Shown one piece after another: positions 1 through 64,000 of a stretch of 64,000 nucleotides of DNA. How positions within the stretch are numbered: the first letter of the stretch is position 1; each line of letters starts with the position of its first letter. Made by a program: the position numbers and the translations under genes. The notes beneath the pieces were generated by a model. The model ran no database searches and had not been told where the DNA came from. It saw only the letters and a program-made list of their open reading frames with translations. The DNA is from Lentisphaera araneosa HTCC2155 (GTDB lineage: Bacteria; Verrucomicrobiota; Lentisphaeria; Lentisphaerales; Lentisphaeraceae). The DNA is taken from positions 248,001 through 312,000 of the forward strand of contig NZ_ABCK01000006.1 in the NCBI RefSeq assembly GCF_000170755.1, written 5' to 3'.

Positions 1-29
1 GCAGCTAAGATAACGAGAGTTTTAGTCAT
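1..29 (-). CDS. 5' end of a gene running off the left edge
   Basis: Only the first nine or ten codons are inside the window, starting from ATG at 29 (MTKTLVILAA). An AAGGAT ribosome-binding site lies just upstream, and the gene starts 9 bases after the lpxA stop, so it is probably co-transcribed with the lipid A genes. The start LVILAA resembles the beginning of many sugar-nucleotidyltransferases (usually followed by GxGSR), but that part is outside the window and the function is a guess. Confidence 0.5.
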
Positions 30-38
30 AGATTATCC

Positions 39-824
39 TTATTTTGGGCGAGCTAAGCCGCGTTCAGATTTTTCACAAAAGTTGACAATGTTGTCGATAA
101 CGGGACTATCTGAAAATTCCTCTTTGAGTAAAGTGATCGCTTGCTCAAGTGTGTTGCCTCTTTTGAAAAGAATTTTAAAGGCTTCATTAGCATTGCGAAT
201 TTCGTCTTTGCTGTATCCGGCGCGGTCCATGCCAATTTTATTGACAATGCGGCAAGATCCGGGAGCTCCCTCGCAAATAGTGTAAGGTAAAACGTCTTGG
301 ATCACACGAGCCATTCCAGCAATCATGGCGTTTTTACCAACATTACAGAATTGGTGAACGGCTGAGAGACCACCGATATTAGCGTGATCTGATACAGTTA
401 CGTGACCTGCTAAAGTTGCGTTGTGACTGAGGACCACATGATCGCCGACGATGGTGTTGTGACCAACGTGAGACAGAGCGAGAAGAGCGCAGTTTGAACC
501 CACTTTTGTAATCGTTCCATCATCAGTGCCCGAGTGAATCGTCACGTATTCGCGGATAATTGTGTTGGAGCCAACTTCAGTATAAGTGATATTGCCTTCT
601 TTGAATTTTAAGTCCTGTGATTGTGAGCCAATCGATGCGAAAGCGTAAATTTTGCAATTGTCGCCAATTTTGGTACGACCATCAATGACGACGTGAGATT
701 GTAGGTAGCAGTTATCGCCAATCTCTGCGTGTTCACTAATCGTGCAAAAAGGGCCGATTTCGCAGTTGTCACCCACTTTCGCATTGGGATGAACAAAGGC
801 TTGGGGATGGATGTTCGAAGCCAT
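39..824 (-). CDS. lpxA: Acyl-ACP--UDP-N-acetylglucosamine O-acyltransferase
   Basis: LpxA catalyses the first step of lipid A synthesis, moving a 3-hydroxyacyl chain from acyl carrier protein to UDP-GlcNAc in the cytoplasm. The protein is a left-handed beta-helix built from hexapeptide repeats (VGDNCEIG, IGDNCY, VGSN and others) with a helical C-terminus. The SHVGHN segment places the catalytic histidine at residue 122, matching His125 of the E. coli enzyme. I start at ATG 824 (MASNIHPQ), giving 261 residues, the usual family length; it sits one base past the stop of the upstream double-hotdog gene. A longer reading to 851 would add nine basic residues inside that gene. The order lpxC, fabZ-like, lpxA is a typical lipid A operon. 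Confidence 0.96.
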   Translation of the reverse strand: MASNIHPQAFVHPNAKVGDNCEIGPFCTISEHAEIGDNCYLQSHVVIDGRTKIGDNCKIYAFASIGSQSQDLKFKEGNITYTEVGSNTIIREYVTIHSGTDDGTITKVGSNCALLALSHVGHNTIVGDHVVLSHNATLAGHVTVSDHANIGGLSAVHQFCNVGKNAMIAGMARVIQDVLPYTICEGAPGSCRIVNKIGMDRAGYSKDEIRNANEAFKILFKRGNTLEQAITLLKEEFSDSPVIDNIVNFCEKSERGLARPK

Positions 825-825
825 T

Positions 826-1755
826 TTACGCTTCCTTTTCAACAAGAGCAAAAGCCATTGCGAGTTCAGCTAAGGGTTCAGAACCACAATAAACTTTACA
901 AATACCGCGACCAAGGCGAGACTTGAGGAAATCGAGTTTGAAGTCGATTGTGAGGAGGTCGCCAGGAACAGCTGGGCGGAAGAATTCGGCATCTTCAATA
1001 GAGACGAAGAGCCCGATTTTGTTTTTGTTCTCAGGTTGTGCTAACATGTAAACACAGCCGAGTTGCGCGCAAGTTTCAGTGAGAACAGAAATAGGCAAAA
1101 CGGGTGAAGGGGGAATGTAGTTCTGAGAATAAGGTTCGTTAATACTGACGAGTTTCTCGCCGACGATATGCATATCTTCCATGTGAATGACATTGTCGAT
1201 AAACTGGAAAGGAAAGCGGTGAGGGATACTTGCGGAGATCGCATTTGTATCCATGACTTTTTCTTTGTACTCTGCGAATTCAGGAAGGGGCTCTGGGATG
1301 AGCGTTGTCGGCTCGAATGGCGTGCATTCAAGTGTGCCGAGAGTCAAAGTAACAATGCTGCAAACTTTGCCGTGACCATTTTTTGCGGTAGCACTGAGTT
1401 CGGCAGATTTTTCACTTACTTCTGAAATACTGAGCTCGATAATGAGTTGATCGCCTGGGAGGACAGGGTTTTTGAAACGCATTTTATTGATTTTTCTAAC
1501 CCAAGGAGTTCCTTTGCCGCCTTCAAGTTTGAAAGCAGCACTCGCAACTTGCGATACGGCGGCTAATTGCAATACACCAGGCATGATGGGGTTATTGGGG
1601 AAGTGACCCACAAAATAATGTTCGTTTACAGTGACGTTTTTGAGGGCACGGTATTTACCCGTTTCTTCACCGACTTCGATGCGGTCAACTAAGAGCGCAG
1701 GAAAACGTTGGGGGATGAGGTCGAAGAGTTCGGGGTAAGAAATGATTTTTGACAT
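826..1755 (-). CDS. Fused double-hotdog FabZ-like 3-hydroxyacyl-ACP dehydratase
   Basis: Two FabZ-type hotdog domains lie in one chain of 309 residues (about 1-150 and 165-309). FabZ normally removes water from 3-hydroxyacyl-ACP and acts as a dimer whose active site takes a His from one subunit and a Glu from the other. Domain 1 keeps the His (GHFPNNP, His51) but has Ala65 where the Glu should be. Domain 2 has Tyr213 in place of the His but keeps Glu227 (VLTETCAQ). One complete composite site could therefore form between the two halves. The gene sits between lpxC (2-base gap) and lpxA (1-base gap). Many related bacteria instead carry an LpxC-FabZ fusion. A dehydratase role near lipid A is likely; the exact substrate is not evident. 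Confidence 0.85.
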   Translation of the reverse strand: MSKIISYPELFDLIPQRFPALLVDRIEVGEETGKYRALKNVTVNEHYFVGHFPNNPIMPGVLQLAAVSQVASAAFKLEGGKGTPWVRKINKMRFKNPVLPGDQLIIELSISEVSEKSAELSATAKNGHGKVCSIVTLTLGTLECTPFEPTTLIPEPLPEFAEYKEKVMDTNAISASIPHRFPFQFIDNVIHMEDMHIVGEKLVSINEPYSQNYIPPSPVLPISVLTETCAQLGCVYMLAQPENKNKIGLFVSIEDAEFFRPAVPGDLLTIDFKLDFLKSRLGRGICKVYCGSEPLAELAMAFALVEKEA

Positions 1756-1757
1756 TG

Positions 1758-2618
1758 TTATTTTGATCCTGATGTAAGTTTAAGCATTTGTTGAACCATG
1801 GTCACGTTAGATGGGTGGCCAGGTTTTACGGCAATGATATGAGCTTTTAAAGGCTTGCCGAGTAAAGAGAAGTCTCCAACGATATCGAGCATTTTGTGAC
1901 GCACAAATTCGTCGTCATAGCGCAAGCCATCTTTAGAGTAAATGGTTCCGCCATGAATAACGGTAGCATTATCGAGGCTACCACCTTTAATGAGGCCCGC
2001 ATTCATGAGGTATTCGAGTTCAAAGTATGAACAGAAAGTTCTAGCTTCGGACAAATCTTTCTCGAAGGAGTCTTGTGTGACTTCCATACTGAGGTACTGG
2101 GTGTCGAGCACGGATTGATCGTATTTCACTGTGCATGAGATGCGGAATTTATCGTCGGGAACGACGGTGATGAGGGCGTGGTCCATTTCAAGAGTTTGGA
2201 CTTCATCAACGGTGAAATACTCTCTTTCGGCATCCTGTTCAACTGCGCCAGCTTCTTTGAGGATTTTTAAAAAGGGTAATGAGCTGCCATCAGCAATGGG
2301 GGGCTCAGGCCTATCCATTTCTACATAGACATTATCGATGCTACGACTCATGAGTGCGGCCAAAACGTGCTCAACTGTATGAACGACGGCGTCGCCATCT
2401 TTCAAAGTTGTGGCGCGTTCAACATCTGTGGCATTAGTGCCCACAGCGAGGACACCAGGTTGACCCGGTAGATCCATGCGGCGAAAGATAATGCCCGTGT
2501 TCGCGGGTGCAGGTTGAAAAGTCAGCCTTGCACGATGCCCTGTGTGAAGGGAGATTCCCGTGAAGGAAACCGACTTTTCAATTGTGTGTTGTTTGTCTGG
2601 GTTCAAAGTGCGATCCAA
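1758..2618 (-). CDS. lpxC: UDP-3-O-acyl-N-acetylglucosamine deacetylase
   Basis: LpxC is the zinc-dependent deacetylase that commits UDP-3-O-acyl-GlcNAc to lipid A. All metal ligands are visible: His84 in HTVEH, His241 and Asp245 in RHKMLDIVGD; the catalytic His is 268 in KPGHPSN. Length (286 residues) fits stand-alone LpxC rather than the LpxC-FabZ fusion. No ATG precedes the conserved GISLHTG segment, so translation must begin at TTG: either 2618 or the TTG at 2606, which has a GGA seven bases upstream. It is the first gene of the minus-strand lipid A cluster. Confidence 0.95.
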   Translation of the reverse strand: MDRTLNPDKQHTIEKSVSFTGISLHTGHRARLTFQPAPANTGIIFRRMDLPGQPGVLAVGTNATDVERATTLKDGDAVVHTVEHVLAALMSRSIDNVYVEMDRPEPPIADGSSLPFLKILKEAGAVEQDAEREYFTVDEVQTLEMDHALITVVPDDKFRISCTVKYDQSVLDTQYLSMEVTQDSFEKDLSEARTFCSYFELEYLMNAGLIKGGSLDNATVIHGGTIYSKDGLRYDDEFVRHKMLDIVGDFSLLGKPLKAHIIAVKPGHPSNVTMVQQMLKLTSGSK

Positions 2619-2683
2619 ATTATAATTTTATCATCGCCCAATATACGAGAACTTGCCTTTATTTCACGGCAGAGCGAGAAAAA

Positions 2684-3397
2684 TTAGTCGCGGTTTGAGC
2701 CCATATAGCGCAGGACATAATAAATTAGCGTCATCAGTGCAGAAATGGCAGATGCTAAGTAAGTTAAGAAGGCCGCATTAAGCACTTTGCCGGCACCATC
2801 TACTTCGCGCGGAGCTAATAAGCCCGCAGTCATCATCGCTTTTTTGGCGCGAGCTGAAGCGTCCCATTCAACTGGGAGAGTGACAACTGTGAATAGAAAT
2901 GCTAGTGCCAAACCAATAATACCAATGAGCATGAAGGGGCGTGAGCTCAAAAATAGCCCTGCTATTAAACATATATTTCCCACTTGATTGCCGATGCCGA
3001 CTAAAGGGCACATGGCAGAGCGCATATTTAAAAAAGCGTAGGCCTGAGCGTGTTGCAGGGCGTGGCCTGCTTCGTGACAGGCGACACCAATAGCTGATAA
3101 TGAACGACCATTATAAACATCTGGAGATAAACGCAAAGTTCTCGACCTTGGGTCATAGTGATCAGATAAGAAACCTTGGGTGATTTCTATTGTGCAATTA
3201 TTTACGCCGTTGCGACGCAACATTTCATTGGCGGCTTGCGCGCCAGTGAGGCCTTTGCTGCCAGGAACTTCTTTATAGCGGTTGAAGGTTGATTTTGTGT
3301 GCCAAGAGGCAAAAAGGGAAAGAGCTAAGGCGGGTAAGAAAAAGAAAAGGATGTAAGTCATGTCGAAAGCGAAGACAGCTAAAGGTGTAAAGATCAC
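2684..3397 (-). CDS. YugP-like zinc membrane metallopeptidase
   Basis: Membrane-embedded zinc peptidase of the YugP / Zn_peptidase_2 type. An N-terminal hydrophobic helix (FAFDMTYILFFFLPALAL) is followed by a soluble stretch, the zinc-binding HExxH motif (ACHEAGHALQH), then hydrophobic segments near the middle and C-terminus. I choose GTG 3397 because AAGGAG lies six bases upstream; a longer reading to 3427 would start at TTG with no such site, and an internal ATG at 3361 lacks one. About 237 residues, normal for the family. The physiological substrate is not known. The gene is divergent from rsgA. Confidence 0.85.
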   Translation of the reverse strand: MIFTPLAVFAFDMTYILFFFLPALALSLFASWHTKSTFNRYKEVPGSKGLTGAQAANEMLRRNGVNNCTIEITQGFLSDHYDPRSRTLRLSPDVYNGRSLSAIGVACHEAGHALQHAQAYAFLNMRSAMCPLVGIGNQVGNICLIAGLFLSSRPFMLIGIIGLALAFLFTVVTLPVEWDASARAKKAMMTAGLLAPREVDGAGKVLNAAFLTYLASAISALMTLIYYVLRYMGSNRD

Positions 3398-3463
3398 GTT
3401 AATCTCCTTGAGTTTAAAATTTAGCAATTTATTTTAATTTATAATTAATACCAAAAGAAGAAT

Positions 3464-4666
3464 ATGGCAAAAAAGAAAAAGCAAAAACAAAATCATGCTG
3501 AGCGCTTCGAAAATCTAAGCGAAGAACAGAAAATGGAGATCCTTAGTTCTGCGGCGCGTTTGCGAAAAGCGCATAAAATGAAGAAGAGCGATCGAGGAGA
3601 TTGGAAGCGCAATTTAGAGAGGGGGCGCGACCACTCGGGGAAGAAGGCTTCGAGGATGGCTAAGCAAAAGCCAGATGCCTTAGAGGACTGGACTCGGAAA
3701 GCCATGGAATTAGCTGACTCAATGAACACCCTCGAGAAAGAAAGTGAACGTGAACTCTTTGAGGGCGTCGTAAAAAGTATTTCTCGTGGCGGTGGGATTT
3801 TGCGAGGTGCGCATGGAGAAATCACCTTTTTTCTTAAATCCGAATTAGCGATGTTGCAAAAAACAGGCGTTTCAGTTGGCGAAGAAGTCTACTACTCTAT
3901 GAAAGATGATGGTAGCGCACTGGTGGAGCGTATCGCCAAGCGTAAGAGTATTTTTTCGCGACCCGATCCATTGCGACCCAAAATTGAGCGTGTGATTGCG
4001 GTGAATATTGATTACGTTTGCATGGTGTCTTCACTTGATAGTCCCGTTTTTAATCCCTTTTTTATTGATCGTGTACTCATAGGGGCTCGTCAGAGTGGTG
4101 CCGAGTTTGTCTTGTGTTTGAACAAGATGGATTTGGAAGTCGAAGATAAAGAGCAAGTCCTCAAGGAATTGGATTACTACCGCCAACTCGGCGTGAGTAT
4201 TTTTGAGGTCTCAGCCCATGATGAGCAAGGGATTGATGATTTAAAGCTCTTTTTGAAAGGGAAAAAATCTGTATTTGTCGGAACGAGTGGTGTGGGTAAA
4301 TCATCTTTGCTCAATGCGATTAGCCCAGATTTAGATATCAAAACTCAGGAGACTCGAGAAAAGGCTGGTGGTCGCGGTAGGCACACCACAGTGATGTCGA
4401 CTTTTCACTATTTAGAAGACGATGACCTCTATATAATTGACACGCCGGGTTTCAGAGAGTTTAATTTAATGGAAATAAGTAAGGATGAACTGAAGTTTTA
4501 TTTTCCAGAGTTTGATGGTTTAGAAAGTTGTAAATTTAGCAACTGCCAACACATTCACGAAGTGGGCTGTGTAGTTTTAGATGCTCTGGACAATGGTGAT
4601 ATATATGAACGTCGTTACGATAGTTATTTAAGAATTTTGGATACTTTACCCAAAAGTGAAACATAA
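3464..4666 (+). CDS. rsgA: Ribosome small-subunit-dependent GTPase A
   Basis: RsgA is a late 30S-subunit assembly GTPase. The circularly permuted order is clear: OB-fold (about 98-160), then the G4 motif NKMD, then the G1 P-loop GTSGVGKSS and DTPG, ending in the zinc-binding knuckle (CKFSNCQHIHEVGC). The first 95 or so residues are an unusually long, lysine/arginine-rich extension that probably contacts rRNA. 400 residues is longer than the common 300-350 because of that extension. The next gene begins 13 bases downstream on the same strand. Confidence 0.95.
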   Translation: MAKKKKQKQNHAERFENLSEEQKMEILSSAARLRKAHKMKKSDRGDWKRNLERGRDHSGKKASRMAKQKPDALEDWTRKAMELADSMNTLEKESERELFEGVVKSISRGGGILRGAHGEITFFLKSELAMLQKTGVSVGEEVYYSMKDDGSALVERIAKRKSIFSRPDPLRPKIERVIAVNIDYVCMVSSLDSPVFNPFFIDRVLIGARQSGAEFVLCLNKMDLEVEDKEQVLKELDYYRQLGVSIFEVSAHDEQGIDDLKLFLKGKKSVFVGTSGVGKSSLLNAISPDLDIKTQETREKAGGRGRHTTVMSTFHYLEDDDLYIIDTPGFREFNLMEISKDELKFYFPEFDGLESCKFSNCQHIHEVGCVVLDALDNGDIYERRYDSYLRILDTLPKSET

Positions 4667-4679
4667 AAAAGGATAGGAA

Positions 4680-6524
4680 ATGTTTACTTTAAAATTATTA
4701 AGGAAGATAGGAAAAATTTTGCGTGGTGGTGCCACAACGCGTGAAATCATGTTGGGCTTTATGTTAGGTATGATTTGGGGTTTGATCCCTGGCTTTAACC
4801 TCGCGCAATTTTTAATGTTGTTTTTAGTCTTGTTACTCAATGCCAATTTTGGCTTCATGCTGATGGGGCTCTTAGCGGGTACTTTGGCTTGTTACGGATT
4901 GTCGACTCTGACTTTCGAGATTGGTTACGTATTGATTTCAAGTTTACAGGGTTTGTTTACAAGTTTGCATAATACAGCTGTGATTGCTTGGGTCGGTTTA
5001 GATAGTTACTGCTTAGTGGGCGGTGTTCCCTTGGGCATCATTGTCGGTGGAGCCATAGGTTTGTTTCTTGGCAAGACAGTCGTATCACTTCGCGAGCGCA
5101 TGTTTAAACTCGAAGCAAGTGACAGAATGCAGGAACTCAATGATAAGTTGTGGGTTAAAATTCTTTTGTTTGTGGCTTTTGGAGGGAAACTGCCGAGCCA
5201 AGAAGATCAAGAAGATAAAAAACACCCCTTCTTTCGTCCCATGGGTCTTGGCCTTGTGATTGTCGTCGGGCTAGTTGTTTTTGCAGCTGAATTCTTCCTC
5301 ATGGAAAGTATTATGAAGTCTCAGCTCGAAAAGCAGTTGACGAGAGCGAATGGTGCTGAAGTTAACATTGCGGACCTCAAATTTTCTATGGGCCAAGGTA
5401 GTTTGACTATCCAAGGTTTAGAAGTCACGGATAGCTCTGACTTAAGTAAAAATAGTGTACAAATTAAAGATATAGCCTTAGACTTACAGATGTCAGATTT
5501 GCTTCGTAGCCGTGCGGTTGTTGAACTCCTGAAAGTTGACATAGTGGAGTTTGGTATGGTGCGTGCAAGTCCTGGGAAAGACTATGATTCGAAATCTAAA
5601 AAAGAAGAAGAGCCACCCAAAGAGCAGGAAAAAGATAAGGAAGGTGAGTTCGACTTAAATACTTATCTCAACAAGGCAGAAGAGTACAAGCGATTTTACG
5701 ACAAGGTCAAAGAGTATTTAAAGAATAAGGAACAGAGTGCTGAGGCTAAAGCCGAAAATAAACCTGTAAAAATTACGAAAGAAGACTTGCGTAAGAAGGC
5801 AGAAAAACTCGGCTTCCTCAATCTGCGAGCTCGTGAGCTCTATCAAAATGTTGCCGCTTGGCATGTGAAGCAAACGAGTGTGAGCAATATAAAAACGGAC
5901 TCGCGTTCGTACACGATGGAAATATCTGATATGAGTAGCCACCCCGTGATTGTGGGTAAGCCCGTTTTAGTAAACTTGGGTGATGGCAAGAATATTGAAG
6001 CGAATTCGACTTTGAATGTGCATCAGTTGAATGCTCAAAATAGTCTGAAAGTTAAAGTTACTGACTTAAAGCGTAAAGAGGATATCGACTTCGGTGAAGA
6101 TACGGCAGCGATTCTTCGCGATGGCGACATGAGTTTTGACTTAGAAGGCACTTTCTCTGCGAAAGAGATCAATTTGCCCTTTATGTTGAAATTGAGAAAT
6201 CTCAATGTGGATGTTCGTCCTGGCAAGAAGGTCTTAGGTCTCAAGGAAGAGGATGCGGAGATGGTGCTCAATGCCATGGAGTCACTGGATGTTAAGGGTG
6301 AGTTCTTAGGGTCTTGGGATAAGCCAAAGCTTAAGATAGACTATGATCTCTTGATGGAGCGAGTTCAAAAGGCTTTAGTTGAATCGGGCAAAAAGCTTGC
6401 GAAACAAAAGATTGACGAAGAGAAAAAGAAAGCGGAAGAAAAAGTCCGTAAAAAAGCTGACGAGAAAATCGAAAAAGCTAAAGAAAAACTCGATGGTAAA
6501 CTCAAGGGTTTATTCGGCAAATAA
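4680..6524 (+). CDS. DUF2062-like membrane domain fused to AsmA-like repeat protein (TIGR03546/TIGR03545-like)
   Basis: A 614-residue inner-membrane protein. Residues about 20-160 form hydrophobic helices of DUF2062 type (GLIPGFNLAQFL). A cytoplasmic loop precedes another membrane helix (about 190-210), after which the chain should lie in the periplasm. That part begins with an AsmA-like beta motif (LKFSMGQGSLTIQGLEVTD) and ends in a Lys/Glu-rich helix. From memory, two families of unknown function, TIGR03546 (membrane) and TIGR03545 (AsmA-like), are usually neighbouring separate genes; here they look fused. AsmA-like proteins are implicated in lipid transport between membranes, so a lipid-related role is a reasonable inference only. 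An AGGA site precedes ATG 4680; probably cotranscribed with rsgA. Confidence 0.7.
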   Translation: MFTLKLLRKIGKILRGGATTREIMLGFMLGMIWGLIPGFNLAQFLMLFLVLLLNANFGFMLMGLLAGTLACYGLSTLTFEIGYVLISSLQGLFTSLHNTAVIAWVGLDSYCLVGGVPLGIIVGGAIGLFLGKTVVSLRERMFKLEASDRMQELNDKLWVKILLFVAFGGKLPSQEDQEDKKHPFFRPMGLGLVIVVGLVVFAAEFFLMESIMKSQLEKQLTRANGAEVNIADLKFSMGQGSLTIQGLEVTDSSDLSKNSVQIKDIALDLQMSDLLRSRAVVELLKVDIVEFGMVRASPGKDYDSKSKKEEEPPKEQEKDKEGEFDLNTYLNKAEEYKRFYDKVKEYLKNKEQSAEAKAENKPVKITKEDLRKKAEKLGFLNLRARELYQNVAAWHVKQTSVSNIKTDSRSYTMEISDMSSHPVIVGKPVLVNLGDGKNIEANSTLNVHQLNAQNSLKVKVTDLKRKEDIDFGEDTAAILRDGDMSFDLEGTFSAKEINLPFMLKLRNLNVDVRPGKKVLGLKEEDAEMVLNAMESLDVKGEFLGSWDKPKLKIDYDLLMERVQKALVESGKKLAKQKIDEEKKKAEEKVRKKADEKIEKAKEKLDGKLKGLFGK

Positions 6525-6545
6525 GATTCAGTAAATCTGATTTCA

Positions 6546-6577
6546 AAAGGCTTGAAGCGGTTCTGTTTCAAGCCTTT
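6546..6577 (+). terminator. Hairpin after the AsmA-like gene
   Basis: An 11-bp perfect stem (AAAGGCTTGAA with TTCAAGCCTTT) and a 10-base loop lie 22 bases past the stop. There is no strong T-run, so it may be a weak terminator or an RNA-stabilising hairpin. Confidence 0.5.
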
Positions 6578-6701
6578 ATTGCGTACCTTATAAGTCACTG
6601 TTAAGAGTTGCTGATGTCAATGGTAGTTGTTTTGTGACTAACATTAGGGGATGAACACGAATCTAGCCTTTCAGAGGCTTAAGTAGACTAATATAGGTAC
6701 A

Positions 6702-6735
6702 AAAAAAAATCCCCGGTAAAGACCGAGGATTTTTT
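6702..6735 (-). terminator. Rho-independent terminator of sdhCAB
   Basis: Stem AAATCCCCGGT/ACCGAGGATTT with one mismatch and a 4-base loop; read on the minus strand it is followed by a run of T. It lies 20 bases past the sdhB stop. It is A/T-flanked on both sides and could also act on plus-strand transcripts. Confidence 0.85.
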
Positions 6736-6754
6736 GAACTAAGTAAAAAGCTTT

Positions 6755-7525
6755 TTACTTACGAGAAATAGCAGAGGCTCTCAAGTACTCGCGGTTCATG
6801 CGAGCAATGTTTTCAACTGAAATTTCTTTCGGGCAGGCCGCTTCACACTCACTTTCGTTTGTGCAGTGACCAAAACCTTCTTCGTCCATTTGAGCTACCA
6901 TGTTGAGGGCGCGTTCAGTACGCTCAACTTGGCCTTGTGGGAGAAGTGCGAGTTGTGATACTTTAGCTGAAGTAAAGAGGCTAGCAGAAGCATTTTTACA
7001 TGCTGCTACACAAGCGCCACAACCGATGCAAGTTGCGGCATCCATTGCGAGGTCCGCATTTTCTTTGGGTACGGGTATTGCATGAGCATCAGGAGCTGAA
7101 CCCGTCTTGATAGAAGTGTAACCACCAGATTGTATGATGCGATCAAATGAAGAGCGATCAACTCTTAAGTCACGAACAACTGGGAAAGCAGCCGAGCGCC
7201 AGGGCTCAATAAAGATAGTTTGTCCATCGCTGAACTCACGCATGTGAAGCTGACAAGTCGTTGTTGCTTTTGCAGGACCGTGAGGCTGACCATTGATGAA
7301 TAGTGAGCACATGCCGCAAATACCTTCGCGACAGTCGTGGTCGAATACAACAGGAGCTTTGCCAGAGCGTTCGAGTTTATCGTTTAGTGTGTCAAGCATC
7401 TCGAGAAAAGAGATCTCAGTAGAAATGCCCTTCATTTCGTGCGTTTCAATGTAACCTTTCTCCGAGCGAGATTTTTGACGCCAGATTTTGAGGGTTAGGT
7501 TAAGTAGTGTTCCGTTAGAGCTCAT
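6755..7525 (-). CDS. sdhB: Succinate dehydrogenase / fumarate reductase iron-sulfur subunit
   Basis: SdhB passes electrons from the flavoprotein to the quinone site in the membrane. Three cluster-binding regions are visible: the N-terminal ferredoxin motif CREGICGMC with a later Cys, [11 protein letters not shown] for the 4Fe-4S cluster, and a C-terminal [14 protein letters not shown] for the remaining clusters. 256 residues. Its ATG overlaps the sdhA stop by one base (TAATG), so the two are translationally coupled. Sequence style and the single cytochrome b gene match the three-gene, menaquinone-linked type of Bacteroidota and relatives. Confidence 0.95.
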
Positions 7526-9459
7526 TATTTGTAACTCCTTTGTGATGGTATGCAGTGTTTGAATTCGAGTTCTTCGATATGGCGTTCAGGCTCATTGTCG
7601 ACGCCTTTAAATTCCCAAGCTGCTACATGCTGGAAGTTTTCATCATCGCGCTTAGCTTCATTATCTTCGGTTTGTGATTCTTCGCGGAAATGGCCGCCAC
7701 AAGATTCTTCACGAGCTAGGGCATCGCGACCCATGAGTTCCCCGAGTTCAAGGAAGTCAGCTACGCGGCCAGCTTTTTCTAGTGTGATGTTTAAATCAGC
7801 ATTTTCACCAACAACTGAAACGTCGGACCAGAATTCTTTGCGAAGTTCTGAAGTATCTTTAACGAGTTTTTCGAGGCCATTTTTGTCACGAGCCATACCA
7901 CAATATTCCCACATCATTTTACCCAAGCGCTTGTGAATATCATCCACAGATTGCTTGCCATTGATATCGAGGAGTTTTTGGTTGGTTTCTTTTACAGCAT
8001 TTTCTGCAGCTTCGAATTCAGGCATATCAGTACTAACTGTTTCTTGCTTATTGGAACCGAGGTAGTTAGAGACTGTGTAAGGTGCAACGAAGTAGCCGTC
8101 AGATAGCCCCTGCATGAGTGCTGATGCACCTAGGCGGTTAGCGCCATGATCAGAGAAGTTGGCTTCACCGAGAACGAAAAGTCCATCAAGGTTAGACATG
8201 AGGTTGTAGTCGACCCAAAGGCCACCCATTGTATAGTGAATTGCGGGGTAGATCTTCATGGGAACATCGTATGGTGAGTCAGCTGTGATGCATTGGTACA
8301 TATCGAATAGATTTCCATATCGAGCTTTAATGGCTTCATAGCCGTCTCTTTCAATTGCCGCGCTGAAGTCTAAGAATACGGCTTCGCCAGTGTCATTTAC
8401 ACCTAAGCCGTTATCACATTCTAGTTTGGCCCCACGTGAAGCAACATCTCGTGGTACAAGGTTACCGAAAGCGGGGTAGCGCTCTTCTAAGTAGTAGTAA
8501 CGATCGGCATCAGCAATATCTTTTGCAGTTTTAGTGCCTTTGCGAATGGCAGCTACATCTTCTTTTTTGCGTGGAACCCATACTCGACCGTCATTACGAA
8601 GTGACTCAGACATAAGGGTAAGTTTTGATTGATTTTCACCATGTACAGGGATGCAAGTTGGGTGAATCTGTGTGTAACACGGGTTGGCAAAGTAAGCGCC
8701 GCGTTTGTGTGCACGCCAAGCAGCCGTCACGTTTGAGCCCATTGCATTTGTAGAAAGGAAGAAAACATTGCCATATCCACCAGTACATAATAGAACTACG
8801 TCAGCAGCGTGACGATCAATACTTCCTGTGTGAAGGTTACGAGTGATAATGCCTTTAGCTTTGCCCTCGACCATGACTAGATCAAGCATTTCTGTACGAG
8901 TGTGCATGGTAACTTGACCGGATTTGATCTGACGACTTAGAGCACTGTAAGCACCAAGTAGCAGTTGTTGTCCAGTTTGACCCTTAGCATAGAAAGTACG
9001 CGATACTTGAGCACCACCGAATGAACGATTGGCGAGGTAGCCGGAGTATTCGCGAGCGAATGGTACACCTTGAGCGACACATTGGTTGATGATATTGCCA
9101 GATACTTCAGCTAAGCGGTGGACATTGGCTTCACGAGCGCGGTAATCACCACCTTTTACTGTGTCGTAGAAAAGTCTGTAAATACTGTCGCCATCATTTG
9201 GATATGATTTGGAGGAGTTGATGCCGCCTTGAGCTGCAATAGAGTGTGCTCGGCGTGGGCTATCTTGTATACAGAAGCAATCAACATTGTAGCCCATCTC
9301 TGCTAATGAAGCAGCTGCAGATGAACCAGCTAAGCCAGAACCAACTACGATTGCTTTGAATTTACGGCGATTGGCGGGGTTGACCAACTTCATATTGAAT
9401 TTGTGTTGTTCCCAAAGTGTCTTTAGATCGCCTTCAGGTACATTTCCGTTGAGTTTCAT
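7525..9459 (-). CDS. sdhA: Succinate dehydrogenase / fumarate reductase flavoprotein subunit
   Basis: SdhA interconverts succinate and fumarate on the cytoplasmic face. The Rossmann FAD motif [10 protein letters not shown] is at residues 40-49, and [10 protein letters not shown] carries the histidine (about residue 72) that normally binds FAD covalently. Substrate-site motifs include HPTCIP and the HYTMGGLW segment. At 644 residues it is the longer form of SdhA seen with di-heme cytochrome b complexes. sdhC ends one base before its ATG, and its stop overlaps the sdhB start. Confidence 0.95.
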
Positions 9460-9460
9460 A

Positions 9461-10186
9461 TTAGTGTTCTCCTGGGCAGCATTCTGTTAACGAACAATCT
9501 ACTGGATTGATGAAACCGAAGTAGATGGGGAAGATTAAGTAACCAATAGCAAAAATTAGTGCTAGAGCTAAAGATGTTTTCTTTACCAGTGGGGTGTAGC
9601 GCGGATGGTTAAGACCGAGAGTTTGGAAAGCGCTCTGAAAGCCGTGCTTTAAGTGGAAGCCAAGAAGAATCATAGAAACTATGTAATAAGCCGAATAAAG
9701 CTTGTTGCCGAATAATTCAACAACTGTTCTGTAGAGATCTCGAGTAGCCGGTGCTGCCGCAGTTGGCTCTAGCGCGTAATCAGTACCAAATTTAAATGTT
9801 ACTAGGTGTACAATTAGGAATACAAATATGATACCCCCTGTGTGAACCATGAAGCGTGAAGAAAGATTACTTTCGCCATGTGTTTTGCGCACAACGTAAT
9901 CTGAACCACGAGCGGCAGAACTGATCATCTTTGTGCGGATAGCGCAAAAAATGTGAGTTACGAATAAGGCGAGTAATCCGAATTCTGCGGCCCACAAAAC
10001 GGGGCCTAAGGAAGTCAGTTTATAAGCGTATTCATTGAAAGCTTCGGGGCCGCCAATTGAGGGGAGAAGCAGGAAATTACCGGCAAGGTGTGTTACTAAG
10101 AAGCCTGTGAGAAGGAGGCCCGTAGCAGCCATGAGGACTTTCATCCCAATGGTGGATGAGATAAATCTGCACTTGCATTTGCTCAT
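9461..10186 (-). CDS. sdhC: Succinate dehydrogenase cytochrome b subunit (di-heme type)
   Basis: Membrane anchor of 241 residues with five predicted helices. Histidines in or next to helices ([31 protein letters not shown]) are the expected ligands of two b hemes. This single-anchor arrangement is typical of menaquinone-reactive enzymes such as B. subtilis SDH and Wolinella fumarate reductase, and agrees with mqnE in this window. It is the first gene of sdhCAB; the 176-base region upstream (10187-10362) should hold its promoter, but I do not see a convincing -35/-10 pair. Confidence 0.92.
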
Positions 10187-10362
10187 TTTTTTTCTCTTTT
10201 TTTAATTCATTTTAAGTCGCGGTCAAATATGTGTCATAGCAAACTATTTACAATACGAAAAAGTACCGAAATCGTAAAAAAACAAGCTTAAACTTACGCA
10301 AGTAACCTGTTTTTTTTTGTCCGCAAGTATACATTTATTTCACTAAATAATAATTAGGCAAC

Positions 10363-10710
10363 ATGCGATCAATGGTACTTGTAGATAATAAGATTTTTTT
10401 TATACAGCTTGAAGGTGATTTAGGCCTTAGTGAACTGCAAGCTTTACAGCAAGAACTTGCCGTTGGTTTTGATGCCTTTGGTGAGTGGGAGCAAATGACT
10501 TTGGATCTCTTTAATGCAGGGTCATTATGCAGTGCAGCTTTTGGCTACATAAAATATTTATTTAAAGTTTGCGAAGATCGCGGCTGTCAGTTTATGGTGA
10601 TTGGCTGCTCTGATGAAACTCTGTCTCGTCTTAAATTATTTCGTTTAAATGAGCAGTTTCCTATTGGGATCAATAAAAGTAGCGCTGAACTCGCTGCCGA
10701 AAAGAAATAA
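10363..10710 (+). CDS. Small STAS-domain-like protein
   Basis: A 115-residue cytosolic protein that looks like a single STAS domain (anti-sigma-factor-antagonist fold): beta strand IFFIQLEGDL, then TLDLFNAGSLCSAAFGYIKYL, where STAS proteins carry the (phosphorylatable) serine before the second helix, then a strand FMVIGCSDET and a final helix. Assignment rests on this pattern and is moderate. An AGG lies four bases before ATG 10363; ATG 10372 is an alternative start. It is divergent from sdhC and ends exactly next to the stop of the convergent lipoprotein gene. Confidence 0.6.
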   Translation: MRSMVLVDNKIFFIQLEGDLGLSELQALQQELAVGFDAFGEWEQMTLDLFNAGSLCSAAFGYIKYLFKVCEDRGCQFMVIGCSDETLSRLKLFRLNEQFPIGINKSSAELAAEKK

Positions 10711-11322
10711 TTATTTAGAAAATTTAATAATGATTTTTTCCGAGTCTCTATGCAGGGGCTTGATGCGTCGGTATTGCCTGTCTGAGATCTTTAAGCCCTC
10801 CGTGCTTGGAGTGAAGCTGAGATGACTGCCGTGTATGAAGTTAAGTTTTAAACCATTGTAAAGGGTGATTTCAGTGCCGTCATTCTTGCCGCGAACTTTG
10901 GCATTTTTATCAATTTTCATGTTGATTTGAAATTTCCCTGTAATGGCTTTTTCGGAAGTATTCTTAAAGCGCCAATTTAATTCTAATGCATTTTCTTTTA
11001 GGGCAAATGAGCGGTTGACGTTAAGGCTAGGATGCGGAAGGAAGGTTCGCGAAATGATCGATTCCTTATCGTGAATATCGGAGCCATTACGTGAGCGGAA
11101 GTTTTGTGCAGTACTGGGGAAGCTTTCTTGTAGATAATCGAAGGCGAGTTCATCATCAAAGATGGCTTTGCCTATGTAGCTACCCTCCGTTTTATGGTAG
11201 ACGATTTTGAGAGCATCTTGCTTTAGGAGGAGTGCGTCTGAACCTAAGTCTTCAACTTCGGGCTTATTAACACAGGAAAAAAATAGGGCAGTACTAAATA
11301 ATATCAGCGAGAGTTTGTTCAT
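10711..11322 (-). CDS. Hypothetical lipoprotein
   Basis: 203 residues starting with a signal peptide and lipobox-like LFFSC, so Cys17 is probably lipidated and the protein anchored to a membrane. The rest is predicted to be mostly beta strand (NWRFKNTSEKAITGKFQINMKI). I do not recognise the family. It overlaps the 3' end of the upstream NsrR-type regulator by 29 bases, so it is probably expressed with it and may be linked to the nitrosative-stress response; that link is inference from position only. Confidence 0.7.
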   Translation of the reverse strand: MNKLSLILFSTALFFSCVNKPEVEDLGSDALLLKQDALKIVYHKTEGSYIGKAIFDDELAFDYLQESFPSTAQNFRSRNGSDIHDKESIISRTFLPHPSLNVNRSFALKENALELNWRFKNTSEKAITGKFQINMKIDKNAKVRGKNDGTEITLYNGLKLNFIHGSHLSFTPSTEGLKISDRQYRRIKPLHRDSEKIIIKFSK

Positions 11323-11692
11323 TCATTTTCTCCAAAAACGCATTAAGTCCCGAGTACATTAATCCTGCAAGCTTACAGCTATCGATGACAGGGCAAGTAT
11401 TTCGTTCATTGTTAAAGCATTGCACCAAATCCAAGTCGGGCTCAATATCTTTAATAATATTACCAATCCTCATTTCCTCTGGGGGATCAGAAAGTGTAAA
11501 TCCACCACCGTAACGACCGCGTTTAACGTTGAGGTAACCTTTTTTCTTAAGTGCATTGACGATCTGGGTGACGTTGGCTTGTGTGATGTTGTAGCGTTCA
11601 GAAACCTCAGTTGAGGTAATGAGCTTTTCTTTGTTTTTTGCTGCATGAAGCAGGATGCGCAAGGCATAATCAGTTTTTAAATTTAATCTCAT
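11294..11692 (-). CDS. nsrR: Rrf2-family nitric-oxide-sensing regulator, NsrR-like
   Basis: A 132-residue Rrf2 protein with an N-terminal winged helix (YALRILLHAA, TQIVNALKKKGYL, then the GRYGGGFTL wing) and three cysteines, Cys92, Cys100 and Cys106 (QCF, NTCPV, DSCKL), spaced as in NsrR, which binds an iron-sulfur cluster that NO destroys. Divergent transcription from the flavohaemoglobin gene hmp, the classic NsrR target, strongly supports this. The 117-base gap between them contains a dyad at 11722-11739. The regulator likely represses hmp and possibly itself and the overlapping lipoprotein gene. Confidence 0.85.
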   Translation of the reverse strand: MRLNLKTDYALRILLHAAKNKEKLITSTEVSERYNITQANVTQIVNALKKKGYLNVKRGRYGGGFTLSDPPEEMRIGNIIKDIEPDLDLVQCFNNERNTCPVIDSCKLAGLMYSGLNAFLEKMNEQTLADII

Positions 11693-11721
11693 TATAATCT
11701 TTTATATTTTTTAAAACTATA

Positions 11722-11739
11722 ATTTGAATGTCATCAAAT
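11722..11739. promoter_or_regulatory. Candidate operator between nsrR and hmp
   Basis: Inverted repeat ATTTGA-N6-TCAAAT. The inner part reads TTGAA-TGTC-ATCAA, one base off the CRP/FNR/DNR-type consensus TTGAT-N4-ATCAA, so the site could serve NsrR or an FNR/DNR-type NO regulator. Its place in the divergent promoter region is the main support. Confidence 0.5.
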
Positions 11740-11809
11740 GCAATGTTAATATTAAACTTAACTTAGATATTCATGTTTAAGCTTACACCACTATTTTAGC
11801 AAAGGAAAA

Positions 11810-12967
11810 ATGATAATGGCACTTTCACAGGAAACCATTGATATAGTAAAAGCCACAGCACCTGTAGTAGGTGAGAATGCTGAAAAAATAACGAGTAGAT
11901 TTTACCCGATCATGTTTGAGCGTTATCCGATGGTTAAGGAATTTTTTAATCAGAGTCACCAACGAGATGGCCTACAACAAAAAGCATTAGCAGGAGCCGT
12001 TGTTGCTTATGCTTTAAACATTGATAATTTGGGTGCATTAGGCGGTGCGGTAGAGGGAATCACCGAACGTCACGCATCATTGAATGTTCAACCCGAACAT
12101 TACCCCATCGTGGGAGAATGTTTGCTTGCGGCGATCGCAGAAGTTTTAGGCGATGCCGTCACTCCAGAGATTGCTAATGCTTGGGGAGAAGCGTATGGCT
12201 TCCTCGCAGAGATTTTGATTGGAGCTGAAAAAGCGAAGTACGCAAAAACGGCTGAGAAAGCAGGCGGATGGAATGGCTATAAGTCATTTAAAGTGATCAA
12301 AAAGGTAAAAGAGTCAGCAAGCATTACCTCATTTTATTTTGAAGCCGAAGATGGTACGCCAATTATCTCATATGACTCAGGTCAATATATCAGCATGAAA
12401 CTTGATCTTGGTGAAGAACAGAAGTCAGTAAGAAACTATTCTTTATCGAATTGGGGTGGGAAATACTTGAGAATTTCAGTTAAAAAAGACGGTGATTTCT
12501 CAACGCACTTACACGATAAAATTAACGAAGGCGACTGTGTCGAACTCAATGCACCATATGGTGTATTTAAGCTTGCTCCAGGTGAAGGGGCAGTGGTTCT
12601 CGTCTCTGGTGGTGTAGGTATTACGCCGATGCTCAGTATGCTGAATCAGCTCAGCAAAAATGAATCGACGCGTGAAGTTAGCTTTTTGCACGGAACTCAA
12701 AATAAAGATGAGTTAGCCTTTGAAGATGAAGTCAAAGCTTTAACAGAAAAAGATAATTTTTCTTATGAAGTAAGCTTCTCTGATGAAGGTAAAAAAATCA
12801 GCATAGATGATTTAAAGAAAGCGAGTAATAATGTGAAGGAAACGGACTTCTATGTTTGTGGCCCAGTTGGCATGATGAAAGCGCTTTGCAGTGACCTCAA
12901 ATCTTGGGGTGTTGCAGATGAAAATATTCATTATGAATACTTTGGTCCTAGTGGAACACTTTCCTAA
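11810..12967 (+). CDS. hmp: Flavohaemoglobin (nitric oxide dioxygenase)
   Basis: Hmp oxidises NO to nitrate with O2 and NAD(P)H. The globin domain (about 1-145) has the B10 tyrosine (FYPIMF) and proximal His88 (ERHASLNVQPEHY). The reductase part has the FAD motif RNYSLS and the nucleotide-binding motifs GGVGITPMLSML and YVCGP. 385 residues counted from ATG 11810; the second ATG at 11816 (MALSQET) matches Hmp N-termini better, and an AAAGGA site fits either. Divergent from nsrR, hence probably NO-induced. A strong terminator follows. Confidence 0.95.
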   Translation: MIMALSQETIDIVKATAPVVGENAEKITSRFYPIMFERYPMVKEFFNQSHQRDGLQQKALAGAVVAYALNIDNLGALGGAVEGITERHASLNVQPEHYPIVGECLLAAIAEVLGDAVTPEIANAWGEAYGFLAEILIGAEKAKYAKTAEKAGGWNGYKSFKVIKKVKESASITSFYFEAEDGTPIISYDSGQYISMKLDLGEEQKSVRNYSLSNWGGKYLRISVKKDGDFSTHLHDKINEGDCVELNAPYGVFKLAPGEGAVVLVSGGVGITPMLSMLNQLSKNESTREVSFLHGTQNKDELAFEDEVKALTEKDNFSYEVSFSDEGKKISIDDLKKASNNVKETDFYVCGPVGMMKALCSDLKSWGVADENIHYEYFGPSGTLS

Positions 12968-12986
12968 GTATAAACTTAGCACTTGA

Positions 12987-14390
12987 TTAAGGCTGGGGCT
13001 TCAGAGCCCCGGCCTTTTTTATGTGCATAGACTTCAGATCTTTGAAAAAGAGTAGGAAGCAAAATGAAAAGGCTAAGAAAGTCCCAATGCCTAAGGTGAG
13101 ATAAAATTCCTTTGAGTTTTGAAAGTGCTGAACAAGAAAGTAGCAGGCAGCACCCTGGAAAATAAAAACGGAACCTAGGGTGAAGGGCAAGGGACGGGCA
13201 GGAGTTGAGAGGCCCTGAAAAGCAAAATTGATCATGATACAGAGGGGGATGAAGATGACGTGCAAGATGGCATACTTAAAGTATTCAGAGCCCTCAGTGA
13301 AAATTTCATTGTTTTGAGTAAAGCTTTGGAACCAAAGCTCACTTTTGAAAAACATAAAGAGCCCCAGAACTAAGTTGATAGTTAAGAGTACTTTGAAGGA
13401 AAGAATAAAGCTTTCTTTGATCCGTGAGTAGTTATCTCGCCCTAAGTTGGCGCTTATGATAATCATATTGGCAGCACACACAGGGATAGCGAGCATGATC
13501 AGGAATTGCTCATAGCGTTTTGATAGAGAGTACGCATCGAGTGTAGCGGGGCTTAAATTAGCTAAGATGGCTTGTGAAATCCCTATGGTGAAGTTGGTGC
13601 ATGCTGGAACTAAAGCCGCGATACAACTTGTTGAAATAATTCGTTTAAAGATTTCTTGTTTTTCATCATTTTGTATTTTCGAGGTGCATTTTTTGAGCCC
13701 TTGGCGCTCATGAAAGAAATCAAGAACTAAAAGAAGGGTCATTAAACTATAAGCAGCCACAGTCGATAAGGCCGCTCCCTTGATGCCCATATCTAAGAAA
13801 AGTGACGAATACCAAGCACCGCTCGACTCATAACAAAAAAGTGGCGTCAGCACAGCGTTGAGAACCATAGAGATGAGGCTGTAAACCATCGGACGTACGG
13901 CATTGCCAGTACCCCGCATGGCCGATGCGATCACGGCTCCCACACCCATAATAGGGAAAGGCAGGAAATACCAAAAACAATAAGTGTAAGATAGTTCAAT
14001 AATTTCTGGGTGGTCGATGAGCTGTTGCGCCAAGATGGGGCGTCCAGCAAAAATGACCACCAAGGTGATGAGAACTGAAATAAAGAAGGCGAGCCACATG
14101 CCTAAGCGTAAACCAGTGGCGGTGTGAGCGTGTTTATCGGAACTAGAGTAGGCCGCAATGGCCGCACTGACTCCCGTTCCTAAGCCACCATAAATAACGG
14201 AACTTGAAAAAGTGATGAGAGGAAAAGAAATGTCGATGGCAGTGAGTTCAGCATCACCCAATTTGGCGATATACCAGGCATCGAGCCAAGAAAAACAGAT
14301 TGCCGTGAACATCATGATGAACATGGGGACGGCAATCGAGGCAAGTGCCTTTACGATTGATCCCTCAGTTAGTATTTGTTTGTTCTTCAT
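12987..14390 (-). CDS. MATE-family multidrug/cation exporter
   Basis: A 467-residue inner-membrane protein with about twelve hydrophobic segments in two similar halves. Family hallmarks include IAVPMFIMMF in helix 1, LTAIDISFPL, the GLGTGVSAAIA segment and IASAMRGTGNAVRPM. Such proteins export drugs or cationic organic compounds in exchange for Na+ or H+; the substrate cannot be read from sequence. I start at ATG 14390, with GGGA upstream; the preceding TTG is in frame but less likely. The start overlaps the 3' end of the PBP4-like gene by 26 bases. Confidence 0.88.
   Translation of the reverse strand: MKNKQILTEGSIVKALASIAVPMFIMMFTAICFSWLDAWYIAKLGDAELTAIDISFPLITFSSSVIYGGLGTGVSAAIAAYSSSDKHAHTATGLRLGMWLAFFISVLITLVVIFAGRPILAQQLIDHPEIIELSYTYCFWYFLPFPIMGVGAVIASAMRGTGNAVRPMVYSLISMVLNAVLTPLFCYESSGAWYSSLFLDMGIKGAALSTVAAYSLMTLLLVLDFFHERQGLKKCTSKIQNDEKQEIFKRIISTSCIAALVPACTNFTIGISQAILANLSPATLDAYSLSKRYEQFLIMLAIPVCAANMIIISANLGRDNYSRIKESFILSFKVLLTINLVLGLFMFFKSELWFQSFTQNNEIFTEGSEYFKYAILHVIFIPLCIMINFAFQGLSTPARPLPFTLGSVFIFQGAACYFLVQHFQNSKEFYLTLGIGTFLAFSFCFLLFFKDLKSMHIKKAGALKPQP
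12989..13020 (+). terminator. Rho-independent terminator of hmp
   Basis: Twelve-base arms (AAGGCTGGGGCT and AGCCCCGGCCTT) with one mismatch, 3-base loop, then TTTT. The hairpin lies inside the last codons of the convergent MATE gene, whose C-terminus LKPQP it encodes. Confidence 0.9.
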
Positions 14391-15543
14391 CAATTTCCCG
14401 CAAAAGCTTTATTACAGATTCGCTGAACTTACTACAGTTCGCTTGGTTTTGTAGTACAGACACAATGACAATCTCACCATTTTGCTTTCTGTAATAGCCA
14501 CTTAAAGCTCGCGCATCACGAAGTGTACCGGTTTTTCCCCAAAAGCGGTTCTGAGGCAATAGGTTTTTTGAGGTCTTAGAGAGGGTGCCTTCTTGTCCTG
14601 CGTAGGCCATGGCTCGATGCCACAGTTCACGATGCTTTGATTGGTGCATATGGCTCAAAAGTTTGCAGATGTCTCGAGTTGAACTGCGGTTAAGGCGGCT
14701 TAGTCCAGATCCGTCCATTAACAGACTTTTCTTTAGGTCAATTGACTTTCTCAATGAATTGAAACCAGAGTTTAAGTCTGCGGTCTTTTGCATTCTTCGC
14801 AAATGGAGGGCAAGCAATTCGGCACGAAAGTTATCACTAAAGCGTAAGCTCGAGGTGATTAAATCTAATGTGCTGATTGGTGAAGAGAAGCTCTGTAGTT
14901 TTTGCGGATTTCGCAAAGCGGTGTCTGATTGGGTGTCGATATGAATGCCATGTTTATGAAGCTCAGCCTTAAGAATTTCATAAGTCCAATTATTTCCTTC
15001 AAGCCTCCAGTAATCTTCTGAATTGACATGAGGCTTGTAAAAAATACTGGAATTTGTGCGAGATTGACTGGAGATTTTGGTGTCAGCAATGAGTTCAAAA
15101 CTACTTTGCCTAGCGGGGGATGTGGTGACTTCAGCATTTTTAACACTGACATCTACGGTGTTTTCATTGAAGGAAATAAATGAAACACAGGGATAATCTG
15201 GAAGAGGTTTTAAAAATGGAGTTTCGCAATGCAAATGTAGTGATTTAAACCGCGATTGTCCCGTTTCTTTGATTGCTTGAGCAAGCTGTGTGATGGCGGA
15301 ATCGATAAATTGCGGTTCACGGTAGCGAGCAGAGAAAAATAAGTTGCCATGGAAATTGAGCTGTAGGCACTTGTCCTCGATGAAAAGTTCTAAGTCATTT
15401 CCAGGTGAGGTGTAAGGGTCAAAGGACTCTAAGGCTAAGGCACAAGTAAAAAGCTTGGTATTGGAGGCCGGCATCAAAGCTGCAGATGGGCGGAGAGATT
15501 TGATTTCTCGCCCATCTAAACTTGTGACGCAGTAGCTCAGCAT
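14365..15543 (-). CDS. PBP4-like D-Ala-D-Ala carboxypeptidase (peptidase S13) without signal peptide
   Basis: Peptidase S13 family, which trims peptidoglycan cross-bridges. The active-site motifs are visible: Ser27-Lys30 in PASNTK, the DGSGLSRLN segment at 277-285 holding the second motif, and KTG at 337-339. The N-terminus begins almost at the first catalytic motif, so the signal peptide that exports PBP4 is missing. In-frame codons upstream run to a stop at 15571-15573 without any usable start, so this is not a misplaced start. It begins 17 bases after topA, with no clear ribosome-binding site, and may be translationally coupled to it. Either export was lost or a start lies in another frame. 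Confidence 0.8.
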   Translation of the reverse strand: MLSYCVTSLDGREIKSLRPSAALMPASNTKLFTCALALESFDPYTSPGNDLELFIEDKCLQLNFHGNLFFSARYREPQFIDSAITQLAQAIKETGQSRFKSLHLHCETPFLKPLPDYPCVSFISFNENTVDVSVKNAEVTTSPARQSSFELIADTKISSQSRTNSSIFYKPHVNSEDYWRLEGNNWTYEILKAELHKHGIHIDTQSDTALRNPQKLQSFSSPISTLDLITSSLRFSDNFRAELLALHLRRMQKTADLNSGFNSLRKSIDLKKSLLMDGSGLSRLNRSSTRDICKLLSHMHQSKHRELWHRAMAYAGQEGTLSKTSKNLLPQNRFWGKTGTLRDARALSGYYRKQNGEIVIVSVLQNQANCSKFSESVIKLLREIDEEQTNTN

Positions 15544-15560
15544 TCTAAAGCTTTGCGGAT

Positions 15561-18254
15561 TTAGCTTTCTTCAGTGAATTTATCTAAAGAATTGGCAAGG
15601 TTCTTACATTTAGGGAAGCCAGAGCAAGCGTAAAAAGGTCCGCGTTTCCCAACTTTTTTGACGATGGGAGAATCACATTTTGGGCATTTTACATCCGTCT
15701 TTTCTTCGCCACCCGATTTAGCGTCAGCTAAGCCTTCAGGGAATAATTCAGCAGGAATTTTTTCCTTGTAACGACCGACGCACTTTTTGAGTGCGGCTGA
15801 TTGACGCGGCGTTAAAGAGCCTTTGTTAGCGAAGTTGCTGGAGAGAGACTCGTAGAAACTTTTGTCATCATAAGTCATGCGACCGCGTTTTGTTGGAGCA
15901 TTCCATTCAGTGACGCTTGAGAGAGCTTTGAGAAGGGCAGTGATTTCTTTGCTTTCTTCAGGGTCGATGACGGCTTCTTCTGGGATCTCGAGTTTGAGTT
16001 CCGCGGCTTTAGCTTCAAAATTCTCGACTTGTTTCTGATATTTCAGAACCATCTTTTTGAGGGCATTAATTTGGTTAACACTGAGGTTACGTCCAGATTC
16101 GCTCTGAGTTTTGAGAGATTTGTAGAAATTTGCTTCGTTGAAGGCACGACGGCCTTTAGCAGGTTTCTGTGGTTCTTCAAAAGTGACGTTTTCTAGGAGT
16201 GCAAGTAATTCAGTAGCATTGCTATCGACATTGATTTTTTTCTCTTCTTCAGCTTTTGCAATGACTTCATTTAGTTCAGTGTCGAAACCGAGTTCAGCTG
16301 CTTTTTCTTTGAGATCAGGCATGATGTTGTCATATCTCAGTAAGACTTTGAGAAGCGTTTGCCATTGTTTTTCAGAAAGAGCTTTGTTTTCTTCGAGACT
16401 TTCGCGAATAGAACCAATAAATTCTTCGTCACTAAAAGCGTTTTTACCTTTGCCTGTTACAGGCTGATAGGTGATATCTTGTGGGATGATGTCGATGACA
16501 CCCGCAAAAATACTCTTGTCTGGTGCGCCAGCGGTCTTGGCATCTTCTAGCCAGTCTTTGAAGCCTGAGTAGAAGTCGCCAAGCATCTTAGTCCACTCAA
16601 GGTCACCGTGTTCAACTTTGTCCAAGAGCTCTTCCATGTGGGCCGTAAATGTCACTTCAAATAAAGAAGGAAGTGTCGTGATGAGGAAATCGCAGCTCTC
16701 CATACCTTTATCAGAAGGATTGAGGCGGCCTTTATCTTTAAAAACGTATTCACGATCTTGGATGGTACGAATGATTGATGCGTAAGTAGATGGACGGCCA
16801 ACGCCGTTAGCTTCTAATTCTTTGACGAGTGTTGCTTCAGAGAAACGGGGAGGTGGTTCAGTGAAGTGTTGCTTAGGAATCAATTGCAGCAGATCGCAGA
16901 TTTCACCTTCTTTGAGTTGGGGTAAAATGACGTCTTTACTTTCGCCATCTTGACTGCCATCATCGGAAAAATTGTATACTTTCATGAAACCATCAAAGAT
17001 TAATACGGAACCAGTGATCTTGAAGAGGTATTCGTGACTCATTCCGATGTTTTCAGGCAAGAAAGTGATGCTGTCTTGGCGATAGAGCGCAGGAACCATT
17101 TGACTGGCCACAAAACGCTTCCAAATGAGCGTGTAGAGCTTGAGCTCGTCATCGTTGAGGTAAGGAGCCATTTTTTTCGGTGTGCGAGTGACATCGGTAG
17201 GACGGATGGCTTCGTGACCACCTTGAGCAGAGTTTTTCGATTTGTAGAAGTTCGGTTTATCAGGCGAAAACTCACTACCATAAATATGGTTAACAAAGTC
17301 GATAGCCGCATTTTGGGCTTCTTTAGCAATGGCAACAGAGTCTGTTCTCATATAAGTGATTAAACCCGCCGTTCCTTCACTGCCGAGATCGCGACCTTCA
17401 TAAAGCTTCTGTGCCAAAGACATCGTTCTACTCGGGCTGAAACGCAAGTTTGAACTTGCAGCCTGCTGCAGCGTACTTGTAATAAAGGGAGGTGCAGGGC
17501 GTTTTTTGCGATCTTTAGATTCTATATCTTTAACTCTGAATTGGCTGCCCTCTAATTCGCCAACGATTTTACTTGAAGTCTCTTCGTTGGGGATGTGAGG
17601 TTTTTTACCGTCAATTTTATCGAGCTTAGAAATAAAGGATTGGGCATCTGCTGCCTGATTCTTGAGTTCGGCCTGCAAGCTCCAGTATTCTTCTGGGGTG
17701 AAGGCACGAATAGCTTTTTCACGTTCGCAAATAAGACGAAGGGCAACTGTCTGAACACGTCCTGCACTACGGGCGTTTCTTTTCCATAATAAGGGACTGA
17801 CTTTGTAGCCAACAAGTCGGTCGAGGATTCGGCGGGCTTGTTGAGCGTCAACACGATGCATGTCCACATCGTGAGCTTTGTCAAAAGCGCTTTTGATGGC
17901 TGATTTAGTAATCTCGTTAAAAGTAACTCGTTTAAATTCGGCTTTACTCTGCTTCTTGAGTATTTCATAGAGGTGCCAAGCAATGGCCTCTCCTTCGCGG
18001 TCCGGGTCCGGAGCGAGGTAAATGTTTTCGCAATTTTTTGCGGAGCTTTTTAATTCGGCGATAACTTTCTTTTTATCGGCACTTACCTGATATTCAGGCT
18101 CAAAATCGTTGTCTGGGTCGACACCTAATTTTCGTTGAGGTAAATCACGTACATGACCGAAAGATGCTTTTACTTCAAAATCTTTACCTAGAATTTTTTC
18201 AATTGTTTTCGCTTTTGCAGGCGATTCCACAATTACTAAATTTTTTTTACTCAT
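15561..18254 (-). CDS. topA: DNA topoisomerase I with three C-terminal repeat inserts
   Basis: Type IA topoisomerase that relaxes negative supercoils. The TOPRIM domain starts at LVIVESPAKAKTIEK and includes DPDREGEAIAW; the active tyrosine is Tyr301 in TYMRTDS. Between the core and the single C-terminal zinc ribbon (Cys857, 860, 877, 883) are three copies of a roughly 50-60-residue motif, near 601-658, 699-756 and 790-840, with pattern F-x-SL...LS-x-Q...LKK-x-v-x-rY. This replaces the multiple zinc ribbons of the E. coli enzyme. 897 residues. Its start overlaps dprA by 8 bases. Confidence 0.95.
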   Translation of the reverse strand: MSKKNLVIVESPAKAKTIEKILGKDFEVKASFGHVRDLPQRKLGVDPDNDFEPEYQVSADKKKVIAELKSSAKNCENIYLAPDPDREGEAIAWHLYEILKKQSKAEFKRVTFNEITKSAIKSAFDKAHDVDMHRVDAQQARRILDRLVGYKVSPLLWKRNARSAGRVQTVALRLICEREKAIRAFTPEEYWSLQAELKNQAADAQSFISKLDKIDGKKPHIPNEETSSKIVGELEGSQFRVKDIESKDRKKRPAPPFITSTLQQAASSNLRFSPSRTMSLAQKLYEGRDLGSEGTAGLITYMRTDSVAIAKEAQNAAIDFVNHIYGSEFSPDKPNFYKSKNSAQGGHEAIRPTDVTRTPKKMAPYLNDDELKLYTLIWKRFVASQMVPALYRQDSITFLPENIGMSHEYLFKITGSVLIFDGFMKVYNFSDDGSQDGESKDVILPQLKEGEICDLLQLIPKQHFTEPPPRFSEATLVKELEANGVGRPSTYASIIRTIQDREYVFKDKGRLNPSDKGMESCDFLITTLPSLFEVTFTAHMEELLDKVEHGDLEWTKMLGDFYSGFKDWLEDAKTAGAPDKSIFAGVIDIIPQDITYQPVTGKGKNAFSDEEFIGSIRESLEENKALSEKQWQTLLKVLLRYDNIMPDLKEKAAELGFDTELNEVIAKAEEEKKINVDSNATELLALLENVTFEEPQKPAKGRRAFNEANFYKSLKTQSESGRNLSVNQINALKKMVLKYQKQVENFEAKAAELKLEIPEEAVIDPEESKEITALLKALSSVTEWNAPTKRGRMTYDDKSFYESLSSNFANKGSLTPRQSAALKKCVGRYKEKIPAELFPEGLADAKSGGEEKTDVKCPKCDSPIVKKVGKRGPFYACSGFPKCKNLANSLDKFTEES

Positions 18255-19389
18255 ATTGCCTTCGATTTGTAAGTTCGTACTTTTTTCCGGGAAGTAGTCT
18301 GATAAGTTTGTGTGTCTCTAAACCTAGCAGGGTGGCTAAGACTTGACCAACATTTAACTCAGATAATTCACAAATTTTGTCCACATGCAGTTCACCGGAT
18401 TTTAAAATTTCCATAATTCTTCGCTCGTTTTCGTCTAATTGCAAGTCGAACTCACGATTCTCTTGCTTTTCTGTTTGTTCTTTTTTCGCGCTTTTCCTAT
18501 TGGAGCCAAGCTCAAGATTAAATTCTTCATAAATATCTTTAAAACTCTCTGTGAGGATGGCACCTTGTTTTAAAAGTTGATGACATCCTCGTGATTGCGG
18601 GATGTCGACCCGTCCTGGAAGGGCGAAAACGGAACGCCCATATTCCAAGGCTTGGTTAGCGGTGATCAGAGAGCCGCTATTTAATCCCGCTTCGACCACA
18701 AGTACTGAGCGTGAAAGAGCGGCGATAATTCGATTGCGCATGGGGAAGGTCCTTCTGTCGGGTGGAAATAAGATGGGGTATTCACTCACGAGCGCCCCAT
18801 GATCACAAATATCTCGAGCTAATTTTAAGTTGTCTTTTGGGTAGATTTTACCAATTCCACCGCCAAGAATGGCAATTGTCGGTCTCTTGAGTTGAACAGC
18901 AGTGTGATGAGCTTTGGAGTCTATGCCAACTGCAAGTCCAGAGATAATTGTCCACGAAGCATAGCTTGCTTCTGTAGCAAGGGCTTCTGTCATCTGAAGG
19001 CCATAGTTTGTCGGGCGCCGTGTTCCGACTATCGCTATGTTGCGGTCGTAGTTTTTTAACAAATGCGCATTGCCTCTTATATAGAGGATAATAGGTGCAT
19101 CGTAAATGTTCCTAAGGCTTTCGGGGTAGAGTGGGTCTTGGCGGTTGATGATTTTAATATCGGCCAAGCGTGCCCGTTCGAGTTCTTCTCGAGGATCATA
19201 ATTTCTTTCATGATTAAGGATCTCTTCGGCAACTCGCGGCCCAATGCCTGGGCATTTAAGTAGCTCCTTTCTTGAAGCCTTGAAAATATTTTCAGATTTT
19301 TTAAACTTTTTGACCAGTTTATTATATGTACGCGGTCCAACGCCAGGTAACATATTCAGGCAAACATCATGTATGATTTCACTGTTCAT
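18247..19389 (-). CDS. dprA: DNA-processing protein A
   Basis: DprA loads RecA on incoming single-stranded DNA during transformation. Helix-hairpin-helix motifs occupy about 1-65 (LPGVGPRTYNKL, CPGIGPRVAEEI). The Rossmann-like DNA-binding core has IVGTRRPTNYG, ISGLAVGIDSKAHHTA and the AGLNSGSLITANQA segment. A C-terminal winged helix (ERRIMEIL...GELHVDKICE) follows. A strong GGAGGAAAG site precedes ATG 19389. It heads the minus-strand run dprA-topA-PBP4-MATE, all overlapping or nearly so. The dprA-topA pairing is common in bacteria. Confidence 0.95.
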   Translation of the reverse strand: MNSEIIHDVCLNMLPGVGPRTYNKLVKKFKKSENIFKASRKELLKCPGIGPRVAEEILNHERNYDPREELERARLADIKIINRQDPLYPESLRNIYDAPIILYIRGNAHLLKNYDRNIAIVGTRRPTNYGLQMTEALATEASYASWTIISGLAVGIDSKAHHTAVQLKRPTIAILGGGIGKIYPKDNLKLARDICDHGALVSEYPILFPPDRRTFPMRNRIIAALSRSVLVVEAGLNSGSLITANQALEYGRSVFALPGRVDIPQSRGCHQLLKQGAILTESFKDIYEEFNLELGSNRKSAKKEQTEKQENREFDLQLDENERRIMEILKSGELHVDKICELSELNVGQVLATLLGLETHKLIRLLPGKKYELTNRRQYE

Positions 19390-19911
19390 AACTTTCCTCC
19401 GAGTTTCGTACTTATAAAGAGTGTTACAAAGTTCGAGAAGTCAATTTTTTGATGAACAAAACTGATTCAGTAATCTATTGCCTAGACCCATGACCTACAT
19501 TAGTGGAATTTTCTTAGTAATTCACTTTCAAAAGAATTGCGAACGTTCTTGAATAAAAGTTATAAAATATTAATAATGAGTTATCTACAAAAGTACCTAA
19601 AAATTAGTAAACGGATTTCTGGATTAAATAACTATATTTTGATTATTCAAAGTGAATATGCTTACGCCACTTAGGATTTTTTTATAAATTTTTAATTAAT
19701 AACATATAATGAATAAAGTGCGTAAAAAAATGAAATGCGCATTTCAATTCATTGGCTTTAGCCAAAAAATTAAAAAAATGTTAAAAAAAACTAATAAAAA
19801 GCCTTCAGTGCTCTTGAGTCTGAGTTTTAGATGTTTTAGGTTTTAATATGCATTTAAGCATATTTTGATAAAAATTAAAATAAATTATATATAATATTAA
19901 GGAGAGTCCTT
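19390..19911. other. 522-base AT-rich intergenic region with palindromes
   Basis: No gene found. It separates divergent dprA and the acidic prepilin gene. Visible structures: a 16-bp perfect palindrome TGAAATGCGCATTTCA at 19731-19746, a small hairpin TTGGC-TTTA-GCCAA at 19752-19765, and a hairpin AATATGC-N6-GCATATT at 19845-19864. TATAAT at 19890-19895 is only 17 bases before the start codon, too near to serve the gene with its own ribosome-binding site. A GAACGTTC palindrome is near 19541. Confidence 0.6.
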
Positions 19912-22098
19912 ATGAAGACGCTGATAAAAAGCAAAAGCTTCTCGATTGTAGAAGTCATTGTAGTTTGCGCAGTTGTGGCGATTCTGTCTTCACTGATCAT
20001 GAGTGCAAGTAGCTCAGTTCGTGAAGCTGGAAGAAAAACAACCTGTTTAAATAACCTCAAACAAATCCAAGCTATATACGAAGCTTATAGAAAAGATCAT
20101 CGTAAGGCTCCTGCCGGTGATATTTTATTATTAAATGATTTCACTTTCGCTAGTGAGTATATCTCTGAGAGCGACTTGGAAACGTTTATTTGTCCTGGAG
20201 ATGAATCCAATGAACTTCTAGCAAGAGGCATAGATGGTTTAGATGGTTATACTTCTTATTCTTATGTTCCTATTGATCATTTAAGTAATGGACTTGTTAC
20301 TAGTGGTAATGAATTAGCTAGTAGTGAAGAAGTTCAACTGGCGTCAATGAAATTAGTTGCATTTGATAAAGATGATGGAAATCACCATGGTAATAGGAAT
20401 ATTGTTTATTTTCACGGTTCTGGAAATAGTAAATCAGGTATTGCTCAAACATTAAAAAGAGGGACATTTTCAGACCTTGCTCTCCTAGATACTCCGGACA
20501 ACGCCTCAGAAGCTGATGACAACGCCTCAAGCGAGGAAGAAGAAGCTGATGACAATGCCTCTAACGAGCAAGAAGAAGCTGATGATAACGCCTCAAATGA
20601 GGAAGAAGAAGCTGATGATAATGCCTCAAACGAGGAAGAAGAAGCTGATGATGACGCCTCAAACGAGGAAGAAGAAGCTGATGATAATGCCTCAAACGAG
20701 GAAGAAGAAGCTGATGATAACGCCTCAAACGAGGAAGAAGAAGCTGATGATAACGCCTCAAACGAGGAAGAAGAAGCTGACGATAATGCATTAGAAGAAG
20801 CTCAAGAAGAACTAGAAGCTCGTGAAGATGAATTAGTTGAAGCCTCTGATGAAGCCGATGAAGCCTTAGAAGATGCTCAAGAAGCCGAAGAAGCTGCTGA
20901 AGCTGCTGAAGCTGCTGAAGAGGCTGCAAGAGAAGAAGCCGAAGAAGCTGCAAATGACGCTAAAGAAGTTGCTGAAGAAGCTGCTAGGAAGGAAGAGGCC
21001 CTTGAACAAGCTAAAGAAGCTTTAGAAAATGGACCGCAAGGTTACGATAGCCAGAACGTAACTCTGCCAGATGATAATAAAGGTAGTGTCGTTACAGTTA
21101 ATACAGATGTTACAGTTACCTTGGAGCTCATTGGCTCAGGTTTTTCTTCAAATTCTATCTATTCAGATATCACAGTTGGTAATGAAACCTATAAGTGGGA
21201 AGATGAAGGTGGGGATGCTCACACAAGACACGTCGTTGGTGTGGAAGGTTTGGCTATAGACTTAGATGTTGAGACCGGCTTAACTATTGCAGTTAACGGT
21301 AGAAGTTCATATTATGACTCATCCAACCTTCAAGGAAAAGATAACTTAATGGTTTACAGAGATGGCGACAAAGCGACTTCAGTTGGTGGCTATAATGGTC
21401 AAGATTCAGTTAAAACATTTTTAAGTGATTATATCGATAAAGATGGTTATGTAACAATTGGTGCAGATCAAGTCATTTTCCTGATGGAATTAGGTACGAC
21501 TAATAAAAGTAAATCTTATTACGATATGCAGGATTTAGTTGTCTTGGCAACTTTTGAGGTTGTTGCGACAGAGGAAGATGTAGCAGAGCTTGAGAAACAA
21601 GTTCAAGAAGCAAAAGAAGCTCTCATAACTGCAACTACTGATGCGAATGCCGCTGCAGAAGCTGCTGCTGAGGCAGCCGCAAAAGCTGAGACCGCAGTAA
21701 TCGCTGCTGAGGCCGCTGCTGAGGCTGCTGCAGAAGCTGCTGAAGATGTCGAAGCTGCTGAAGAGGCTGTGCTTGAGGCAGAAGAAACAGAAAAAATGTG
21801 CCGTAATGGGAACACTCAAAATCAAAATAACGGTTTTGGTAATGGTGACCAAGATGCTCCGGGTAACAGCTTAGAAAATAATAATGCTGAAAATGCCCAA
21901 GGTAATAATGGCAATACCAACCCTAACTCAACTTCGAGCGAAGCAGATAACTCAGCGGAAATAGCGGAGTTAGAGGAAAAAATAGAAGAGTGGACAACTA
22001 AGCATCAGAAATTTGTAAAAAATGGTAAGAAAAACAAAGCTAAAAATATTCTTAAAAAGATTGAAGCAGCACAAGCTGAGCTGGAGGCTTTGAACTGA
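19912..22098 (+). CDS. Prepilin-type protein with long acidic repeat and Ala/Glu-rich extension
   Basis: 728 residues. It begins as a type II/IV pseudopilin: basic leader, then F10-SIVEV with Glu at +5 and a hydrophobic helix, although Ser replaces the usual Gly at the cleavage site. A normal pseudopilin globular part with CLNNLKQI and a terminal DGN...FHGSG motif ends near residue 175. Beyond it come eight perfect-length 11-residue repeats (ADDNASNEEEE, residues 201-288), an Ala/Glu helix, a beta-rich domain (about 350-530), a second Ala-rich helix, an Asn/Gly linker (NGFGNGDQDAPGN) and a charged coiled coil. AAGGAG lies seven bases before the ATG, inside a small AAGGA-GAG-TCCTT hairpin. Probably exported and surface-associated; function unknown. 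Confidence 0.85.
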   Translation: MKTLIKSKSFSIVEVIVVCAVVAILSSLIMSASSSVREAGRKTTCLNNLKQIQAIYEAYRKDHRKAPAGDILLLNDFTFASEYISESDLETFICPGDESNELLARGIDGLDGYTSYSYVPIDHLSNGLVTSGNELASSEEVQLASMKLVAFDKDDGNHHGNRNIVYFHGSGNSKSGIAQTLKRGTFSDLALLDTPDNASEADDNASSEEEEADDNASNEQEEADDNASNEEEEADDNASNEEEEADDDASNEEEEADDNASNEEEEADDNASNEEEEADDNASNEEEEADDNALEEAQEELEAREDELVEASDEADEALEDAQEAEEAAEAAEAAEEAAREEAEEAANDAKEVAEEAARKEEALEQAKEALENGPQGYDSQNVTLPDDNKGSVVTVNTDVTVTLELIGSGFSSNSIYSDITVGNETYKWEDEGGDAHTRHVVGVEGLAIDLDVETGLTIAVNGRSSYYDSSNLQGKDNLMVYRDGDKATSVGGYNGQDSVKTFLSDYIDKDGYVTIGADQVIFLMELGTTNKSKSYYDMQDLVVLATFEVVATEEDVAELEKQVQEAKEALITATTDANAAAEAAAEAAAKAETAVIAAEAAAEAAAEAAEDVEAAEEAVLEAEETEKMCRNGNTQNQNNGFGNGDQDAPGNSLENNNAENAQGNNGNTNPNSTSSEADNSAEIAELEEKIEEWTTKHQKFVKNGKKNKAKNILKKIEAAQAELEALN
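20512..20775 (+). repeat. Eight tandem 33-bp repeats inside the acidic prepilin gene
   Basis: Units start at 20512 and recur every 33 bases (20545, 20578, and so on), encoding A-D-D-N-A-S-N-E-E-E-E. Copies differ by single bases, for example Gln in copy 2 and a third Asp in copy 5. A degenerate ninth copy follows. Since 33 is divisible by three, copy-number change keeps the frame. Confidence 0.95.
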
Positions 22099-22134
22099 GA
22101 TTTTCTTTCTCAATATAACAGAGTATTTGATCAT

Positions 22135-22166
22135 AAGAGCCTTTTCATTAGAAAAGGCTCTTTTGT
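22135..22166 (+). terminator. Rho-independent terminator of the acidic prepilin gene
   Basis: Perfect 12-bp stem (AAGAGCCTTTTC with GAAAAGGCTCTT), 4-base loop ATTA, T-run; 36 bases past the stop. Confidence 0.9.
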
Positions 22167-22327
22167 ATTTGTAGTCCTTAAAGTTTTATAGATGTTTGTG
22201 CTTAATGTATTTTGTGAATTTTTTAGATGGATTGTAGGTTTTTGCTAGGTTGTTTGACGTTTGATCAATATAAAGAAATTAAAATTGGATATACATTAAG
22301 TAAATGATTTAGAATTTTGGAGAAATT

Positions 22328-22918
22328 ATGAAAAGAATAAAGAAAGCTTTTACTTTAATTGAGATGATGATGGTGCTCGGGATTATTGCCATTCTCTTTG
22401 GGATTGGCACAGCTGTATTTACAGTGGCAACGGGGAAATCGGAGATAGCTAGTGCAAAAAGTCAAATAGCCCAATTAACAGCGGCAGTAGAAATGTATTA
22501 TGACCGTTGGGGTCAGTATCCATTGGCTAATGGAGCCGATGTTAATGATGAGTTTAATTTTGGTGAGTGGCTTTCAAAAATAGCGGCGGATAATACTTTA
22601 GACAACAACTGGACGGGTAAGCGAGCTATGTTTATTAAATTTAATGAACAAGGATATGATGTGGATAACCCTGATTATGACGCTGATGGGGCTACTGCTA
22701 CTGTGGTGTCGGATCCATGGGGGACTCCTTACGGGTACTCATATAACACAGCAACTAATAGTTTTATAATTTATTCTGTTGGGACTTTTGATCAAATCGA
22801 TGGTGACCTAAAAGCTGATTGGGTTTCTTCTGAATGGCAGTTTAGTGATGATTCTAATGGTCCATACGGGGGTAAAGAGGCACAAGAAGTTGGTATAATT
22901 TCCAGTCATTTAAAATAA
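22328..22918 (+). CDS. GspG-like type II secretion pseudopilin
   Basis: 196 residues with the canonical prepilin start KKAFTLIEMMMVLGIIAIL, cut after Ala by prepilin peptidase and methylated on Phe. The C-terminal SDPWGTPYGYSY with a following SVGTFDQ segment is the calcium-site signature of GspG, the major pseudopilin of type II secretion. No other secretion-system genes are in this window, so it is either an orphan or works with a system elsewhere. A TTGGAG site precedes ATG 22328. It follows a terminator and so has its own promoter. Confidence 0.85.
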   Translation: MKRIKKAFTLIEMMMVLGIIAILFGIGTAVFTVATGKSEIASAKSQIAQLTAAVEMYYDRWGQYPLANGADVNDEFNFGEWLSKIAADNTLDNNWTGKRAMFIKFNEQGYDVDNPDYDADGATATVVSDPWGTPYGYSYNTATNSFIIYSVGTFDQIDGDLKADWVSSEWQFSDDSNGPYGGKEAQEVGIISSHLK

Positions 22919-22939
22919 GAAGGGAGTGTGTAGGAGGAA

Positions 22940-23713
22940 ATGAGGTGGTCTTTGGCGCGCAAGCGCATGTATGAAGCTTGTCCTCGTCGTTACAAGTATC
23001 ATTATTTAGAAAGTCTCTATGCCTTTGACGAGGATAGGGACTTTTTTTCTAAGAAGCTCTATCAGCGGCGGCACGAAAAGACTTGCGAAGAAATATTTGC
23101 GTCTTGTGTTCAAAAAATCATTCCACTGGTGTTTTGCGAAGGTCGCAGAAGTTCTATAGTGAATAAGGCTTTAGATAGTACTATTTCACGAGAACTTATG
23201 TCTTACCCCGAGCAGGATCGCGAGCCAATTAAAGATCGACTGTACCCACGAATTGGTCGCTTGCTAGAGTCTTTATTGAGCCTAGATCAGTTCAAATGGC
23301 TATCGCCAATGGAGATGTGTTTACACAAAAATGAATTTTTACAGTTTGATACAGATGGTGTGACGGTTGATCTGTTTGTTTCATTGGCCTGGCGAATTAA
23401 AGGTGAATTAAATATTCTTCGTCTTCAGTATGGTGGTCTTGATCAAGAGGCGATTGCTTTGGAGGCTTTGGCATTTTATAAACTGTATGGGAGTGATTTA
23501 GCAAAAATTCAATTTTGGAATTTATTTATTAGAGAAGATAATTGCTATATGTCTGAGAATAAAGTTGATTTGTCAAGACTGTTTGATGTGCGAGAAATGA
23601 TTCTAAAAACAAGAAGCTTATTGAATAATGACGAAAATGATTTTCCATTCACAAAAAATATGGCATTATGTGAGTCGTGTAAGTATTTGTCGCTTTGTGA
23701 AAGATATGAATGA
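22940..23713 (+). CDS. Degenerate PD-(D/E)XK (AddB/Cas4-like) iron-sulfur protein
   Basis: 257 residues. The N-terminus WSLARKRMYEACPRRYKYHYL and the C-terminal CESCKYLSLC give Cys14 plus Cys244, Cys247 and Cys253, the four-cysteine iron-sulfur arrangement of AddB, Cas4 and related PD-(D/E)XK nucleases. The nuclease motif usually reads IVDxKTG; here the matching segment is ILRLQYGG, with Arg161 and Gln163 in place of the catalytic Asp and Lys, so nuclease activity looks lost, though Asp144 may remain. Assignment is by motif. AGGAGG is only two bases before ATG 22940, an odd spacing. It is followed 22 bases later by mqnE. Confidence 0.55.
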   Translation: MRWSLARKRMYEACPRRYKYHYLESLYAFDEDRDFFSKKLYQRRHEKTCEEIFASCVQKIIPLVFCEGRRSSIVNKALDSTISRELMSYPEQDREPIKDRLYPRIGRLLESLLSLDQFKWLSPMEMCLHKNEFLQFDTDGVTVDLFVSLAWRIKGELNILRLQYGGLDQEAIALEALAFYKLYGSDLAKIQFWNLFIREDNCYMSENKVDLSRLFDVREMILKTRSLLNNDENDFPFTKNMALCESCKYLSLCERYE

Positions 23714-23735
23714 GAATAAAAGTTAGGTTTTTTTG

Positions 23736-24815
23736 GTGAGTAAGATTCAAGAGATTTATGGTAAAGTCGAAAGGCAGGAAAGAATAAGCGAAGTAGAGGC
23801 CGTGTGCCTTTATGAAGATGGTGATTTGGCGACTCTGCAAAAGTTCGCTCATCAAATACGCAGTGAAAAACACCAAGATAAAACTTTTTATAATCGTAAT
23901 ATTCACTTCGAGCCAACTAATAAATGTGTTTATGCCTGTAAGTTTTGTAGTTTTGCCCGTAAGCCAAAAGCAACAGAAGAGGAAGGCGCTTGGGATTATG
24001 GTACTGAAGAACTTAAAGAGCAGTTGGATAAGTACCCAGTAGGCAGCTTGACAGAAGTGCATATTACTGGTGGTGTCCATCCCGATCGCGGCGTCGACTT
24101 TGGTGAAGAATTAGTAAGTTTTATCAAGCGCGAACGTCCCGAAATTCATGTCAAAGCTTTCACTGCAGTAGAAGTTACTTGGATGGCAAAACTGAGTAAG
24201 TTGAGTGTAAAAGAAACTCTGACTCGACTAAGAAATGCTGGCCTAGACTCCTTGCCGGGTGGTGGTGCAGAGATCTTTGACTCATCGATACGTCGAAAAA
24301 TTGCAGGTGGTAAGGCGCCAGCGGATAGATGGTTGGAAGTTCATGGGGAGGCACATCGAGTTGGCTTGTCATCGAATGCTACCATGCTTTATGGACATAT
24401 AGAAGATTATTCACACCGAGTGGATCATATGTCTCGATTACGTCAATTGCAGGATGAAACGGGCGGTTTTAATTCTTTTATTCCCCTGCGTTATCGCAAT
24501 GAAAATAATAGTATGAGTAACTTAAAAGAAGTTAGCTTAGATGAAGATATGCGAAACTTTGCTGTTGCGAGGATCTTTTTGGATAATATTCCCCATCTAA
24601 AAGCCTATTGGGTTATGCTTGGCGTGGAAGAAGCTTTTAAAGCTTTGGACTATGGCGTGGATGATATGGATGGCACTGTAGATGATAGTACAAAGATTTA
24701 TTCCATGGCGGGATCCATTGAGAACCCTGCTTTAAGTCGAGATTATTTATGTTCAAGAATAGCTGAACACGGCTTTAAAGCGGTGGAAAGAAACTCAGTT
24801 TACGAAGAAATATAA
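23736..24815 (+). CDS. mqnE: Aminofutalosine synthase (menaquinone, futalosine pathway)
   Basis: Radical-SAM enzyme that makes aminofutalosine from the MqnA product in the alternative menaquinone pathway. The cluster motif is CVYACKFCSFAR; other family marks are HITGGVHPD, FTAVEVTW and the strongly conserved LPGGGAEIF. About 360 residues, normal for MqnE. No ATG is available: an in-frame GTG at 23736 has AGG eight bases upstream and is preferred over the adjacent TTG at 23733. Other pathway genes are not in the window. It agrees with the menaquinone-type succinate dehydrogenase nearby. Confidence 0.9.
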   Translation: MSKIQEIYGKVERQERISEVEAVCLYEDGDLATLQKFAHQIRSEKHQDKTFYNRNIHFEPTNKCVYACKFCSFARKPKATEEEGAWDYGTEELKEQLDKYPVGSLTEVHITGGVHPDRGVDFGEELVSFIKRERPEIHVKAFTAVEVTWMAKLSKLSVKETLTRLRNAGLDSLPGGGAEIFDSSIRRKIAGGKAPADRWLEVHGEAHRVGLSSNATMLYGHIEDYSHRVDHMSRLRQLQDETGGFNSFIPLRYRNENNSMSNLKEVSLDEDMRNFAVARIFLDNIPHLKAYWVMLGVEEAFKALDYGVDDMDGTVDDSTKIYSMAGSIENPALSRDYLCSRIAEHGFKAVERNSVYEEI

Positions 24816-24865
24816 GTTTATTTACAGTTTTGTCCTAAGTCGACCTCTCCTAGGCTTAGTTGCCC

Positions 24866-24894
24866 TTGATTTAAGTAGTATTTTAAAACATACT
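24866..24894 (+). promoter_or_regulatory. Candidate promoter and operator of the SPFH operon
   Basis: TTGATT (24866-24871), 17-base spacer, CATACT (24889-24894). An imperfect 18-bp dyad, AGTATTTTAAAACATACT at 24877-24894 with seven of nine positions paired, covers the spacer and -10 box, a place where a repressor would act. Confidence 0.4.
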
Positions 24895-24927
24895 TTTTCA
24901 AATTAGAAATGAATCATAGGAGAGACC

Positions 24928-26850
24928 ATGAACAGCAAAGAGAAATTTTCAAAAGTTCACTTTGTTTCACTGCTCGCGATTGTTGCTTCCTTGGTCCTAA
25001 CTTCATCTTTGTACGCCCTGAAGTTATGGTACCCCATTGAAATTTTTTCCACTTTTATTTACTTGGGAGCCTTCACTCTTTTAGTTGGAGGAATTGCTTG
25101 GCAGAGTAATAGGCTAGAAGCGAAACTTATAGAATACGGTCAGCAGGCAAAAAAAGCTTCTGGTGATGCTTTATTTGAAGAGGAGGAAGGTACCGATTTA
25201 GCGTTTGCTAAAAGATCCTTGATGTTTTTTGAACGCTATGTGGTTTCAGTTTTTTGTTTTGCTGTGGGCATTGGCGCTCTCGTAGGGATTTATTATTTTT
25301 GGTCGCGACTCGCTACAGATCCTGAGCTTGCCCTTGATAAGAGAAGTTCAAATGCAGCGGCAATGATGATGGGGCTCGCTGCAGGCTATTTTATATTTGC
25401 TTCTTATGCGGGCGGTGTTTCGCGAGATGTGGGCAGTTCAAAATTACGGGCATTATCCGGGTGGTTTTATTGTTCAGCGATCATGCTCTTTGTCTTAGGC
25501 GTTTTTGAAATCACTTCCGCTTTAGAGCTTTTTGATTACAGAAAACAGGTTAATTACGCTTTTGTGGTTATTATTGCGATCTTAGCAATCGAGATGGTTT
25601 TAGGCATTGTGATGGAATCATTTCGCCCTCGTCACAGTGAAGAAGAAAGGGCTTTCTTATTAGAGAGTCGCATGCTAACTGTGATGACCAGCCCCGGTGG
25701 TTTAGCATCAAACATTGTGCATGTCATTGAATATCAAACAGGTATTCACGTTTCAGAAAATAGTTTTAATATCGTTTTTAAGAAAGTTTTACTGCCGATT
25801 TTAGCCGTGCAGGCTGGCTGGCTGTATTTGATGACGACTATGGTCGAAATTAAACCAGGTTATGCGGGAGTTAGAGAGAACTTTGGTAAAATTAGCCGAG
25901 ATGCTGGTGGCGAGGTTGTGCAACTTCAGCCAGGACTCAATTTTAAATTGCCATGGCCAATGGGCAAGATCTCTATATATAATGTTGATAAGCTCAGTAC
26001 TTTTACCGTTGGTCAAGTTAAATCAGCTACCTCTGCTTTGGGAGAGCCACCCATGGAAGAGGACGAGTATAAGATTTCTAATGAAGAGAAAGTTAACGTT
26101 TGGGGCCGTAAATCACATGGTGCTCATGAAGAAGGTTATGAAGACTTTAATTACCTAGCCTCTGATGCGGCATCTGAAAAATCAAATATGAACATGTTGA
26201 CGATTAAGGTTCCCGTTCATTATAAAGTGAAGGATATATATGAGTATCTTTACAATTATAAAGAACCTCAGTTAGTTTTACAGTCATTGGCCGAGCAGGA
26301 ATTAGTCTCTTACATAGGGCAAGCTGATTATAGCGCTTTCATGGGTAATGACCGTACTCAAGCAGCTGATCAACTCAAGAAAGTGCTCCAAGAAAAAGCC
26401 GACGCAATCGACTTAGGCGTAAATGTGGTTTTCTTAGAGATTGAAGCGTCGCATCCTCCTGTAGATACCGTTTTGAGTCACGATAGAGTGATGGGGGCTG
26501 TTTTTGAAAGTGATGCAAAAATATTTAAAGCACAAACAAAGGCTAAGAGAGAAGTGAGTGCTGCCAGTAGCTATAAACTACAAATGATTGAAGAAGCAAA
26601 AACTGAGAAAGTTCAGCGCATCGCTTTTGCACGAGCTCAATCTGAACGCTTTACGATTCAGCAGAGGATTTACGGTAAGGCACCAGGAATATTTAAGTTG
26701 GTTTCTTATTTAGACTTTATTGAGCGCGACCTTAATGGAGTGCCCAAATACATCTTTAATTCGCCAAAAGCAGCGAAAAACATCATCATCAATTTTGAAA
26801 ATAATAAAAATATTGGCTTACTCAAAAGCCTTAGTGTAGAAGAGGATTAA
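24928..26850 (+). CDS. HflK-like SPFH protein with N-terminal multi-helix membrane domain
   Basis: 640 residues. About seven hydrophobic helices (near 11-31, 37-57, 104-124, 143-163, 177-199, 210-230, 285-304) precede an SPFH/band-7 domain that begins at VEIKPGYAGVRENFGK and continues with QPGLNFKLPWPMGKI, ending in a helical region (AKTEKVQRIAFARAQ). Ordinary HflK has one helix, so the six extra helices are unusual. SPFH proteins form large ring assemblies that organise membrane proteases or transporters. A TAGGAGAG site precedes ATG 24928; first gene of a five-gene operon. Confidence 0.8.
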   Translation: MNSKEKFSKVHFVSLLAIVASLVLTSSLYALKLWYPIEIFSTFIYLGAFTLLVGGIAWQSNRLEAKLIEYGQQAKKASGDALFEEEEGTDLAFAKRSLMFFERYVVSVFCFAVGIGALVGIYYFWSRLATDPELALDKRSSNAAAMMMGLAAGYFIFASYAGGVSRDVGSSKLRALSGWFYCSAIMLFVLGVFEITSALELFDYRKQVNYAFVVIIAILAIEMVLGIVMESFRPRHSEEERAFLLESRMLTVMTSPGGLASNIVHVIEYQTGIHVSENSFNIVFKKVLLPILAVQAGWLYLMTTMVEIKPGYAGVRENFGKISRDAGGEVVQLQPGLNFKLPWPMGKISIYNVDKLSTFTVGQVKSATSALGEPPMEEDEYKISNEEKVNVWGRKSHGAHEEGYEDFNYLASDAASEKSNMNMLTIKVPVHYKVKDIYEYLYNYKEPQLVLQSLAEQELVSYIGQADYSAFMGNDRTQAADQLKKVLQEKADAIDLGVNVVFLEIEASHPPVDTVLSHDRVMGAVFESDAKIFKAQTKAKREVSAASSYKLQMIEEAKTEKVQRIAFARAQSERFTIQQRIYGKAPGIFKLVSYLDFIERDLNGVPKYIFNSPKAAKNIIINFENNKNIGLLKSLSVEED

Positions 26851-26852
26851 TT

Positions 26853-27773
26853 ATGGAAGCTAAAAAGAAAAAGAATCCTATCCCAATGATTGCGGTGTTG
26901 CTCGTGGCCGCAGTATTTTTAGGCTCGTCAGTCTGTCGTCAAGTTTCGGAAAATGAGTACCTAATAATTACGCGCTTTGGGAAAGTTAATCGCATCGCGG
27001 AGCCAGGGCTTACTTTTAAGTTGCCTTATCCGATCGAAAATAGCATATCTTTAGAGAAACGACTCAATACCTATGAGCGTCCACTGACCCAAACGAGTTT
27101 GAAAAATGCTCGTAGCTTAATGGTTTCTATGTACTGCATTTGGAAAATTGCTGATGCGGAAGTTTTTCTTCGCACAGTTAATACCAATGCCGAAGCGCAG
27201 AGCAATATTCTCCCCAACATTATTGGCTCAGCAAGTGGTTCAATTTTTTCGCGTTATGAAATGAATGATGTGGTGACGACTGATGCAAAAGCACATAAAC
27301 TTGCAGAGATCGAACAAAGTATTGCCCAAGAAGCTAAGAAAAATGCAGAGCAATATGGTATCGAACTCGTGAGTGTGGGAGTTCGTCACCTAGGCTTGCC
27401 ACCCAATAAAACACAACAGTCACTTATCGAGAGAATGCGTCAGGAACGTGAAGTTGAATCTCAAAAATATCTCATTAAAGGTGAAACCGAAGCTCAAAAA
27501 ATTATTAGTGAAGGTAAGGCAGAAGGACGTAAAATTCGCGACACGGCCTTAGCAGAGGCTGAACGTATTCGTGCAGAAGGCGAGATGGAAGCCGCAATGT
27601 ATTATGAAGTTTTCAATCAAGCACCTGAGCTCGCCAGTTTCTTGTTAAAACTAGAAGCCTTAAAATCGGCCTTAGCCGATGGCAAAACTGCCTTGATTCT
27701 CGATGTTAACACCAAGCCATTTGATCTTCTCAATGATGGCGCGATTAATGTCTTAGGCGAAGGAGCTCGCTAA
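26853..27773 (+). CDS. HflC-like SPFH protein
   Basis: 306 residues: one N-terminal membrane helix (about 11-27), SPFH domain starting at VSENEYLIITRFGKVNRIAEPG, then a long coiled coil (KGETEAQKIISEGKAEGRKIRDTALAEAERI, positions roughly 205-240). This is the typical HflC layout, and HflK/HflC pairs normally cap the FtsH protease; no ftsH is near. It starts two bases after the HflK-like stop and overlaps the next gene by one base (TAATG), so the three SPFH genes are translationally linked. Confidence 0.88.
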   Translation: MEAKKKKNPIPMIAVLLVAAVFLGSSVCRQVSENEYLIITRFGKVNRIAEPGLTFKLPYPIENSISLEKRLNTYERPLTQTSLKNARSLMVSMYCIWKIADAEVFLRTVNTNAEAQSNILPNIIGSASGSIFSRYEMNDVVTTDAKAHKLAEIEQSIAQEAKKNAEQYGIELVSVGVRHLGLPPNKTQQSLIERMRQEREVESQKYLIKGETEAQKIISEGKAEGRKIRDTALAEAERIRAEGEMEAAMYYEVFNQAPELASFLLKLEALKSALADGKTALILDVNTKPFDLLNDGAINVLGEGAR

Positions 27774-28942
27774 TGGCTCACGATCACCATCATCATGAAC
27801 ATGGTGAAAGTTGTGATCATCACGATCATCACCATCATGAACCTGTCGTAGAGCAGCAAACTGGCGAAGCGGAAAAGGCTGTTGGTAAAGCTTTGACTTT
27901 TATCTTTACAGCAATGCGTTTCTTCATGTTAGTCCTCTTGTTTTTTGTGGTTCGCAGTGGTTACTTTACTGTCGAATCGGGTCAACAAGTTATTACCTTT
28001 AAGTTTAAAGAGATCATGCTTCACGATGGTGAGGGTTTTATTAAGGACGAAGGATCAGTTCATTTAATTCTGCCGAAACCTTTTGGTGAAGTTCTTAAAT
28101 TCTCTTCGGCTCACACCCCACAACTGGTGAGTAGTTCGAGCTTTTGGCCGAGCGGTGTTGGGCAAGCTCTTGGGGCTTCTGCGCAAGCAGGCGATTCTAC
28201 AGCTGACTTAATGATGGGTGATGATGGCTACGTCCTAACTGGAGATCAGTACCTTTATCATGTGAAGGGCCATTTGACTTATCGTGTTGTCAATCCAGTA
28301 CGTTATTACAAAAGTTTTTACTCCACAAAATTGGATGAAGAAGAAGGTGATAAACGAGCCCAAGATGTTTTAAGGAATATCGTTGACCGTACACTTACTT
28401 TTCAGAGTTCTAAATGGAGTGTGGATAAAGCACATTACGTCAGCCAAAATGAGTTCATGCAGATTTGCTTAGATTCCATTCGCAAAGAAGTTAGCACTTT
28501 GAACTTAGGCATTGAATGCGACCGTTTCGATATCAAACCAGAAGATAGAAAACCAATTGCGCAACTAAGTGGTAGCTTTGCTGGGGTTTCCCGTTCTATT
28601 ACTTCGGCAAATAAGGCAGTCTCTAAAGCTCAAGAAGAAAAAGAAATAATCATTTCACAAGCACGTCAAGATGCTTACTCGAGTGAGAAGGATGCAGAAG
28701 TTTTTAAGAGTCGTCTGATTTCCCAGCTCAAAAATAGAAGTGAGAAATTCTCCGCATTTCTCAGTGTCTACGATAAAAAGAGCCCTGAGAAATCGCTTCT
28801 GCCGCTCTACATGACTTCATTATCACAATCTCTGCAAAAAGTTGAGAACAAGTTTATTATTTCTGGTACAGACAACCCCAATAACCAAATTCGGATCAAG
28901 TTATCTCCGTTTGCAGATGAAGAAAAACAGGAGGGCAAGTAA
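27773..28942 (+). CDS. Third SPFH-like protein with histidine-rich N-terminus
   Basis: 389 residues. The first 24 residues are dominated by His and acidic residues (HDHHHHEHGESCDHHDHHHHE), a likely metal-binding tail on the cytosolic side. One membrane helix (about 41-61) follows, then an SPFH-like region from YFTVESGQQVITFKFKEI, and a helical stretch (EEKEIIISQARQDAY). It is distinct from the other two SPFH proteins in its inserts and tail. It is linked by one-base stop/start overlaps to the HflC-like gene upstream and the P-type ATPase downstream, whose N-terminus is also His-rich. The role is not established. Confidence 0.72.
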   Translation: MAHDHHHHEHGESCDHHDHHHHEPVVEQQTGEAEKAVGKALTFIFTAMRFFMLVLLFFVVRSGYFTVESGQQVITFKFKEIMLHDGEGFIKDEGSVHLILPKPFGEVLKFSSAHTPQLVSSSSFWPSGVGQALGASAQAGDSTADLMMGDDGYVLTGDQYLYHVKGHLTYRVVNPVRYYKSFYSTKLDEEEGDKRAQDVLRNIVDRTLTFQSSKWSVDKAHYVSQNEFMQICLDSIRKEVSTLNLGIECDRFDIKPEDRKPIAQLSGSFAGVSRSITSANKAVSKAQEEKEIIISQARQDAYSSEKDAEVFKSRLISQLKNRSEKFSAFLSVYDKKSPEKSLLPLYMTSLSQSLQKVENKFIISGTDNPNNQIRIKLSPFADEEKQEGK

Positions 28943-30906
28943 TGATCCCACAAAAAAACACAGCGCTTTTTCGTGAGAAATACGATCATGACCATGTGCA
29001 TGGATCGGATTGTTGTGACGATGGTCATTCCCATGCTCATGTGAGTGGTCCAGTGGTCATGCTCGGTGGAGCTTTGTTAGTGAGCTCTTATATCGCCGAT
29101 TCAATTTTTGGCGAAGGTTCTTTCCATGGTCAACTTACGGCTTTAGTGGCGGCATTATTATTAGGTATCCCCATTGTGAAATCGGCTATACAGGACGTGA
29201 TTAAGGGCAATTACTTCATGAATGAATTGGTGGCGCTCGCACTTCTTGCTGCTTTCATTGGTGAAGACTTTCGAACAGCCGCGGCCGTCGCCTTTTTTAT
29301 GCTCATTGCGATTGCGATTGAACATAGAACGGCTGCAGGTGCGCACGAGTCTATCGAAGAAATCATTCGCTTGACCCCGCGAAAAGCAAAAAGATTAAAA
29401 GCAGATGGTTCTGAAGAAGAAGTCGATGCTTTAGAGCTTGCTTTAGGCGACAAGATTGTTGTACGACCAGGTGATGCGTTCCCTGCTGACGGTGAGTTAG
29501 TCAAAGGTTCCACAAGTGTCAACCAAGCTTCAATTACGGGCGAATCACTTCCTGTAGACTGTGAAGTTGGAGCAGAAATTTTTGCGGGCACTCAAAATTT
29601 GAGTGGCCTAGTACAAGTAAAAGTTACACGTATCGGTAGTGATACGACTTTGGGTAAAGTTCGCAACTTGATTGAGCAAGCCGAGAACGCCAAGCTTCCA
29701 GTCATGCGTATGATTGACCGCTATACGGCATACTACCTTCCCACAGTGATGATGATTGCAGCAGCGGTTTACTTCTTTAGTGGGTTTGATATGGATCGTG
29801 TTGTGGCGACTTTAGTTGTGGCTTGTCCTTGTGCTTTAGTTGTAGCTACACCATCGGCTTTAGTTGCGTCGGTAGCATCCTGTGCGCGCTTGGGCCTTCT
29901 CATTAAAGATGTGAGTGTTCTCGAATTAGCGGCAAAAGTAAATTCAGTTGTTTTTGATAAAACCGGCACACTCACTAAAGGTGATTTAGCCGTTGTGAAG
30001 CTCAAACCTGCAGAAGGAACTGAACCAGCAGACTTACTCAAAGCGGCAGTTATTGCCGAAAGTTCTTCCAATCACCCTGCGGCTCGCGCAGTTATTAAAT
30101 TAGCTGGAGAAGCAGGTGTTACGGCTCCTGCAGATGTGGAATGCCAGGAAGTCCCCGGCCGAGGTGTCGAAGCGGTTTATGGTGGGAAAACTATTAGAGT
30201 TGGTCGTAGAAGTTGGCTCGAAGAGTGTGATGTAGATTGTAGTCCGATTGAAGTTAATCCTGAAGAAACAAAAGGCAGAAGTGTTGTGTATGTTGCTGAG
30301 GGAGCTAAAGTTCTTGGCTGGATAGGACTTAGCGACACTATTCGTGAGCAAGCACCAATTGCGATTAGCTCTTTGAATAAGCTTGGTGTAAATGATTTAA
30401 ATATGGTGACGGGTGATAGTGATTCTGTGGCTGTGAAAGTGGCCAAAGAAGTTGCGGTGAATCAAGTGAGTTCAGAATGCCTGCCGCATGAAAAAGTAGA
30501 ATATGTAGAACGACTCAAATCTGAAGGTAAAATCGTTACAGTAGTTGGTGATGGTGTAAATGATGCGCCAGCCTTGGCCGCGGGTCATGTAAGTATTGCC
30601 ATGGGTGTTTCGGGTGCCGATATTGCCGTGAATAGTGCTTCTGTAGCACTCATGAATAACGATTTACGCCGCGTGCCTTTCTTTATTAAATTGGCGAAAA
30701 CGAACCAAGCGGTGATGATGCAGAACTTATTTGTCGGTCTTATCTCGATTGTGGGTGGCTTAGTCTTGTCAACACTGGGGATACTCGATGGTGTCAATGC
30801 AGCTTTCCTTCATACAATCTCGACTTTGATCATTATTGCGAACTCCGCAAGATTAGTTCGTCAGGGTGAAGATATTGAAGCAAGTGAAACGGCAGAGGTC
30901 AGCTAA
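28942..30906 (+). CDS. P1B-type heavy-metal-transporting ATPase with His-rich N-terminus
   Basis: 654 residues. Membrane metal pump with the transport motif CPC (295-297), phosphorylation motif DKTGT (Asp339), actuator TGES (199-202), the HP motif of P1B pumps (SSNHPAARA) and the hinge GDGVNDAPAL. There is no HMA domain; instead residues 14-34 are rich in His, Cys and Asp (DHDHVHGSDCCDDGHSHAH). CPC fits Cu, Zn, Cd or Pb; the His-rich tail slightly favours zinc-group metals, but the metal cannot be fixed. It starts within the stop of the third SPFH gene, an unusual partnership. Confidence 0.9.
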   Translation: MIPQKNTALFREKYDHDHVHGSDCCDDGHSHAHVSGPVVMLGGALLVSSYIADSIFGEGSFHGQLTALVAALLLGIPIVKSAIQDVIKGNYFMNELVALALLAAFIGEDFRTAAAVAFFMLIAIAIEHRTAAGAHESIEEIIRLTPRKAKRLKADGSEEEVDALELALGDKIVVRPGDAFPADGELVKGSTSVNQASITGESLPVDCEVGAEIFAGTQNLSGLVQVKVTRIGSDTTLGKVRNLIEQAENAKLPVMRMIDRYTAYYLPTVMMIAAAVYFFSGFDMDRVVATLVVACPCALVVATPSALVASVASCARLGLLIKDVSVLELAAKVNSVVFDKTGTLTKGDLAVVKLKPAEGTEPADLLKAAVIAESSSNHPAARAVIKLAGEAGVTAPADVECQEVPGRGVEAVYGGKTIRVGRRSWLEECDVDCSPIEVNPEETKGRSVVYVAEGAKVLGWIGLSDTIREQAPIAISSLNKLGVNDLNMVTGDSDSVAVKVAKEVAVNQVSSECLPHEKVEYVERLKSEGKIVTVVGDGVNDAPALAAGHVSIAMGVSGADIAVNSASVALMNNDLRRVPFFIKLAKTNQAVMMQNLFVGLISIVGGLVLSTLGILDGVNAAFLHTISTLIIIANSARLVRQGEDIEASETAEVS

Positions 30907-32036
30907 TGAGCGAAACAGTTGTTGAAGTCAGTAACTTAAATAAAGTTTTTAAAGACTTTTGGGGTCGCCCCAAAGCAAAAGCCGTCAATGGCTTAAATTT
31001 TGAGATCAAGAAAGGTCAAGTTTTCGGCTTGCTTGGTCCTAATGGATCGGGGAAATCAACAACGATCAAAATGCTTTTAGGCTTACTTTTTCCTTCTGTG
31101 GGTAAAGTTAAAATTTTTGGTGAGAAACCAAGTAATTTAGATGTCAAAAAACGCATTGGTTATTTACCTGAAGAAACCACCCTCTACCGTTACTTGAATC
31201 CTGAAGAGATTTTGGATTTTTATGCGTCTCTTTTTAAAATTCCGAAGGCCGATCGTAAAAAGCGCGTGGATCAACTCATTGAAATGGTGGGCTTGACTCA
31301 TGCGCGTAAACGTCCAGTAGGAGAGTTCTCTAAAGGTATGGCGCGTCGCATTGGCTTAGCTCAAGCCTTAATTAACGACCCTGACCTCATTATTTTAGAT
31401 GAACCAACTTCCGGTCTTGATCCCGTGGGTTGTCGAGAAGTAAAGGACTTAATTCGCCTCTTGGCAAAACGAGGAAAAACAGTGATTTTAAGTAGTCACT
31501 TGTTGGCGGATGTGGAAGATATCGTAGATAATGTCGTGGTCATGTATGGTGGGCACGTTCGCTCGAGCGGACGTTTAGAATCATTGTTGCAAGAGACAGA
31601 TAAGCATACTCTAACTTTTGAAACGAAAGACGATGAGCTTTTAGCTAAGATTCGAAAATTTGTCACAAAAGAACTTGGTGATGATGTGGATCTCGAGCAC
31701 CCCAAGAGGTCACTTGAAGATATGTTCTTACAGGTGATTACTGAAGCCAAAGAAGATAGTATCACAACTTCTGGTGCAGATTATAGCGGTAAAGTCGCTG
31801 CCTATCTCCAAGAAGATGGGGAGCACGCTAATTCAGATGTTCTTGATAAGTTAACTCAAGCTGAGGTGATGGAAGAAGTTCCCGTACAAGAAGAGCCTGC
31901 TGAAGTCAAAAAAGAAATCTTGCAGGAAGTCATGCAGGATGAAGCAGTGGCTGAAGAGGAAACAGAAGAAGTCATAGAAGCCAAGAAGGAAGAGCAAAAA
32001 GAAGAGATTAACGATAAGTTATCAAACCTTCTTTAA
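30906..32036 (+). CDS. ABC transporter ATP-binding protein with acidic C-terminal tail
   Basis: 376 residues. Nucleotide-binding domain with Walker A GPNGSGKST (44-52), a variant signature FSKGMARR in place of LSGGQ, Walker B LIILDEPTSGLDP and the switch histidine in SSHLL. This subfamily (CcmA/NatA-like) usually pairs with a separate permease, but none is adjacent. The last 70 or so residues are Glu-rich (EEETEEVIEAKKEEQKEE). It overlaps the ATPase stop by one base, closing the five-gene operon, and its 3' end overlaps the convergent glycosyltransferase gene by four bases. Confidence 0.88.
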   Translation: MSETVVEVSNLNKVFKDFWGRPKAKAVNGLNFEIKKGQVFGLLGPNGSGKSTTIKMLLGLLFPSVGKVKIFGEKPSNLDVKKRIGYLPEETTLYRYLNPEEILDFYASLFKIPKADRKKRVDQLIEMVGLTHARKRPVGEFSKGMARRIGLAQALINDPDLIILDEPTSGLDPVGCREVKDLIRLLAKRGKTVILSSHLLADVEDIVDNVVVMYGGHVRSSGRLESLLQETDKHTLTFETKDDELLAKIRKFVTKELGDDVDLEHPKRSLEDMFLQVITEAKEDSITTSGADYSGKVAAYLQEDGEHANSDVLDKLTQAEVMEEVPVQEEPAEVKKEILQEVMQDEAVAEEETEEVIEAKKEEQKEEINDKLSNLL

Positions 32037-33031
32037 GAGCACAAAATAAAGTTTCTTTGTGTTCTTAGATCGAGCTTTTCTAAGTAGCGTTTTATTTTTC
32101 CGCGGATCCCTCGATTTCCAACATAAGAAAGTATAAATTCATTTTGGAATTTTTGCGTATCCTGAAAATCATAGATGGGGACTCCATTTATTTCGCGGTC
32201 AATTAACTTCTTTGAGACATCAATATAAGCTTTGATTGTGATCCCGTACTTAAGTAATTCATCAGAGCGTTTGCGACTTTTGTTTCCTGCACCCCAAATC
32301 ACCACTTCGTCAATATTATTTTTTTGTAGCTCCTGAGCTAAATAATAAGCTTTGCATGCGTAAAAATTCTCTGGGTCATAAAGTAGAGAACTACGCGTGA
32401 GACGTGAGGAGGAGTCATTCCAAGTTATGAGTTTGTGCGGGAGTTTTTCAATTTTGGCTCCGCTCGATAAAGCTTTGAGCCAGTAATCATAATCTTCTGG
32501 GAAACTGTTGTGTTGGTATGTTCCGATGGATTCATAAAGTTCTCGTCGAATCATGGTGCTTGGGTTGACCAGTGGCATTTCTATGAAGCGATTTTCTAAA
32601 ATTTCCTCATAAGTGAGGAGAGTGTTGTTCCAGTCCACAAAGTGTTGGAATCCCTCTGCCTTATCTAAGCATGAATTAAATTCTACTTGACTGGCTGATA
32701 CCTGTAAGTTGGAGTCGTTGGTCAAATGTTGATGTTGCAATTTAAACCTATCGGGATGAGCAAAATCATCCGCATCCATTCTAGCAATATATTCACCGAC
32801 GGCATGCTGCATGGCGAAGCTATGAGCTCGAGCGACGCCTTGGTTCTTTTGCTGTATTAACTTGATTCTCTTATCATTGGCGAAGGATTTGGCAATTATT
32901 TCACTTTCATCTGTTGAGCCATCGTTGCAAAGAATGAGTTCGAAATTTTCATAATTCTGATTGATTAGACTTTCAATAGCAGTTTTTAACGTCGCTTCAG
33001 CATTGAAATAGGGTAGGATTACAGAGATCAT
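32033..33031 (-). CDS. Family 2 glycosyltransferase with C-terminal Rossmann-like domain
   Basis: 332 residues. The GT-A fold begins at ISVILPYFNAEATLKTAIESL, with the metal-binding DxD region MDADDFAHPDRF and the acceptor-side EDYDYWLKA. Such enzymes transfer sugars to polysaccharide or lipid acceptors at the cytoplasmic face. The C-terminal 85 residues (VVIWGAGNKSRKRSDEL...YIDVS) look like a small nucleotide-binding Rossmann domain, as in sugar-modifying proteins. No other polysaccharide genes are nearby; the acceptor is unknown. Confidence 0.88.
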   Translation of the reverse strand: MISVILPYFNAEATLKTAIESLINQNYENFELILCNDGSTDESEIIAKSFANDKRIKLIQQKNQGVARAHSFAMQHAVGEYIARMDADDFAHPDRFKLQHQHLTNDSNLQVSASQVEFNSCLDKAEGFQHFVDWNNTLLTYEEILENRFIEMPLVNPSTMIRRELYESIGTYQHNSFPEDYDYWLKALSSGAKIEKLPHKLITWNDSSSRLTRSSLLYDPENFYACKAYYLAQELQKNNIDEVVIWGAGNKSRKRSDELLKYGITIKAYIDVSKKLIDREINGVPIYDFQDTQKFQNEFILSYVGNRGIRGKIKRYLEKLDLRTQRNFILCS

Positions 33032-33130
33032 CAGATAGATTTAATAAAGTTTGATAATGAGCCAGTCTAGCTTATGCTAATAGGGATAGAGATAAATAGA
33101 TCATACTTTAATAAAATTATAAGGTCGTAA

Positions 33131-33538
33131 ATGGATTTACTTTTGCTGTTACAAATCTTTGTATGCTTCAGCCTGACGGGCTTGATATGGCTCATTCAGA
33201 TTGTGCACTATCCGAGCTTTAAATATGTAAGTGAGTCTCATTTTGCTGAGTTCGCAAAGTTTCACGCGGATCGTATATCATTTATTGTGGTCCCATTAAT
33301 GATAGTTGACCTTGGGACATCTCTTTTCTTGATGGGGAAATACGGGGTCCTAAATGCTCTGTTGGCCATTTTGATTTGGCTTTCGACTGCCATTTGGAGC
33401 GTTCCTTGTCATGCTCGACTGCAAAAGCACGGAAAAGATGAAAAATGTATTCAGCGCTTGGTGCTTAGTAATTGGCCTCGGACCATTTTATGGTCAGCAA
33501 GATCAATTATGTGGATGTTTGTTCTGCTTAAACTTTAA
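33131..33538 (+). CDS. Small four-helix membrane protein of an uncharacterised family
   Basis: 135 residues with about four hydrophobic helices. Conserved-looking features are IWLIQIVHYPSF in helix 1, FAKFHADRISFIVVP, PCHARLQKHG and SNWPRTILWSAR. I recognise this pattern from uncharacterised proteins of marine bacteria but know no function. An AAGG site precedes ATG 33131. It is divergent from the glycosyltransferase, and its 3' end overlaps the convergent 86-residue ORF by four bases. Confidence 0.7.
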   Translation: MDLLLLLQIFVCFSLTGLIWLIQIVHYPSFKYVSESHFAEFAKFHADRISFIVVPLMIVDLGTSLFLMGKYGVLNALLAILIWLSTAIWSVPCHARLQKHGKDEKCIQRLVLSNWPRTILWSARSIMWMFVLLKL

Positions 33539-33795
33539 CTTGCTTTGAGAAGCCCCTTTGTTTTAGGGGCCTCTTCACTTCTAACTGAAGAAAGGATCAA
33601 AGCATCGAACTCCTGACTTGTGATGTAAGGGATGTTCTGGACAATCGCTAAAAGCAACTGCGACTCGCTAGAGAGTTCGCTTGGGGGCTTATCTTTTACT
33701 TTCAAGAATAGCTTTTGTAAATTGATAATGAATTGTTGCTTAACTGTATTTTTAGCTTTGATAGCTTTTTGGTATTCGTTTTGTAAATTAACCAT
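33535..33795 (-). CDS. Hypothetical small protein (86 aa)
   Basis: Starts at ATG 33795 (MVNLQNEYQKAIKAK). The chain is helical and Lys/Gln-rich with no signal peptide or recognised domain. A longer reading to 33831 would need a TTG start inside a terminator-like sequence. The interesting point is its position: it begins 41 bases after a strong terminator hairpin on the same strand, as would a gene behind an attenuator. Confidence 0.55.
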   Translation of the reverse strand: MVNLQNEYQKAIKAKNTVKQQFIINLQKLFLKVKDKPPSELSSESQLLLAIVQNIPYITSQEFDALILSSVRSEEAPKTKGLLKAS

Positions 33796-33828
33796 TGTAT
33801 GTCTCTTAAATTTATATTGATTTTTGGG

Positions 33829-33863
33829 CAAAAAAAAGCCCCGCAGATTTTTCTGCGGGGCTT
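33829..33863 (-). terminator. Strong intrinsic terminator upstream of the 86-aa ORF
   Basis: Perfect 12-bp stem AAGCCCCGCAGA/TCTGCGGGGCTT (arms 33852-33863 and 33836-33847), 4-base loop, T-run on the minus strand. No recognised gene ends just before it, which implies a short transcript from about 34.0 kb or a conditional terminator. Confidence 0.85.
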
Positions 33864-33889
33864 CGGAAAGTGTATGTGGATAAATCTAT

Positions 33890-33991
33890 CTATTGAAATC
33901 CTTTTGCACATGTCCATAGCCCCGCGGTCGTATAATGCTTAGGCATTACGACTGTGGTGTTCCAGCGATATGTTGTGCAAAGTGCGTTCAT
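33890..33991 (-). CDS. Possible leader peptide (33 codons)
   Basis: ATG 33991 to TAG 33890-33892, with a GGA eight bases upstream of the start. The peptide contains three Thr-Thr pairs and two Trp (ends GLWTCAKGFQ). It lies directly before the terminator at 33829-33863 and includes a hairpin and an 8-base segment complementary to the terminator stem. It could be a leader peptide, a small protein or part of a non-coding RNA; translation is unproven. Confidence 0.35.
   Translation of the reverse strand: MNALCTTYRWNTTVVMPKHYTTAGLWTCAKGFQ
33927..33952 (-). repeat. Hairpin in the putative leader RNA
   Basis: Inverted repeat GTCGTATAATGC-TTAG-GCATTACGAC: ten pairs with a two-base bulge. Immediately next to it on the minus transcript is GCGGGGCT (33918-33925), able to pair with the 5' arm of the downstream terminator. 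Confidence 0.6.
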
Positions 33992-34085
33992 GATTTGTAT
34001 CCAAAATTTTTATTTGTCCTTTACAATTAGGATGATTTGGTTTTTTTCAAGTCGCATTAGTGAATATTTTTTTTTGGGATAAAAA

Positions 34086-34172
34086 AACTGTCGCCCTGCT
34101 GGGAGTGTCAATAGGAGGGAGGGGAGGGTGCAGAACGACAGTTAAATGATGAGAAGCTCTCCTTCTCTGCAC
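34086..34172. other. Structured G-rich segment upstream of cmk
   Basis: Within the 374-base gene-free stretch 33992-34365. AACTGTCG (34086-34093) pairs with CGACAGTT (34136-34143); GTGCAGA (34128-34134) pairs with TCTGCAC (34166-34172), enclosing hairpin GAGAAG-CTCTC-CTTCTC (34151-34167). The two pairings overlap in a pseudoknot-like order. The first loop contains GGAGGGAGGGGAGGG (34114-34128), four G-tracts that could form a quadruplex. Candidate RNA element or DNA structure; no match to a known family that I can name. Confidence 0.4.
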
Positions 34173-34365
34173 ATAGTATATGGCTAGAAAAAGTAGATAA
34201 AAAGTTTTAGATGTGAGTCTTTGTGAAGCTGTTGTTCATTATGTACACCTAACCTCCAAAATTAATATTTAAGTTGTATTTAAAAGAAGTGCTGAAAAAA
34301 TCATTTTCTTCGACTGAATTAGGTTTCAAGCGAGCTATATTGAGAAAAATTTTAAAGGATATTTT

Positions 34366-35055
34366 ATGGCTGAAATAGCTCAAATTACACTTGATGGCCC
34401 TGCCGCATCTGGTAAAAGCTCTGCAGCAAAAGGGCTTGCAAAAGAACTTAATGCGTATTTTGTAAATACGGGCGATATGTATCGCGCTTTAACTTCCGTG
34501 GTTATCGCTAAAGGGATTGACCCCGAAACTCAGGCGGATGCCGTCGAAGCAATCCTTCCAGAGCAAGATATTCGTTACGTTTCTGGTGAAGGGTTAGATC
34601 TATTGTTACATATCAATGGGGAATTAGCTGAGGCCTCGCAGGTACGTTCGCCGGAAGTTGCGGCAAAAGTTAGTCTTGTGGCAAAGATCCCTGCTGTTCG
34701 AAAATGGTTAGTGAAACGCCAACGTGAAGCAGCTGAATTAGGCTTGATCGTTATGGAAGGGAGAGATATCGGAACAGTGGTTTTTCCCGAAGCAAAATTC
34801 AAATTTTATGTGAGTGCATCACCCATGGTAAGAGCCCAAAGACGCTTGGCTCAAGAGGGAGAAGTTTCTGAAGGAGCTACAGTTGAAAAAGTAGCTGCGG
34901 AGATCGCAAAGAGAGATGAAATGGATATGAATCGTGCTGTTTCACCTTTAAAGCCTGCCGAAGATGCGGTGATGGTTGATACTTCTGATCTTAGTTTAGA
35001 AGCAGTGATTGCGATGATGGCAGAACGAGTAAAAAAAGGCTTAGCAGAAGGTTAA
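34366..35055 (+). CDS. cmk: Cytidylate kinase
   Basis: Phosphorylates CMP and dCMP. P-loop GPAASGKSSAAK near the N-terminus, NTGDMYRAL for nucleoside monophosphate binding, and the very typical MEGRDIGTVVFPEA and SPLKPAEDAVMVDTSDL segments. 229 residues, normal. AAAGGA precedes ATG 34366. First gene of a run continuing with a thioesterase, a DUF4202 gene and an RNA methyltransferase, spaced by 4 bases or less. Confidence 0.95.
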   Translation: MAEIAQITLDGPAASGKSSAAKGLAKELNAYFVNTGDMYRALTSVVIAKGIDPETQADAVEAILPEQDIRYVSGEGLDLLLHINGELAEASQVRSPEVAAKVSLVAKIPAVRKWLVKRQREAAELGLIVMEGRDIGTVVFPEAKFKFYVSASPMVRAQRRLAQEGEVSEGATVEKVAAEIAKRDEMDMNRAVSPLKPAEDAVMVDTSDLSLEAVIAMMAERVKKGLAEG

Positions 35056-35059
35056 TCAA

Positions 35060-35473
35060 ATGGTTGAGGCAGAAATTTCTTATCGAGTACCCTATGCAGA
35101 CACAGATCAAATGGGTGTGGTTTACTACGCTAATTTTTTCGTTTATTTTGAACGTGTTCGCAATGAACTTTTAAGAAATATGGGACTGCCTTATACGACT
35201 TTAGAAGCCGATGGTTTAATGTTGCCAGTAGCATCTGCAAATTGTGACTATAAAATCCCTGCGAAATACGATGATATGTTGCTTATTAAAGCGAGTATTT
35301 CAGAAATGAAAGGTTGCCGCATGCTTGTGAAAAACGAAGTTTTCAATCAAAACGGCGACTTATTAGTAGTAGGCGGAACGACGCATTGTTTTGTGAGTGC
35401 AGAAACGCGAAGACCAGTAAAGATTCCAGAGAATGTAATGACTTTGTTCAATGATTATAAGGAGAGTAAATAA
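35060..35473 (+). CDS. YbgC-like acyl-CoA thioesterase
   Basis: 137-residue hotdog protein of the 4HBT/YbgC family. The hallmark YADTDQMGVVYYANFFVYFE carries the catalytic Asp. Such enzymes hydrolyse short acyl-CoA or 4-hydroxybenzoyl-CoA thioesters; in proteobacteria YbgC is tied to the Tol-Pal system, which is not seen here. It begins 4 bases after cmk and overlaps the next gene by one base. Confidence 0.88.
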   Translation: MVEAEISYRVPYADTDQMGVVYYANFFVYFERVRNELLRNMGLPYTTLEADGLMLPVASANCDYKIPAKYDDMLLIKASISEMKGCRMLVKNEVFNQNGDLLVVGGTTHCFVSAETRRPVKIPENVMTLFNDYKESK

Positions 35474-36054
35474 TGGCCGATTATCAAAAAGCCCTTGAGC
35501 TAATTTTAGAAAAAAACCAACTTGATCCCGATAAAAAAATAATTGATGGAAATGAAGTCGGTGCGAATGTGCTTTACTCTAAATGCATGGGAGAATGGCA
35601 AGAGCGCCTTTATCCAGAAGTTGACGAAACTATTAAGCTAGCAGCAAGAGCACAGCATATTTGCCGTTGGGAATTGAAGCGCAATGATTTTCCAGAAGGT
35701 AAAGCGGGATACTTTAAATGGCGTACCACATTAGCTAAACTTCACGCTAAAATCCTTTCTGAAATCATGGAAGAATGTGGATACTCAAGTGAAGAAATTG
35801 TACGTGCAAGTGAAGCGTGCCAAAAGAAAAACTTTAAGAATAATAGCGATAGCCAATGTGTCGAAGATTGTGCCTGCATGGTTTTTCTCAATTATTACTT
35901 TGATGACTTTATTGCTAAACACAGCGATGAAAAACTAGTAGATATCGTACAAAAAACTTGGGGAAAAATGAGCGAAAAAGCTCATGAAGCAGCTTTGAAA
36001 CTCGATCTTTCAGAAAAAGCTTTGTCGATTGTGAAAACGGCTTTAGGGGCCTAA
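35473..36054 (+). CDS. DUF4202 family protein
   Basis: 193 residues that match the DUF4202 pattern closely: AARAQHICRWELKRNDFPEGKAGY, FKWRTTLAKLHA, and CVEDCACMVFLNYYFDDFIAKH. The conserved His, Asp and Glu residues suggest an HD-like metal-binding helical fold, but no function has been established that I know of. Tightly packed between the thioesterase (one-base overlap) and the RNA methyltransferase (adjacent stop and start). Confidence 0.85.
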   Translation: MADYQKALELILEKNQLDPDKKIIDGNEVGANVLYSKCMGEWQERLYPEVDETIKLAARAQHICRWELKRNDFPEGKAGYFKWRTTLAKLHAKILSEIMEECGYSSEEIVRASEACQKKNFKNNSDSQCVEDCACMVFLNYYFDDFIAKHSDEKLVDIVQKTWGKMSEKAHEAALKLDLSEKALSIVKTALGA

Positions 36055-37284
36055 ATGGCACGAAAAAAGCGAGTTAAAGGCAACGCCAAAGCCAAAGAGA
36101 AATTCATGCAGATTTTTGCTGAGGTTCGCTGGAAGCATCGCTTTGATGCGGAACCCGCATGTCAACATTTTGAAGAATGCGGTGGTTGTAGTTTGCAGCA
36201 ACATTCTTATGAGCAACAATTAGAAATAAAAAAACAGGCCTTAGAGCGCTTAGTGAGAGAAACTCCAGGTATGTCTTCTCTGGCGAAATTAGAAGTAGAG
36301 GCGGTTGCGTCTGCGCGGGATTATAAATATCGCCAGCGCATGGATTTTATTGTGACTCCAGAAGGTTCTGGGCAACGTCGTTGTGATGGTCAAAAAGGCA
36401 TTGTCGAACTCAATGAATGTTCATTAGTTGAAGACGAAAATTATGCGATCTACGCAAAGACCTTGGGATTAAGTCGCGAAGTTGGCTTGGAAGCCTATGA
36501 TCAAAATAAGTATTACGGCTGCCTTCGCTATATTATCATTCGTCGAACGAGGTCAGGTCAACAATTAGTATCTCTTTTGACCACTTCTTCTGCAGATGAA
36601 GCTAAACTCGAACAGATAGCACAAAAGCTTCTAGATGAAGGAGTGCAGTCAGTTTATTGGAATGTAAACGATAATCGCCTTGACGATAGCTTGGGTGAAT
36701 GTCGCAAGTTTTGGGGACAAGAGTTCATTACGGAAAACCTCTTAGGACGCGACTTTATTTTAGGTCCGCTCACTTTCTTTCAGGCTAATCATGATGTGGC
36801 TTCCGCAGCTTATACCTCAGTTCGTAATTTTATTAAAGAATGTCAGCCAAAAAAAATCCACGATCTTTATTCAGGAACCTGTACAATGCCAGTGATTTTT
36901 GGCGACTTGGTGGACTCAGTTACAGCGGTTGAAAACTTTCCTGAAAACGTTCGCATGGCGGAAAAAAACCTTAAGGCCAATGGTATAGAGAATGTCAAAT
37001 TTATTGAGCAGGATGTGGCGGAATTTCTCAAGCAAAGTGATTTAGAGATGGAGTTCTCTGTGCTCAATCCTCCTCGCAAGGGAATGCACGAACAGGCTCT
37101 TCGTAGAATATTAGAATTAGCTCCGGATAATTTGGCCTACCTCTCCTGTAGTCCACGCTCATTATTAGAAGACTTAGGGATTCTGTTTCGTGAGTATAAG
37201 CCGCTTAAAATTCAGTTGTTTGATATGTTTCCTCAAACGGAACATTTCGAAACTTTAGTTCTCTTGACAAAAAAGGGTCGTTGA
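36055..37284 (+). CDS. RumA/TrmA-type RNA m5U methyltransferase
   Basis: 409 residues. The N-terminal cluster motif CQHFEECGGCSLQ plus a later Cys (ELNECSL) matches the 4Fe-4S site of the RlmC/RlmD group. The SAM-binding region has DLYSGTCTM, and the catalytic Cys is in LSCSPRSLLEDL. The usual DPPR motif reads NPPRKG, so an Asp is replaced by Asn. There is no N-terminal TRAM domain. Likely methylates a uracil in 23S rRNA (or tRNA); which position cannot be told. Confidence 0.88.
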   Translation: MARKKRVKGNAKAKEKFMQIFAEVRWKHRFDAEPACQHFEECGGCSLQQHSYEQQLEIKKQALERLVRETPGMSSLAKLEVEAVASARDYKYRQRMDFIVTPEGSGQRRCDGQKGIVELNECSLVEDENYAIYAKTLGLSREVGLEAYDQNKYYGCLRYIIIRRTRSGQQLVSLLTTSSADEAKLEQIAQKLLDEGVQSVYWNVNDNRLDDSLGECRKFWGQEFITENLLGRDFILGPLTFFQANHDVASAAYTSVRNFIKECQPKKIHDLYSGTCTMPVIFGDLVDSVTAVENFPENVRMAEKNLKANGIENVKFIEQDVAEFLKQSDLEMEFSVLNPPRKGMHEQALRRILELAPDNLAYLSCSPRSLLEDLGILFREYKPLKIQLFDMFPQTEHFETLVLLTKKGR

Positions 37285-37311
37285 TTTTTGTGATTTAAGT
37301 CACTAATTTGC

Positions 37312-37341
37312 GGGAGGAAAAAAATGGAAATGTGTCAATGA
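37312..37341 (+). promoter_or_regulatory. Five-codon upstream ORF overlapping the DUF389 start
   Basis: GGAGG (37312-37316), ATG at 37324, codons M-E-M-C-Q, TGA at 37339-37341, which overlaps ATG 37338 of the main gene. This layout would allow ribosomes to reinitiate at the main start. Confidence 0.5.
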
Positions 37342-39272
37342 GTGTAGCAGTAGTCGTCGAAAGTCCAGAAGAAGTTAAGCCACTAATTGCCTGGGCTTAT
37401 CAGATGGCTTACGCCGAGAGTCATGACCTGTATATCTTTGTGATTCGCAAAGTGAGGCAAGATGAGACTAAAGTAGAACAACTCGACTTAGCTGAATACG
37501 AAGGTAAAGATGGCGTGCCAGGTCAAGTGTATGCGCGCATTGTACGCGAACAACGCCGTATTCAGACTCATGTGGCTATCCCCAATGAAAATTTCACTGA
37601 GACTCCAGAGACTCCCTTCATTCCAAAAATCACTTGTTTGCAGCTCAGTGGAGAACGCTTCACTAAGGTGACAATGAAGTTGCTCTCAGAAAAGAAGTGC
37701 AAGCAATTATTTTTGAGTCGCAGAGCGGCTGGGAGTAAAGAGCATTATACCGATAAACTTTTTGAATTAGCTCCTTGCTCAACGACTATTATTCGTCCGG
37801 GCAAGGCCGATGTGGGGCGAATTGAAAAGATTTTGGTGCCATGCTCGGGTGGACCTCATGCCCTTGATGCGCTCAAGCACTGTAATTCATTGGTGAAGTC
37901 GCAAGGTACACATGTTCACCCCCTCATGGTTAAACCACCAAATAATCAGCCCGAAATCATGGAAGAAGTGGGTATTCACCAACTCTCGAAAATGTTAAAA
38001 AAAGTCGACTTAGAATTAGATGGTCATTATTTAAAGGGTCGTGTGGTTCATCATAAAGATGTTTTGGAAGGAATTGCAGAGACGGCAGAAGAGGGCTACG
38101 ACTTTGTCGTGCTTGGGGTTTCTACGGGCGGTTCAATTCAGAAAACTCTCTTTGGAGATATGGCGGATAAGCTCATCGAGAAAAATAAAGATATCTCGGT
38201 GGCAGCACACCGCGTAGCCAAAAATAAGGCTGAAAGATTTAAAGATAAATTTGAGTATTATTGCAACTTAGCTGTACCGCAATTGACACGTGAAGGGCGC
38301 ATTGAGCTTCACGAAGCTTTGTTGATGAACTCCACCTGGAATTTCGACTTTGTTTCCTTGATGTTGCTCTCCACTTCTATAGCCGCCTTGGGCTTAATTA
38401 GTAACTCAGTGGCCGTCGTTATTGGGGCGATGTTGGTAGCTCCTTTGATGACACCTATTTTAGCTACGGGCTTGGCTTTAGTCCAAGGCAATGTGCCGAT
38501 GATTATTAATGCCTCGCGCTCAATTTTATTTGGTTTTTTGGCATCTTTAGGGATTAGTTTTCTCATTGGCTTGTTCACCCCGATGGAGCATTTAACCAGC
38601 GAGATTTTATCGCGTGGAACTCCACGAATGGCGGATTTATTCATTGCCTTCGTTTCTGGTATTGCCGCAGCACACTGTATGACGCGAACGCACCTTTCTG
38701 CAGCCTTGCCGGGTGTGGCAATTGCTTCGGCTTTAGTTCCGCCAATTGCCTCCATTGGGATAGCTCTCTCCAAAGGCATTGCGGCAACGGTACAAGGGGC
38801 AACGGTTTTATTCATTACTAACGTTATCTGCATTGTCTTAGGCTCGGCACTCACTTTCTTTGCAGCGGGTATACGAGCTCGCCCAGATCAGTCAGCCAAT
38901 AAGTTGGTTAAGCGCCTTTATCTATTGCTTATCTTTTGCATGACCCTTTTGTGTATCCCTCTGAGCTCACGCTTGGTGAAATATGTGGTTAAAAAAGTAA
39001 GCGATAGTTCACTTCCCAACCGCGAAGAATTTGTGGGCATGACGGATCCAGTTTTGAAAAAATACAGAATCACCAACGTGACAAAAGTGAGCTACAAGGA
39101 TTTAAAAGAAGAAGGCCTGAGCGTATGGATCTGGGTTCAAGTTGGCCATGTTCCCGACCGAGTCATCATTGATGAATTCGAAGCTTTACTCAGCAAGGAA
39201 CTTAAACGCAAAGTTGTCGTCAGTATCTGGCCAGAATTTGTGATGACCAAAAACTTAGAATTTATTAAGTAG
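37338..39272 (+). CDS. DUF389 membrane protein with N-terminal universal-stress-like domains
   Basis: About 644 residues from ATG 37338. The first 310 form two UspA-like domains (KILVPCSGGPHALDALKHC; LGVSTGGSIQKTLFGDMADKL). The rest is the DUF389 membrane domain with about six helices (LMLLSTSIAALGLISNSVAVVIGAMLVAPLMTPI is split over two) and a soluble C-terminus. Function unknown; perhaps a regulated transporter. The GGAGG at 37312-37316 is 21 bases away from this ATG; instead it serves a five-codon ORF at 37324 whose stop overlaps the start (ATGA). Confidence 0.8.
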   Translation: MSVAVVVESPEEVKPLIAWAYQMAYAESHDLYIFVIRKVRQDETKVEQLDLAEYEGKDGVPGQVYARIVREQRRIQTHVAIPNENFTETPETPFIPKITCLQLSGERFTKVTMKLLSEKKCKQLFLSRRAAGSKEHYTDKLFELAPCSTTIIRPGKADVGRIEKILVPCSGGPHALDALKHCNSLVKSQGTHVHPLMVKPPNNQPEIMEEVGIHQLSKMLKKVDLELDGHYLKGRVVHHKDVLEGIAETAEEGYDFVVLGVSTGGSIQKTLFGDMADKLIEKNKDISVAAHRVAKNKAERFKDKFEYYCNLAVPQLTREGRIELHEALLMNSTWNFDFVSLMLLSTSIAALGLISNSVAVVIGAMLVAPLMTPILATGLALVQGNVPMIINASRSILFGFLASLGISFLIGLFTPMEHLTSEILSRGTPRMADLFIAFVSGIAAAHCMTRTHLSAALPGVAIASALVPPIASIGIALSKGIAATVQGATVLFITNVICIVLGSALTFFAAGIRARPDQSANKLVKRLYLLLIFCMTLLCIPLSSRLVKYVVKKVSDSSLPNREEFVGMTDPVLKKYRITNVTKVSYKDLKEEGLSVWIWVQVGHVPDRVIIDEFEALLSKELKRKVVVSIWPEFVMTKNLEFIK

Positions 39273-39284
39273 AGTCTTACCTAA

Positions 39285-40712
39285 TTATTTGGAGTTCTCT
39301 TCAATCAGCTCTGGACTTGAAAAGTCCATGTCAGCTTTATGCAGTACTTCTTTGGGCATAGCCTTTTTACTTTTGATACCGAGTTCTTCCAAACTTTTAC
39401 AAGTACGAATGAGGTTGCCTCTTCCGGTCATCAGTTGGCCTTCAGCACTATCGTAAGCTTTGCGAGCCTGCTCAATGCCCTTGCCGACTTTTTGAAAGCT
39501 TTCTACATAACCAACAAATTTTGAATAGAGGGCTTCTGCCTTATCGACAATAGCTTGCGTATTTCTGTTTTGATTTTCGAACTGCCAAATTTTACTGATG
39601 GTACGCAAAGTGATGAGAAGGGTGGAGGGGCTCACGAGCATGATGTTTTTCTTATAGGCATCGAGAAAGAGTTTTTCGTCAGCTTCCACTGCGAGGCGGA
39701 AAGCACCCTCCACTGGCATGAAGAGCAAGACGTAATCCAGAGAATTAATGCCGGGCAAATTTTCGTAGGATTTATCTGAGAGTTCTTTGATATGATTTTT
39801 GACTGAATCTAAATGAGCTTTACGCAAAGTGAGACGTTCATCTTCATCAGCAGAAGAGCAATACTTCTCATAGGCGACTAAAGAAACTTTAGAGTCAATA
39901 ATGATCTGCTTTTCATCGGGCAAATGAACGATGGCATCAGGCATGTAGCGTTTGCCATCTTCGGCAGTCTCAGTGACCTGAGTGAAGTACTCAGAGCCAT
40001 TGCGAAGGCCAGAGGCTTCGAGGACGCGTTCCAGGATGAGCTCGCCCCAAGTTCCACGAGCTTTGGAATCGCCTTTTAGGGCTTTGGTGAGCTGCAGGGC
40101 ATCTTCACTCATGCGGGTATTGAGTTCTTTGAGGCTCTTGATTTCCTTCTCTAGGGAGAAACGTTCTTTGGCTTCTTTATTGTAGCAGTCCTGAACTTGC
40201 TTTGAAAAAGTATGGATCTGCTCTTTCAGTGGTTTAAGTGTGAGGTCGAGCTTCTCTTTGTTGGCTTGACTTTGGTTTTTACTTTGTTCTTCAAAAATTT
40301 TATTGGCAATTTCTTTGAAGTTTCGACTGAGTTCTTCCTTGCTAGCCTTGAGTGACTGCAGTTTTTCGTCATGGAGGGTGCGATCGGCTTGCATTTGAGT
40401 TTTCAAAGTCGCATTGAGGGTGATGATTTCCTGTAGCTGAGAGGTCGATTTTTGTGCTTCGTCTTCAAAGCGGGAAATGAGTTTTTGGCGTTCGTTCAAG
40501 AGGCTCGTTGAGCTGGCGACTTCAGCTCTGAGCGTACTTATTTCATTTTGTTGGACTTGGATCTTTTCTTCTTTTTCAGCTGTACTTTTGGCCTGATCGC
40601 GAAGCTTTTCCAGTTCAATTTCTAGTTCTCTTGAGGTACCTGAATCTTTCTTGAGGAAAAACATGATGGCAGCTCCAATAATTAAGCCCAGTAATGCGTA
40701 GACAATTTCCAT
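39285..40712 (-). CDS. rmuC: DNA recombination protein RmuC
   Basis: 475 residues: N-terminal membrane helix (VYALLGLIIGAAIMFFL), a long coiled coil (about 30-200), then the conserved PD-(D/E)XK-like RmuC domain (ARGTWGELILERVLEASGL; PDAIVHLPDEKQIIIDSKVSL; LLFMPVEGAF). RmuC limits certain DNA rearrangements. It begins 2 bases past the waaA stop and is convergent with the DUF389 gene, 12 bases away. Confidence 0.93.
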   Translation of the reverse strand: MEIVYALLGLIIGAAIMFFLKKDSGTSRELEIELEKLRDQAKSTAEKEEKIQVQQNEISTLRAEVASSTSLLNERQKLISRFEDEAQKSTSQLQEIITLNATLKTQMQADRTLHDEKLQSLKASKEELSRNFKEIANKIFEEQSKNQSQANKEKLDLTLKPLKEQIHTFSKQVQDCYNKEAKERFSLEKEIKSLKELNTRMSEDALQLTKALKGDSKARGTWGELILERVLEASGLRNGSEYFTQVTETAEDGKRYMPDAIVHLPDEKQIIIDSKVSLVAYEKYCSSADEDERLTLRKAHLDSVKNHIKELSDKSYENLPGINSLDYVLLFMPVEGAFRLAVEADEKLFLDAYKKNIMLVSPSTLLITLRTISKIWQFENQNRNTQAIVDKAEALYSKFVGYVESFQKVGKGIEQARKAYDSAEGQLMTGRGNLIRTCKSLEELGIKSKKAMPKEVLHKADMDFSSPELIEENSK

Positions 40713-40714
40713 AT

Positions 40715-42001
40715 TTATCCTTCTAGTTCTTTGATGATGACTTCGACAGTGTGATGTACGGCACCCTTTGCGGCACTAATGATCTTATATCCCGATTCTC
40801 CTATCTCAAGTTGTTTTTGCGGATCTCGCAAAAGCTTGTCGAGTTCTTCGCTTAACTCTTCCATAGTGCATTGCAAACCTGCATTGGCCTGTTTGCAGAG
40901 TTGGTAGAAACCGGGTTGTGAATAGGTATGAGGGCCAAAAACAAAGGGTTTCTTGTAAAACGAGGGCTCGAGGAAATTGTGGCTTCCAACTTTTCCAGTA
41001 AAACTTCCACAGACAATTCCAATGGTGCCGATTTGATAAGCTTTCATTAATGCACCCATCATGTCGATCACAAGAATATCTTCAGCAGCTTGATCATCTC
41101 TTATTTGCGAAGCTCGCGAAAATTTTGCACCGGATTTTTCGAGCATAGCGCAAACTTTATCAAAGCGCTCAGGGTGACGTGGAACAATGATTGTCTGTAA
41201 TTCGGGAAAATTCTTTTTGAGTTTATTATGAGTTTCGAGGGCTAATTCTTCCTCGCCGGCGTGAGTCGAACCGTAGATGAGGCAATGATTAAGGCTTGTG
41301 TCTTGCAAACCGAGGGAGCTTTTGAAATCATTTAGTTCACTTTCACTAAGAAAGGGAGGATTGGAGTCGAGTTTGATGTTGCCGCTTACTGTGAGTTTGT
41401 CCTTGGCGATGCCCATTTCTTCAAAACGTTCTCTAAAAGTCTCTGACTGAACAAAAAAGTGGTGCATGGGTTCGAAGAGAAGTTGGCCAAACTTAGCAAA
41501 TTTTTTGTAGGATCGCAGGGACGAGGCGGATAGTTTGGCATTGACCTGATAGCAAGGGATGTCGCGTACTTTGGCTCCGTGAAGGTAATTGAGCCATAAG
41601 TCATTTTCGACGATGATGACGGCGTCGGGTTGAATATATTTGAAAATTTTGTTGGTCAAAGGCCAAAGATCGTAGGGAAGATAGAAGTGGCCATCTACAT
41701 CTTTTAGTTTAGACGCCACGGCTTGCCCCGTTTCGGTGACAGTAGAGACAAAAATTCGGCAGTTGGGATCTTCGGCTTTGAACTCACTGGCAAGTGTGCC
41801 AGCAACTTGAGTCTCACCCACAGAGACGCTGTGAATGAGGTAGGTCTTTTTGCTTTTGTCGGCTTTAGGATAACTTTGAAAGCCCAAACGAGGTAGGGTA
41901 CTTTCGCGATATTTACTCCCCATGATAAGACGGATGATGTGAACCGGTGAGTAAAGGATCAAGAAGACCGAGACGAGAGCGTTGTAGAGGATGAAAGTCA
42001 T
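40715..42001 (-). CDS. waaA: 3-deoxy-D-manno-octulosonic acid (Kdo) transferase
   Basis: Adds Kdo to the lipid A precursor on the inner-membrane cytoplasmic face. A membrane-anchoring N-terminal helix precedes the GT-B fold with HSVSVGET (catalytic Glu), YLPYDLWPLTNKIF, YQVNAKLSASS and the donor-side motif GSHNFLEPSFYKKPFVFGPH. The conserved ETELWPN reads ENDLWLN here, a mild divergence. 428 residues. Transcribed ahead of rmuC. Confidence 0.93.
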   Translation of the reverse strand: MTFILYNALVSVFLILYSPVHIIRLIMGSKYRESTLPRLGFQSYPKADKSKKTYLIHSVSVGETQVAGTLASEFKAEDPNCRIFVSTVTETGQAVASKLKDVDGHFYLPYDLWPLTNKIFKYIQPDAVIIVENDLWLNYLHGAKVRDIPCYQVNAKLSASSLRSYKKFAKFGQLLFEPMHHFFVQSETFRERFEEMGIAKDKLTVSGNIKLDSNPPFLSESELNDFKSSLGLQDTSLNHCLIYGSTHAGEEELALETHNKLKKNFPELQTIIVPRHPERFDKVCAMLEKSGAKFSRASQIRDDQAAEDILVIDMMGALMKAYQIGTIGIVCGSFTGKVGSHNFLEPSFYKKPFVFGPHTYSQPGFYQLCKQANAGLQCTMEELSEELDKLLRDPQKQLEIGESGYKIISAAKGAVHHTVEVIIKELEG

Positions 42002-42127
42002 GTAGGGAAGAACCTAATTCTGTTTAGACTTAATATTGGCAGTTAATTCATTTGAACAAATTCTATTAGGGCATAAATTCGGGCTTATTTACAATTATTT
42101 ATCTAATGAAATCATAAGGAATTAAAG

Positions 42128-42736
42128 ATGTCTAAGCCAAAAGCTATTTTATTGTTCGGCCCTCCCGGTGCTGGTAAGGGTACAGTAGGTGCTAAATTAA
42201 CGAATGTTAGCGCTAACTACCACCTCTCAACTGGTGACATCTTTCGCGGTCTTCCTCCGGAAAGTCCTAATGGTAAAGTATTTTATAGCTACGCGAACGA
42301 AGGCAAGCTCGTTCCTGATGATGTGACAATCGAAATTTTCTGGCGTTACATGCAGGGACTCATTGACACAAATAAATTTGATCCTTCAACTCAGTACATT
42401 TTCCTCGATGGCATGCCCCGTACAGCAGAGCAGGCCAAGATCCTCGATAAGTATGTTGATGTGGTAAAAATCATTTCACTCAAAATCACCAATGATGACG
42501 AGATCGTTGAGCGTTTAGCGAAGCGCGCAAAAATCGAAAAGCGTGCCGATGATGCAGATAAATCAATTGTCCTAAATCGCTTGGCTCAGTACCGCGAAAA
42601 AACGCAAGTGGTTCTTGAGCACTATGACGACGCAATTATTTCTGAGTTTGATGCGCAAAAAACTCCTCTCGAAGTTTTCCGCAACGTACTCGACGGAACA
42701 CTCGACGTTCTTAATCAAAGTCCTGCAGAAGCTTAA
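42128..42736 (+). CDS. Adenylate kinase family nucleoside monophosphate kinase
   Basis: 202 residues. P-loop GPPGAGKGT (11-19), NMP-binding STGDIFR, DGMPRT in place of DGFPRT, and a short lid ending with KRADDADKSIVLNRL. No zinc-binding lid cysteines. Could be the main adenylate kinase or a paralogue; acceptor nucleotide is not certain. First of a run with the DUF2760, peptidase and ung genes. Confidence 0.85.
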   Translation: MSKPKAILLFGPPGAGKGTVGAKLTNVSANYHLSTGDIFRGLPPESPNGKVFYSYANEGKLVPDDVTIEIFWRYMQGLIDTNKFDPSTQYIFLDGMPRTAEQAKILDKYVDVVKIISLKITNDDEIVERLAKRAKIEKRADDADKSIVLNRLAQYREKTQVVLEHYDDAIISEFDAQKTPLEVFRNVLDGTLDVLNQSPAEA

Positions 42737-42738
42737 TT

Positions 42739-43332
42739 ATGGGTCTCGCAACGGCATTTAAAGCTTTTTTCTCTATCCTTGGCGATGGAGAGAAAGCGGA
42801 ACTTTGGGAGAAAGCTTGCGGTGGTAAGCTTATTGAGGATACTCAAGTCAAAGATTTGGAAGGCAAAGTAGGGGCATTAGAGGGCGAGCTCAATTCTGAA
42901 AAGAATACCGTGACTCAACTCAAAGATGAACTCAAAGCTGCCAATTCAAAAAATGACCGTAGCGATGCTATTTATACGCTTACACTGCTCCAGCGCGAAG
43001 GCCGCCTGATCGATTTCTTGAAAGAAGACATAGGTCCTTATAGCGATGAACAAGTTGGAGCTGCAGTGCGTCAGATCCACGAAGGCTGTGCAAAAGTTTT
43101 AGAAAAGAACTTTAAAGTTCAGCCTCTCGTCGACTCTGCGGAAGGCGATGAAGTAGAAGTGCCGAAAGCCTATGACCCAGCTAAGTATAGTCTCAGTGGT
43201 CAGGTGAGCGGTGAAGGGCCTTTCAAGGGTTCACTCGTTCATAAAGGTTGGGTCGCTTCTGCACTCTCACTTCCCGAAAGATCAAAAGATACCGACACAT
43301 CTGTTATTTGCCCTTCTGAGGTAGATGTCTAA
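42739..43332 (+). CDS. DUF2760 family protein
   Basis: 197 residues. A coiled-coil stretch (about 35-75) leads into the DUF2760 core: LTLLQREGRLIDFLKEDIGPYSDEQVGAAVRQIHEGC, then SGEGPFKGSLVHKGW. In other bacteria this family sits beside a DnaK-like gene, but here it lies between a kinase and a membrane peptidase. Role unknown. Starts 2 bases after the kinase stop and overlaps the next start by one base. Confidence 0.85.
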   Translation: MGLATAFKAFFSILGDGEKAELWEKACGGKLIEDTQVKDLEGKVGALEGELNSEKNTVTQLKDELKAANSKNDRSDAIYTLTLLQREGRLIDFLKEDIGPYSDEQVGAAVRQIHEGCAKVLEKNFKVQPLVDSAEGDEVEVPKAYDPAKYSLSGQVSGEGPFKGSLVHKGWVASALSLPERSKDTDTSVICPSEVDV

Positions 43333-43976
43333 TGGAGTTCTCCCTGTTCAAGTTGCCGATTAAGGTAAGGAACAGCTTTTTCTTTTTGATTGGCTTTCTT
43401 GCCCTTATGTGGGGTAATGGCCCAGATGGAGCCAATTTAATGATTTCTGTTTTGTGGTTTATTACACTTTTTACCGCCATACTCACTCATGAATTAGGCC
43501 ACGCTCTTTTTGCTCGTTGGTATGGAATGCAGCCACGGATCGAGATTCACGGCATGGGTGGAGTAACCATCTGGCAAAGCATGAAACGCCTCGATTTCCG
43601 TCAGCGCTTTGTGATTAGCTTTGCTGGTCCCGGTACGGGTTTGGTGCTCGCCGGTTTATTTTTTGGCCTCTTGCAAATACCTAACTTGCCTGCCTTAGTC
43701 CACGCCTTATTAACCATGCACCTTACAGTTTATATCTTCTTAAATCTTATGAACCTACTACCGATTCGTCCTCTCGACGGCGCGGAAGTTCTCAGTACAC
43801 TCATTGGTTGGAAAAAGGGCAGTGTCAATGAGAAAATTATTGATAAAGTTTCCTTTGTTACGGCAGCTGGTTGTGCTGCTTATGCCTACATCAGTGGCTT
43901 CTTGATTCTAGCCGTAATGGCGGGGTATTTGGCTTGGCGTTCTTATAATGCAGCGAACCCCAATGCTCGTCGATAA
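43332..43976 (+). CDS. Site-2-protease-like (M50) membrane metallopeptidase
   Basis: 214 residues with five or six membrane helices. Zinc ligands come from HELGH (THELGHALFARW) and the Asp in NLMNLLPIRPLDG. Minimal core with no PDZ or CBS domain, so it belongs to the small rhomboid-neighbour type of S2P family. Substrate unknown. Its 3' end overlaps the ung start region by up to 29 bases. Confidence 0.88.
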   Translation: MEFSLFKLPIKVRNSFFFLIGFLALMWGNGPDGANLMISVLWFITLFTAILTHELGHALFARWYGMQPRIEIHGMGGVTIWQSMKRLDFRQRFVISFAGPGTGLVLAGLFFGLLQIPNLPALVHALLTMHLTVYIFLNLMNLLPIRPLDGAEVLSTLIGWKKGSVNEKIIDKVSFVTAAGCAAYAYISGFLILAVMAGYLAWRSYNAANPNARR

Positions 43977-44643
43977 ACTTAGTTCAGATTGGCAAAAGGC
44001 CCTTGGGCTTGATAAAAAGTATTTTGCGGAGCTCGCAAAGTTTTTAGATTCCGAACGTGAAAAGTATAGCGTTTACCCCAAGCAAGAAGATTTATTCAAA
44101 GCTTTTGATTATTGCGATTTTAAAGATGTGAAAGTTGTCATTTTGGGGCAAGATCCATACCATGGCCCCAATCAGGCAATGGGCCTCTCATTTTCAGTTC
44201 CACGTGGTGAAAAGATTCCTCCTTCCCTAAGAAATATTTATAAAGAACTCGATTCCGACCTTGGTATCTCTCCTGCTTTAGATGGTGATTTAAGTCCTTG
44301 GGCTCAACAGGGGGTACTCTTACTCAACACCAGTTTGTCAGTTCGTGATGGTGAGCCAGGCTCGCACTCAAAAGGTCATTGGGAAGAATTTTCCGCACAA
44401 GTTCTCAAGAGTTTGTCGGAGCAAAGTGAGCATCTAGTCTTTGTTCTTTGGGGCGCTCATGCACAGAGTCACAAAGATTTGCTCGATGCGCAAAAGCATC
44501 TCATTATTGAATCGGTTCATCCTTCACCACTTTCTGCAAGCCGTGGCTTTTTTGGATCAAAACCCTTTTCAAAAATCAATAAATATTTAGAGTCGACTAA
44601 GCAAGAAGCGATTGATTGGCGCCTCGAGCAGCTATTGTTTTAG
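43948..44643 (+). CDS. ung: Uracil-DNA glycosylase, family 1
   Basis: Removes uracil from DNA. All family 1 motifs are present: GQDPYHGPNQAMGLSFSV (catalytic Asp and Tyr), LLLNTSLSV and HPSPLSASRGFFGSKPF. 231 residues from ATG 43948; ATG 43963 (MLVDKLSSDW) is an equally plausible start, and neither has a clear ribosome-binding site, which fits translational coupling to the overlapping peptidase gene. Confidence 0.95.
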   Translation: MQRTPMLVDKLSSDWQKALGLDKKYFAELAKFLDSEREKYSVYPKQEDLFKAFDYCDFKDVKVVILGQDPYHGPNQAMGLSFSVPRGEKIPPSLRNIYKELDSDLGISPALDGDLSPWAQQGVLLLNTSLSVRDGEPGSHSKGHWEEFSAQVLKSLSEQSEHLVFVLWGAHAQSHKDLLDAQKHLIIESVHPSPLSASRGFFGSKPFSKINKYLESTKQEAIDWRLEQLLF

Positions 44644-44676
44644 TTGTTAAACTTATTTTTATAAAAGGACTAATGT

Positions 44677-44988
44677 ATGGATAATACTGATGAAAATAAG
44701 CTCAGTGAAGAAAAAACAGCTGATGGTATAGTACCTGAAAAGTTCAATGAAGTAGAGCTCGATGAGCTCGTCTATGGGGAGAGAAAAAAGAATCCCATGG
44801 ATGGGGTGACACTCAAAATTATGCTCATCAATCTCGAGGAATACTACGGTTGGGAAGGCCTCGGAGAACGTATCGAAATCCGTTGCTTCAATCACGATCC
44901 CTCCATGAAGTCGAGCCTTAAATTCCTTCGCAAAAATGAGTGGGCCCGCAAAAAAGTCGAAAAACTCTACGAGATCACTTTTTTATAA
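44677..44988 (+). CDS. VF530 / DUF2132 family small DNA-binding-like protein
   Basis: 103 residues. The C-terminal 65 match VF530 proteins very closely: [49 protein letters not shown]. The family has a small helical fold proposed to bind DNA; function is not settled. The N-terminal 40 residues are an acidic extension. AAAGGA eight bases upstream of ATG 44677. Confidence 0.88.
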
Positions 44989-44995
44989 ACTTAGA

Positions 44996-46291
44996 TTATT
45001 TATTACTATCGTTAAGCGTCTTATCTTGATCGTCTTTGAGGCTGGGGTGTTTGACGTGGTGCAAGATCTGAGAACTATAGATGCTTGAATGTCCTGAGAA
45101 GATGTAGGCGACGACACAGGATAAACCCAGGTAGATGCCGATTTGGGCTCCAAAGAGTTCGATGCCCATGAGTGTGCAGGCAATCGGTGTATTTGTTGCA
45201 CCGGAGAAGACGCCGACAAAACCAATGGCCGCGAGTAGAGCTAGGGGTAAGGGGATGATAAATGAGAGCGCTGAACCTAAAGTGGCGCCGATGAAAAAGA
45301 GTGGAGTCACTTCTCCGCCTTTGAAACCAGCTCCGAGAGTGAAAGAAGTGAAGAGCAGTTTTAGGGCAAAGTCATAGGGCATCATTCTTTGAGTGAAGGA
45401 CTCTTCAATGACAGGAACGCCCAGACCTACGTATTTAGTAAAATCAACTGAAGTTTGACCAAGAGCCCAAAAAGCAAGGGCAAGAACAATGCCACCAATA
45501 AAGGGACGTAGGGGTGGGTAGGAGATTTTTTTGGAAAAAAGATCGCTCCAAAAATGGTTGGCTTTGGAGAAAAGCATCGCAGTCCAACCAAAGAGAATGG
45601 CCACAAGGAAAGTATAGAAAAGTGTACTTGGACTAAGAGCAAGCGCTTCAGGGTGGAGGTAGTGGGTGTGGGTGACCACAGTAGGGTATTTCCATTGAAC
45701 ACAAACTTGGTCGGCAATAATCGCAGAAAGAAAAGCGGGCAAAATGGCTTGGTACTGCACGCGACCAATGATGTAGACTTCTAAAGCAAAAACGGCCCCT
45801 GCTAAAGGGGTGCCAAATACGGCGGAAAAACCCGCTGCGACCCCCGCAATAATGAGGATGCGTCGTTCATCTTTGTCGAGTTTAAAGATTTGGCTGAACT
45901 GATCGGCAATAGCTCCACCCATTTGCACACCCGTACCTTCGCGTCCTGCTGAGCCACCAAAAAGGTGAGTGGCAATTGTGCCGAGGGCCACGAGTGGAGC
46001 CATGCGTAGTGGAATGATTTTTTTTGGTTGAATGATCTCATCTAGGAGCTGATTGTTGCCTTTGACAACATTTTGCCCAAGGTAGTGATAAATGAGGCCA
46101 ATGCACAAACCTCCAAGGGGTAGAAGCCAGAGGATCCACATGCGATTATCGCGAAAATTCCCGGCCCATTCCAAGCCCATGAGAAACCAAGCGACGGCAG
46201 ATCCCACCAAAAGGCCAACAATAATTGAAATGAAAAGCCACTTCGCTAAGTGACCTGCATCTCTGAATTGGCTGGTGAGTTGTTTTTTCAT
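44996..46291 (-). CDS. CLC-family antiporter, probably fluoride-type (CLC-F)
   Basis: 431 residues, about ten membrane helices. CLC signature regions are GNNQLLDEI (in place of GSGIP), GSAGREGTGVQMG and GAGFKGGEVTPLFFIGATLG. The GNN and GREGT variants are, to my knowledge, marks of the CLC-F fluoride/proton antiporters rather than chloride channels. No fluoride riboswitch is possible directly upstream since the ATG overlaps the mutS2 stop by one base. Convergent with the VF530 gene. Confidence 0.8.
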   Translation of the reverse strand: MKKQLTSQFRDAGHLAKWLFISIIVGLLVGSAVAWFLMGLEWAGNFRDNRMWILWLLPLGGLCIGLIYHYLGQNVVKGNNQLLDEIIQPKKIIPLRMAPLVALGTIATHLFGGSAGREGTGVQMGGAIADQFSQIFKLDKDERRILIIAGVAAGFSAVFGTPLAGAVFALEVYIIGRVQYQAILPAFLSAIIADQVCVQWKYPTVVTHTHYLHPEALALSPSTLFYTFLVAILFGWTAMLFSKANHFWSDLFSKKISYPPLRPFIGGIVLALAFWALGQTSVDFTKYVGLGVPVIEESFTQRMMPYDFALKLLFTSFTLGAGFKGGEVTPLFFIGATLGSALSFIIPLPLALLAAIGFVGVFSGATNTPIACTLMGIELFGAQIGIYLGLSCVVAYIFSGHSSIYSSQILHHVKHPSLKDDQDKTLNDSNK

Positions 46292-48666
46292 TAGCGTTTA
46301 AATTCGACCCAAGTCACGGCGTCACCTGCGGGATCTTCGGAGAGATCGGGGCAGTAGAAGCGTTGGATATATTTTTGTGAGGCAAGGTGTTTGTGTACGG
46401 CACGTCTGAGTTGGCCTGAGCCACGACCATGAATGACTTTCACTTGATCGTGATTACTGCCGTAGGCTGAGGAGAGCCAAGTGTCCAATTCACGCAAGGC
46501 AGCTTCGGCGTACATGCCGATAAGTTTAATTTCCATGGACACATTATTTGTCAGTCGATAACTCTGCTTAGCTTGCTTGACCTTTGGTTTTTTAACTTCA
46601 GGAACTGATTCAGCCGTGCCTAGTTCACTACGTTTAACGGCAATTTGCATGCCATCCGCATCGAGTAGGAATTGTTTGCCACGTTTCTCCACTTTAATGA
46701 TTTTGGCGTGGCTTTGAAGTTTTTCGACCCAGACTTTATCGCCTTCTTTGAGCTCTTGATCCTTGATGGGCTCAACGGGAGTAGCTTGGTTATTATCGAG
46801 AGCCGTGCGCAAGCCATCGCGTTTTTGGATGACCTGTTTGCGAAGATCGCTAATGTCTGCTTCAGGCTGGTGTTTTTTGAGTTTGCGCTCGACTTTTTCC
46901 ACTTGGCTTCGCGCATTATTGAGGATGCTCTCCGCTTCTCTTTGCGCTTGTCGCAAAATATCTTTACGTTCGCGACGTAGAGTGGTGAGTTCTTCTTGGA
47001 CGCTCGCAGCTTCTTTTAAAGCTGTGTCGCGACTGTTGCGAGCTTCGCGAGCATCTTGTTGCATCTGACTCTGTTGCTTTTGCAGTTTGCCGATGACGTT
47101 CTCGAGCTTGAGTTCTTTGTCGGAGAGGAAGCTCTTTGCATCTTTTAGGATATCGTGGGGTAATCCATGGTTGCGAGCGATTTCGATGGCGTGACTGGCG
47201 CCAGGGATACCAATATCGAGAATGTATTCAGGTTTTAGACTCTGACGATTAAAACGTACCGCAGCATTCATCATGCCTTCTTGTTCTTGGGCAAAAACTT
47301 TGATGGAACCAATGTGAGTCGTTAAAAGGGTCAATGATTCACTCTTGGCGAGACTCATGAGGATAGCATTGCCCAGGGCACCGCCTTCGACGGGGTCAGT
47401 TCCCGAACCCAGTTCATCAAGAAGTACGAGGCTCTTCTTTTTTCGAGCCAGCTTAAGAATGGTACTGACAGATTTTAGGTGAGCAGAGAAAGTTGAAAGA
47501 TTTTGACTAATGGATTGTTCATCACCAATATCCGCTAAAATATCTTCGAAAAGTGGCAGTTCAGAAAACTCATTAAGTGGAACTGGCAAGCCACTTTGGT
47601 GCATGATGCTAATTAAGCCAATTGTTTTGAGGATGAGGGTCTTACCGCCAGTATTTGAACCGGTGACGGCGAGGGTGCCTAGGTCAGAAGGAAGTTCCAT
47701 GTTCAAGGGGACTAAGTTTTCCTCATGACCTTGCTCTTTGAGAGTTTTAAAGAGTAGAGGGTGGCGTGCATTAATTAACTTGAATGTTTTACCTGTTTGC
47801 GGGAAACGTGCTTTGACTTCTTCGGCCCAAGCCTGGACGGCAAAACACTGGTCGCAGAGGGTGAGTGACTTAAAGGCATTCATTAAATCGGGGATCTCGG
47901 AACGAATTGAGGCACAGAGTTCCTGGATGATTTTAAGGATGATTTTGCGCTCTTCGCTGAGCATGCCGGCGCGCTCATTGCCTAAAGCAACGATGGATTC
48001 GGGCTCAATGAAAATTGTTTGGCCCGTGGCGGATTCGTCGTGTACAATTCCTTTGAGCTTACTTTTTTGATCTCGCTTCAAAGGGACACAAAAACGATCG
48101 TTGCGCGAGGTGATGTATTTATCTTGGAATATGTCGTTTTTATCATTCTTTAAGTAGTAATCTAAGCGGTTTTTGATCGCTTTTTCACATTTGCGAATCA
48201 TTGGGCGGATGCTGGCGAGTTCCTTGGAAGCACTATCCTTGATTTGATCTTTCGCATCAAAAATTTTATTGAATTCATCGCGAAGTTCGCGAAAGGGCAG
48301 GATGCGTTCATGGAGTTCGCGAATACTATCGAAAGTTTTGAGTGATTCCTTGTTGAAGCAAGCATACATTTGCGCTGAATAAGTGATGAAGCTTCGGACT
48401 TGAATGATTTCATCGGGCTCAATCCATGAATCCACTGCGTTGAGAGCAGTAAGATCTGGGAGCGAAAAATTACTGCAGGGAATGCCTTCTGGGATCAATT
48501 GAGTGACGGCATCAAAGTCGCGATAGAGTTTTTGTCGACGGGGGACTTTGGCTGTGCTGGGTTGCAAACGGGCAATAGATTCTTGGCCCGAAGTGCTTCT
48601 TGCGTAAGAGGCAATCCAGTTTAAGAGTTCAGGGAATTCCAGGATTTGTTGACTGTGTTGGTTCAT
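46291..48666 (-). CDS. mutS2: Endonuclease MutS2
   Basis: 791 residues. MutS core and ATPase (Walker A TGSNTGGKT, LLDELGSGTDPVEG), a long coiled coil (about 515-620), a KOW-like segment (GDKVWVEKLQSHAKI), and a C-terminal Smr nuclease domain (IKLIGMYAEAALRELD, HGRGSGQLRRAV). MutS2 suppresses recombination or rescues collided ribosomes, depending on species. It lacks the mismatch-reading MutS1 domain. Ribosome-binding site is weak. First gene of a two-gene unit with the CLC protein. Confidence 0.94.
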   Translation of the reverse strand: MNQHSQQILEFPELLNWIASYARSTSGQESIARLQPSTAKVPRRQKLYRDFDAVTQLIPEGIPCSNFSLPDLTALNAVDSWIEPDEIIQVRSFITYSAQMYACFNKESLKTFDSIRELHERILPFRELRDEFNKIFDAKDQIKDSASKELASIRPMIRKCEKAIKNRLDYYLKNDKNDIFQDKYITSRNDRFCVPLKRDQKSKLKGIVHDESATGQTIFIEPESIVALGNERAGMLSEERKIILKIIQELCASIRSEIPDLMNAFKSLTLCDQCFAVQAWAEEVKARFPQTGKTFKLINARHPLLFKTLKEQGHEENLVPLNMELPSDLGTLAVTGSNTGGKTLILKTIGLISIMHQSGLPVPLNEFSELPLFEDILADIGDEQSISQNLSTFSAHLKSVSTILKLARKKKSLVLLDELGSGTDPVEGGALGNAILMSLAKSESLTLLTTHIGSIKVFAQEQEGMMNAAVRFNRQSLKPEYILDIGIPGASHAIEIARNHGLPHDILKDAKSFLSDKELKLENVIGKLQKQQSQMQQDAREARNSRDTALKEAASVQEELTTLRRERKDILRQAQREAESILNNARSQVEKVERKLKKHQPEADISDLRKQVIQKRDGLRTALDNNQATPVEPIKDQELKEGDKVWVEKLQSHAKIIKVEKRGKQFLLDADGMQIAVKRSELGTAESVPEVKKPKVKQAKQSYRLTNNVSMEIKLIGMYAEAALRELDTWLSSAYGSNHDQVKVIHGRGSGQLRRAVHKHLASQKYIQRFYCPDLSEDPAGDAVTWVEFKR

Positions 48667-48752
48667 ACATATAACTATTGTTGAAATTGAGGTGGCAATG
48701 TAAAACGCAAAACAAGCACTTCAAGATGAGTATGGGTCTTGCTTTCCCCTAT

Positions 48753-48770
48753 TGTTAAGCTAGCTTAACA
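48753..48770. promoter_or_regulatory. 18-bp perfect palindrome upstream of the sigma factor gene
   Basis: TGTTAAGCTAGCTTAACA, ending 26 bases before ATG 48797. Candidate operator, or a hairpin in the 5' end of the mRNA. Confidence 0.5.
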
Positions 48771-48796
48771 GAACAAATAGTTAAAAAACGAGTTAT

Positions 48797-50011
48797 ATGT
48801 CTTATTCGAGTTACTCTGGAATTGATACAATCTCTGCTTATATGCAGAACGTGGCTAACCTGCCACGATTAACCAGTGAAGAAGAGGTTTATTACTCTTC
48901 TAATTTCCGTGAATCACGCGTTCATTTGAATGAACTACTCGCCGCTTTTCCCAAACTCGTCAGAGAACTCTTACTTAATGAAGGTTACCACGATCACGCG
49001 GGGCGTAAGAGGCATTATTTTACTGGCGAACGTTCAAGTGATTACTCCGTAGCCGATGTGGTAGAATATCTTTCGAATACAGAAGAACAGAGCGAGGGAC
49101 ATGATCCTGAAGAAAACTCTTTGATCTACAAAGTCTTAGCTAACAAAATACGTGACTTACAATTTTCCGTGGCATTTTACACGGATATGAGTGAGAAATT
49201 TAAGCAAAAAGAATTCGAGGATTGTTTTATTTTAGAAGAATCACTCAAGAAGCCTTTTGCCGATGGTTTTCGCAAATCTTATTATCGTATGGAAAATTCG
49301 GTCAATGCCATGGTGGAAGGTAATTTGCGCTTGGTTATTTCAATTGCTCGAAAGTACTCAAATTCCCAAGAAGGCTTTCTCGATTTAATTCAAGAAGGCA
49401 ACATCGGGCTCGTTTCAGCGGTAGAAAAATACGATGCTAGTTTTGGTTACACTTTTTCAACTTATGCGACTTGGTGGATCCGTCAGGCCGTTTCTCGTGC
49501 ACGAACTGAATTAGTTCGTACGATGAAGCTCCCAGCCAATATCATGGTGAAAGTTAATAAGATTTATCGTACAGAACGCGAGCTCTTTCAGAAATTTGGT
49601 CGCGAAGCAACGATTGATGAAGTTTCTGAGGCTGTGGAATTAAGTCCTGCTAAGATCCGCTCCCTTAAACGCATGTGCCAACAGCCCATTTCTTTGCAAA
49701 CAACTGTTTCGGAAGAGCATACGGGTGAACTTGGCGACATCGTGAGTAATGATGATGACGTCTTGCCTGATGCTGAAGTGGAACAAAAGCAACTGCATGA
49801 AAGTTTGGTGGCTATGCTTGATATCCTCAATGAGCGCGAGCAAGAAATTTTGCGTATGCGTTTTGGTTTAGCCGATGGTGAATATCATACACTCGAAAAT
49901 ATTGCTAATGAATTTGGTATATCACGTGAGCGTATTCGACAAATTGAGACTTCGGCACTGAAAAAGTTGCGTCGTCCAACAGCAGTAAAATGCTTAGGCT
50001 TAGACCTCTAA
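48797..50011 (+). CDS. Sigma-70 family RNA polymerase sigma factor (RpoD/RpoS-like, no region 1.1)
   Basis: 404 residues. Region 1.2 (DTISAYMQNVANLPRLTSEEE) starts near the N-terminus, so region 1.1 is missing. A helical non-conserved region follows, then region 2 (NLRLVISIARKY, FLDLIQEGNIGLVSAVEKYD, FSTYATWWIRQAVSRA), region 3 and region 4 with the helix-turn-helix (TLENIANEFGISRERIRQIE). After WWIRQA it reads VSRARTELVRTMKLP rather than the ITRAIADQARTIRIP of housekeeping sigma factors. It is therefore probably a group 2 factor, though a main sigma lacking region 1.1 cannot be excluded. Confidence 0.88.
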   Translation: MSYSSYSGIDTISAYMQNVANLPRLTSEEEVYYSSNFRESRVHLNELLAAFPKLVRELLLNEGYHDHAGRKRHYFTGERSSDYSVADVVEYLSNTEEQSEGHDPEENSLIYKVLANKIRDLQFSVAFYTDMSEKFKQKEFEDCFILEESLKKPFADGFRKSYYRMENSVNAMVEGNLRLVISIARKYSNSQEGFLDLIQEGNIGLVSAVEKYDASFGYTFSTYATWWIRQAVSRARTELVRTMKLPANIMVKVNKIYRTERELFQKFGREATIDEVSEAVELSPAKIRSLKRMCQQPISLQTTVSEEHTGELGDIVSNDDDVLPDAEVEQKQLHESLVAMLDILNEREQEILRMRFGLADGEYHTLENIANEFGISRERIRQIETSALKKLRRPTAVKCLGLDL

Positions 50012-50055
50012 AAATCCTAAAAAACTGACTTTTCTAAGTTATTCTAAATCAAGGC

Positions 50056-50083
50056 TTGTCAAAACAAAGCTTTTCGGTATGTT
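50056..50083 (+). promoter_or_regulatory. Candidate promoter of lysS
   Basis: TTGTCA (50056-50061), 16-base spacer, TATGTT (50078-50083), about 50 bases upstream of ATG 50134. Confidence 0.45.
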
Positions 50084-50133
50084 ATGCGCGATTTATATAG
50101 ACTAAAACTGACCGCATAACGGAGAGACCAGAG

Positions 50134-51612
50134 ATGTCAGAGAACATACAGAAAGAAGAAAATGAGCAGATTGCGATTCGCAAGCAGAAGCTCAAGAATT
50201 TAACCGATGCAGGCATCAATGCTTACGGTGAAAAATTTACAGAAACAACTCATTCAGAAACCGCCAAGGCAAACTACAAAGAAGAGACTGAAGGTCAAAA
50301 GCTTCGTGTAGCCGGCCGTGTGATGACTGTACGCGTTATGGGCAAGGCACTTTTTGCAACGATTCAAGACGCCGAAGGCCGTATCCAGATCTACGCAAGT
50401 CGTAACGAGATGGAACAGCTTGAGTTCAATCGCATGAAGAAAATGGATATCGGCGATATCATTGGTGTTGATGGCGAACTCTTTAAGACAAAGAAAGAAG
50501 AAATCACTGTGCGTACCGCGACTTATAAAGTGCTATCCAAAGCTCTTCGTCCTCTTCCAGAAAAATTCCACGGCCTCAAAGACGTAGAAACTCGTTACCG
50601 TCAGCGTTACCTCGATCTCATTTCTAATGAAGAGAGCCGTCGTGTTTTCCGTCAGCGTGCGGCGATTATTTCCGCAATGCGTGAGTACCTCGAAAAAGAT
50701 AGCTACATGGAAGTGGAAACTCCCATGATGCACCCCATTCCTGGTGGTGCTTCCGCTCGTCCTTTCGTGACTCACTACAATGCTCTTGACCAAGAGATGT
50801 TCATGCGTATTGCTCCTGAGCTCTACCTCAAGATGCTTCTCGTAGGTGGTTTCGAACGCGTTTTCGAAATCAACCGCAACTTCCGTAACGAAGGTGTTTC
50901 AAAGCAGCATAATCCTGAGTTTACGGCGATTGAAGCTTATCAAGCCTATGGCGATTGCTCCACAATGATGGATCTCATGCAGGGCATCATCCGTCACTGC
51001 GCACAAAAAGTGATTGGGACACTTCAGGTCACGCACCCCGATGGTAAAGTCATCGACTTCGAAAAAGATTTTAGAGTTGTGACTCACCGCGATTTACTCA
51101 TCGAACACACGAGAGAAGATTGGTTTGAAATCACTGATGAAGAACGTGCCAACATCGCTCGTGAAATGGGCTGCACAATCATGCCAGATTGGACTGAAGA
51201 AGAAATTACTGAAGAAGTTTACTCAAAGAAAATTGAGCCGACGCTCATTCAGCCAACTTTCGTGACTAAGCTTCCAGTTCACATGGTGCCATTAGCCAAA
51301 CGTTGTTCAGAAAATCCTGAGCTCGTTGATGTTTTCGAATTAGTTTGCGATGGTAAAGAACTAGCACCTGGTTACTCAGAGCTAAACGACCCTATCGAGC
51401 AACGCCAGCGCCTCATGGCTCAGTTTGAACGAGCGAAAGGCACTGAAGAAGAAGATAGTGGTCGCATTGACGAAAGTTTCCTAACAGCTCTCGAACACGG
51501 CATGCCGCCAGCTGGTGGTATGGGTATGGGCGTTGACCGCCTCGTGATGATGCTCACTGGAGCGCCTACAATTCGCGACGTGATCTTATTCCCCCAGCTT
51601 AAAAATATTTAA
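50134..51612 (+). CDS. lysS: Lysyl-tRNA synthetase, class II
   Basis: 492 residues. An OB-fold anticodon-binding domain (about 55-150, LRVAGRVMTVRVMGKALFATIQD) leads to the class II core: motif 1 region EVETPMMHPIPGGASARPF, motif 2 FRNEGVSKQHNPEFTAIEAYQAY and motif 3 GMGMGVDRLVMML. Normal length. A GGAGAG site precedes the ATG and a strong terminator follows. Single-gene unit. Confidence 0.96.
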   Translation: MSENIQKEENEQIAIRKQKLKNLTDAGINAYGEKFTETTHSETAKANYKEETEGQKLRVAGRVMTVRVMGKALFATIQDAEGRIQIYASRNEMEQLEFNRMKKMDIGDIIGVDGELFKTKKEEITVRTATYKVLSKALRPLPEKFHGLKDVETRYRQRYLDLISNEESRRVFRQRAAIISAMREYLEKDSYMEVETPMMHPIPGGASARPFVTHYNALDQEMFMRIAPELYLKMLLVGGFERVFEINRNFRNEGVSKQHNPEFTAIEAYQAYGDCSTMMDLMQGIIRHCAQKVIGTLQVTHPDGKVIDFEKDFRVVTHRDLLIEHTREDWFEITDEERANIAREMGCTIMPDWTEEEITEEVYSKKIEPTLIQPTFVTKLPVHMVPLAKRCSENPELVDVFELVCDGKELAPGYSELNDPIEQRQRLMAQFERAKGTEEEDSGRIDESFLTALEHGMPPAGGMGMGVDRLVMMLTGAPTIRDVILFPQLKNI

Positions 51613-51630
51613 GTTAAGCTGACCGTAATT

Positions 51631-51664
51631 AAAAAGGCGAAATCATTTGATTTCGCCTTTTTAG
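51631..51664 (+). terminator. Rho-independent terminator of lysS
   Basis: Perfect 15-bp stem AAAAAGGCGAAATCA/TGATTTCGCCTTTTT with a two-base loop, 18 bases past the stop. Symmetric A/T tails make it bidirectional. Confidence 0.92.
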
Positions 51665-51809
51665 TTTTTAAAGCTGAACAGTTAGTTGCTCAAAACCTCT
51701 AGAGTGGGGTTCACTCGGGTGCGAAGTCTTGGCCTATACAGTTGATTTTCTAAAGAGTTTTTGACTGTTAAGCTCCTTGTTATCTGAGCAGTAAAATATT
51801 CATACTTGG

Positions 51810-52138
51810 ATAGCTAGGCTCCAAGCTAGCTGTTCAGGAATGCCCCTTTGGACCGCCAGGCTCCAGCTTGGCATTTGCGGATAGAAATGAATTAGGTCAG
51901 CATTGTATAAGCCGGTCAGGAATGCCCCTTTGGACCGCCAGGCTCCAGCCTGGCAGTTGCGGATAGAAATGAGTTAGGTCAGCATTGTATAAGCCGGTTA
52001 GGGGTCACCCTTTGGACCGCCAGGCTCCAGCCTGGCATTTGCGGATAGAAATGAGTTAGGTCAGCATTGTATAAGCCGATCAGGAGCCCGGCGGTCCCAT
52101 CATAAATCCGGTCAGGAGCCCGGCGGCCCCATGAACAC
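51810..52138 (+). repeat. Left REP-like array: three 82-bp units and two 32-bp units
   Basis: 82-bp units (type A) begin at 51834, 51916 and 51998; each holds palindrome GCCAGGCT-CC-AGCCTGGC preceded by TTTGGACC and followed by TTGCGGATAGAAATGA. A variant partial unit with GGATAGCTAGGCTCCA opens the array near 51819. Two 32-bp units (type B, TCAGGAGCCCGGCGGTCCCA) begin at 52080 and 52112. The B core GGAGCCCGGCGGTCC is the reverse complement of the A core GGACCGCCAGGCTCC with one mismatch. No gene lies between lysS and the transposase except this array. Confidence 0.9.
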
Positions 52139-52286
52139 CAGTTTGGACGCTGTGGACAAAAGTAGTTTCTTCCAATAAAATTCTTCCATTTTTATTGTTG
52201 ATCGTTTAGGGTATTTCCAATGGAGAAATGAGATGAATAATAATAGTGTATGAAGAAGCCGAGGCTATTTACCTCATTATGATGAA

Positions 52287-52823
52287 ATGGGGATTTATCA
52301 GTCACTTACTTTTCGATTGTTTGGTAGCATCCCTCAAAAAATCATTCAGCAGTTTCGTGAAGAACTTGAAAATGTCGATGCTAAATTACTTCATCAAGAA
52401 ATGAAAGAGAAAATTGAGGAGGCTTTAGCTCAGGGTATGGGATACTGTGCATTTAAGCACGATGAATTAGCTGGAGTCATGCAAGAAGCCTTGTTTCATT
52501 TTGATGGAGAACGATATGATTTAATTGCATGGTGCATCATGCCAAATCATGTCCATGTACTTATTAGGGTCAATGATCAATTGGCAAAGATAATTAATTC
52601 TTGGAAGTCTTTTGTAGGGAAATATGCCTTGAGTAATAGGCGTAAATTTGGTATAGAGGAGGATCAAAAAAGCTTTTGGTTGCGCGAGTATTGGGATCGT
52701 TATATACGAAATGAAAATCATTTATTAAAAACAATAAACTATATCCATCAGAATCCAGTAAAAGCTGGTTTGTGTTCCGATGTCATAGAGTGGAAGTGGT
52801 CGAGTGCCTATAATGGGAAGTGA
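52287..52823 (+). CDS. REP-associated tyrosine (Y1) transposase, TGA in frame near the 5' end
   Basis: 178 residues of an IS200-like HUH transposase. The histidine pair lies in WCIMPNHVHVLI and the catalytic Tyr in INYIHQNPVKAGL, with terminal WKWSSAY. The conserved N-terminal motif RGYLPHYDE lies upstream in the same frame (52060s series: codons from 52260), before ATG 52287, and a better start exists at ATG 52233 with GGAG seven bases upstream. That reading (M-N-N-N-S-V) meets TGA at 52251-52253 before RSRGYLPHYDE. Either the gene is inactivated by this stop or it starts internally without a ribosome-binding site. It is flanked on both sides by REP-like arrays, the typical setting of these transposases. 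Confidence 0.8.
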   Translation: MGIYQSLTFRLFGSIPQKIIQQFREELENVDAKLLHQEMKEKIEEALAQGMGYCAFKHDELAGVMQEALFHFDGERYDLIAWCIMPNHVHVLIRVNDQLAKIINSWKSFVGKYALSNRRKFGIEEDQKSFWLREYWDRYIRNENHLLKTINYIHQNPVKAGLCSDVIEWKWSSAYNGK

Positions 52824-52847
52824 ATAAAAGAGCTCTGCTTTCGTCGA

Positions 52848-53199
52848 CTAGGAATAAGCCTTTGGATAGCTAGGCTCCAGCCTGGCATTTGCGGATAGAA
52901 ATGAGTTAGGTCAGCATTGTATAAGCCGGTTAGGAATAAGCCTTTGGACCGCCAGGCTCCAGCCTGGCATTTGCGGATAGAAATGACATTAGGTCAACAT
53001 TGTATAAGCCGGTCAGGAGCCCGGCGGTCCCATCATAAATCCAGTCAGGAGCCCGGCGCGCCCATCATAAAGCCGGTCAGGAGCCCGGCGCGCCCATCAT
53101 AAAGCCGGTCAGGAGCCCGGCGCGCCCATCATAAATCCAATCAGGAGCCCGGCGGTCCCATCATAAATCCGATCAGGAGCCCGGTGGTCCCATGCTGAG
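52848..53199 (+). repeat. Right REP-like array: two 82/83-bp units and six 32-bp units
   Basis: Type A units begin at 52848 (its core is the variant GGATAGCTAGGCTCC) and 52930; type B units begin at 53013, 53045, 53077, 53109, 53141 and 53173, exactly 32 bases apart. Orientation is the same as in the left array, so the transposase lies between direct, not inverted, copies. This accounts for the whole 391-base stretch between the transposase and the next gene. A 61-codon ORF across it is repeat-derived. Confidence 0.9.
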
Positions 53200-53214
53200 A
53201 GAAGAATTTTGAAA

Positions 53215-53745
53215 TTAGAGTCCATCTACTCTCTGATCAAACCCACCTGTGCTGGATTCCACATGGCCGTCACCCGCTAAAATGTTGGCGCGACCACCGG
53301 TTTTGTGAGTATCTGCGGTAGCTTCGGAGCCTTGAATATAACTTTCGGTAGCGACTCGACTTTGAGGATCTTCGATATATTTAAACTTGGCTCCTGCAAT
53401 ACCCTCACAAAAGCTATAAACTTTAGCTTTTGGATCAGTTCCAGTATTTCGTTTTGCCATGCATGATAGAGCTCCATATTCTAATTCCCAAACATCGCCT
53501 GGGTCATTCTTAGGCGCCGAGCTATAACTTTGGAGGTACGAAGAGGAAGATGTGGGTATATTTGTCTCAGCACCATCATGGAAATACATGATCATTGCAG
53601 TCCCAATCATTTTTAGGTTACCAGTACAGCCCTTTTGTCGAGCTTTGTCACGAGCTGATCCAAGTGAGGGTAAAATAATGGGAGTAAGTAAGCCCATGAT
53701 GAAGATGATAACTAGTGCATCAATTAGTGTGAATTTTTTTCTCAT
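53215..53745 (-). CDS. Prepilin-like protein with atypical processing site
   Basis: 176 residues. N-terminal KKFTLIDALVIIFIMGLL is a prepilin helix, but Lys replaces Gly/Ala before the cleavage site and Asp replaces the Glu at +5. The middle keeps GCTGNLKMIGTAMIMY, and the C-terminus NILAGDGHVESS is the usual end of pseudopilins in this phylum. Probably exported and surface-exposed if still processed. It follows the GST gene by 9 bases on the same strand. Confidence 0.8.
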   Translation of the reverse strand: MRKKFTLIDALVIIFIMGLLTPIILPSLGSARDKARQKGCTGNLKMIGTAMIMYFHDGAETNIPTSSSSYLQSYSSAPKNDPGDVWELEYGALSCMAKRNTGTDPKAKVYSFCEGIAGAKFKYIEDPQSRVATESYIQGSEATADTHKTGGRANILAGDGHVESSTGGFDQRVDGL

Positions 53746-53754
53746 GAAAAAAAA

Positions 53755-54393
53755 TCAAAAACTTTCCATTTCCATTTTTTCTTGCTCAATGAGTTTCTTG
53801 ATGAAGTCAAGATTCATTAAGTTCTCGGTATATTTGGCGAGATTCGGCCATTGCGTGGCATCTATTTCGTAGCCTAGATTAAAGAAATTGGCAAAATTGC
53901 TCGCTAGACTCAGGTCAGCTAAAGTAAGGCATTCATTGACGAGAAATTTCTTACCTTCTAGTTGTTCTTCGAGGTAGTTGAAAATGACGGGGAATTGCAT
54001 TTCTTTACTTTTAATTATGGCTTCATCGGGTTCACGGCCAAGAAATTTGGGGGCGCCGAAACGTTCGAAGAAAATACCGGAAATTATTTCTGAGACTTTG
54101 GTGTCGGAATACTCATCAAACCACATGGCGCGCGCTAGACTATGAGGTTCTTGGGGAATCACAGGGTTCTGTGCATATTTCTTATCGAGGTAATGCACGA
54201 TGACTGAGGAATCGCTGATACTAAAGTTGTTGTCAGTAAGGTAGGGGATTTTTCCAAGAGGAGATTTAAGCAAGACTTCGGGGTCTTGACTCGGAGGTAC
54301 CATGATGTGTTGATATGCAAGGTTTTTTAATTCGAGAACGAGGCGAACTTTTCGAACATAAAGTGAGACGCTAAAGCCATATAAAGTGATCAT
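53755..54393 (-). CDS. Glutathione S-transferase, start region hit by an IS
   Basis: 212 residues. Thioredoxin-like N-terminal domain (ITLYGFSVSLYVRKVRLVLEL, LGKIPYLTDNNFSISDSSVIVHYL) and helical C-terminal domain (LVNECLTLADLSLASNFANF). Probably conjugates glutathione to small electrophiles. The IS element inserted six bases before the ATG. Rejoining the flanks restores AGGAAAGAAATC-ATG, so the original ribosome-binding site is now about 1.36 kb away beyond the element. Expression is probably reduced unless driven from the IS. Confidence 0.88.
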   Translation of the reverse strand: MITLYGFSVSLYVRKVRLVLELKNLAYQHIMVPPSQDPEVLLKSPLGKIPYLTDNNFSISDSSVIVHYLDKKYAQNPVIPQEPHSLARAMWFDEYSDTKVSEIISGIFFERFGAPKFLGREPDEAIIKSKEMQFPVIFNYLEEQLEGKKFLVNECLTLADLSLASNFANFFNLGYEIDATQWPNLAKYTENLMNLDFIKKLIEQEKMEMESF

Positions 54394-54399
54394 GATTTC

Positions 54400-55748
54400 G
54401 GTTCTTTCTCACTTTGAGGGGATGAGGTTTGGTATCCCAGTTAAATTTCCTTTAGTGAAATAGAGCATCATTTTTAGATATTCTTTAGATCTAAACCCTC
54501 TGGCCCGTCTTTTAACTGCTGAGAAAACGGAATTAATTCCTTCCAATACAGCATTACTTGTTCCGTGCCTCCATCGAGCAATAATTCCATCAAAATGTTT
54601 TGTAAGAGATTCGGCAAATTTCTTTAGAGGGTTTAAAAAGTATTTCCACATTTCTTTTTCAGCTTCATTATGAACCCAAGATATCCATGCTTTTAACCCT
54701 AACAAAGCTTTGATTTCGGACTTCGTTTTAAAAATATCTTGGAGACTTAAGCGCATTTGGTATGCCATGGCTGTTGCAGTGTTCAGCTCTTTTAATTTTT
54801 CTATAGTTTGCTGATCTTTTTCCTTGAGTTTGTCTCTGTTCTTTTGAAATAAACGAGGCTTTTTTAGGAGGTTTCGAATATCACCTTTTGTACGGCGCTC
54901 TCTGGAACAAACTTTGCCAATTGCTTTGTTTAAGTTTTGTGCAATATGGAAGTAGTCAAATACTTTACGAGCATTGCGCATATTTGAATCAACGCCACTT
55001 TTATAAGAGGGACTCATATCCATGCTAACTTCAGTAATTGCATGAGGGTGACCGTCTTTCAGGTAAAGTTCCTCGGTGAATTGTTCAAAAACTTGTGCAT
55101 CTTTGCCGTCTGCAGCGAATAGAACACTATGGTTTTCCATATCCACAAAAACACTTACATAACGATGACCTTTTGCGATACTCAACTCATCTACTCCAAT
55201 TCTCGTGAGTTCACTCCAGTCAAGTTTGGCCCGTTCTTTATCAATATATACTCTTAGAATCCTCCATAATTTTTGATCATCAACTTTCATTAATTTACCT
55301 ACTTTTGACACGGGCATATGACGCATGAGGGTCAAGGCTAATGCCTCAAAGTCTTTACTGGAATGTTTATTGACACCTTCCCAAGGAGCTCGAATTGTCC
55401 ACGTTTTTTTACAGGATTTACAAAGGGCACGAGGCAATCGGCATTTTAATACAGTTTTATAAGTCCACATTTGTAGATGATCCCATAGCCTTTCATTTGC
55501 ATGATCTTTTATAATTAAATCGGTTCTCTTACAACAAGGGCATTCCATACCTTCTAAAAGTTTAGCTGTATCTTTAATTGTCACTTCAATACATGATTGC
55601 TCTGCCAAAACTTCTAGTTTACTAACTTCCCATTTATCCCCGAGATTTAACATTTCTGCAAAAAGTTGTTCGGTCATCATTAGCTCCTATTTTGATAAGC
55701 TTAACAATACTCCTTGGAGCATCTATCCACAAAAAATGAGAAAGAACC
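54400..55748 (-). mobile_element. Intact ISL3-family insertion sequence (1349 bp) with 8-bp target duplication
   Basis: Terminal inverted repeats GGTTCTTTCTCA... of 24 bp match at 20 positions (54400-54423 and 55725-55748). They are flanked by identical ATGATTTC at 54392-54399 and 55749-55756, the 8-bp duplication expected for ISL3. One transposase gene fills the element. The perfect target duplication and intact ORF suggest a fairly recent insertion. Confidence 0.95.
54409..55680 (-). CDS. ISL3 family transposase
   Basis: 423 residues. N-terminal zinc-finger motif with CPCCKR and CKSC, a helix-turn-helix (MPVSKVGKLMKVDDQKLWRIL), then the DDE domain: GVDELSIAKGHRYVSVFVD, VSMDMSPSYKSGV, and LEGINSVFSAVKRRARGFR. 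AGGAGC lies upstream of two tandem ATG codons. Its stop codon falls inside the left inverted repeat. Confidence 0.95.
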   Translation of the reverse strand: MMTEQLFAEMLNLGDKWEVSKLEVLAEQSCIEVTIKDTAKLLEGMECPCCKRTDLIIKDHANERLWDHLQMWTYKTVLKCRLPRALCKSCKKTWTIRAPWEGVNKHSSKDFEALALTLMRHMPVSKVGKLMKVDDQKLWRILRVYIDKERAKLDWSELTRIGVDELSIAKGHRYVSVFVDMENHSVLFAADGKDAQVFEQFTEELYLKDGHPHAITEVSMDMSPSYKSGVDSNMRNARKVFDYFHIAQNLNKAIGKVCSRERRTKGDIRNLLKKPRLFQKNRDKLKEKDQQTIEKLKELNTATAMAYQMRLSLQDIFKTKSEIKALLGLKAWISWVHNEAEKEMWKYFLNPLKKFAESLTKHFDGIIARWRHGTSNAVLEGINSVFSAVKRRARGFRSKEYLKMMLYFTKGNLTGIPNLIPSK

Positions 55749-55782
55749 ATGATTTCTTTCCTAATTATTTGTTTCAGAAGAA

Positions 55783-55788
55783 ATTATA
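55783..55788 (-). promoter_or_regulatory. Candidate -10 box of the GST gene, separated by the IS
   Basis: TATAAT on the minus strand, with TTTGCT 16 bases upstream. Before the IS inserted it would have lain about 40 bases from the GST start. Confidence 0.35.
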
Positions 55789-55852
55789 TTCGCGACTCTC
55801 GCAAAGCAAAATTTATACGAATTTTTAATACTTCTAAGCCTCAAGGAAAGAC

Positions 55853-56587
55853 TTACTTGACCGTTTTAAGTGTCTCGTAGGCTTGGTTGATTTGGTGGAG
55901 TTTTTCTTTGGCCCATTCTTGTTTGTCTTGGGAGGCTTTAACAAGTTTATCTGGATGATAGAGCGAGCATTGACGTCGCCAAGCTAATTTAATCTGCTCT
56001 TGATCAACCATGGAGCCAATCTGCAGTGTGTGATAAGCTTCCGCATGGGGATTGAGGAATTGTTCTCGAACGGGCATATAGTTAATGGGGTGTAGCTCAA
56101 AATCTTTAACGATTTTGAGGAGCCACCTGTCGGCTAAATAAGAAATCTCTCCATGGCACAAGGACATAGCGAGGCACATATTAAAGATGCGTTGAACTTC
56201 GGTGTTGTCGTGGCCCCAAGCTTTGTTGATTTTTTCGATCTGCGTTTTGGCTTCGGTCTCGATATCGTGCACACTCTGGATACGATTGAAAATTTGAACT
56301 GCATAAGTCGCCGGGCGTGAATGCATGGCAAGCTCATCTTTAATTAAATAATGCAGTAAGCTAGCTTCGCGTTTGGAGATAAAAAAATCTGATTTGGCAA
56401 AGCAAGCAAGCAGGGTAAAAGTCCCTTGCATGAGCGTACGACTGCGTTCCGCAGCACTCATAGCAGAGATATCTGGGGCTTTGCGCTTACCGCCAATAAT
56501 GAGCATTTGCAGTTTGCGCGCAGTGATATTTTTTGAATTAAAAATACTCGCAATTTCAGGGGAGAAAAATTCTTCTGTCCAAGTCAT
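55853..56587 (-). CDS. TerB-like / J-domain protein (DjlA-like)
   Basis: 244 residues. A helical region (about 45-165) resembles TerB domains as in DjlA. The C-terminal J domain (YHTLQIGSMVDQEQIKLAWRRQCSLYHPDKL) carries the HPD motif that stimulates DnaK. No membrane helix is present, unlike DjlA of E. coli. Its ATG overlaps the lpxB stop (ATGA), so the two are translationally coupled. Confidence 0.85.
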   Translation of the reverse strand: MTWTEEFFSPEIASIFNSKNITARKLQMLIIGGKRKAPDISAMSAAERSRTLMQGTFTLLACFAKSDFFISKREASLLHYLIKDELAMHSRPATYAVQIFNRIQSVHDIETEAKTQIEKINKAWGHDNTEVQRIFNMCLAMSLCHGEISYLADRWLLKIVKDFELHPINYMPVREQFLNPHAEAYHTLQIGSMVDQEQIKLAWRRQCSLYHPDKLVKASQDKQEWAKEKLHQINQAYETLKTVK

Positions 56588-57708
56588 GAGAGTTCTGCAC
56601 TTGTGCCAATGAGTTCTGCAGTCTTTCCAAAAATGTTTGTGCCCTTACCAAGTTTTTTCACCATTTCTTCTAAATCGGCAATGACTTCTGCATGGCGTTC
56701 GCCACCCGGGAGGATTTTTTCGATTTGAGGCACAAGGACCTCGGGACGAACATCGCCTTGGAGGTACTCACGATAGATTTCTTTCTCGGCAATAATATTC
56801 ACCATGGTGAAGTAATTCAGATCCACCAAGCGTTTGGCGAGGAAGTAGGTGAAGGCATTCACTTTGTATATAGAAATTAAAGGCAAGCCAAGTATGGCTG
56901 CTTGAATAGTGACGGTGCCCGAAGATGCGAGTCCCGCAATAGCTTTTTGCATCCAATAAACGCTACGCCCATTTTCAATAATGAATTTGGATTTGTCGGG
57001 AACATCTTTTATGGCGTCTGTAATCATAGGTATAAGGTATTCCCGTGCAGCAGGGATCACAAATTTCAAATTGGGATGTTTGGAACTAATTTCCAGTGCC
57101 GAATCAATCATCGGTTTTAGAAGCGTGCTGAGTTCGCTTTTACGGCTGCCTGGGAGCAGAACAAATTTGTCGGGATCACGTTTATCTTCAATTTTTTCTT
57201 CACCCAGTAATTCAATCAGGGGGTGGCCCAGGAAATCGGCTTGAAAGTTGTGCTTTCTCCAGAAATCAACTTCAAAGGGGAAGATGACAATCAATCGATC
57301 GACTACTTGCTTGATGGTTGGGATGCGGCTTTTGTGCCAGGCCCAGACTTGGGGACTGATATAATAAATAGTTTTGATTTTGAGTTCGTGCAATTTTTTG
57401 GCGAGGCGTAAGTTGTAACCAGGATAATCCACCAAGACCACGGCGTCGGGGCGCTCTTGTTCTGCGCGCTCTACCATCTTGTTAAAAATGCGTTTGAACA
57501 TGGGGTAGCGCTTGATGACTTCTACGAAGCCCATGACTGCCATTTCACTAGAGTCTTGAATGATTTCGGCGCCAGCTTCTTGCAGTTCACGGCAGCCCAT
57601 GGCTTTGATATGCACGTCGGGATATTGTTTTTTGAGTTCAGAGTAAATGCGTGCTCCGTAAATCTCGCCGGAGGCTTCACCTGTGATAATCCAAATGCAT
57701 TTGCTCAT
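56584..57708 (-). CDS. lpxB: Lipid-A-disaccharide synthase
   Basis: Joins UDP-2,3-diacyl-GlcN and lipid X to the lipid A disaccharide. GT-B-like fold with ITGEASGEIYGARI, MGFVEVIKRYP, VDYPGYNLRLAKKL, YYISPQVWAWHKSRI, LLPGSRKSEL and SSGTVTIQAAILGLP. I start at ATG 57708 (MSKCIWI), 374 residues, with GGGAA seven bases upstream; a reading to 57738 adds ten residues without support. Confidence 0.95.
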   Translation of the reverse strand: MSKCIWIITGEASGEIYGARIYSELKKQYPDVHIKAMGCRELQEAGAEIIQDSSEMAVMGFVEVIKRYPMFKRIFNKMVERAEQERPDAVVLVDYPGYNLRLAKKLHELKIKTIYYISPQVWAWHKSRIPTIKQVVDRLIVIFPFEVDFWRKHNFQADFLGHPLIELLGEEKIEDKRDPDKFVLLPGSRKSELSTLLKPMIDSALEISSKHPNLKFVIPAAREYLIPMITDAIKDVPDKSKFIIENGRSVYWMQKAIAGLASSGTVTIQAAILGLPLISIYKVNAFTYFLAKRLVDLNYFTMVNIIAEKEIYREYLQGDVRPEVLVPQIEKILPGGERHAEVIADLEEMVKKLGKGTNIFGKTAELIGTSAELS

Positions 57709-57824
57709 AGTTTGTTCCCGTGTTAAATGATCGCTCAATTTAGTGGGAAAGTGAACTCTTGCAAAGATTGAAAGTCATTCATCTATGCTTAAATTATGTG
57801 AAAATTTTAAAAAGGAAAAATGAG

Positions 57825-58268
57825 ATGACTCAAGAAGAAATTGAAAAGATCATTATTGCGGGTCTACGTGCAGAGAAATCTTTGAATGAGATTCACAAGG
57901 AACTTCAAACTGAACACAATGTAAAAATGACTTTCATGGAGCTTCGCCTCCTGAGTGCTGATTTAGATATTGATTGGGATTCTTTAGAGCCAGAGCCTGA
58001 AGTTGTGGAAGAAGATCCAGCTGAAGCGGCGGCGAAAGCCCAAATGTTGGAAGATCAGGCTTCTTCAGTACAAATTGAAGTTTCAAAAATCTCTCGTCCT
58101 GATGCGGCCTTGAGTGGCACAGTGAGTTTCCCTTCTGGCTTGAGTGGAGAATGGACTTTGGATCACTACGGTCAATTAGGTATGGATCTAGGTGATCCGG
58201 AAGCACGTCCTTCAGAAGAAGAAATGATGGAGTTCCAAAACACACTTCGTGCCCAGTTAGGCGGGTAA
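57825..58268 (+). CDS. Conserved hypothetical protein
   Basis: 147 residues from ATG 57825 (MTQEEIEKIII). The N-terminal 50 residues look like a small helical unit (LNEIHKELQTEHNVKMTFMELRLL), followed by an acidic Ala/Glu linker and a C-terminal part (SGLSGEWTLDHYGQLGMDLG) that looks beta-rich. No known domain recognised. AAAGGA precedes an out-of-frame ATG at 57820 whose two-codon ORF ends over the true start (ATGA). It is divergent from lpxB. Confidence 0.7.
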   Translation: MTQEEIEKIIIAGLRAEKSLNEIHKELQTEHNVKMTFMELRLLSADLDIDWDSLEPEPEVVEEDPAEAAAKAQMLEDQASSVQIEVSKISRPDAALSGTVSFPSGLSGEWTLDHYGQLGMDLGDPEARPSEEEMMEFQNTLRAQLGG

Positions 58269-58316
58269 TTTCATCTCACTGAGCTTTATGCGCCTTAATC
58301 ATAATCGGGGATAATT

Positions 58317-60524
58317 ATGCCTAAATTTGCACGGGTACTCCCCGATATGTCATTGGATAAAACTTTTGACTACAAAATCCCTGCGGGCATGGATTTGCGT
58401 TTGGGTTGCCGTGTACGCATCCCCTTTGGTAGAACTGAACGAACGGGCTATGTGGTCGACCTCGTTGATAAAAGTGACTTCCCCGAAAATCGCCTCAAAG
58501 CTATAGCCGTTAATGAAGGTCATTTAATTCCTGAAAAAATGATGCAACTCGGCCAATGGATTGCCGATTATTATTGCACTGGCATGATTCAGTCCGTGCG
58601 TAATATGTTGCCTGCTCCCGTACGCAAAGACAAGGTCAAAGAAAAGACTCAAAAACTTTTGAGTTTTGCCGAAGGCATTCAGCCTCCCTCCCTCGTTCCC
58701 GAATTAGAAAAAAAATATCCTCCGCGTGCAGCGGTAGTCAAAGCTTTGCTTGGCCTCAAAGAAGCGCCACAAGCATTGTTGATGAAAGTGGCGAATGTTT
58801 CGGCTTCTCCAATCAAGAGTCTTCTCAAAGCAGGTATTCTTGAAGAAGAAGTTCGCCATGTTGAGCGCGATCCCTTTGGCGATGAAGAGGTCATCATTAG
58901 TAAACCACTAGAATTGACTGACGAGCAAACTGACGCATTTAAACTCATTACCAATGAAATGGATGAAGAAAAGCCTGCGACTGTGGTGCTGTATGGTATC
59001 ACCGGTAGTGGTAAAACAGAAGTTTATTTACAGGCGATTGCCGAAGCTTTATCTCGTGGCAAACAGGCGATTGTTCTCGTTCCAGAAATTTCGCTAACTC
59101 CGCAAACTGTGCATCGCTTTCGCTCGCGTTTTGGGAAGCAAGTGAGTGTATTGCATAGTGGCCTAAGCGAGGGCGAACGTTATGATCAATGGAAATTGAT
59201 TTCACGCGGCGAAACTCAAATTGTTGTTGGGGCGCGTTCCGCACTTTTTGCTCCTTTTCATAATCCAGGAATTATCGTTGTTGACGAAGAACATGAACCT
59301 TCCTACAAACAGGATAGCCATCCAAGATACAATGCGCGAGACATTGCTGTCATGCGCGGAATTATGGATAAATGCCCTGTGGTGCTGGGGTCGGCAACCC
59401 CTTCTTTTGAAACCATGAATAATGCCAACCAAGGCAAATATAAAATGGCGAAATTGACGCAACGTCCAAGTACTGCCGTTGTGCCCAGCATCAAACTGGT
59501 GGATATGCGGACAGAAGCGGCGGCAACGGGAAGCAATCAGATTTTTTCTAGAGAACTCATCGAGTCGGTGAAGCAACAATTACACGATCGCATGCAGACC
59601 ATCCTCTTTCTCAATAGGCGTGGTTATTCAACTCATTTGACTTGCGAAAAATGTCAGTACACCTCCAAATGTGGGGATTGTAGCACATCGCATACCTACC
59701 ATCGAAAAAGCAATGTTTTGATTTGCCACCTCTGCGGTGATATCAAAGAACCTCCCACAAAATGTCCTGATTGTGGGCATAAAGATCTTTCTTTTTCAGG
59801 GCTTGGTACGGAAAAGATTGAACGACTCTGTCGTGGTGTTTTTCCCAATGCGCGTATTGCTCGCATGGATAGCGATACGATGACGCGCAAAGATTCCCAC
59901 AAGACTATGTTGGGAGATTTTCAGCAGGGCAAATACGATATTCTCATTGGCACACAAATGATTGCCAAAGGTCTGCACTTCCCTCGTGTTACATTAGTAG
60001 GAGTTGTCTTTGCCGATGCGGGGCTCAATATGGCGGACTTTCGTGCGGCAGAACGAACTTTTCAGCTCTTGGCTCAGGTTTCGGGTCGTTCGGGACGTGG
60101 TGATGACGCGGGCCGCGTCTTGATCCAGACTTATAACCCCACTCACCCTGCATTGCAGTGTGCTTTAGAAGGTGATTTTGATGCATTCTATGAAGACGAA
60201 AAAATGGGTAGGGAAGTGATGAAGTTTCCACCTTTTAGCAAAATGGTACTGATTCATTTTCGCGGGCCAGAAGAAGGGCCGCTTGCGAGCCTCGCAAGTG
60301 ACTTTAGTCAACATCTTAGTAAAGCGTGTACAAAAGATGATCGTCTCATGCCTGCGGTGCCTTCGCCAATCGAAAAAGTTCGTGGTCAATACCGTTATCA
60401 GCTCACTATTTTTTCAGATAATATTCGTCGTCTCGTGCGAGTTTTGAATTGGTTACGACTCAATTATAAGGCTCCCAAAGAATATAAAATCATTATCGAT
60501 GTGGATCCGCAATCATTGATGTAG
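58317..60524 (+). CDS. priA: Primosomal protein N' (replication restart helicase)
   Basis: 735 residues. N-terminal 3'-end-binding domain (DKTFDYKIPAGM, GRTERTGYVVDL), helicase core with Walker A YGITGSGKTEVY, DEEH box VDEEHEPSYKQD, and eight paired cysteines in a zinc-binding insert (CEKC, CGDC, CHLC, CPDC), then IGTQMIAKGLHFPRVTLVGVVFADAGLN. Reloads the replisome at stalled forks. A GGGGAT site precedes the ATG. Confidence 0.95.
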   Translation: MPKFARVLPDMSLDKTFDYKIPAGMDLRLGCRVRIPFGRTERTGYVVDLVDKSDFPENRLKAIAVNEGHLIPEKMMQLGQWIADYYCTGMIQSVRNMLPAPVRKDKVKEKTQKLLSFAEGIQPPSLVPELEKKYPPRAAVVKALLGLKEAPQALLMKVANVSASPIKSLLKAGILEEEVRHVERDPFGDEEVIISKPLELTDEQTDAFKLITNEMDEEKPATVVLYGITGSGKTEVYLQAIAEALSRGKQAIVLVPEISLTPQTVHRFRSRFGKQVSVLHSGLSEGERYDQWKLISRGETQIVVGARSALFAPFHNPGIIVVDEEHEPSYKQDSHPRYNARDIAVMRGIMDKCPVVLGSATPSFETMNNANQGKYKMAKLTQRPSTAVVPSIKLVDMRTEAAATGSNQIFSRELIESVKQQLHDRMQTILFLNRRGYSTHLTCEKCQYTSKCGDCSTSHTYHRKSNVLICHLCGDIKEPPTKCPDCGHKDLSFSGLGTEKIERLCRGVFPNARIARMDSDTMTRKDSHKTMLGDFQQGKYDILIGTQMIAKGLHFPRVTLVGVVFADAGLNMADFRAAERTFQLLAQVSGRSGRGDDAGRVLIQTYNPTHPALQCALEGDFDAFYEDEKMGREVMKFPPFSKMVLIHFRGPEEGPLASLASDFSQHLSKACTKDDRLMPAVPSPIEKVRGQYRYQLTIFSDNIRRLVRVLNWLRLNYKAPKEYKIIIDVDPQSLM

Positions 60525-60603
60525 ATTGATGCTTATCGTGTCTTATGATTTGTTTAAATTCTCGCTTTGAGGTCTATTAAGCAAAATTAATTGGAGAACT
60601 TTG

Positions 60604-61434
60604 ATGAATGAAAAAACCATAAGTAAAAAATTTATTATTGGTGATGTGCAGCTTGGCTTTGTTTGCGATAGCTTTGGAGCGAAAATCCTCGCTTTTTATA
60701 AAGAGGGTAAGAATTCTCTTTTCTATGCAGAAGATGACATCTCTCACAGCGGTATACCTTTGTGCTTTCCGAGTTTTGGCCCCTTAGAGAATAATCATTT
60801 TCTTTGGCAGGGGAAAGCCTACGAAATGAAGCAACATGGCTTCGCTCGTGATAATGATTTTGAACTTTTGAGTCAAGGTGAATCTAGCCTCAGCCTCGTT
60901 TTACGAAGTGCGCAAAAGACTAAAGAGCGCTTCCCCTTTGATTTTGAATTTAAAGTCACTTATTCTTTAGTAGCTGGCGAACTCATTATGGACTATGATT
61001 TCAAAAATCTTTCTGCAGAAGCGCTTCCTTTAGCGCCAGGTATCCACCCTTACTTTGCCGTTGATGACCCCAATGAAATTCTCTTCTCTTCCAATGCGCA
61101 GTCAGTGAATAATAATTTACAAAACTACGCCTTGATAGACATGGCTGAAGCCGAGTGTTTTGAGCCTGTAGGCGAGCAAACTTATCGGATTCATGGGGCA
61201 CCCGATTTACATGTTTCAGGACATACGCAATCAAGGAATCTTCTCAATTTAGGCAGTCAAAAAATCGAGATGACCTTTGATTCCTTGCTCTTCAAACGTT
61301 ACACCATTTGGCGAAAAGATGCCGATGTTAATTATATTTGTTTTGAGCCCGCCAATGAAAAAAATGCGCTCAACGCAAATCCTCAGATGATTGAGCCAGA
61401 TAAAAGCTGGCAAACGCGAGTTATACTCAAGTAG
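60604..61434 (+). CDS. Aldose 1-epimerase / hexose-6-phosphate mutarotase-like protein
   Basis: 276 residues from ATG 60604. Galactose-mutarotase fold with KQHGFARDNDF, the catalytic His in APGIHPYFAV and a Glu near FEPANEK. It interconverts alpha and beta anomers of a sugar; whether free or phosphorylated is not clear. GGAGAAC upstream. Stands alone between priA and the helicase gene. Confidence 0.85.
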   Translation: MNEKTISKKFIIGDVQLGFVCDSFGAKILAFYKEGKNSLFYAEDDISHSGIPLCFPSFGPLENNHFLWQGKAYEMKQHGFARDNDFELLSQGESSLSLVLRSAQKTKERFPFDFEFKVTYSLVAGELIMDYDFKNLSAEALPLAPGIHPYFAVDDPNEILFSSNAQSVNNNLQNYALIDMAEAECFEPVGEQTYRIHGAPDLHVSGHTQSRNLLNLGSQKIEMTFDSLLFKRYTIWRKDADVNYICFEPANEKNALNANPQMIEPDKSWQTRVILK

Positions 61435-61451
61435 TTCAAACAAAGACAAGT

Positions 61452-61514
61452 AAGAACAGTTCTTGAAATGACAATGGGGTTAGCAAGAATCAGAAAGGAC
61501 GCTAAGCTTGCTAA
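61452..61514 (+). promoter_or_regulatory. Structured leader of the DEAD-box helicase gene
   Basis: A 13-base palindrome AAGAACAGTTCTT (61452-61464) and an inverted repeat TTAGCAAG / CTTGCTAA (61480-61487 and 61507-61514) in the 140-base gap before ATG 61575. Could be an operator plus an mRNA hairpin. Confidence 0.4.
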
Positions 61515-61574
61515 AAATCAAACTGTCTTAAGCCGAGTGTCTTGCGCTAAGAGACTCCAGATAAGGAACATACT

Positions 61575-62963
61575 ATGAGTTCAAAAGACTTTGCCTCGCT
61601 GCCGCTTTCGGAAGACTTAATCAAAAACGTGGCTTCTTTGGGTTATGAGGAAATGACCGAGATTCAAGAGCTCAGTTTGCCCGCAATTCTCGATGGCAAA
61701 GACCTCATTGCTCAAGCTAAAACGGGAACGGGCAAAACGGCCGCCTTCGGCTTAGGAGTTTTATCAAAGCTCGTTTTAGACGATTATAGAATTCAGGTCT
61801 TAATCTTGTGTCCGACACGCGAATTATGTGAGCAGGTTTCTAAAGCCATTCGCGATTTGGCACGAATGATGCCCAATATTAAATTATTGAGTTTGGGTGG
61901 GGGCATGCCTTTTCGCCCGCAAATGAAATCTGTTGCTCATGGAGCTCACATTGTGGTGGGAACACCTGGTAGAATTTTGAAGCACCTCAATAAATCCTCT
62001 TTATCTTTGGATCATGTTAGAACTTTAGTTTTAGACGAGGCGGATCGCATGTTGGATATGGGTTTTCAAGACGAAATTGATGCCATTATTGATCAGACAA
62101 ACAAACAGCGCCAGACTTTGTTATTTTCGGCAACTTACCCGAAGAAAATTGCGACGATCGCAAAGCGTGTGATGAAAGACCCTCTTCGCATTGAGTTGGA
62201 TTCCCAGGTCCATGAAGAAAGTACAATTGAACAACATTTTTATAAGGTGACGAGCGAGAGCCAGCGTTTACTTGGCCTTCAGCTGCTCTTGGATAAGTTT
62301 AAATCTGAATCTGCGGTCGTTTTTTGTAACACCAAGCAAGAGGCAAAAGATATTTGTAAAGACCTTTCGAAAGTAGGTTTTAGTACTTTGGCTTTGCATG
62401 GTGACTTGGAACAAAAGGATCGCCAGGAAAACTTAGTTCGCTTTGCCAATAAAAGTGTGGCGGTTTTAGTGGCAACGGATGTAGCTGCACGAGGTTTGGA
62501 TATTGATTCCATAGACTTGGTGATTAACTATCATATTTCACGTGACTTTGAGGTGCATGTTCATCGTATAGGGCGAACAGGACGGGCTGGGAAAAATGGC
62601 ATTGCCTGCTCGCTACACAGTCAAAAAGAAGCGCACAAGATCTCTTTGCTCCAAGAATTTTTGGGACAAGAAATTGAGAGTGAAACTTTGCCTGATAGGT
62701 CTGTATTAAAAGAACTTAAATATCGCCCTCAGATGTCCTGCCTGAAAATACTCTTTGGTAAAAAGCAGAAATTACGTGCAGGTAATCTTCTAGGGGCGCT
62801 CACAGGGGAAAAAGGTCTCAAGGGAGATCAGGTCGGTAAAATGCATATCTTTGATTACTATTCCTACGTGGCGATTGAACGTCAATCGGTGAATCATGCT
62901 TTGAAGATTTTGCGAGATGATAAATGGAAAGGGCGTGCGTATAAATGCATGCTGATTCGCTAA
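61575..62963 (+). CDS. dbpA: DEAD-box RNA helicase, DbpA-type
   Basis: 462 residues. Helicase motifs AKTGTGKTAAF, DEADRMLDMGF, SAT and HRIGRTGRAG are all present. The C-terminal 75 residues (LKILFGKKQKLRAGNLLGALTGEKGL; MHIFDYYSYVAIE) form the DbpA RNA-binding domain that recognises 23S rRNA hairpin 92, so a role in 50S assembly is likely. AAGGAA precedes the ATG. Confidence 0.92.
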   Translation: MSSKDFASLPLSEDLIKNVASLGYEEMTEIQELSLPAILDGKDLIAQAKTGTGKTAAFGLGVLSKLVLDDYRIQVLILCPTRELCEQVSKAIRDLARMMPNIKLLSLGGGMPFRPQMKSVAHGAHIVVGTPGRILKHLNKSSLSLDHVRTLVLDEADRMLDMGFQDEIDAIIDQTNKQRQTLLFSATYPKKIATIAKRVMKDPLRIELDSQVHEESTIEQHFYKVTSESQRLLGLQLLLDKFKSESAVVFCNTKQEAKDICKDLSKVGFSTLALHGDLEQKDRQENLVRFANKSVAVLVATDVAARGLDIDSIDLVINYHISRDFEVHVHRIGRTGRAGKNGIACSLHSQKEAHKISLLQEFLGQEIESETLPDRSVLKELKYRPQMSCLKILFGKKQKLRAGNLLGALTGEKGLKGDQVGKMHIFDYYSYVAIERQSVNHALKILRDDKWKGRAYKCMLIR

Positions 62964-62970
62964 GGGCATA

Positions 62971-62996
62971 AAAAATGCCGTGCATAACTCGGCATT
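62971..62996 (-). terminator. Rho-independent terminator of the quinoprotein-like gene
   Basis: Stem AATGCCG / CGGCATT with a nine-base loop; followed by a T-run on the minus strand, 20 bases past the stop at 63016. Confidence 0.75.
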
Positions 62997-63015
62997 AAAT
63001 GAATTTATTTTTTCC

Positions 63016-64000
63016 TTATTCTACACAAATAACGGCCTTGAGGTCACGGTGGTAGATTTTTCCATTGGCATAACTTAGAGAACCTACAGTCCAAGTTTTT
63101 CCTTTTGCACCAAGATCATTTACCGCAATAAGCGCTTTTTTGTTTAAGACTGGAGCTTTCGCATCAATCACATAAGTAAGACCGAGTGCACTCGTGAAAT
63201 AAACTTTGCCATTCACTGCAGTTGGTGATCCTAAGAAGCATTTTTGGAAGCCATCACCTCGAGTTCTTGAATCGCCCGCATGACGTTGACCCTTGGAGTT
63301 TAAGCCATCATTCATTTCTTTTGTTTGATAGAGCCACTGATCATCTTTTCCCTTTTCACGAATGAGTTCTGTGGGAAGTTCTAAAGCTTCTGTTTTTCCT
63401 GTTTTAGTATTGTGACGAACGACAAAGGGGGCATAGCGCATGAGGTATAATGCATGGTCACCAACAATGATGTTGCAGTGGCGCGATTGATCCTGCCTTC
63501 TGAGCTCAGAATTGAGTTCGACTTTATACTTTGAAGTTTCAGTATCGTAAATGTAACGATCCATTGTGTTGAGTGGAAGCTGATTGATTTCTTTGCCAGT
63601 AGTGGAATCAATTGAGATATGAGATATTTGAGCTGGGTTGTTAAACCAGTAGGCTCTGCCTTTATCCCAATGTTGAGTGGACAGAGCACCCCAGCCAGAG
63701 GTTTTATTGTCGTCCTTGGGCTCCCACTGCCAAAGGATCTCACCGGCATTTTTACTATCAAGACTCACCATACTGAGTCCGACGGGACGCTCTGGAACAC
63801 CATGAGGTCCACCACGGCCAATGAGTACAGCTTGAGTTCCATCAGCCATTTTCCCAAGAACAGGCGCATTATAATGAGTGATGGCATCTTTGCAGACCCA
63901 AAGAGTTTTGCCCGTCGTTTTGTCTAGAGCACGAATATAATTCCATTCTGGATTACGTGTTGTGTCGCCTTTTTCAGGTGGCTCAACATTAAGGATAGAG
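63016..64000 (-). CDS. PQQ-like beta-propeller protein, 5' end beyond the window
   Basis: The frame is open from the stop at 63016 to the right edge (at least 327 residues), so the apparent ATG at 63849 is internal. The sequence shows beta-propeller repeats of quinoprotein type, for example ALDKTTGKTLWVCKDA, IDSTTGKEINQLPL and AVNGKVYFTSALGLTYVIDAK. PQQ itself may not be bound. Signal peptide and N-terminus are missing from view. Such repeat proteins are common, often exported, in this phylum. Confidence 0.8.
   Translation of the reverse strand, partial: SILNVEPPEKGDTTRNPEWNYIRALDKTTGKTLWVCKDAITHYNAPVLGKMADGTQAVLIGRGGPHGVPERPVGLSMVSLDSKNAGEILWQWEPKDDNKTSGWGALSTQHWDKGRAYWFNNPAQISHISIDSTTGKEINQLPLNTMDRYIYDTETSKYKVELNSELRRQDQSRHCNIIVGDHALYLMRYAPFVVRHNTKTGKTEALELPTELIREKGKDDQWLYQTKEMNDGLNSKGQRHAGDSRTRGDGFQKCFLGSPTAVNGKVYFTSALGLTYVIDAKAPVLNKKALIAVNDLGAKGKTWTVGSLSYANGKIYHRDLKAVICVE

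Follow-up and report, generated by a model that had tools for sequence, protein, structure and literature searches.

The genome of Lentisphaera araneosa HTCC2155 encodes a small pseudopilin whose chain runs on for some 540 residues past the pilin domain, which raises the question of whether this extension is real and what it might do. The gene lies in a 64,000-nucleotide stretch of contig NZ_ABCK01000006.1 (hereafter the window, to whose positions all coordinates refer). It is complete (19912..22098, plus strand; 728 aa), has orthologues, and forms an uninterrupted frame of 728 codons from an ATG at 19912 to a stop at 22096-22098. We found its segments in the order pseudopilin, polyacidic repeat, helix 1, beta domain, helix 2, Asn/Gly linker, and C-terminal helix pair. 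The initial annotation, made from the letters alone, had described the composition and order of the extension correctly (acidic repeats, Ala/Glu helices, a beta domain, and an Asn/Gly linker); the C-terminal helix pair was absent from its description, and the small pseudopilin portion that it recognized ends at residue ~185 rather than at ~175. A model of the full-length chain was poor overall (pLDDT 55, pTM 0.32). Matches to Borrelia_P83, SMC, Mitofilin, and TrlF, all under their cut-offs, were rejected as low-complexity hits on the acidic and coiled-coil parts. A promoter and terminator scan around the gene gave no excess over shuffles; it contained a 12-bp stem at 22135-22162.

Homologue searches recovered the extension in L. 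marina (locus L094, contig NZ_JAQZZL010000002.1) and in another Lentisphaera species. The segment order is identical in all three, and both orthologues occupy the same position, beside dprA/topA and a GspG-like pseudopilin. In the window, the latter is a downstream frame of 196 aa at 22328..22918 (plus strand; PF08334, 2.9e-09; TIGR01710, 9e-14), syntenic in the three genomes. Because these orthologues with the same order stand in independently assembled genomes, a chimera specific to this assembly, the danger raised in the initial annotation, is excluded. Identity to the L. marina protein was 84% in the beta domain, 71-72% in the globular part of the pilin, and about 65% elsewhere, while the third species showed 78% in the beta domain and 53% in the pilin.

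The beta module (residues 373-556; 21028..21579, plus strand) was also set apart by its rate of change. Because dS was saturated in the comparison with L. marina, we used dN only, without a ratio. The value for the beta module was 0.098, as compared to 0.224 for the globular part of the pilin and 0.22-0.27 for most other segments; the N-terminal helix aside, no segment had a lower value. The module is single-copy in its own genome, and it lacks a Pfam or NCBIfam model. AlphaFold2, run on an alignment of 52 sequences, predicted a beta-sandwich (pLDDT 90.5, pTM 0.85). When this model was compared with the PDB by Foldseek, the nine best matches were all lectins of the LecB type (PA-IIL/LecB/BclA), with modest E-values of 2.4e-3 to 1.2e-2, probabilities of 0.96-1.00, and TM-scores of up to 0.60 on the lectin; thrombocorticin appeared at ranks 13, 16, and 19. 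The top match in a structure search of a viral library was a DUF4114 protein (7.8e-4, probability 1.00).

Sequence profiles gave a fainter picture. With hhalign, the module matched DUF4114 at 15% probability (P 0.0018), its acidic loop lining up with the motif of that family. Against LecB-type lectins, whose profile was built from few sequences taken from Burkholderia and Embleya plasmid records, the probability was 2.8% and the alignment ran through another region, not the loop. DUF4114 and the LecB-type lectins matched each other at 28%, a relation already present in the literature (PMC9109919). The PA-IIL model (PF07472) matched none of the 52 module members up to E=10 and nothing in the L. 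araneosa genome, while DUF4114 (PF13448) had three matches in that genome, none of them in this gene. A sequence search of the module against PDB chains and a comparison of a Verrucomicrobia module sequence with PA-IIL revealed no link. Thus, because the sequence profiles are weak or fail, the relationship rests on the predicted fold and the position of the loop, from which the module is predicted to adopt a LecB/DUF4114-type fold.

Nine columns are invariant among the 52 sequences. Four of these, E526, D538, Q540, and D541, belong to the acidic loop E526...D538-x-Q540-D541 (21487..21534, plus strand), which the model places between the last two strands. The Ca2+ ligands of LecB (E95, D99, D101, N103, and D104) lie in the loop before its last strand (PMC8752737), and the present loop would share with those of LecB and BclA the series E, D, [N/Q], and D; the register between the loops was set by their place in the fold, without a sequence match. 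DUF4114 proteins have a similar loop, ED...D-x-D-[FY]-[ND]-D. Together with the invariance of these residues, the modeled position suggests a site that probably binds Ca2+. The likeness to LecB has clear limits: its ligand D99 and its sugar contact D96 have no counterpart here, its N103 is replaced by Gln, its domain spans 114 aa as compared to about 185, and the sequence likeness is below any threshold. Moreover, because the chain continues into helix 2, the C-terminal Gly contact of LecB-type lectins is missing. The suggestion in the initial annotation that the protein perhaps binds Ca2+ is plausible, with better evidence in the beta domain than in the acidic repeats.

Beyond the genus, a profile built from nine members found the module in 19 of the 388 genomes of the phylum, and a scan of 84,980 species yielded 67 loci. 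The bacterial ones belong to Lentisphaeria, Akkermansiaceae, Phycisphaerales, Rhodothermales, cyanobacteria, a Campylobacterales MAG, and a deltaproteobacterial MAG, and the archaeal ones to Haloferax, Halomarina, and Methanosarcina. We sorted these proteins by N-terminal pattern and by eye, so the classes are approximate. The module sits on prepilin-type N-termini in Lentisphaeraceae and other Lentisphaeria; on PilX/GspK-like N-termini in Victivallales, one Phycisphaeraceae member, and the deltaproteobacterium; on N-terminal-helix proteins in Rhodothermales; and on a TadG-like protein in Campylobacterales. One cyanobacterial carrier is an HpsC-like pseudopilin (NF038304, 4.8e-9, below its cut-off), and in eight Haloferax the module is carried by archaeal pilin-like proteins with RGVSEI. 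The database record of a haloarchaeal plasmid relative calls this protein 'type IV pilin N-terminal domain-containing protein'; the query that matched it had two residues shifted to the family consensus (LSNGD to LRDGD) and served as a similarity probe only. In Akkermansiaceae and many Phycisphaeraceae, the module is found on Sec-type secreted proteins, in one case next to a fibro-slime domain. Thus, the module recurs on filament-like proteins across phyla. As far as the literature searched goes, it has no name and its repeated appearance in bacteria and archaea is undescribed, while modular pilin architecture as such is already known.

The beta module is flanked by two predicted helices. Helix 1 (residues 288-372; 20773..21027, plus strand) is built of Ala/Glu heptads and helix 2 (residues 554-632; 21571..21807, plus strand) of Ala-rich heptads; in the full-length model, their blocks reached pLDDT values of 91-95 and 91-94, respectively, over most of their length. 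A periodicity of 3.5 as strong as that of helix 1 occurred in 0 of 5000 shuffles, and for helix 2 the corresponding p-value was 0.0012. The two helices measure 80/77, 80/77, and 73/77 aa in the three Lentisphaera species, and they are missing together in family relatives that retain the pilin and the beta domain. In addition, a paralogue, G001_B, has a similar helix pair in which a short turn stands where the beta module would be. Because the lengths are similar, the helices are absent jointly, and the paralogue has a hairpin, we infer that helices 1 and 2 pair as an antiparallel hairpin stalk with the beta domain at its tip.

G001_B is a tandem paralogue (L039:3141-5084, minus strand) with acidic repeats, the helical hairpin, and a different C-terminal domain. 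That domain recurs in a 4355-codon frame of the same genome and gave a single weak match outside it; heads appear to have been swapped.

After helix 2, the chain passes through an Asn/Gly motif, NNGFGNGDQDAPGNSLENNNAENAQGNNGNTNPNS (residues 639-673; 21826..21930, plus strand), conserved in congeners and paralogues, and ends in a partly basic helix pair (residues 681-703 and 707-727; 21952..22092, plus strand; block pLDDT 89-95), with a net charge of +4 over residues 691-728. A related motif of ~35 residues, NNGHGNN[VE]DGVDSSNPG...D...VDDE, is nearly letter-identical across the phylum in pilin-like and beta-module proteins (loci L171, L172, L173, L178, L046, L047, L052, L064, L069, L070, L073, and L148). 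It directly follows the beta module in Akkermansiaceae and lies within the module in L148; no Pfam or NCBIfam model describes it.

Several precedents bear on what such an architecture could do. In Streptococcus sanguinis, PilB carries a metal-dependent binding module grafted onto a pilin, and modular pilins of this kind are widespread, with many unnamed modules (PMC8179133). As in PilB and other modular pilins, an N-terminal small pilin module is followed here by a separate, presumably extracellular module that is not specific to pili, since it also occurs on Sec-type secreted proteins; in both cases a metal-dependent head is proposed (PMC8179133). PilB differs in bearing a vWA head on a short loop, whereas the present protein has a predicted LecB/DUF4114-like head, an acidic spacer, a probable coiled-coil stalk, and a linker and helices that follow the head. 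In Myxococcus xanthus, exopolysaccharide has been proposed as the ligand of the DUF4114 domain of PilY1.1 at the tip of the pilus, and the D498A mutation abolishes colony-level motility, proposed to be exopolysaccharide-dependent (PMC9109919). The two proteins would share a LecB/DUF4114-type domain with an acidic loop, proposed to stand at the tip of a type IV filament. However, PilY1 is not a pilin, and its domain is a member of the Pfam family DUF4114 while the present module is not; the loop motif also differs (ED...D-x-D-[FY]-N-D in PilY1.1 and E...D-[FM]-Q-D here). An Acanthamoeba protein binds mannose resin through its DUF4114 domain (PMC11934332). Finally, Lentisphaera is known for transparent exopolymer, according to a passage in PMC9476954 that cites Cho et al. 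2004.

We therefore propose, with a probability of roughly 0.55, that the protein is a modular type IV filament subunit or surface anchor whose head, carried by a spacer and a probable coiled-coil stalk, binds glycan in a Ca2+-dependent manner. The N-terminal helix and the small pseudopilin domain would tether it to the inner membrane or a filament. From there, a polyacidic spacer, disordered and variable in length, would lead into the stalk, most likely a hairpin, ~12 nm long, of the two ~80-residue heptad helices, and the beta-sandwich would sit between the helices at the far end. There it would probably bind Ca2+ via E526, D538, Q540, and D541 and, via the Ca2+, a glycan, either the cell's own exopolymer or a seawater polysaccharide. 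The chain would then return through the Asn/Gly linker to the small C-terminal helix pair. This agrees with the initial idea of an unusual filament subunit or stalk insofar as the N-terminus, the helices, and the recurrence of the module are concerned.

The leader and hydrophobic helix (residues 1-34; 19912..20013, plus strand) resemble a prepilin and more than 130 similar N-termini occur in the same genome, yet the match to PF07963 (N_methyl) is weak and below the cut-off (E=0.02), and the helix placed by the full-length model at residues 12-63 is of low confidence. The globular part (residues 35-185; 20014..20466, plus strand) is DUF1559-like, with a PF07596 score of 21.5 bits against a cut-off of 23.3, with the L. 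marina orthologue scoring 23.4. Like the DUF1559 pseudopilins of the PVC group, the protein has the N-terminal helix, a TCLNNLKQIQ stretch, and an H...G...N...G end; unlike them, it has the 540-residue extension, which was present in none of 40 sampled in this genome.

The genome holds 132 other pseudopilin-type matches, one alone of which lies in an open frame of more than 330 codons. This 716-codon frame (G000:C10; L168:2801-4951, minus strand) joins a complete sulfatase in frame with a pseudopilin, either as a real fusion or through a lost stop codon, and was rejected as a relative of the extension. In another Lentisphaeria family, the beta module of two pseudopilins (L044:6390-8195 and L045:384-2252) is replaced by a beta-propeller-like region, after which come RTX-type Ca2+-binding GGxGxD repeats. 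Elsewhere in the window, tandem repeats of 82 and 32 bp flank a small transposase-like frame (52287-52823) at 51834-53184, adjoined by another pseudopilin at 53215-53745 (minus strand).

Of the features of a class III signal peptide, the protein keeps F10 (+1), E14 (+5), and the hydrophobic helix, with Ser instead of Gly at position -1. This position varies among relatives, none of those examined having Gly; nor did any of the 40 other pseudopilins sampled in the genome (e.g., loci L179-L218), in which Lys (22) and Arg (5) were found. Because the leader lacks Gly(-1), processing is not assured, and the protein could instead be a membrane-anchored surface or periplasmic protein with an uncleaved prepilin-like anchor, whose stalk either crosses the periplasm or holds the head outside the cell. 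The weak N_methyl match and the plain secreted proteins that bear the same module fit this alternative as well. On the other hand, the residues at +1 and +5 and the helix are retained, a GspG-like pseudopilin adjoins the gene in three species, and the genome has seven PF00437 matches (type IV ATPases) and one intact-looking prepilin peptidase frame (L265:1357-2511, minus strand; 384 aa) with CPxC and GGGD motifs. We regard an uncleaved anchor as unlikely, though still worth serious consideration. In the peptidase frame, a long insertion separates the two aspartate motifs, DIETRTIP and GGGD, and it is possible that the cleavage specificity of this genome's enzyme has changed.

The protein might also be part of exopolysaccharide export, as a pseudopilin whose module binds the polymer during secretion; this would suit the transparent exopolymer attributed to the genus in the passage cited above (PMC9476954) and the HpsC-like cyanobacterial carrier, in line with the name of the hormogonium polysaccharide secretion pseudopilins. 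However, no polysaccharide synthesis or export genes lie directly beside the gene, and many secreted proteins of unrelated kinds carry the module, which makes this role improbable.

The polyacidic region (residues 191-292; 20482..20787, plus strand) consists of 52% Asp/Glu over 102 residues, with no Lys or Arg and a net charge of -53. It is encoded by a tandem repeat at 20508-20786 (period 33 bp or 11 aa, 8.5 copies, 93% matches), and the full-length model, with pLDDT below 50 over residues 83-290, leaves it disordered. The unit is 11 aa here, NEDEENAS (8 aa) in L. marina, and NADD (4 aa) in the third species. Because the unit and length change while the acidic character persists in all three, the region behaves as a spacer. 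That these repeats are instead the Ca2+-binding or ion-sequestering element, with the beta module as a structural cap only, would accord with their charge and retained composition; it has little to commend it, since the repeats contain no defined Ca2+ motif and it is the beta module that is most strongly constrained and that holds the invariant acidic residues.

The display of a Ca2+- and glycan-binding head thus stays our preferred reading, and the beta module may have been reused widely as a sugar grip on surface filaments. More tentatively, and with the odds somewhat against it, the module could be the founding member of a superfamily, as yet uncurated, of domains that bind glycans in a Ca2+-dependent way. 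Such domains would have been fused many times over, and independently, to type IV filament subunits of bacteria and archaea (pseudopilins; PilX/GspK-, TadG-, and HpsC-like proteins; haloarchaeal pilin-like proteins), and many uncharacterized filaments of Lentisphaeria, Planctomycetes, cyanobacteria, and Haloferax would then serve to grip polysaccharides. PVC bacteria have very many pseudopilins without a known job, more than 130 in this genome, and for one of these there is now a predicted class of ligand and a site that can be tested. With the module as a probe, one can also search for a domain family that has no entry in Pfam or NCBIfam and recurs on bacterial and archaeal filament proteins. 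If glycan binding is confirmed, this would point to a way for such filaments to hold on to exopolymers, with relevance to marine aggregates and haloarchaeal biofilms, and the LecB/DUF4114 fold would gain a general filament role beyond Myxococcus PilY1.
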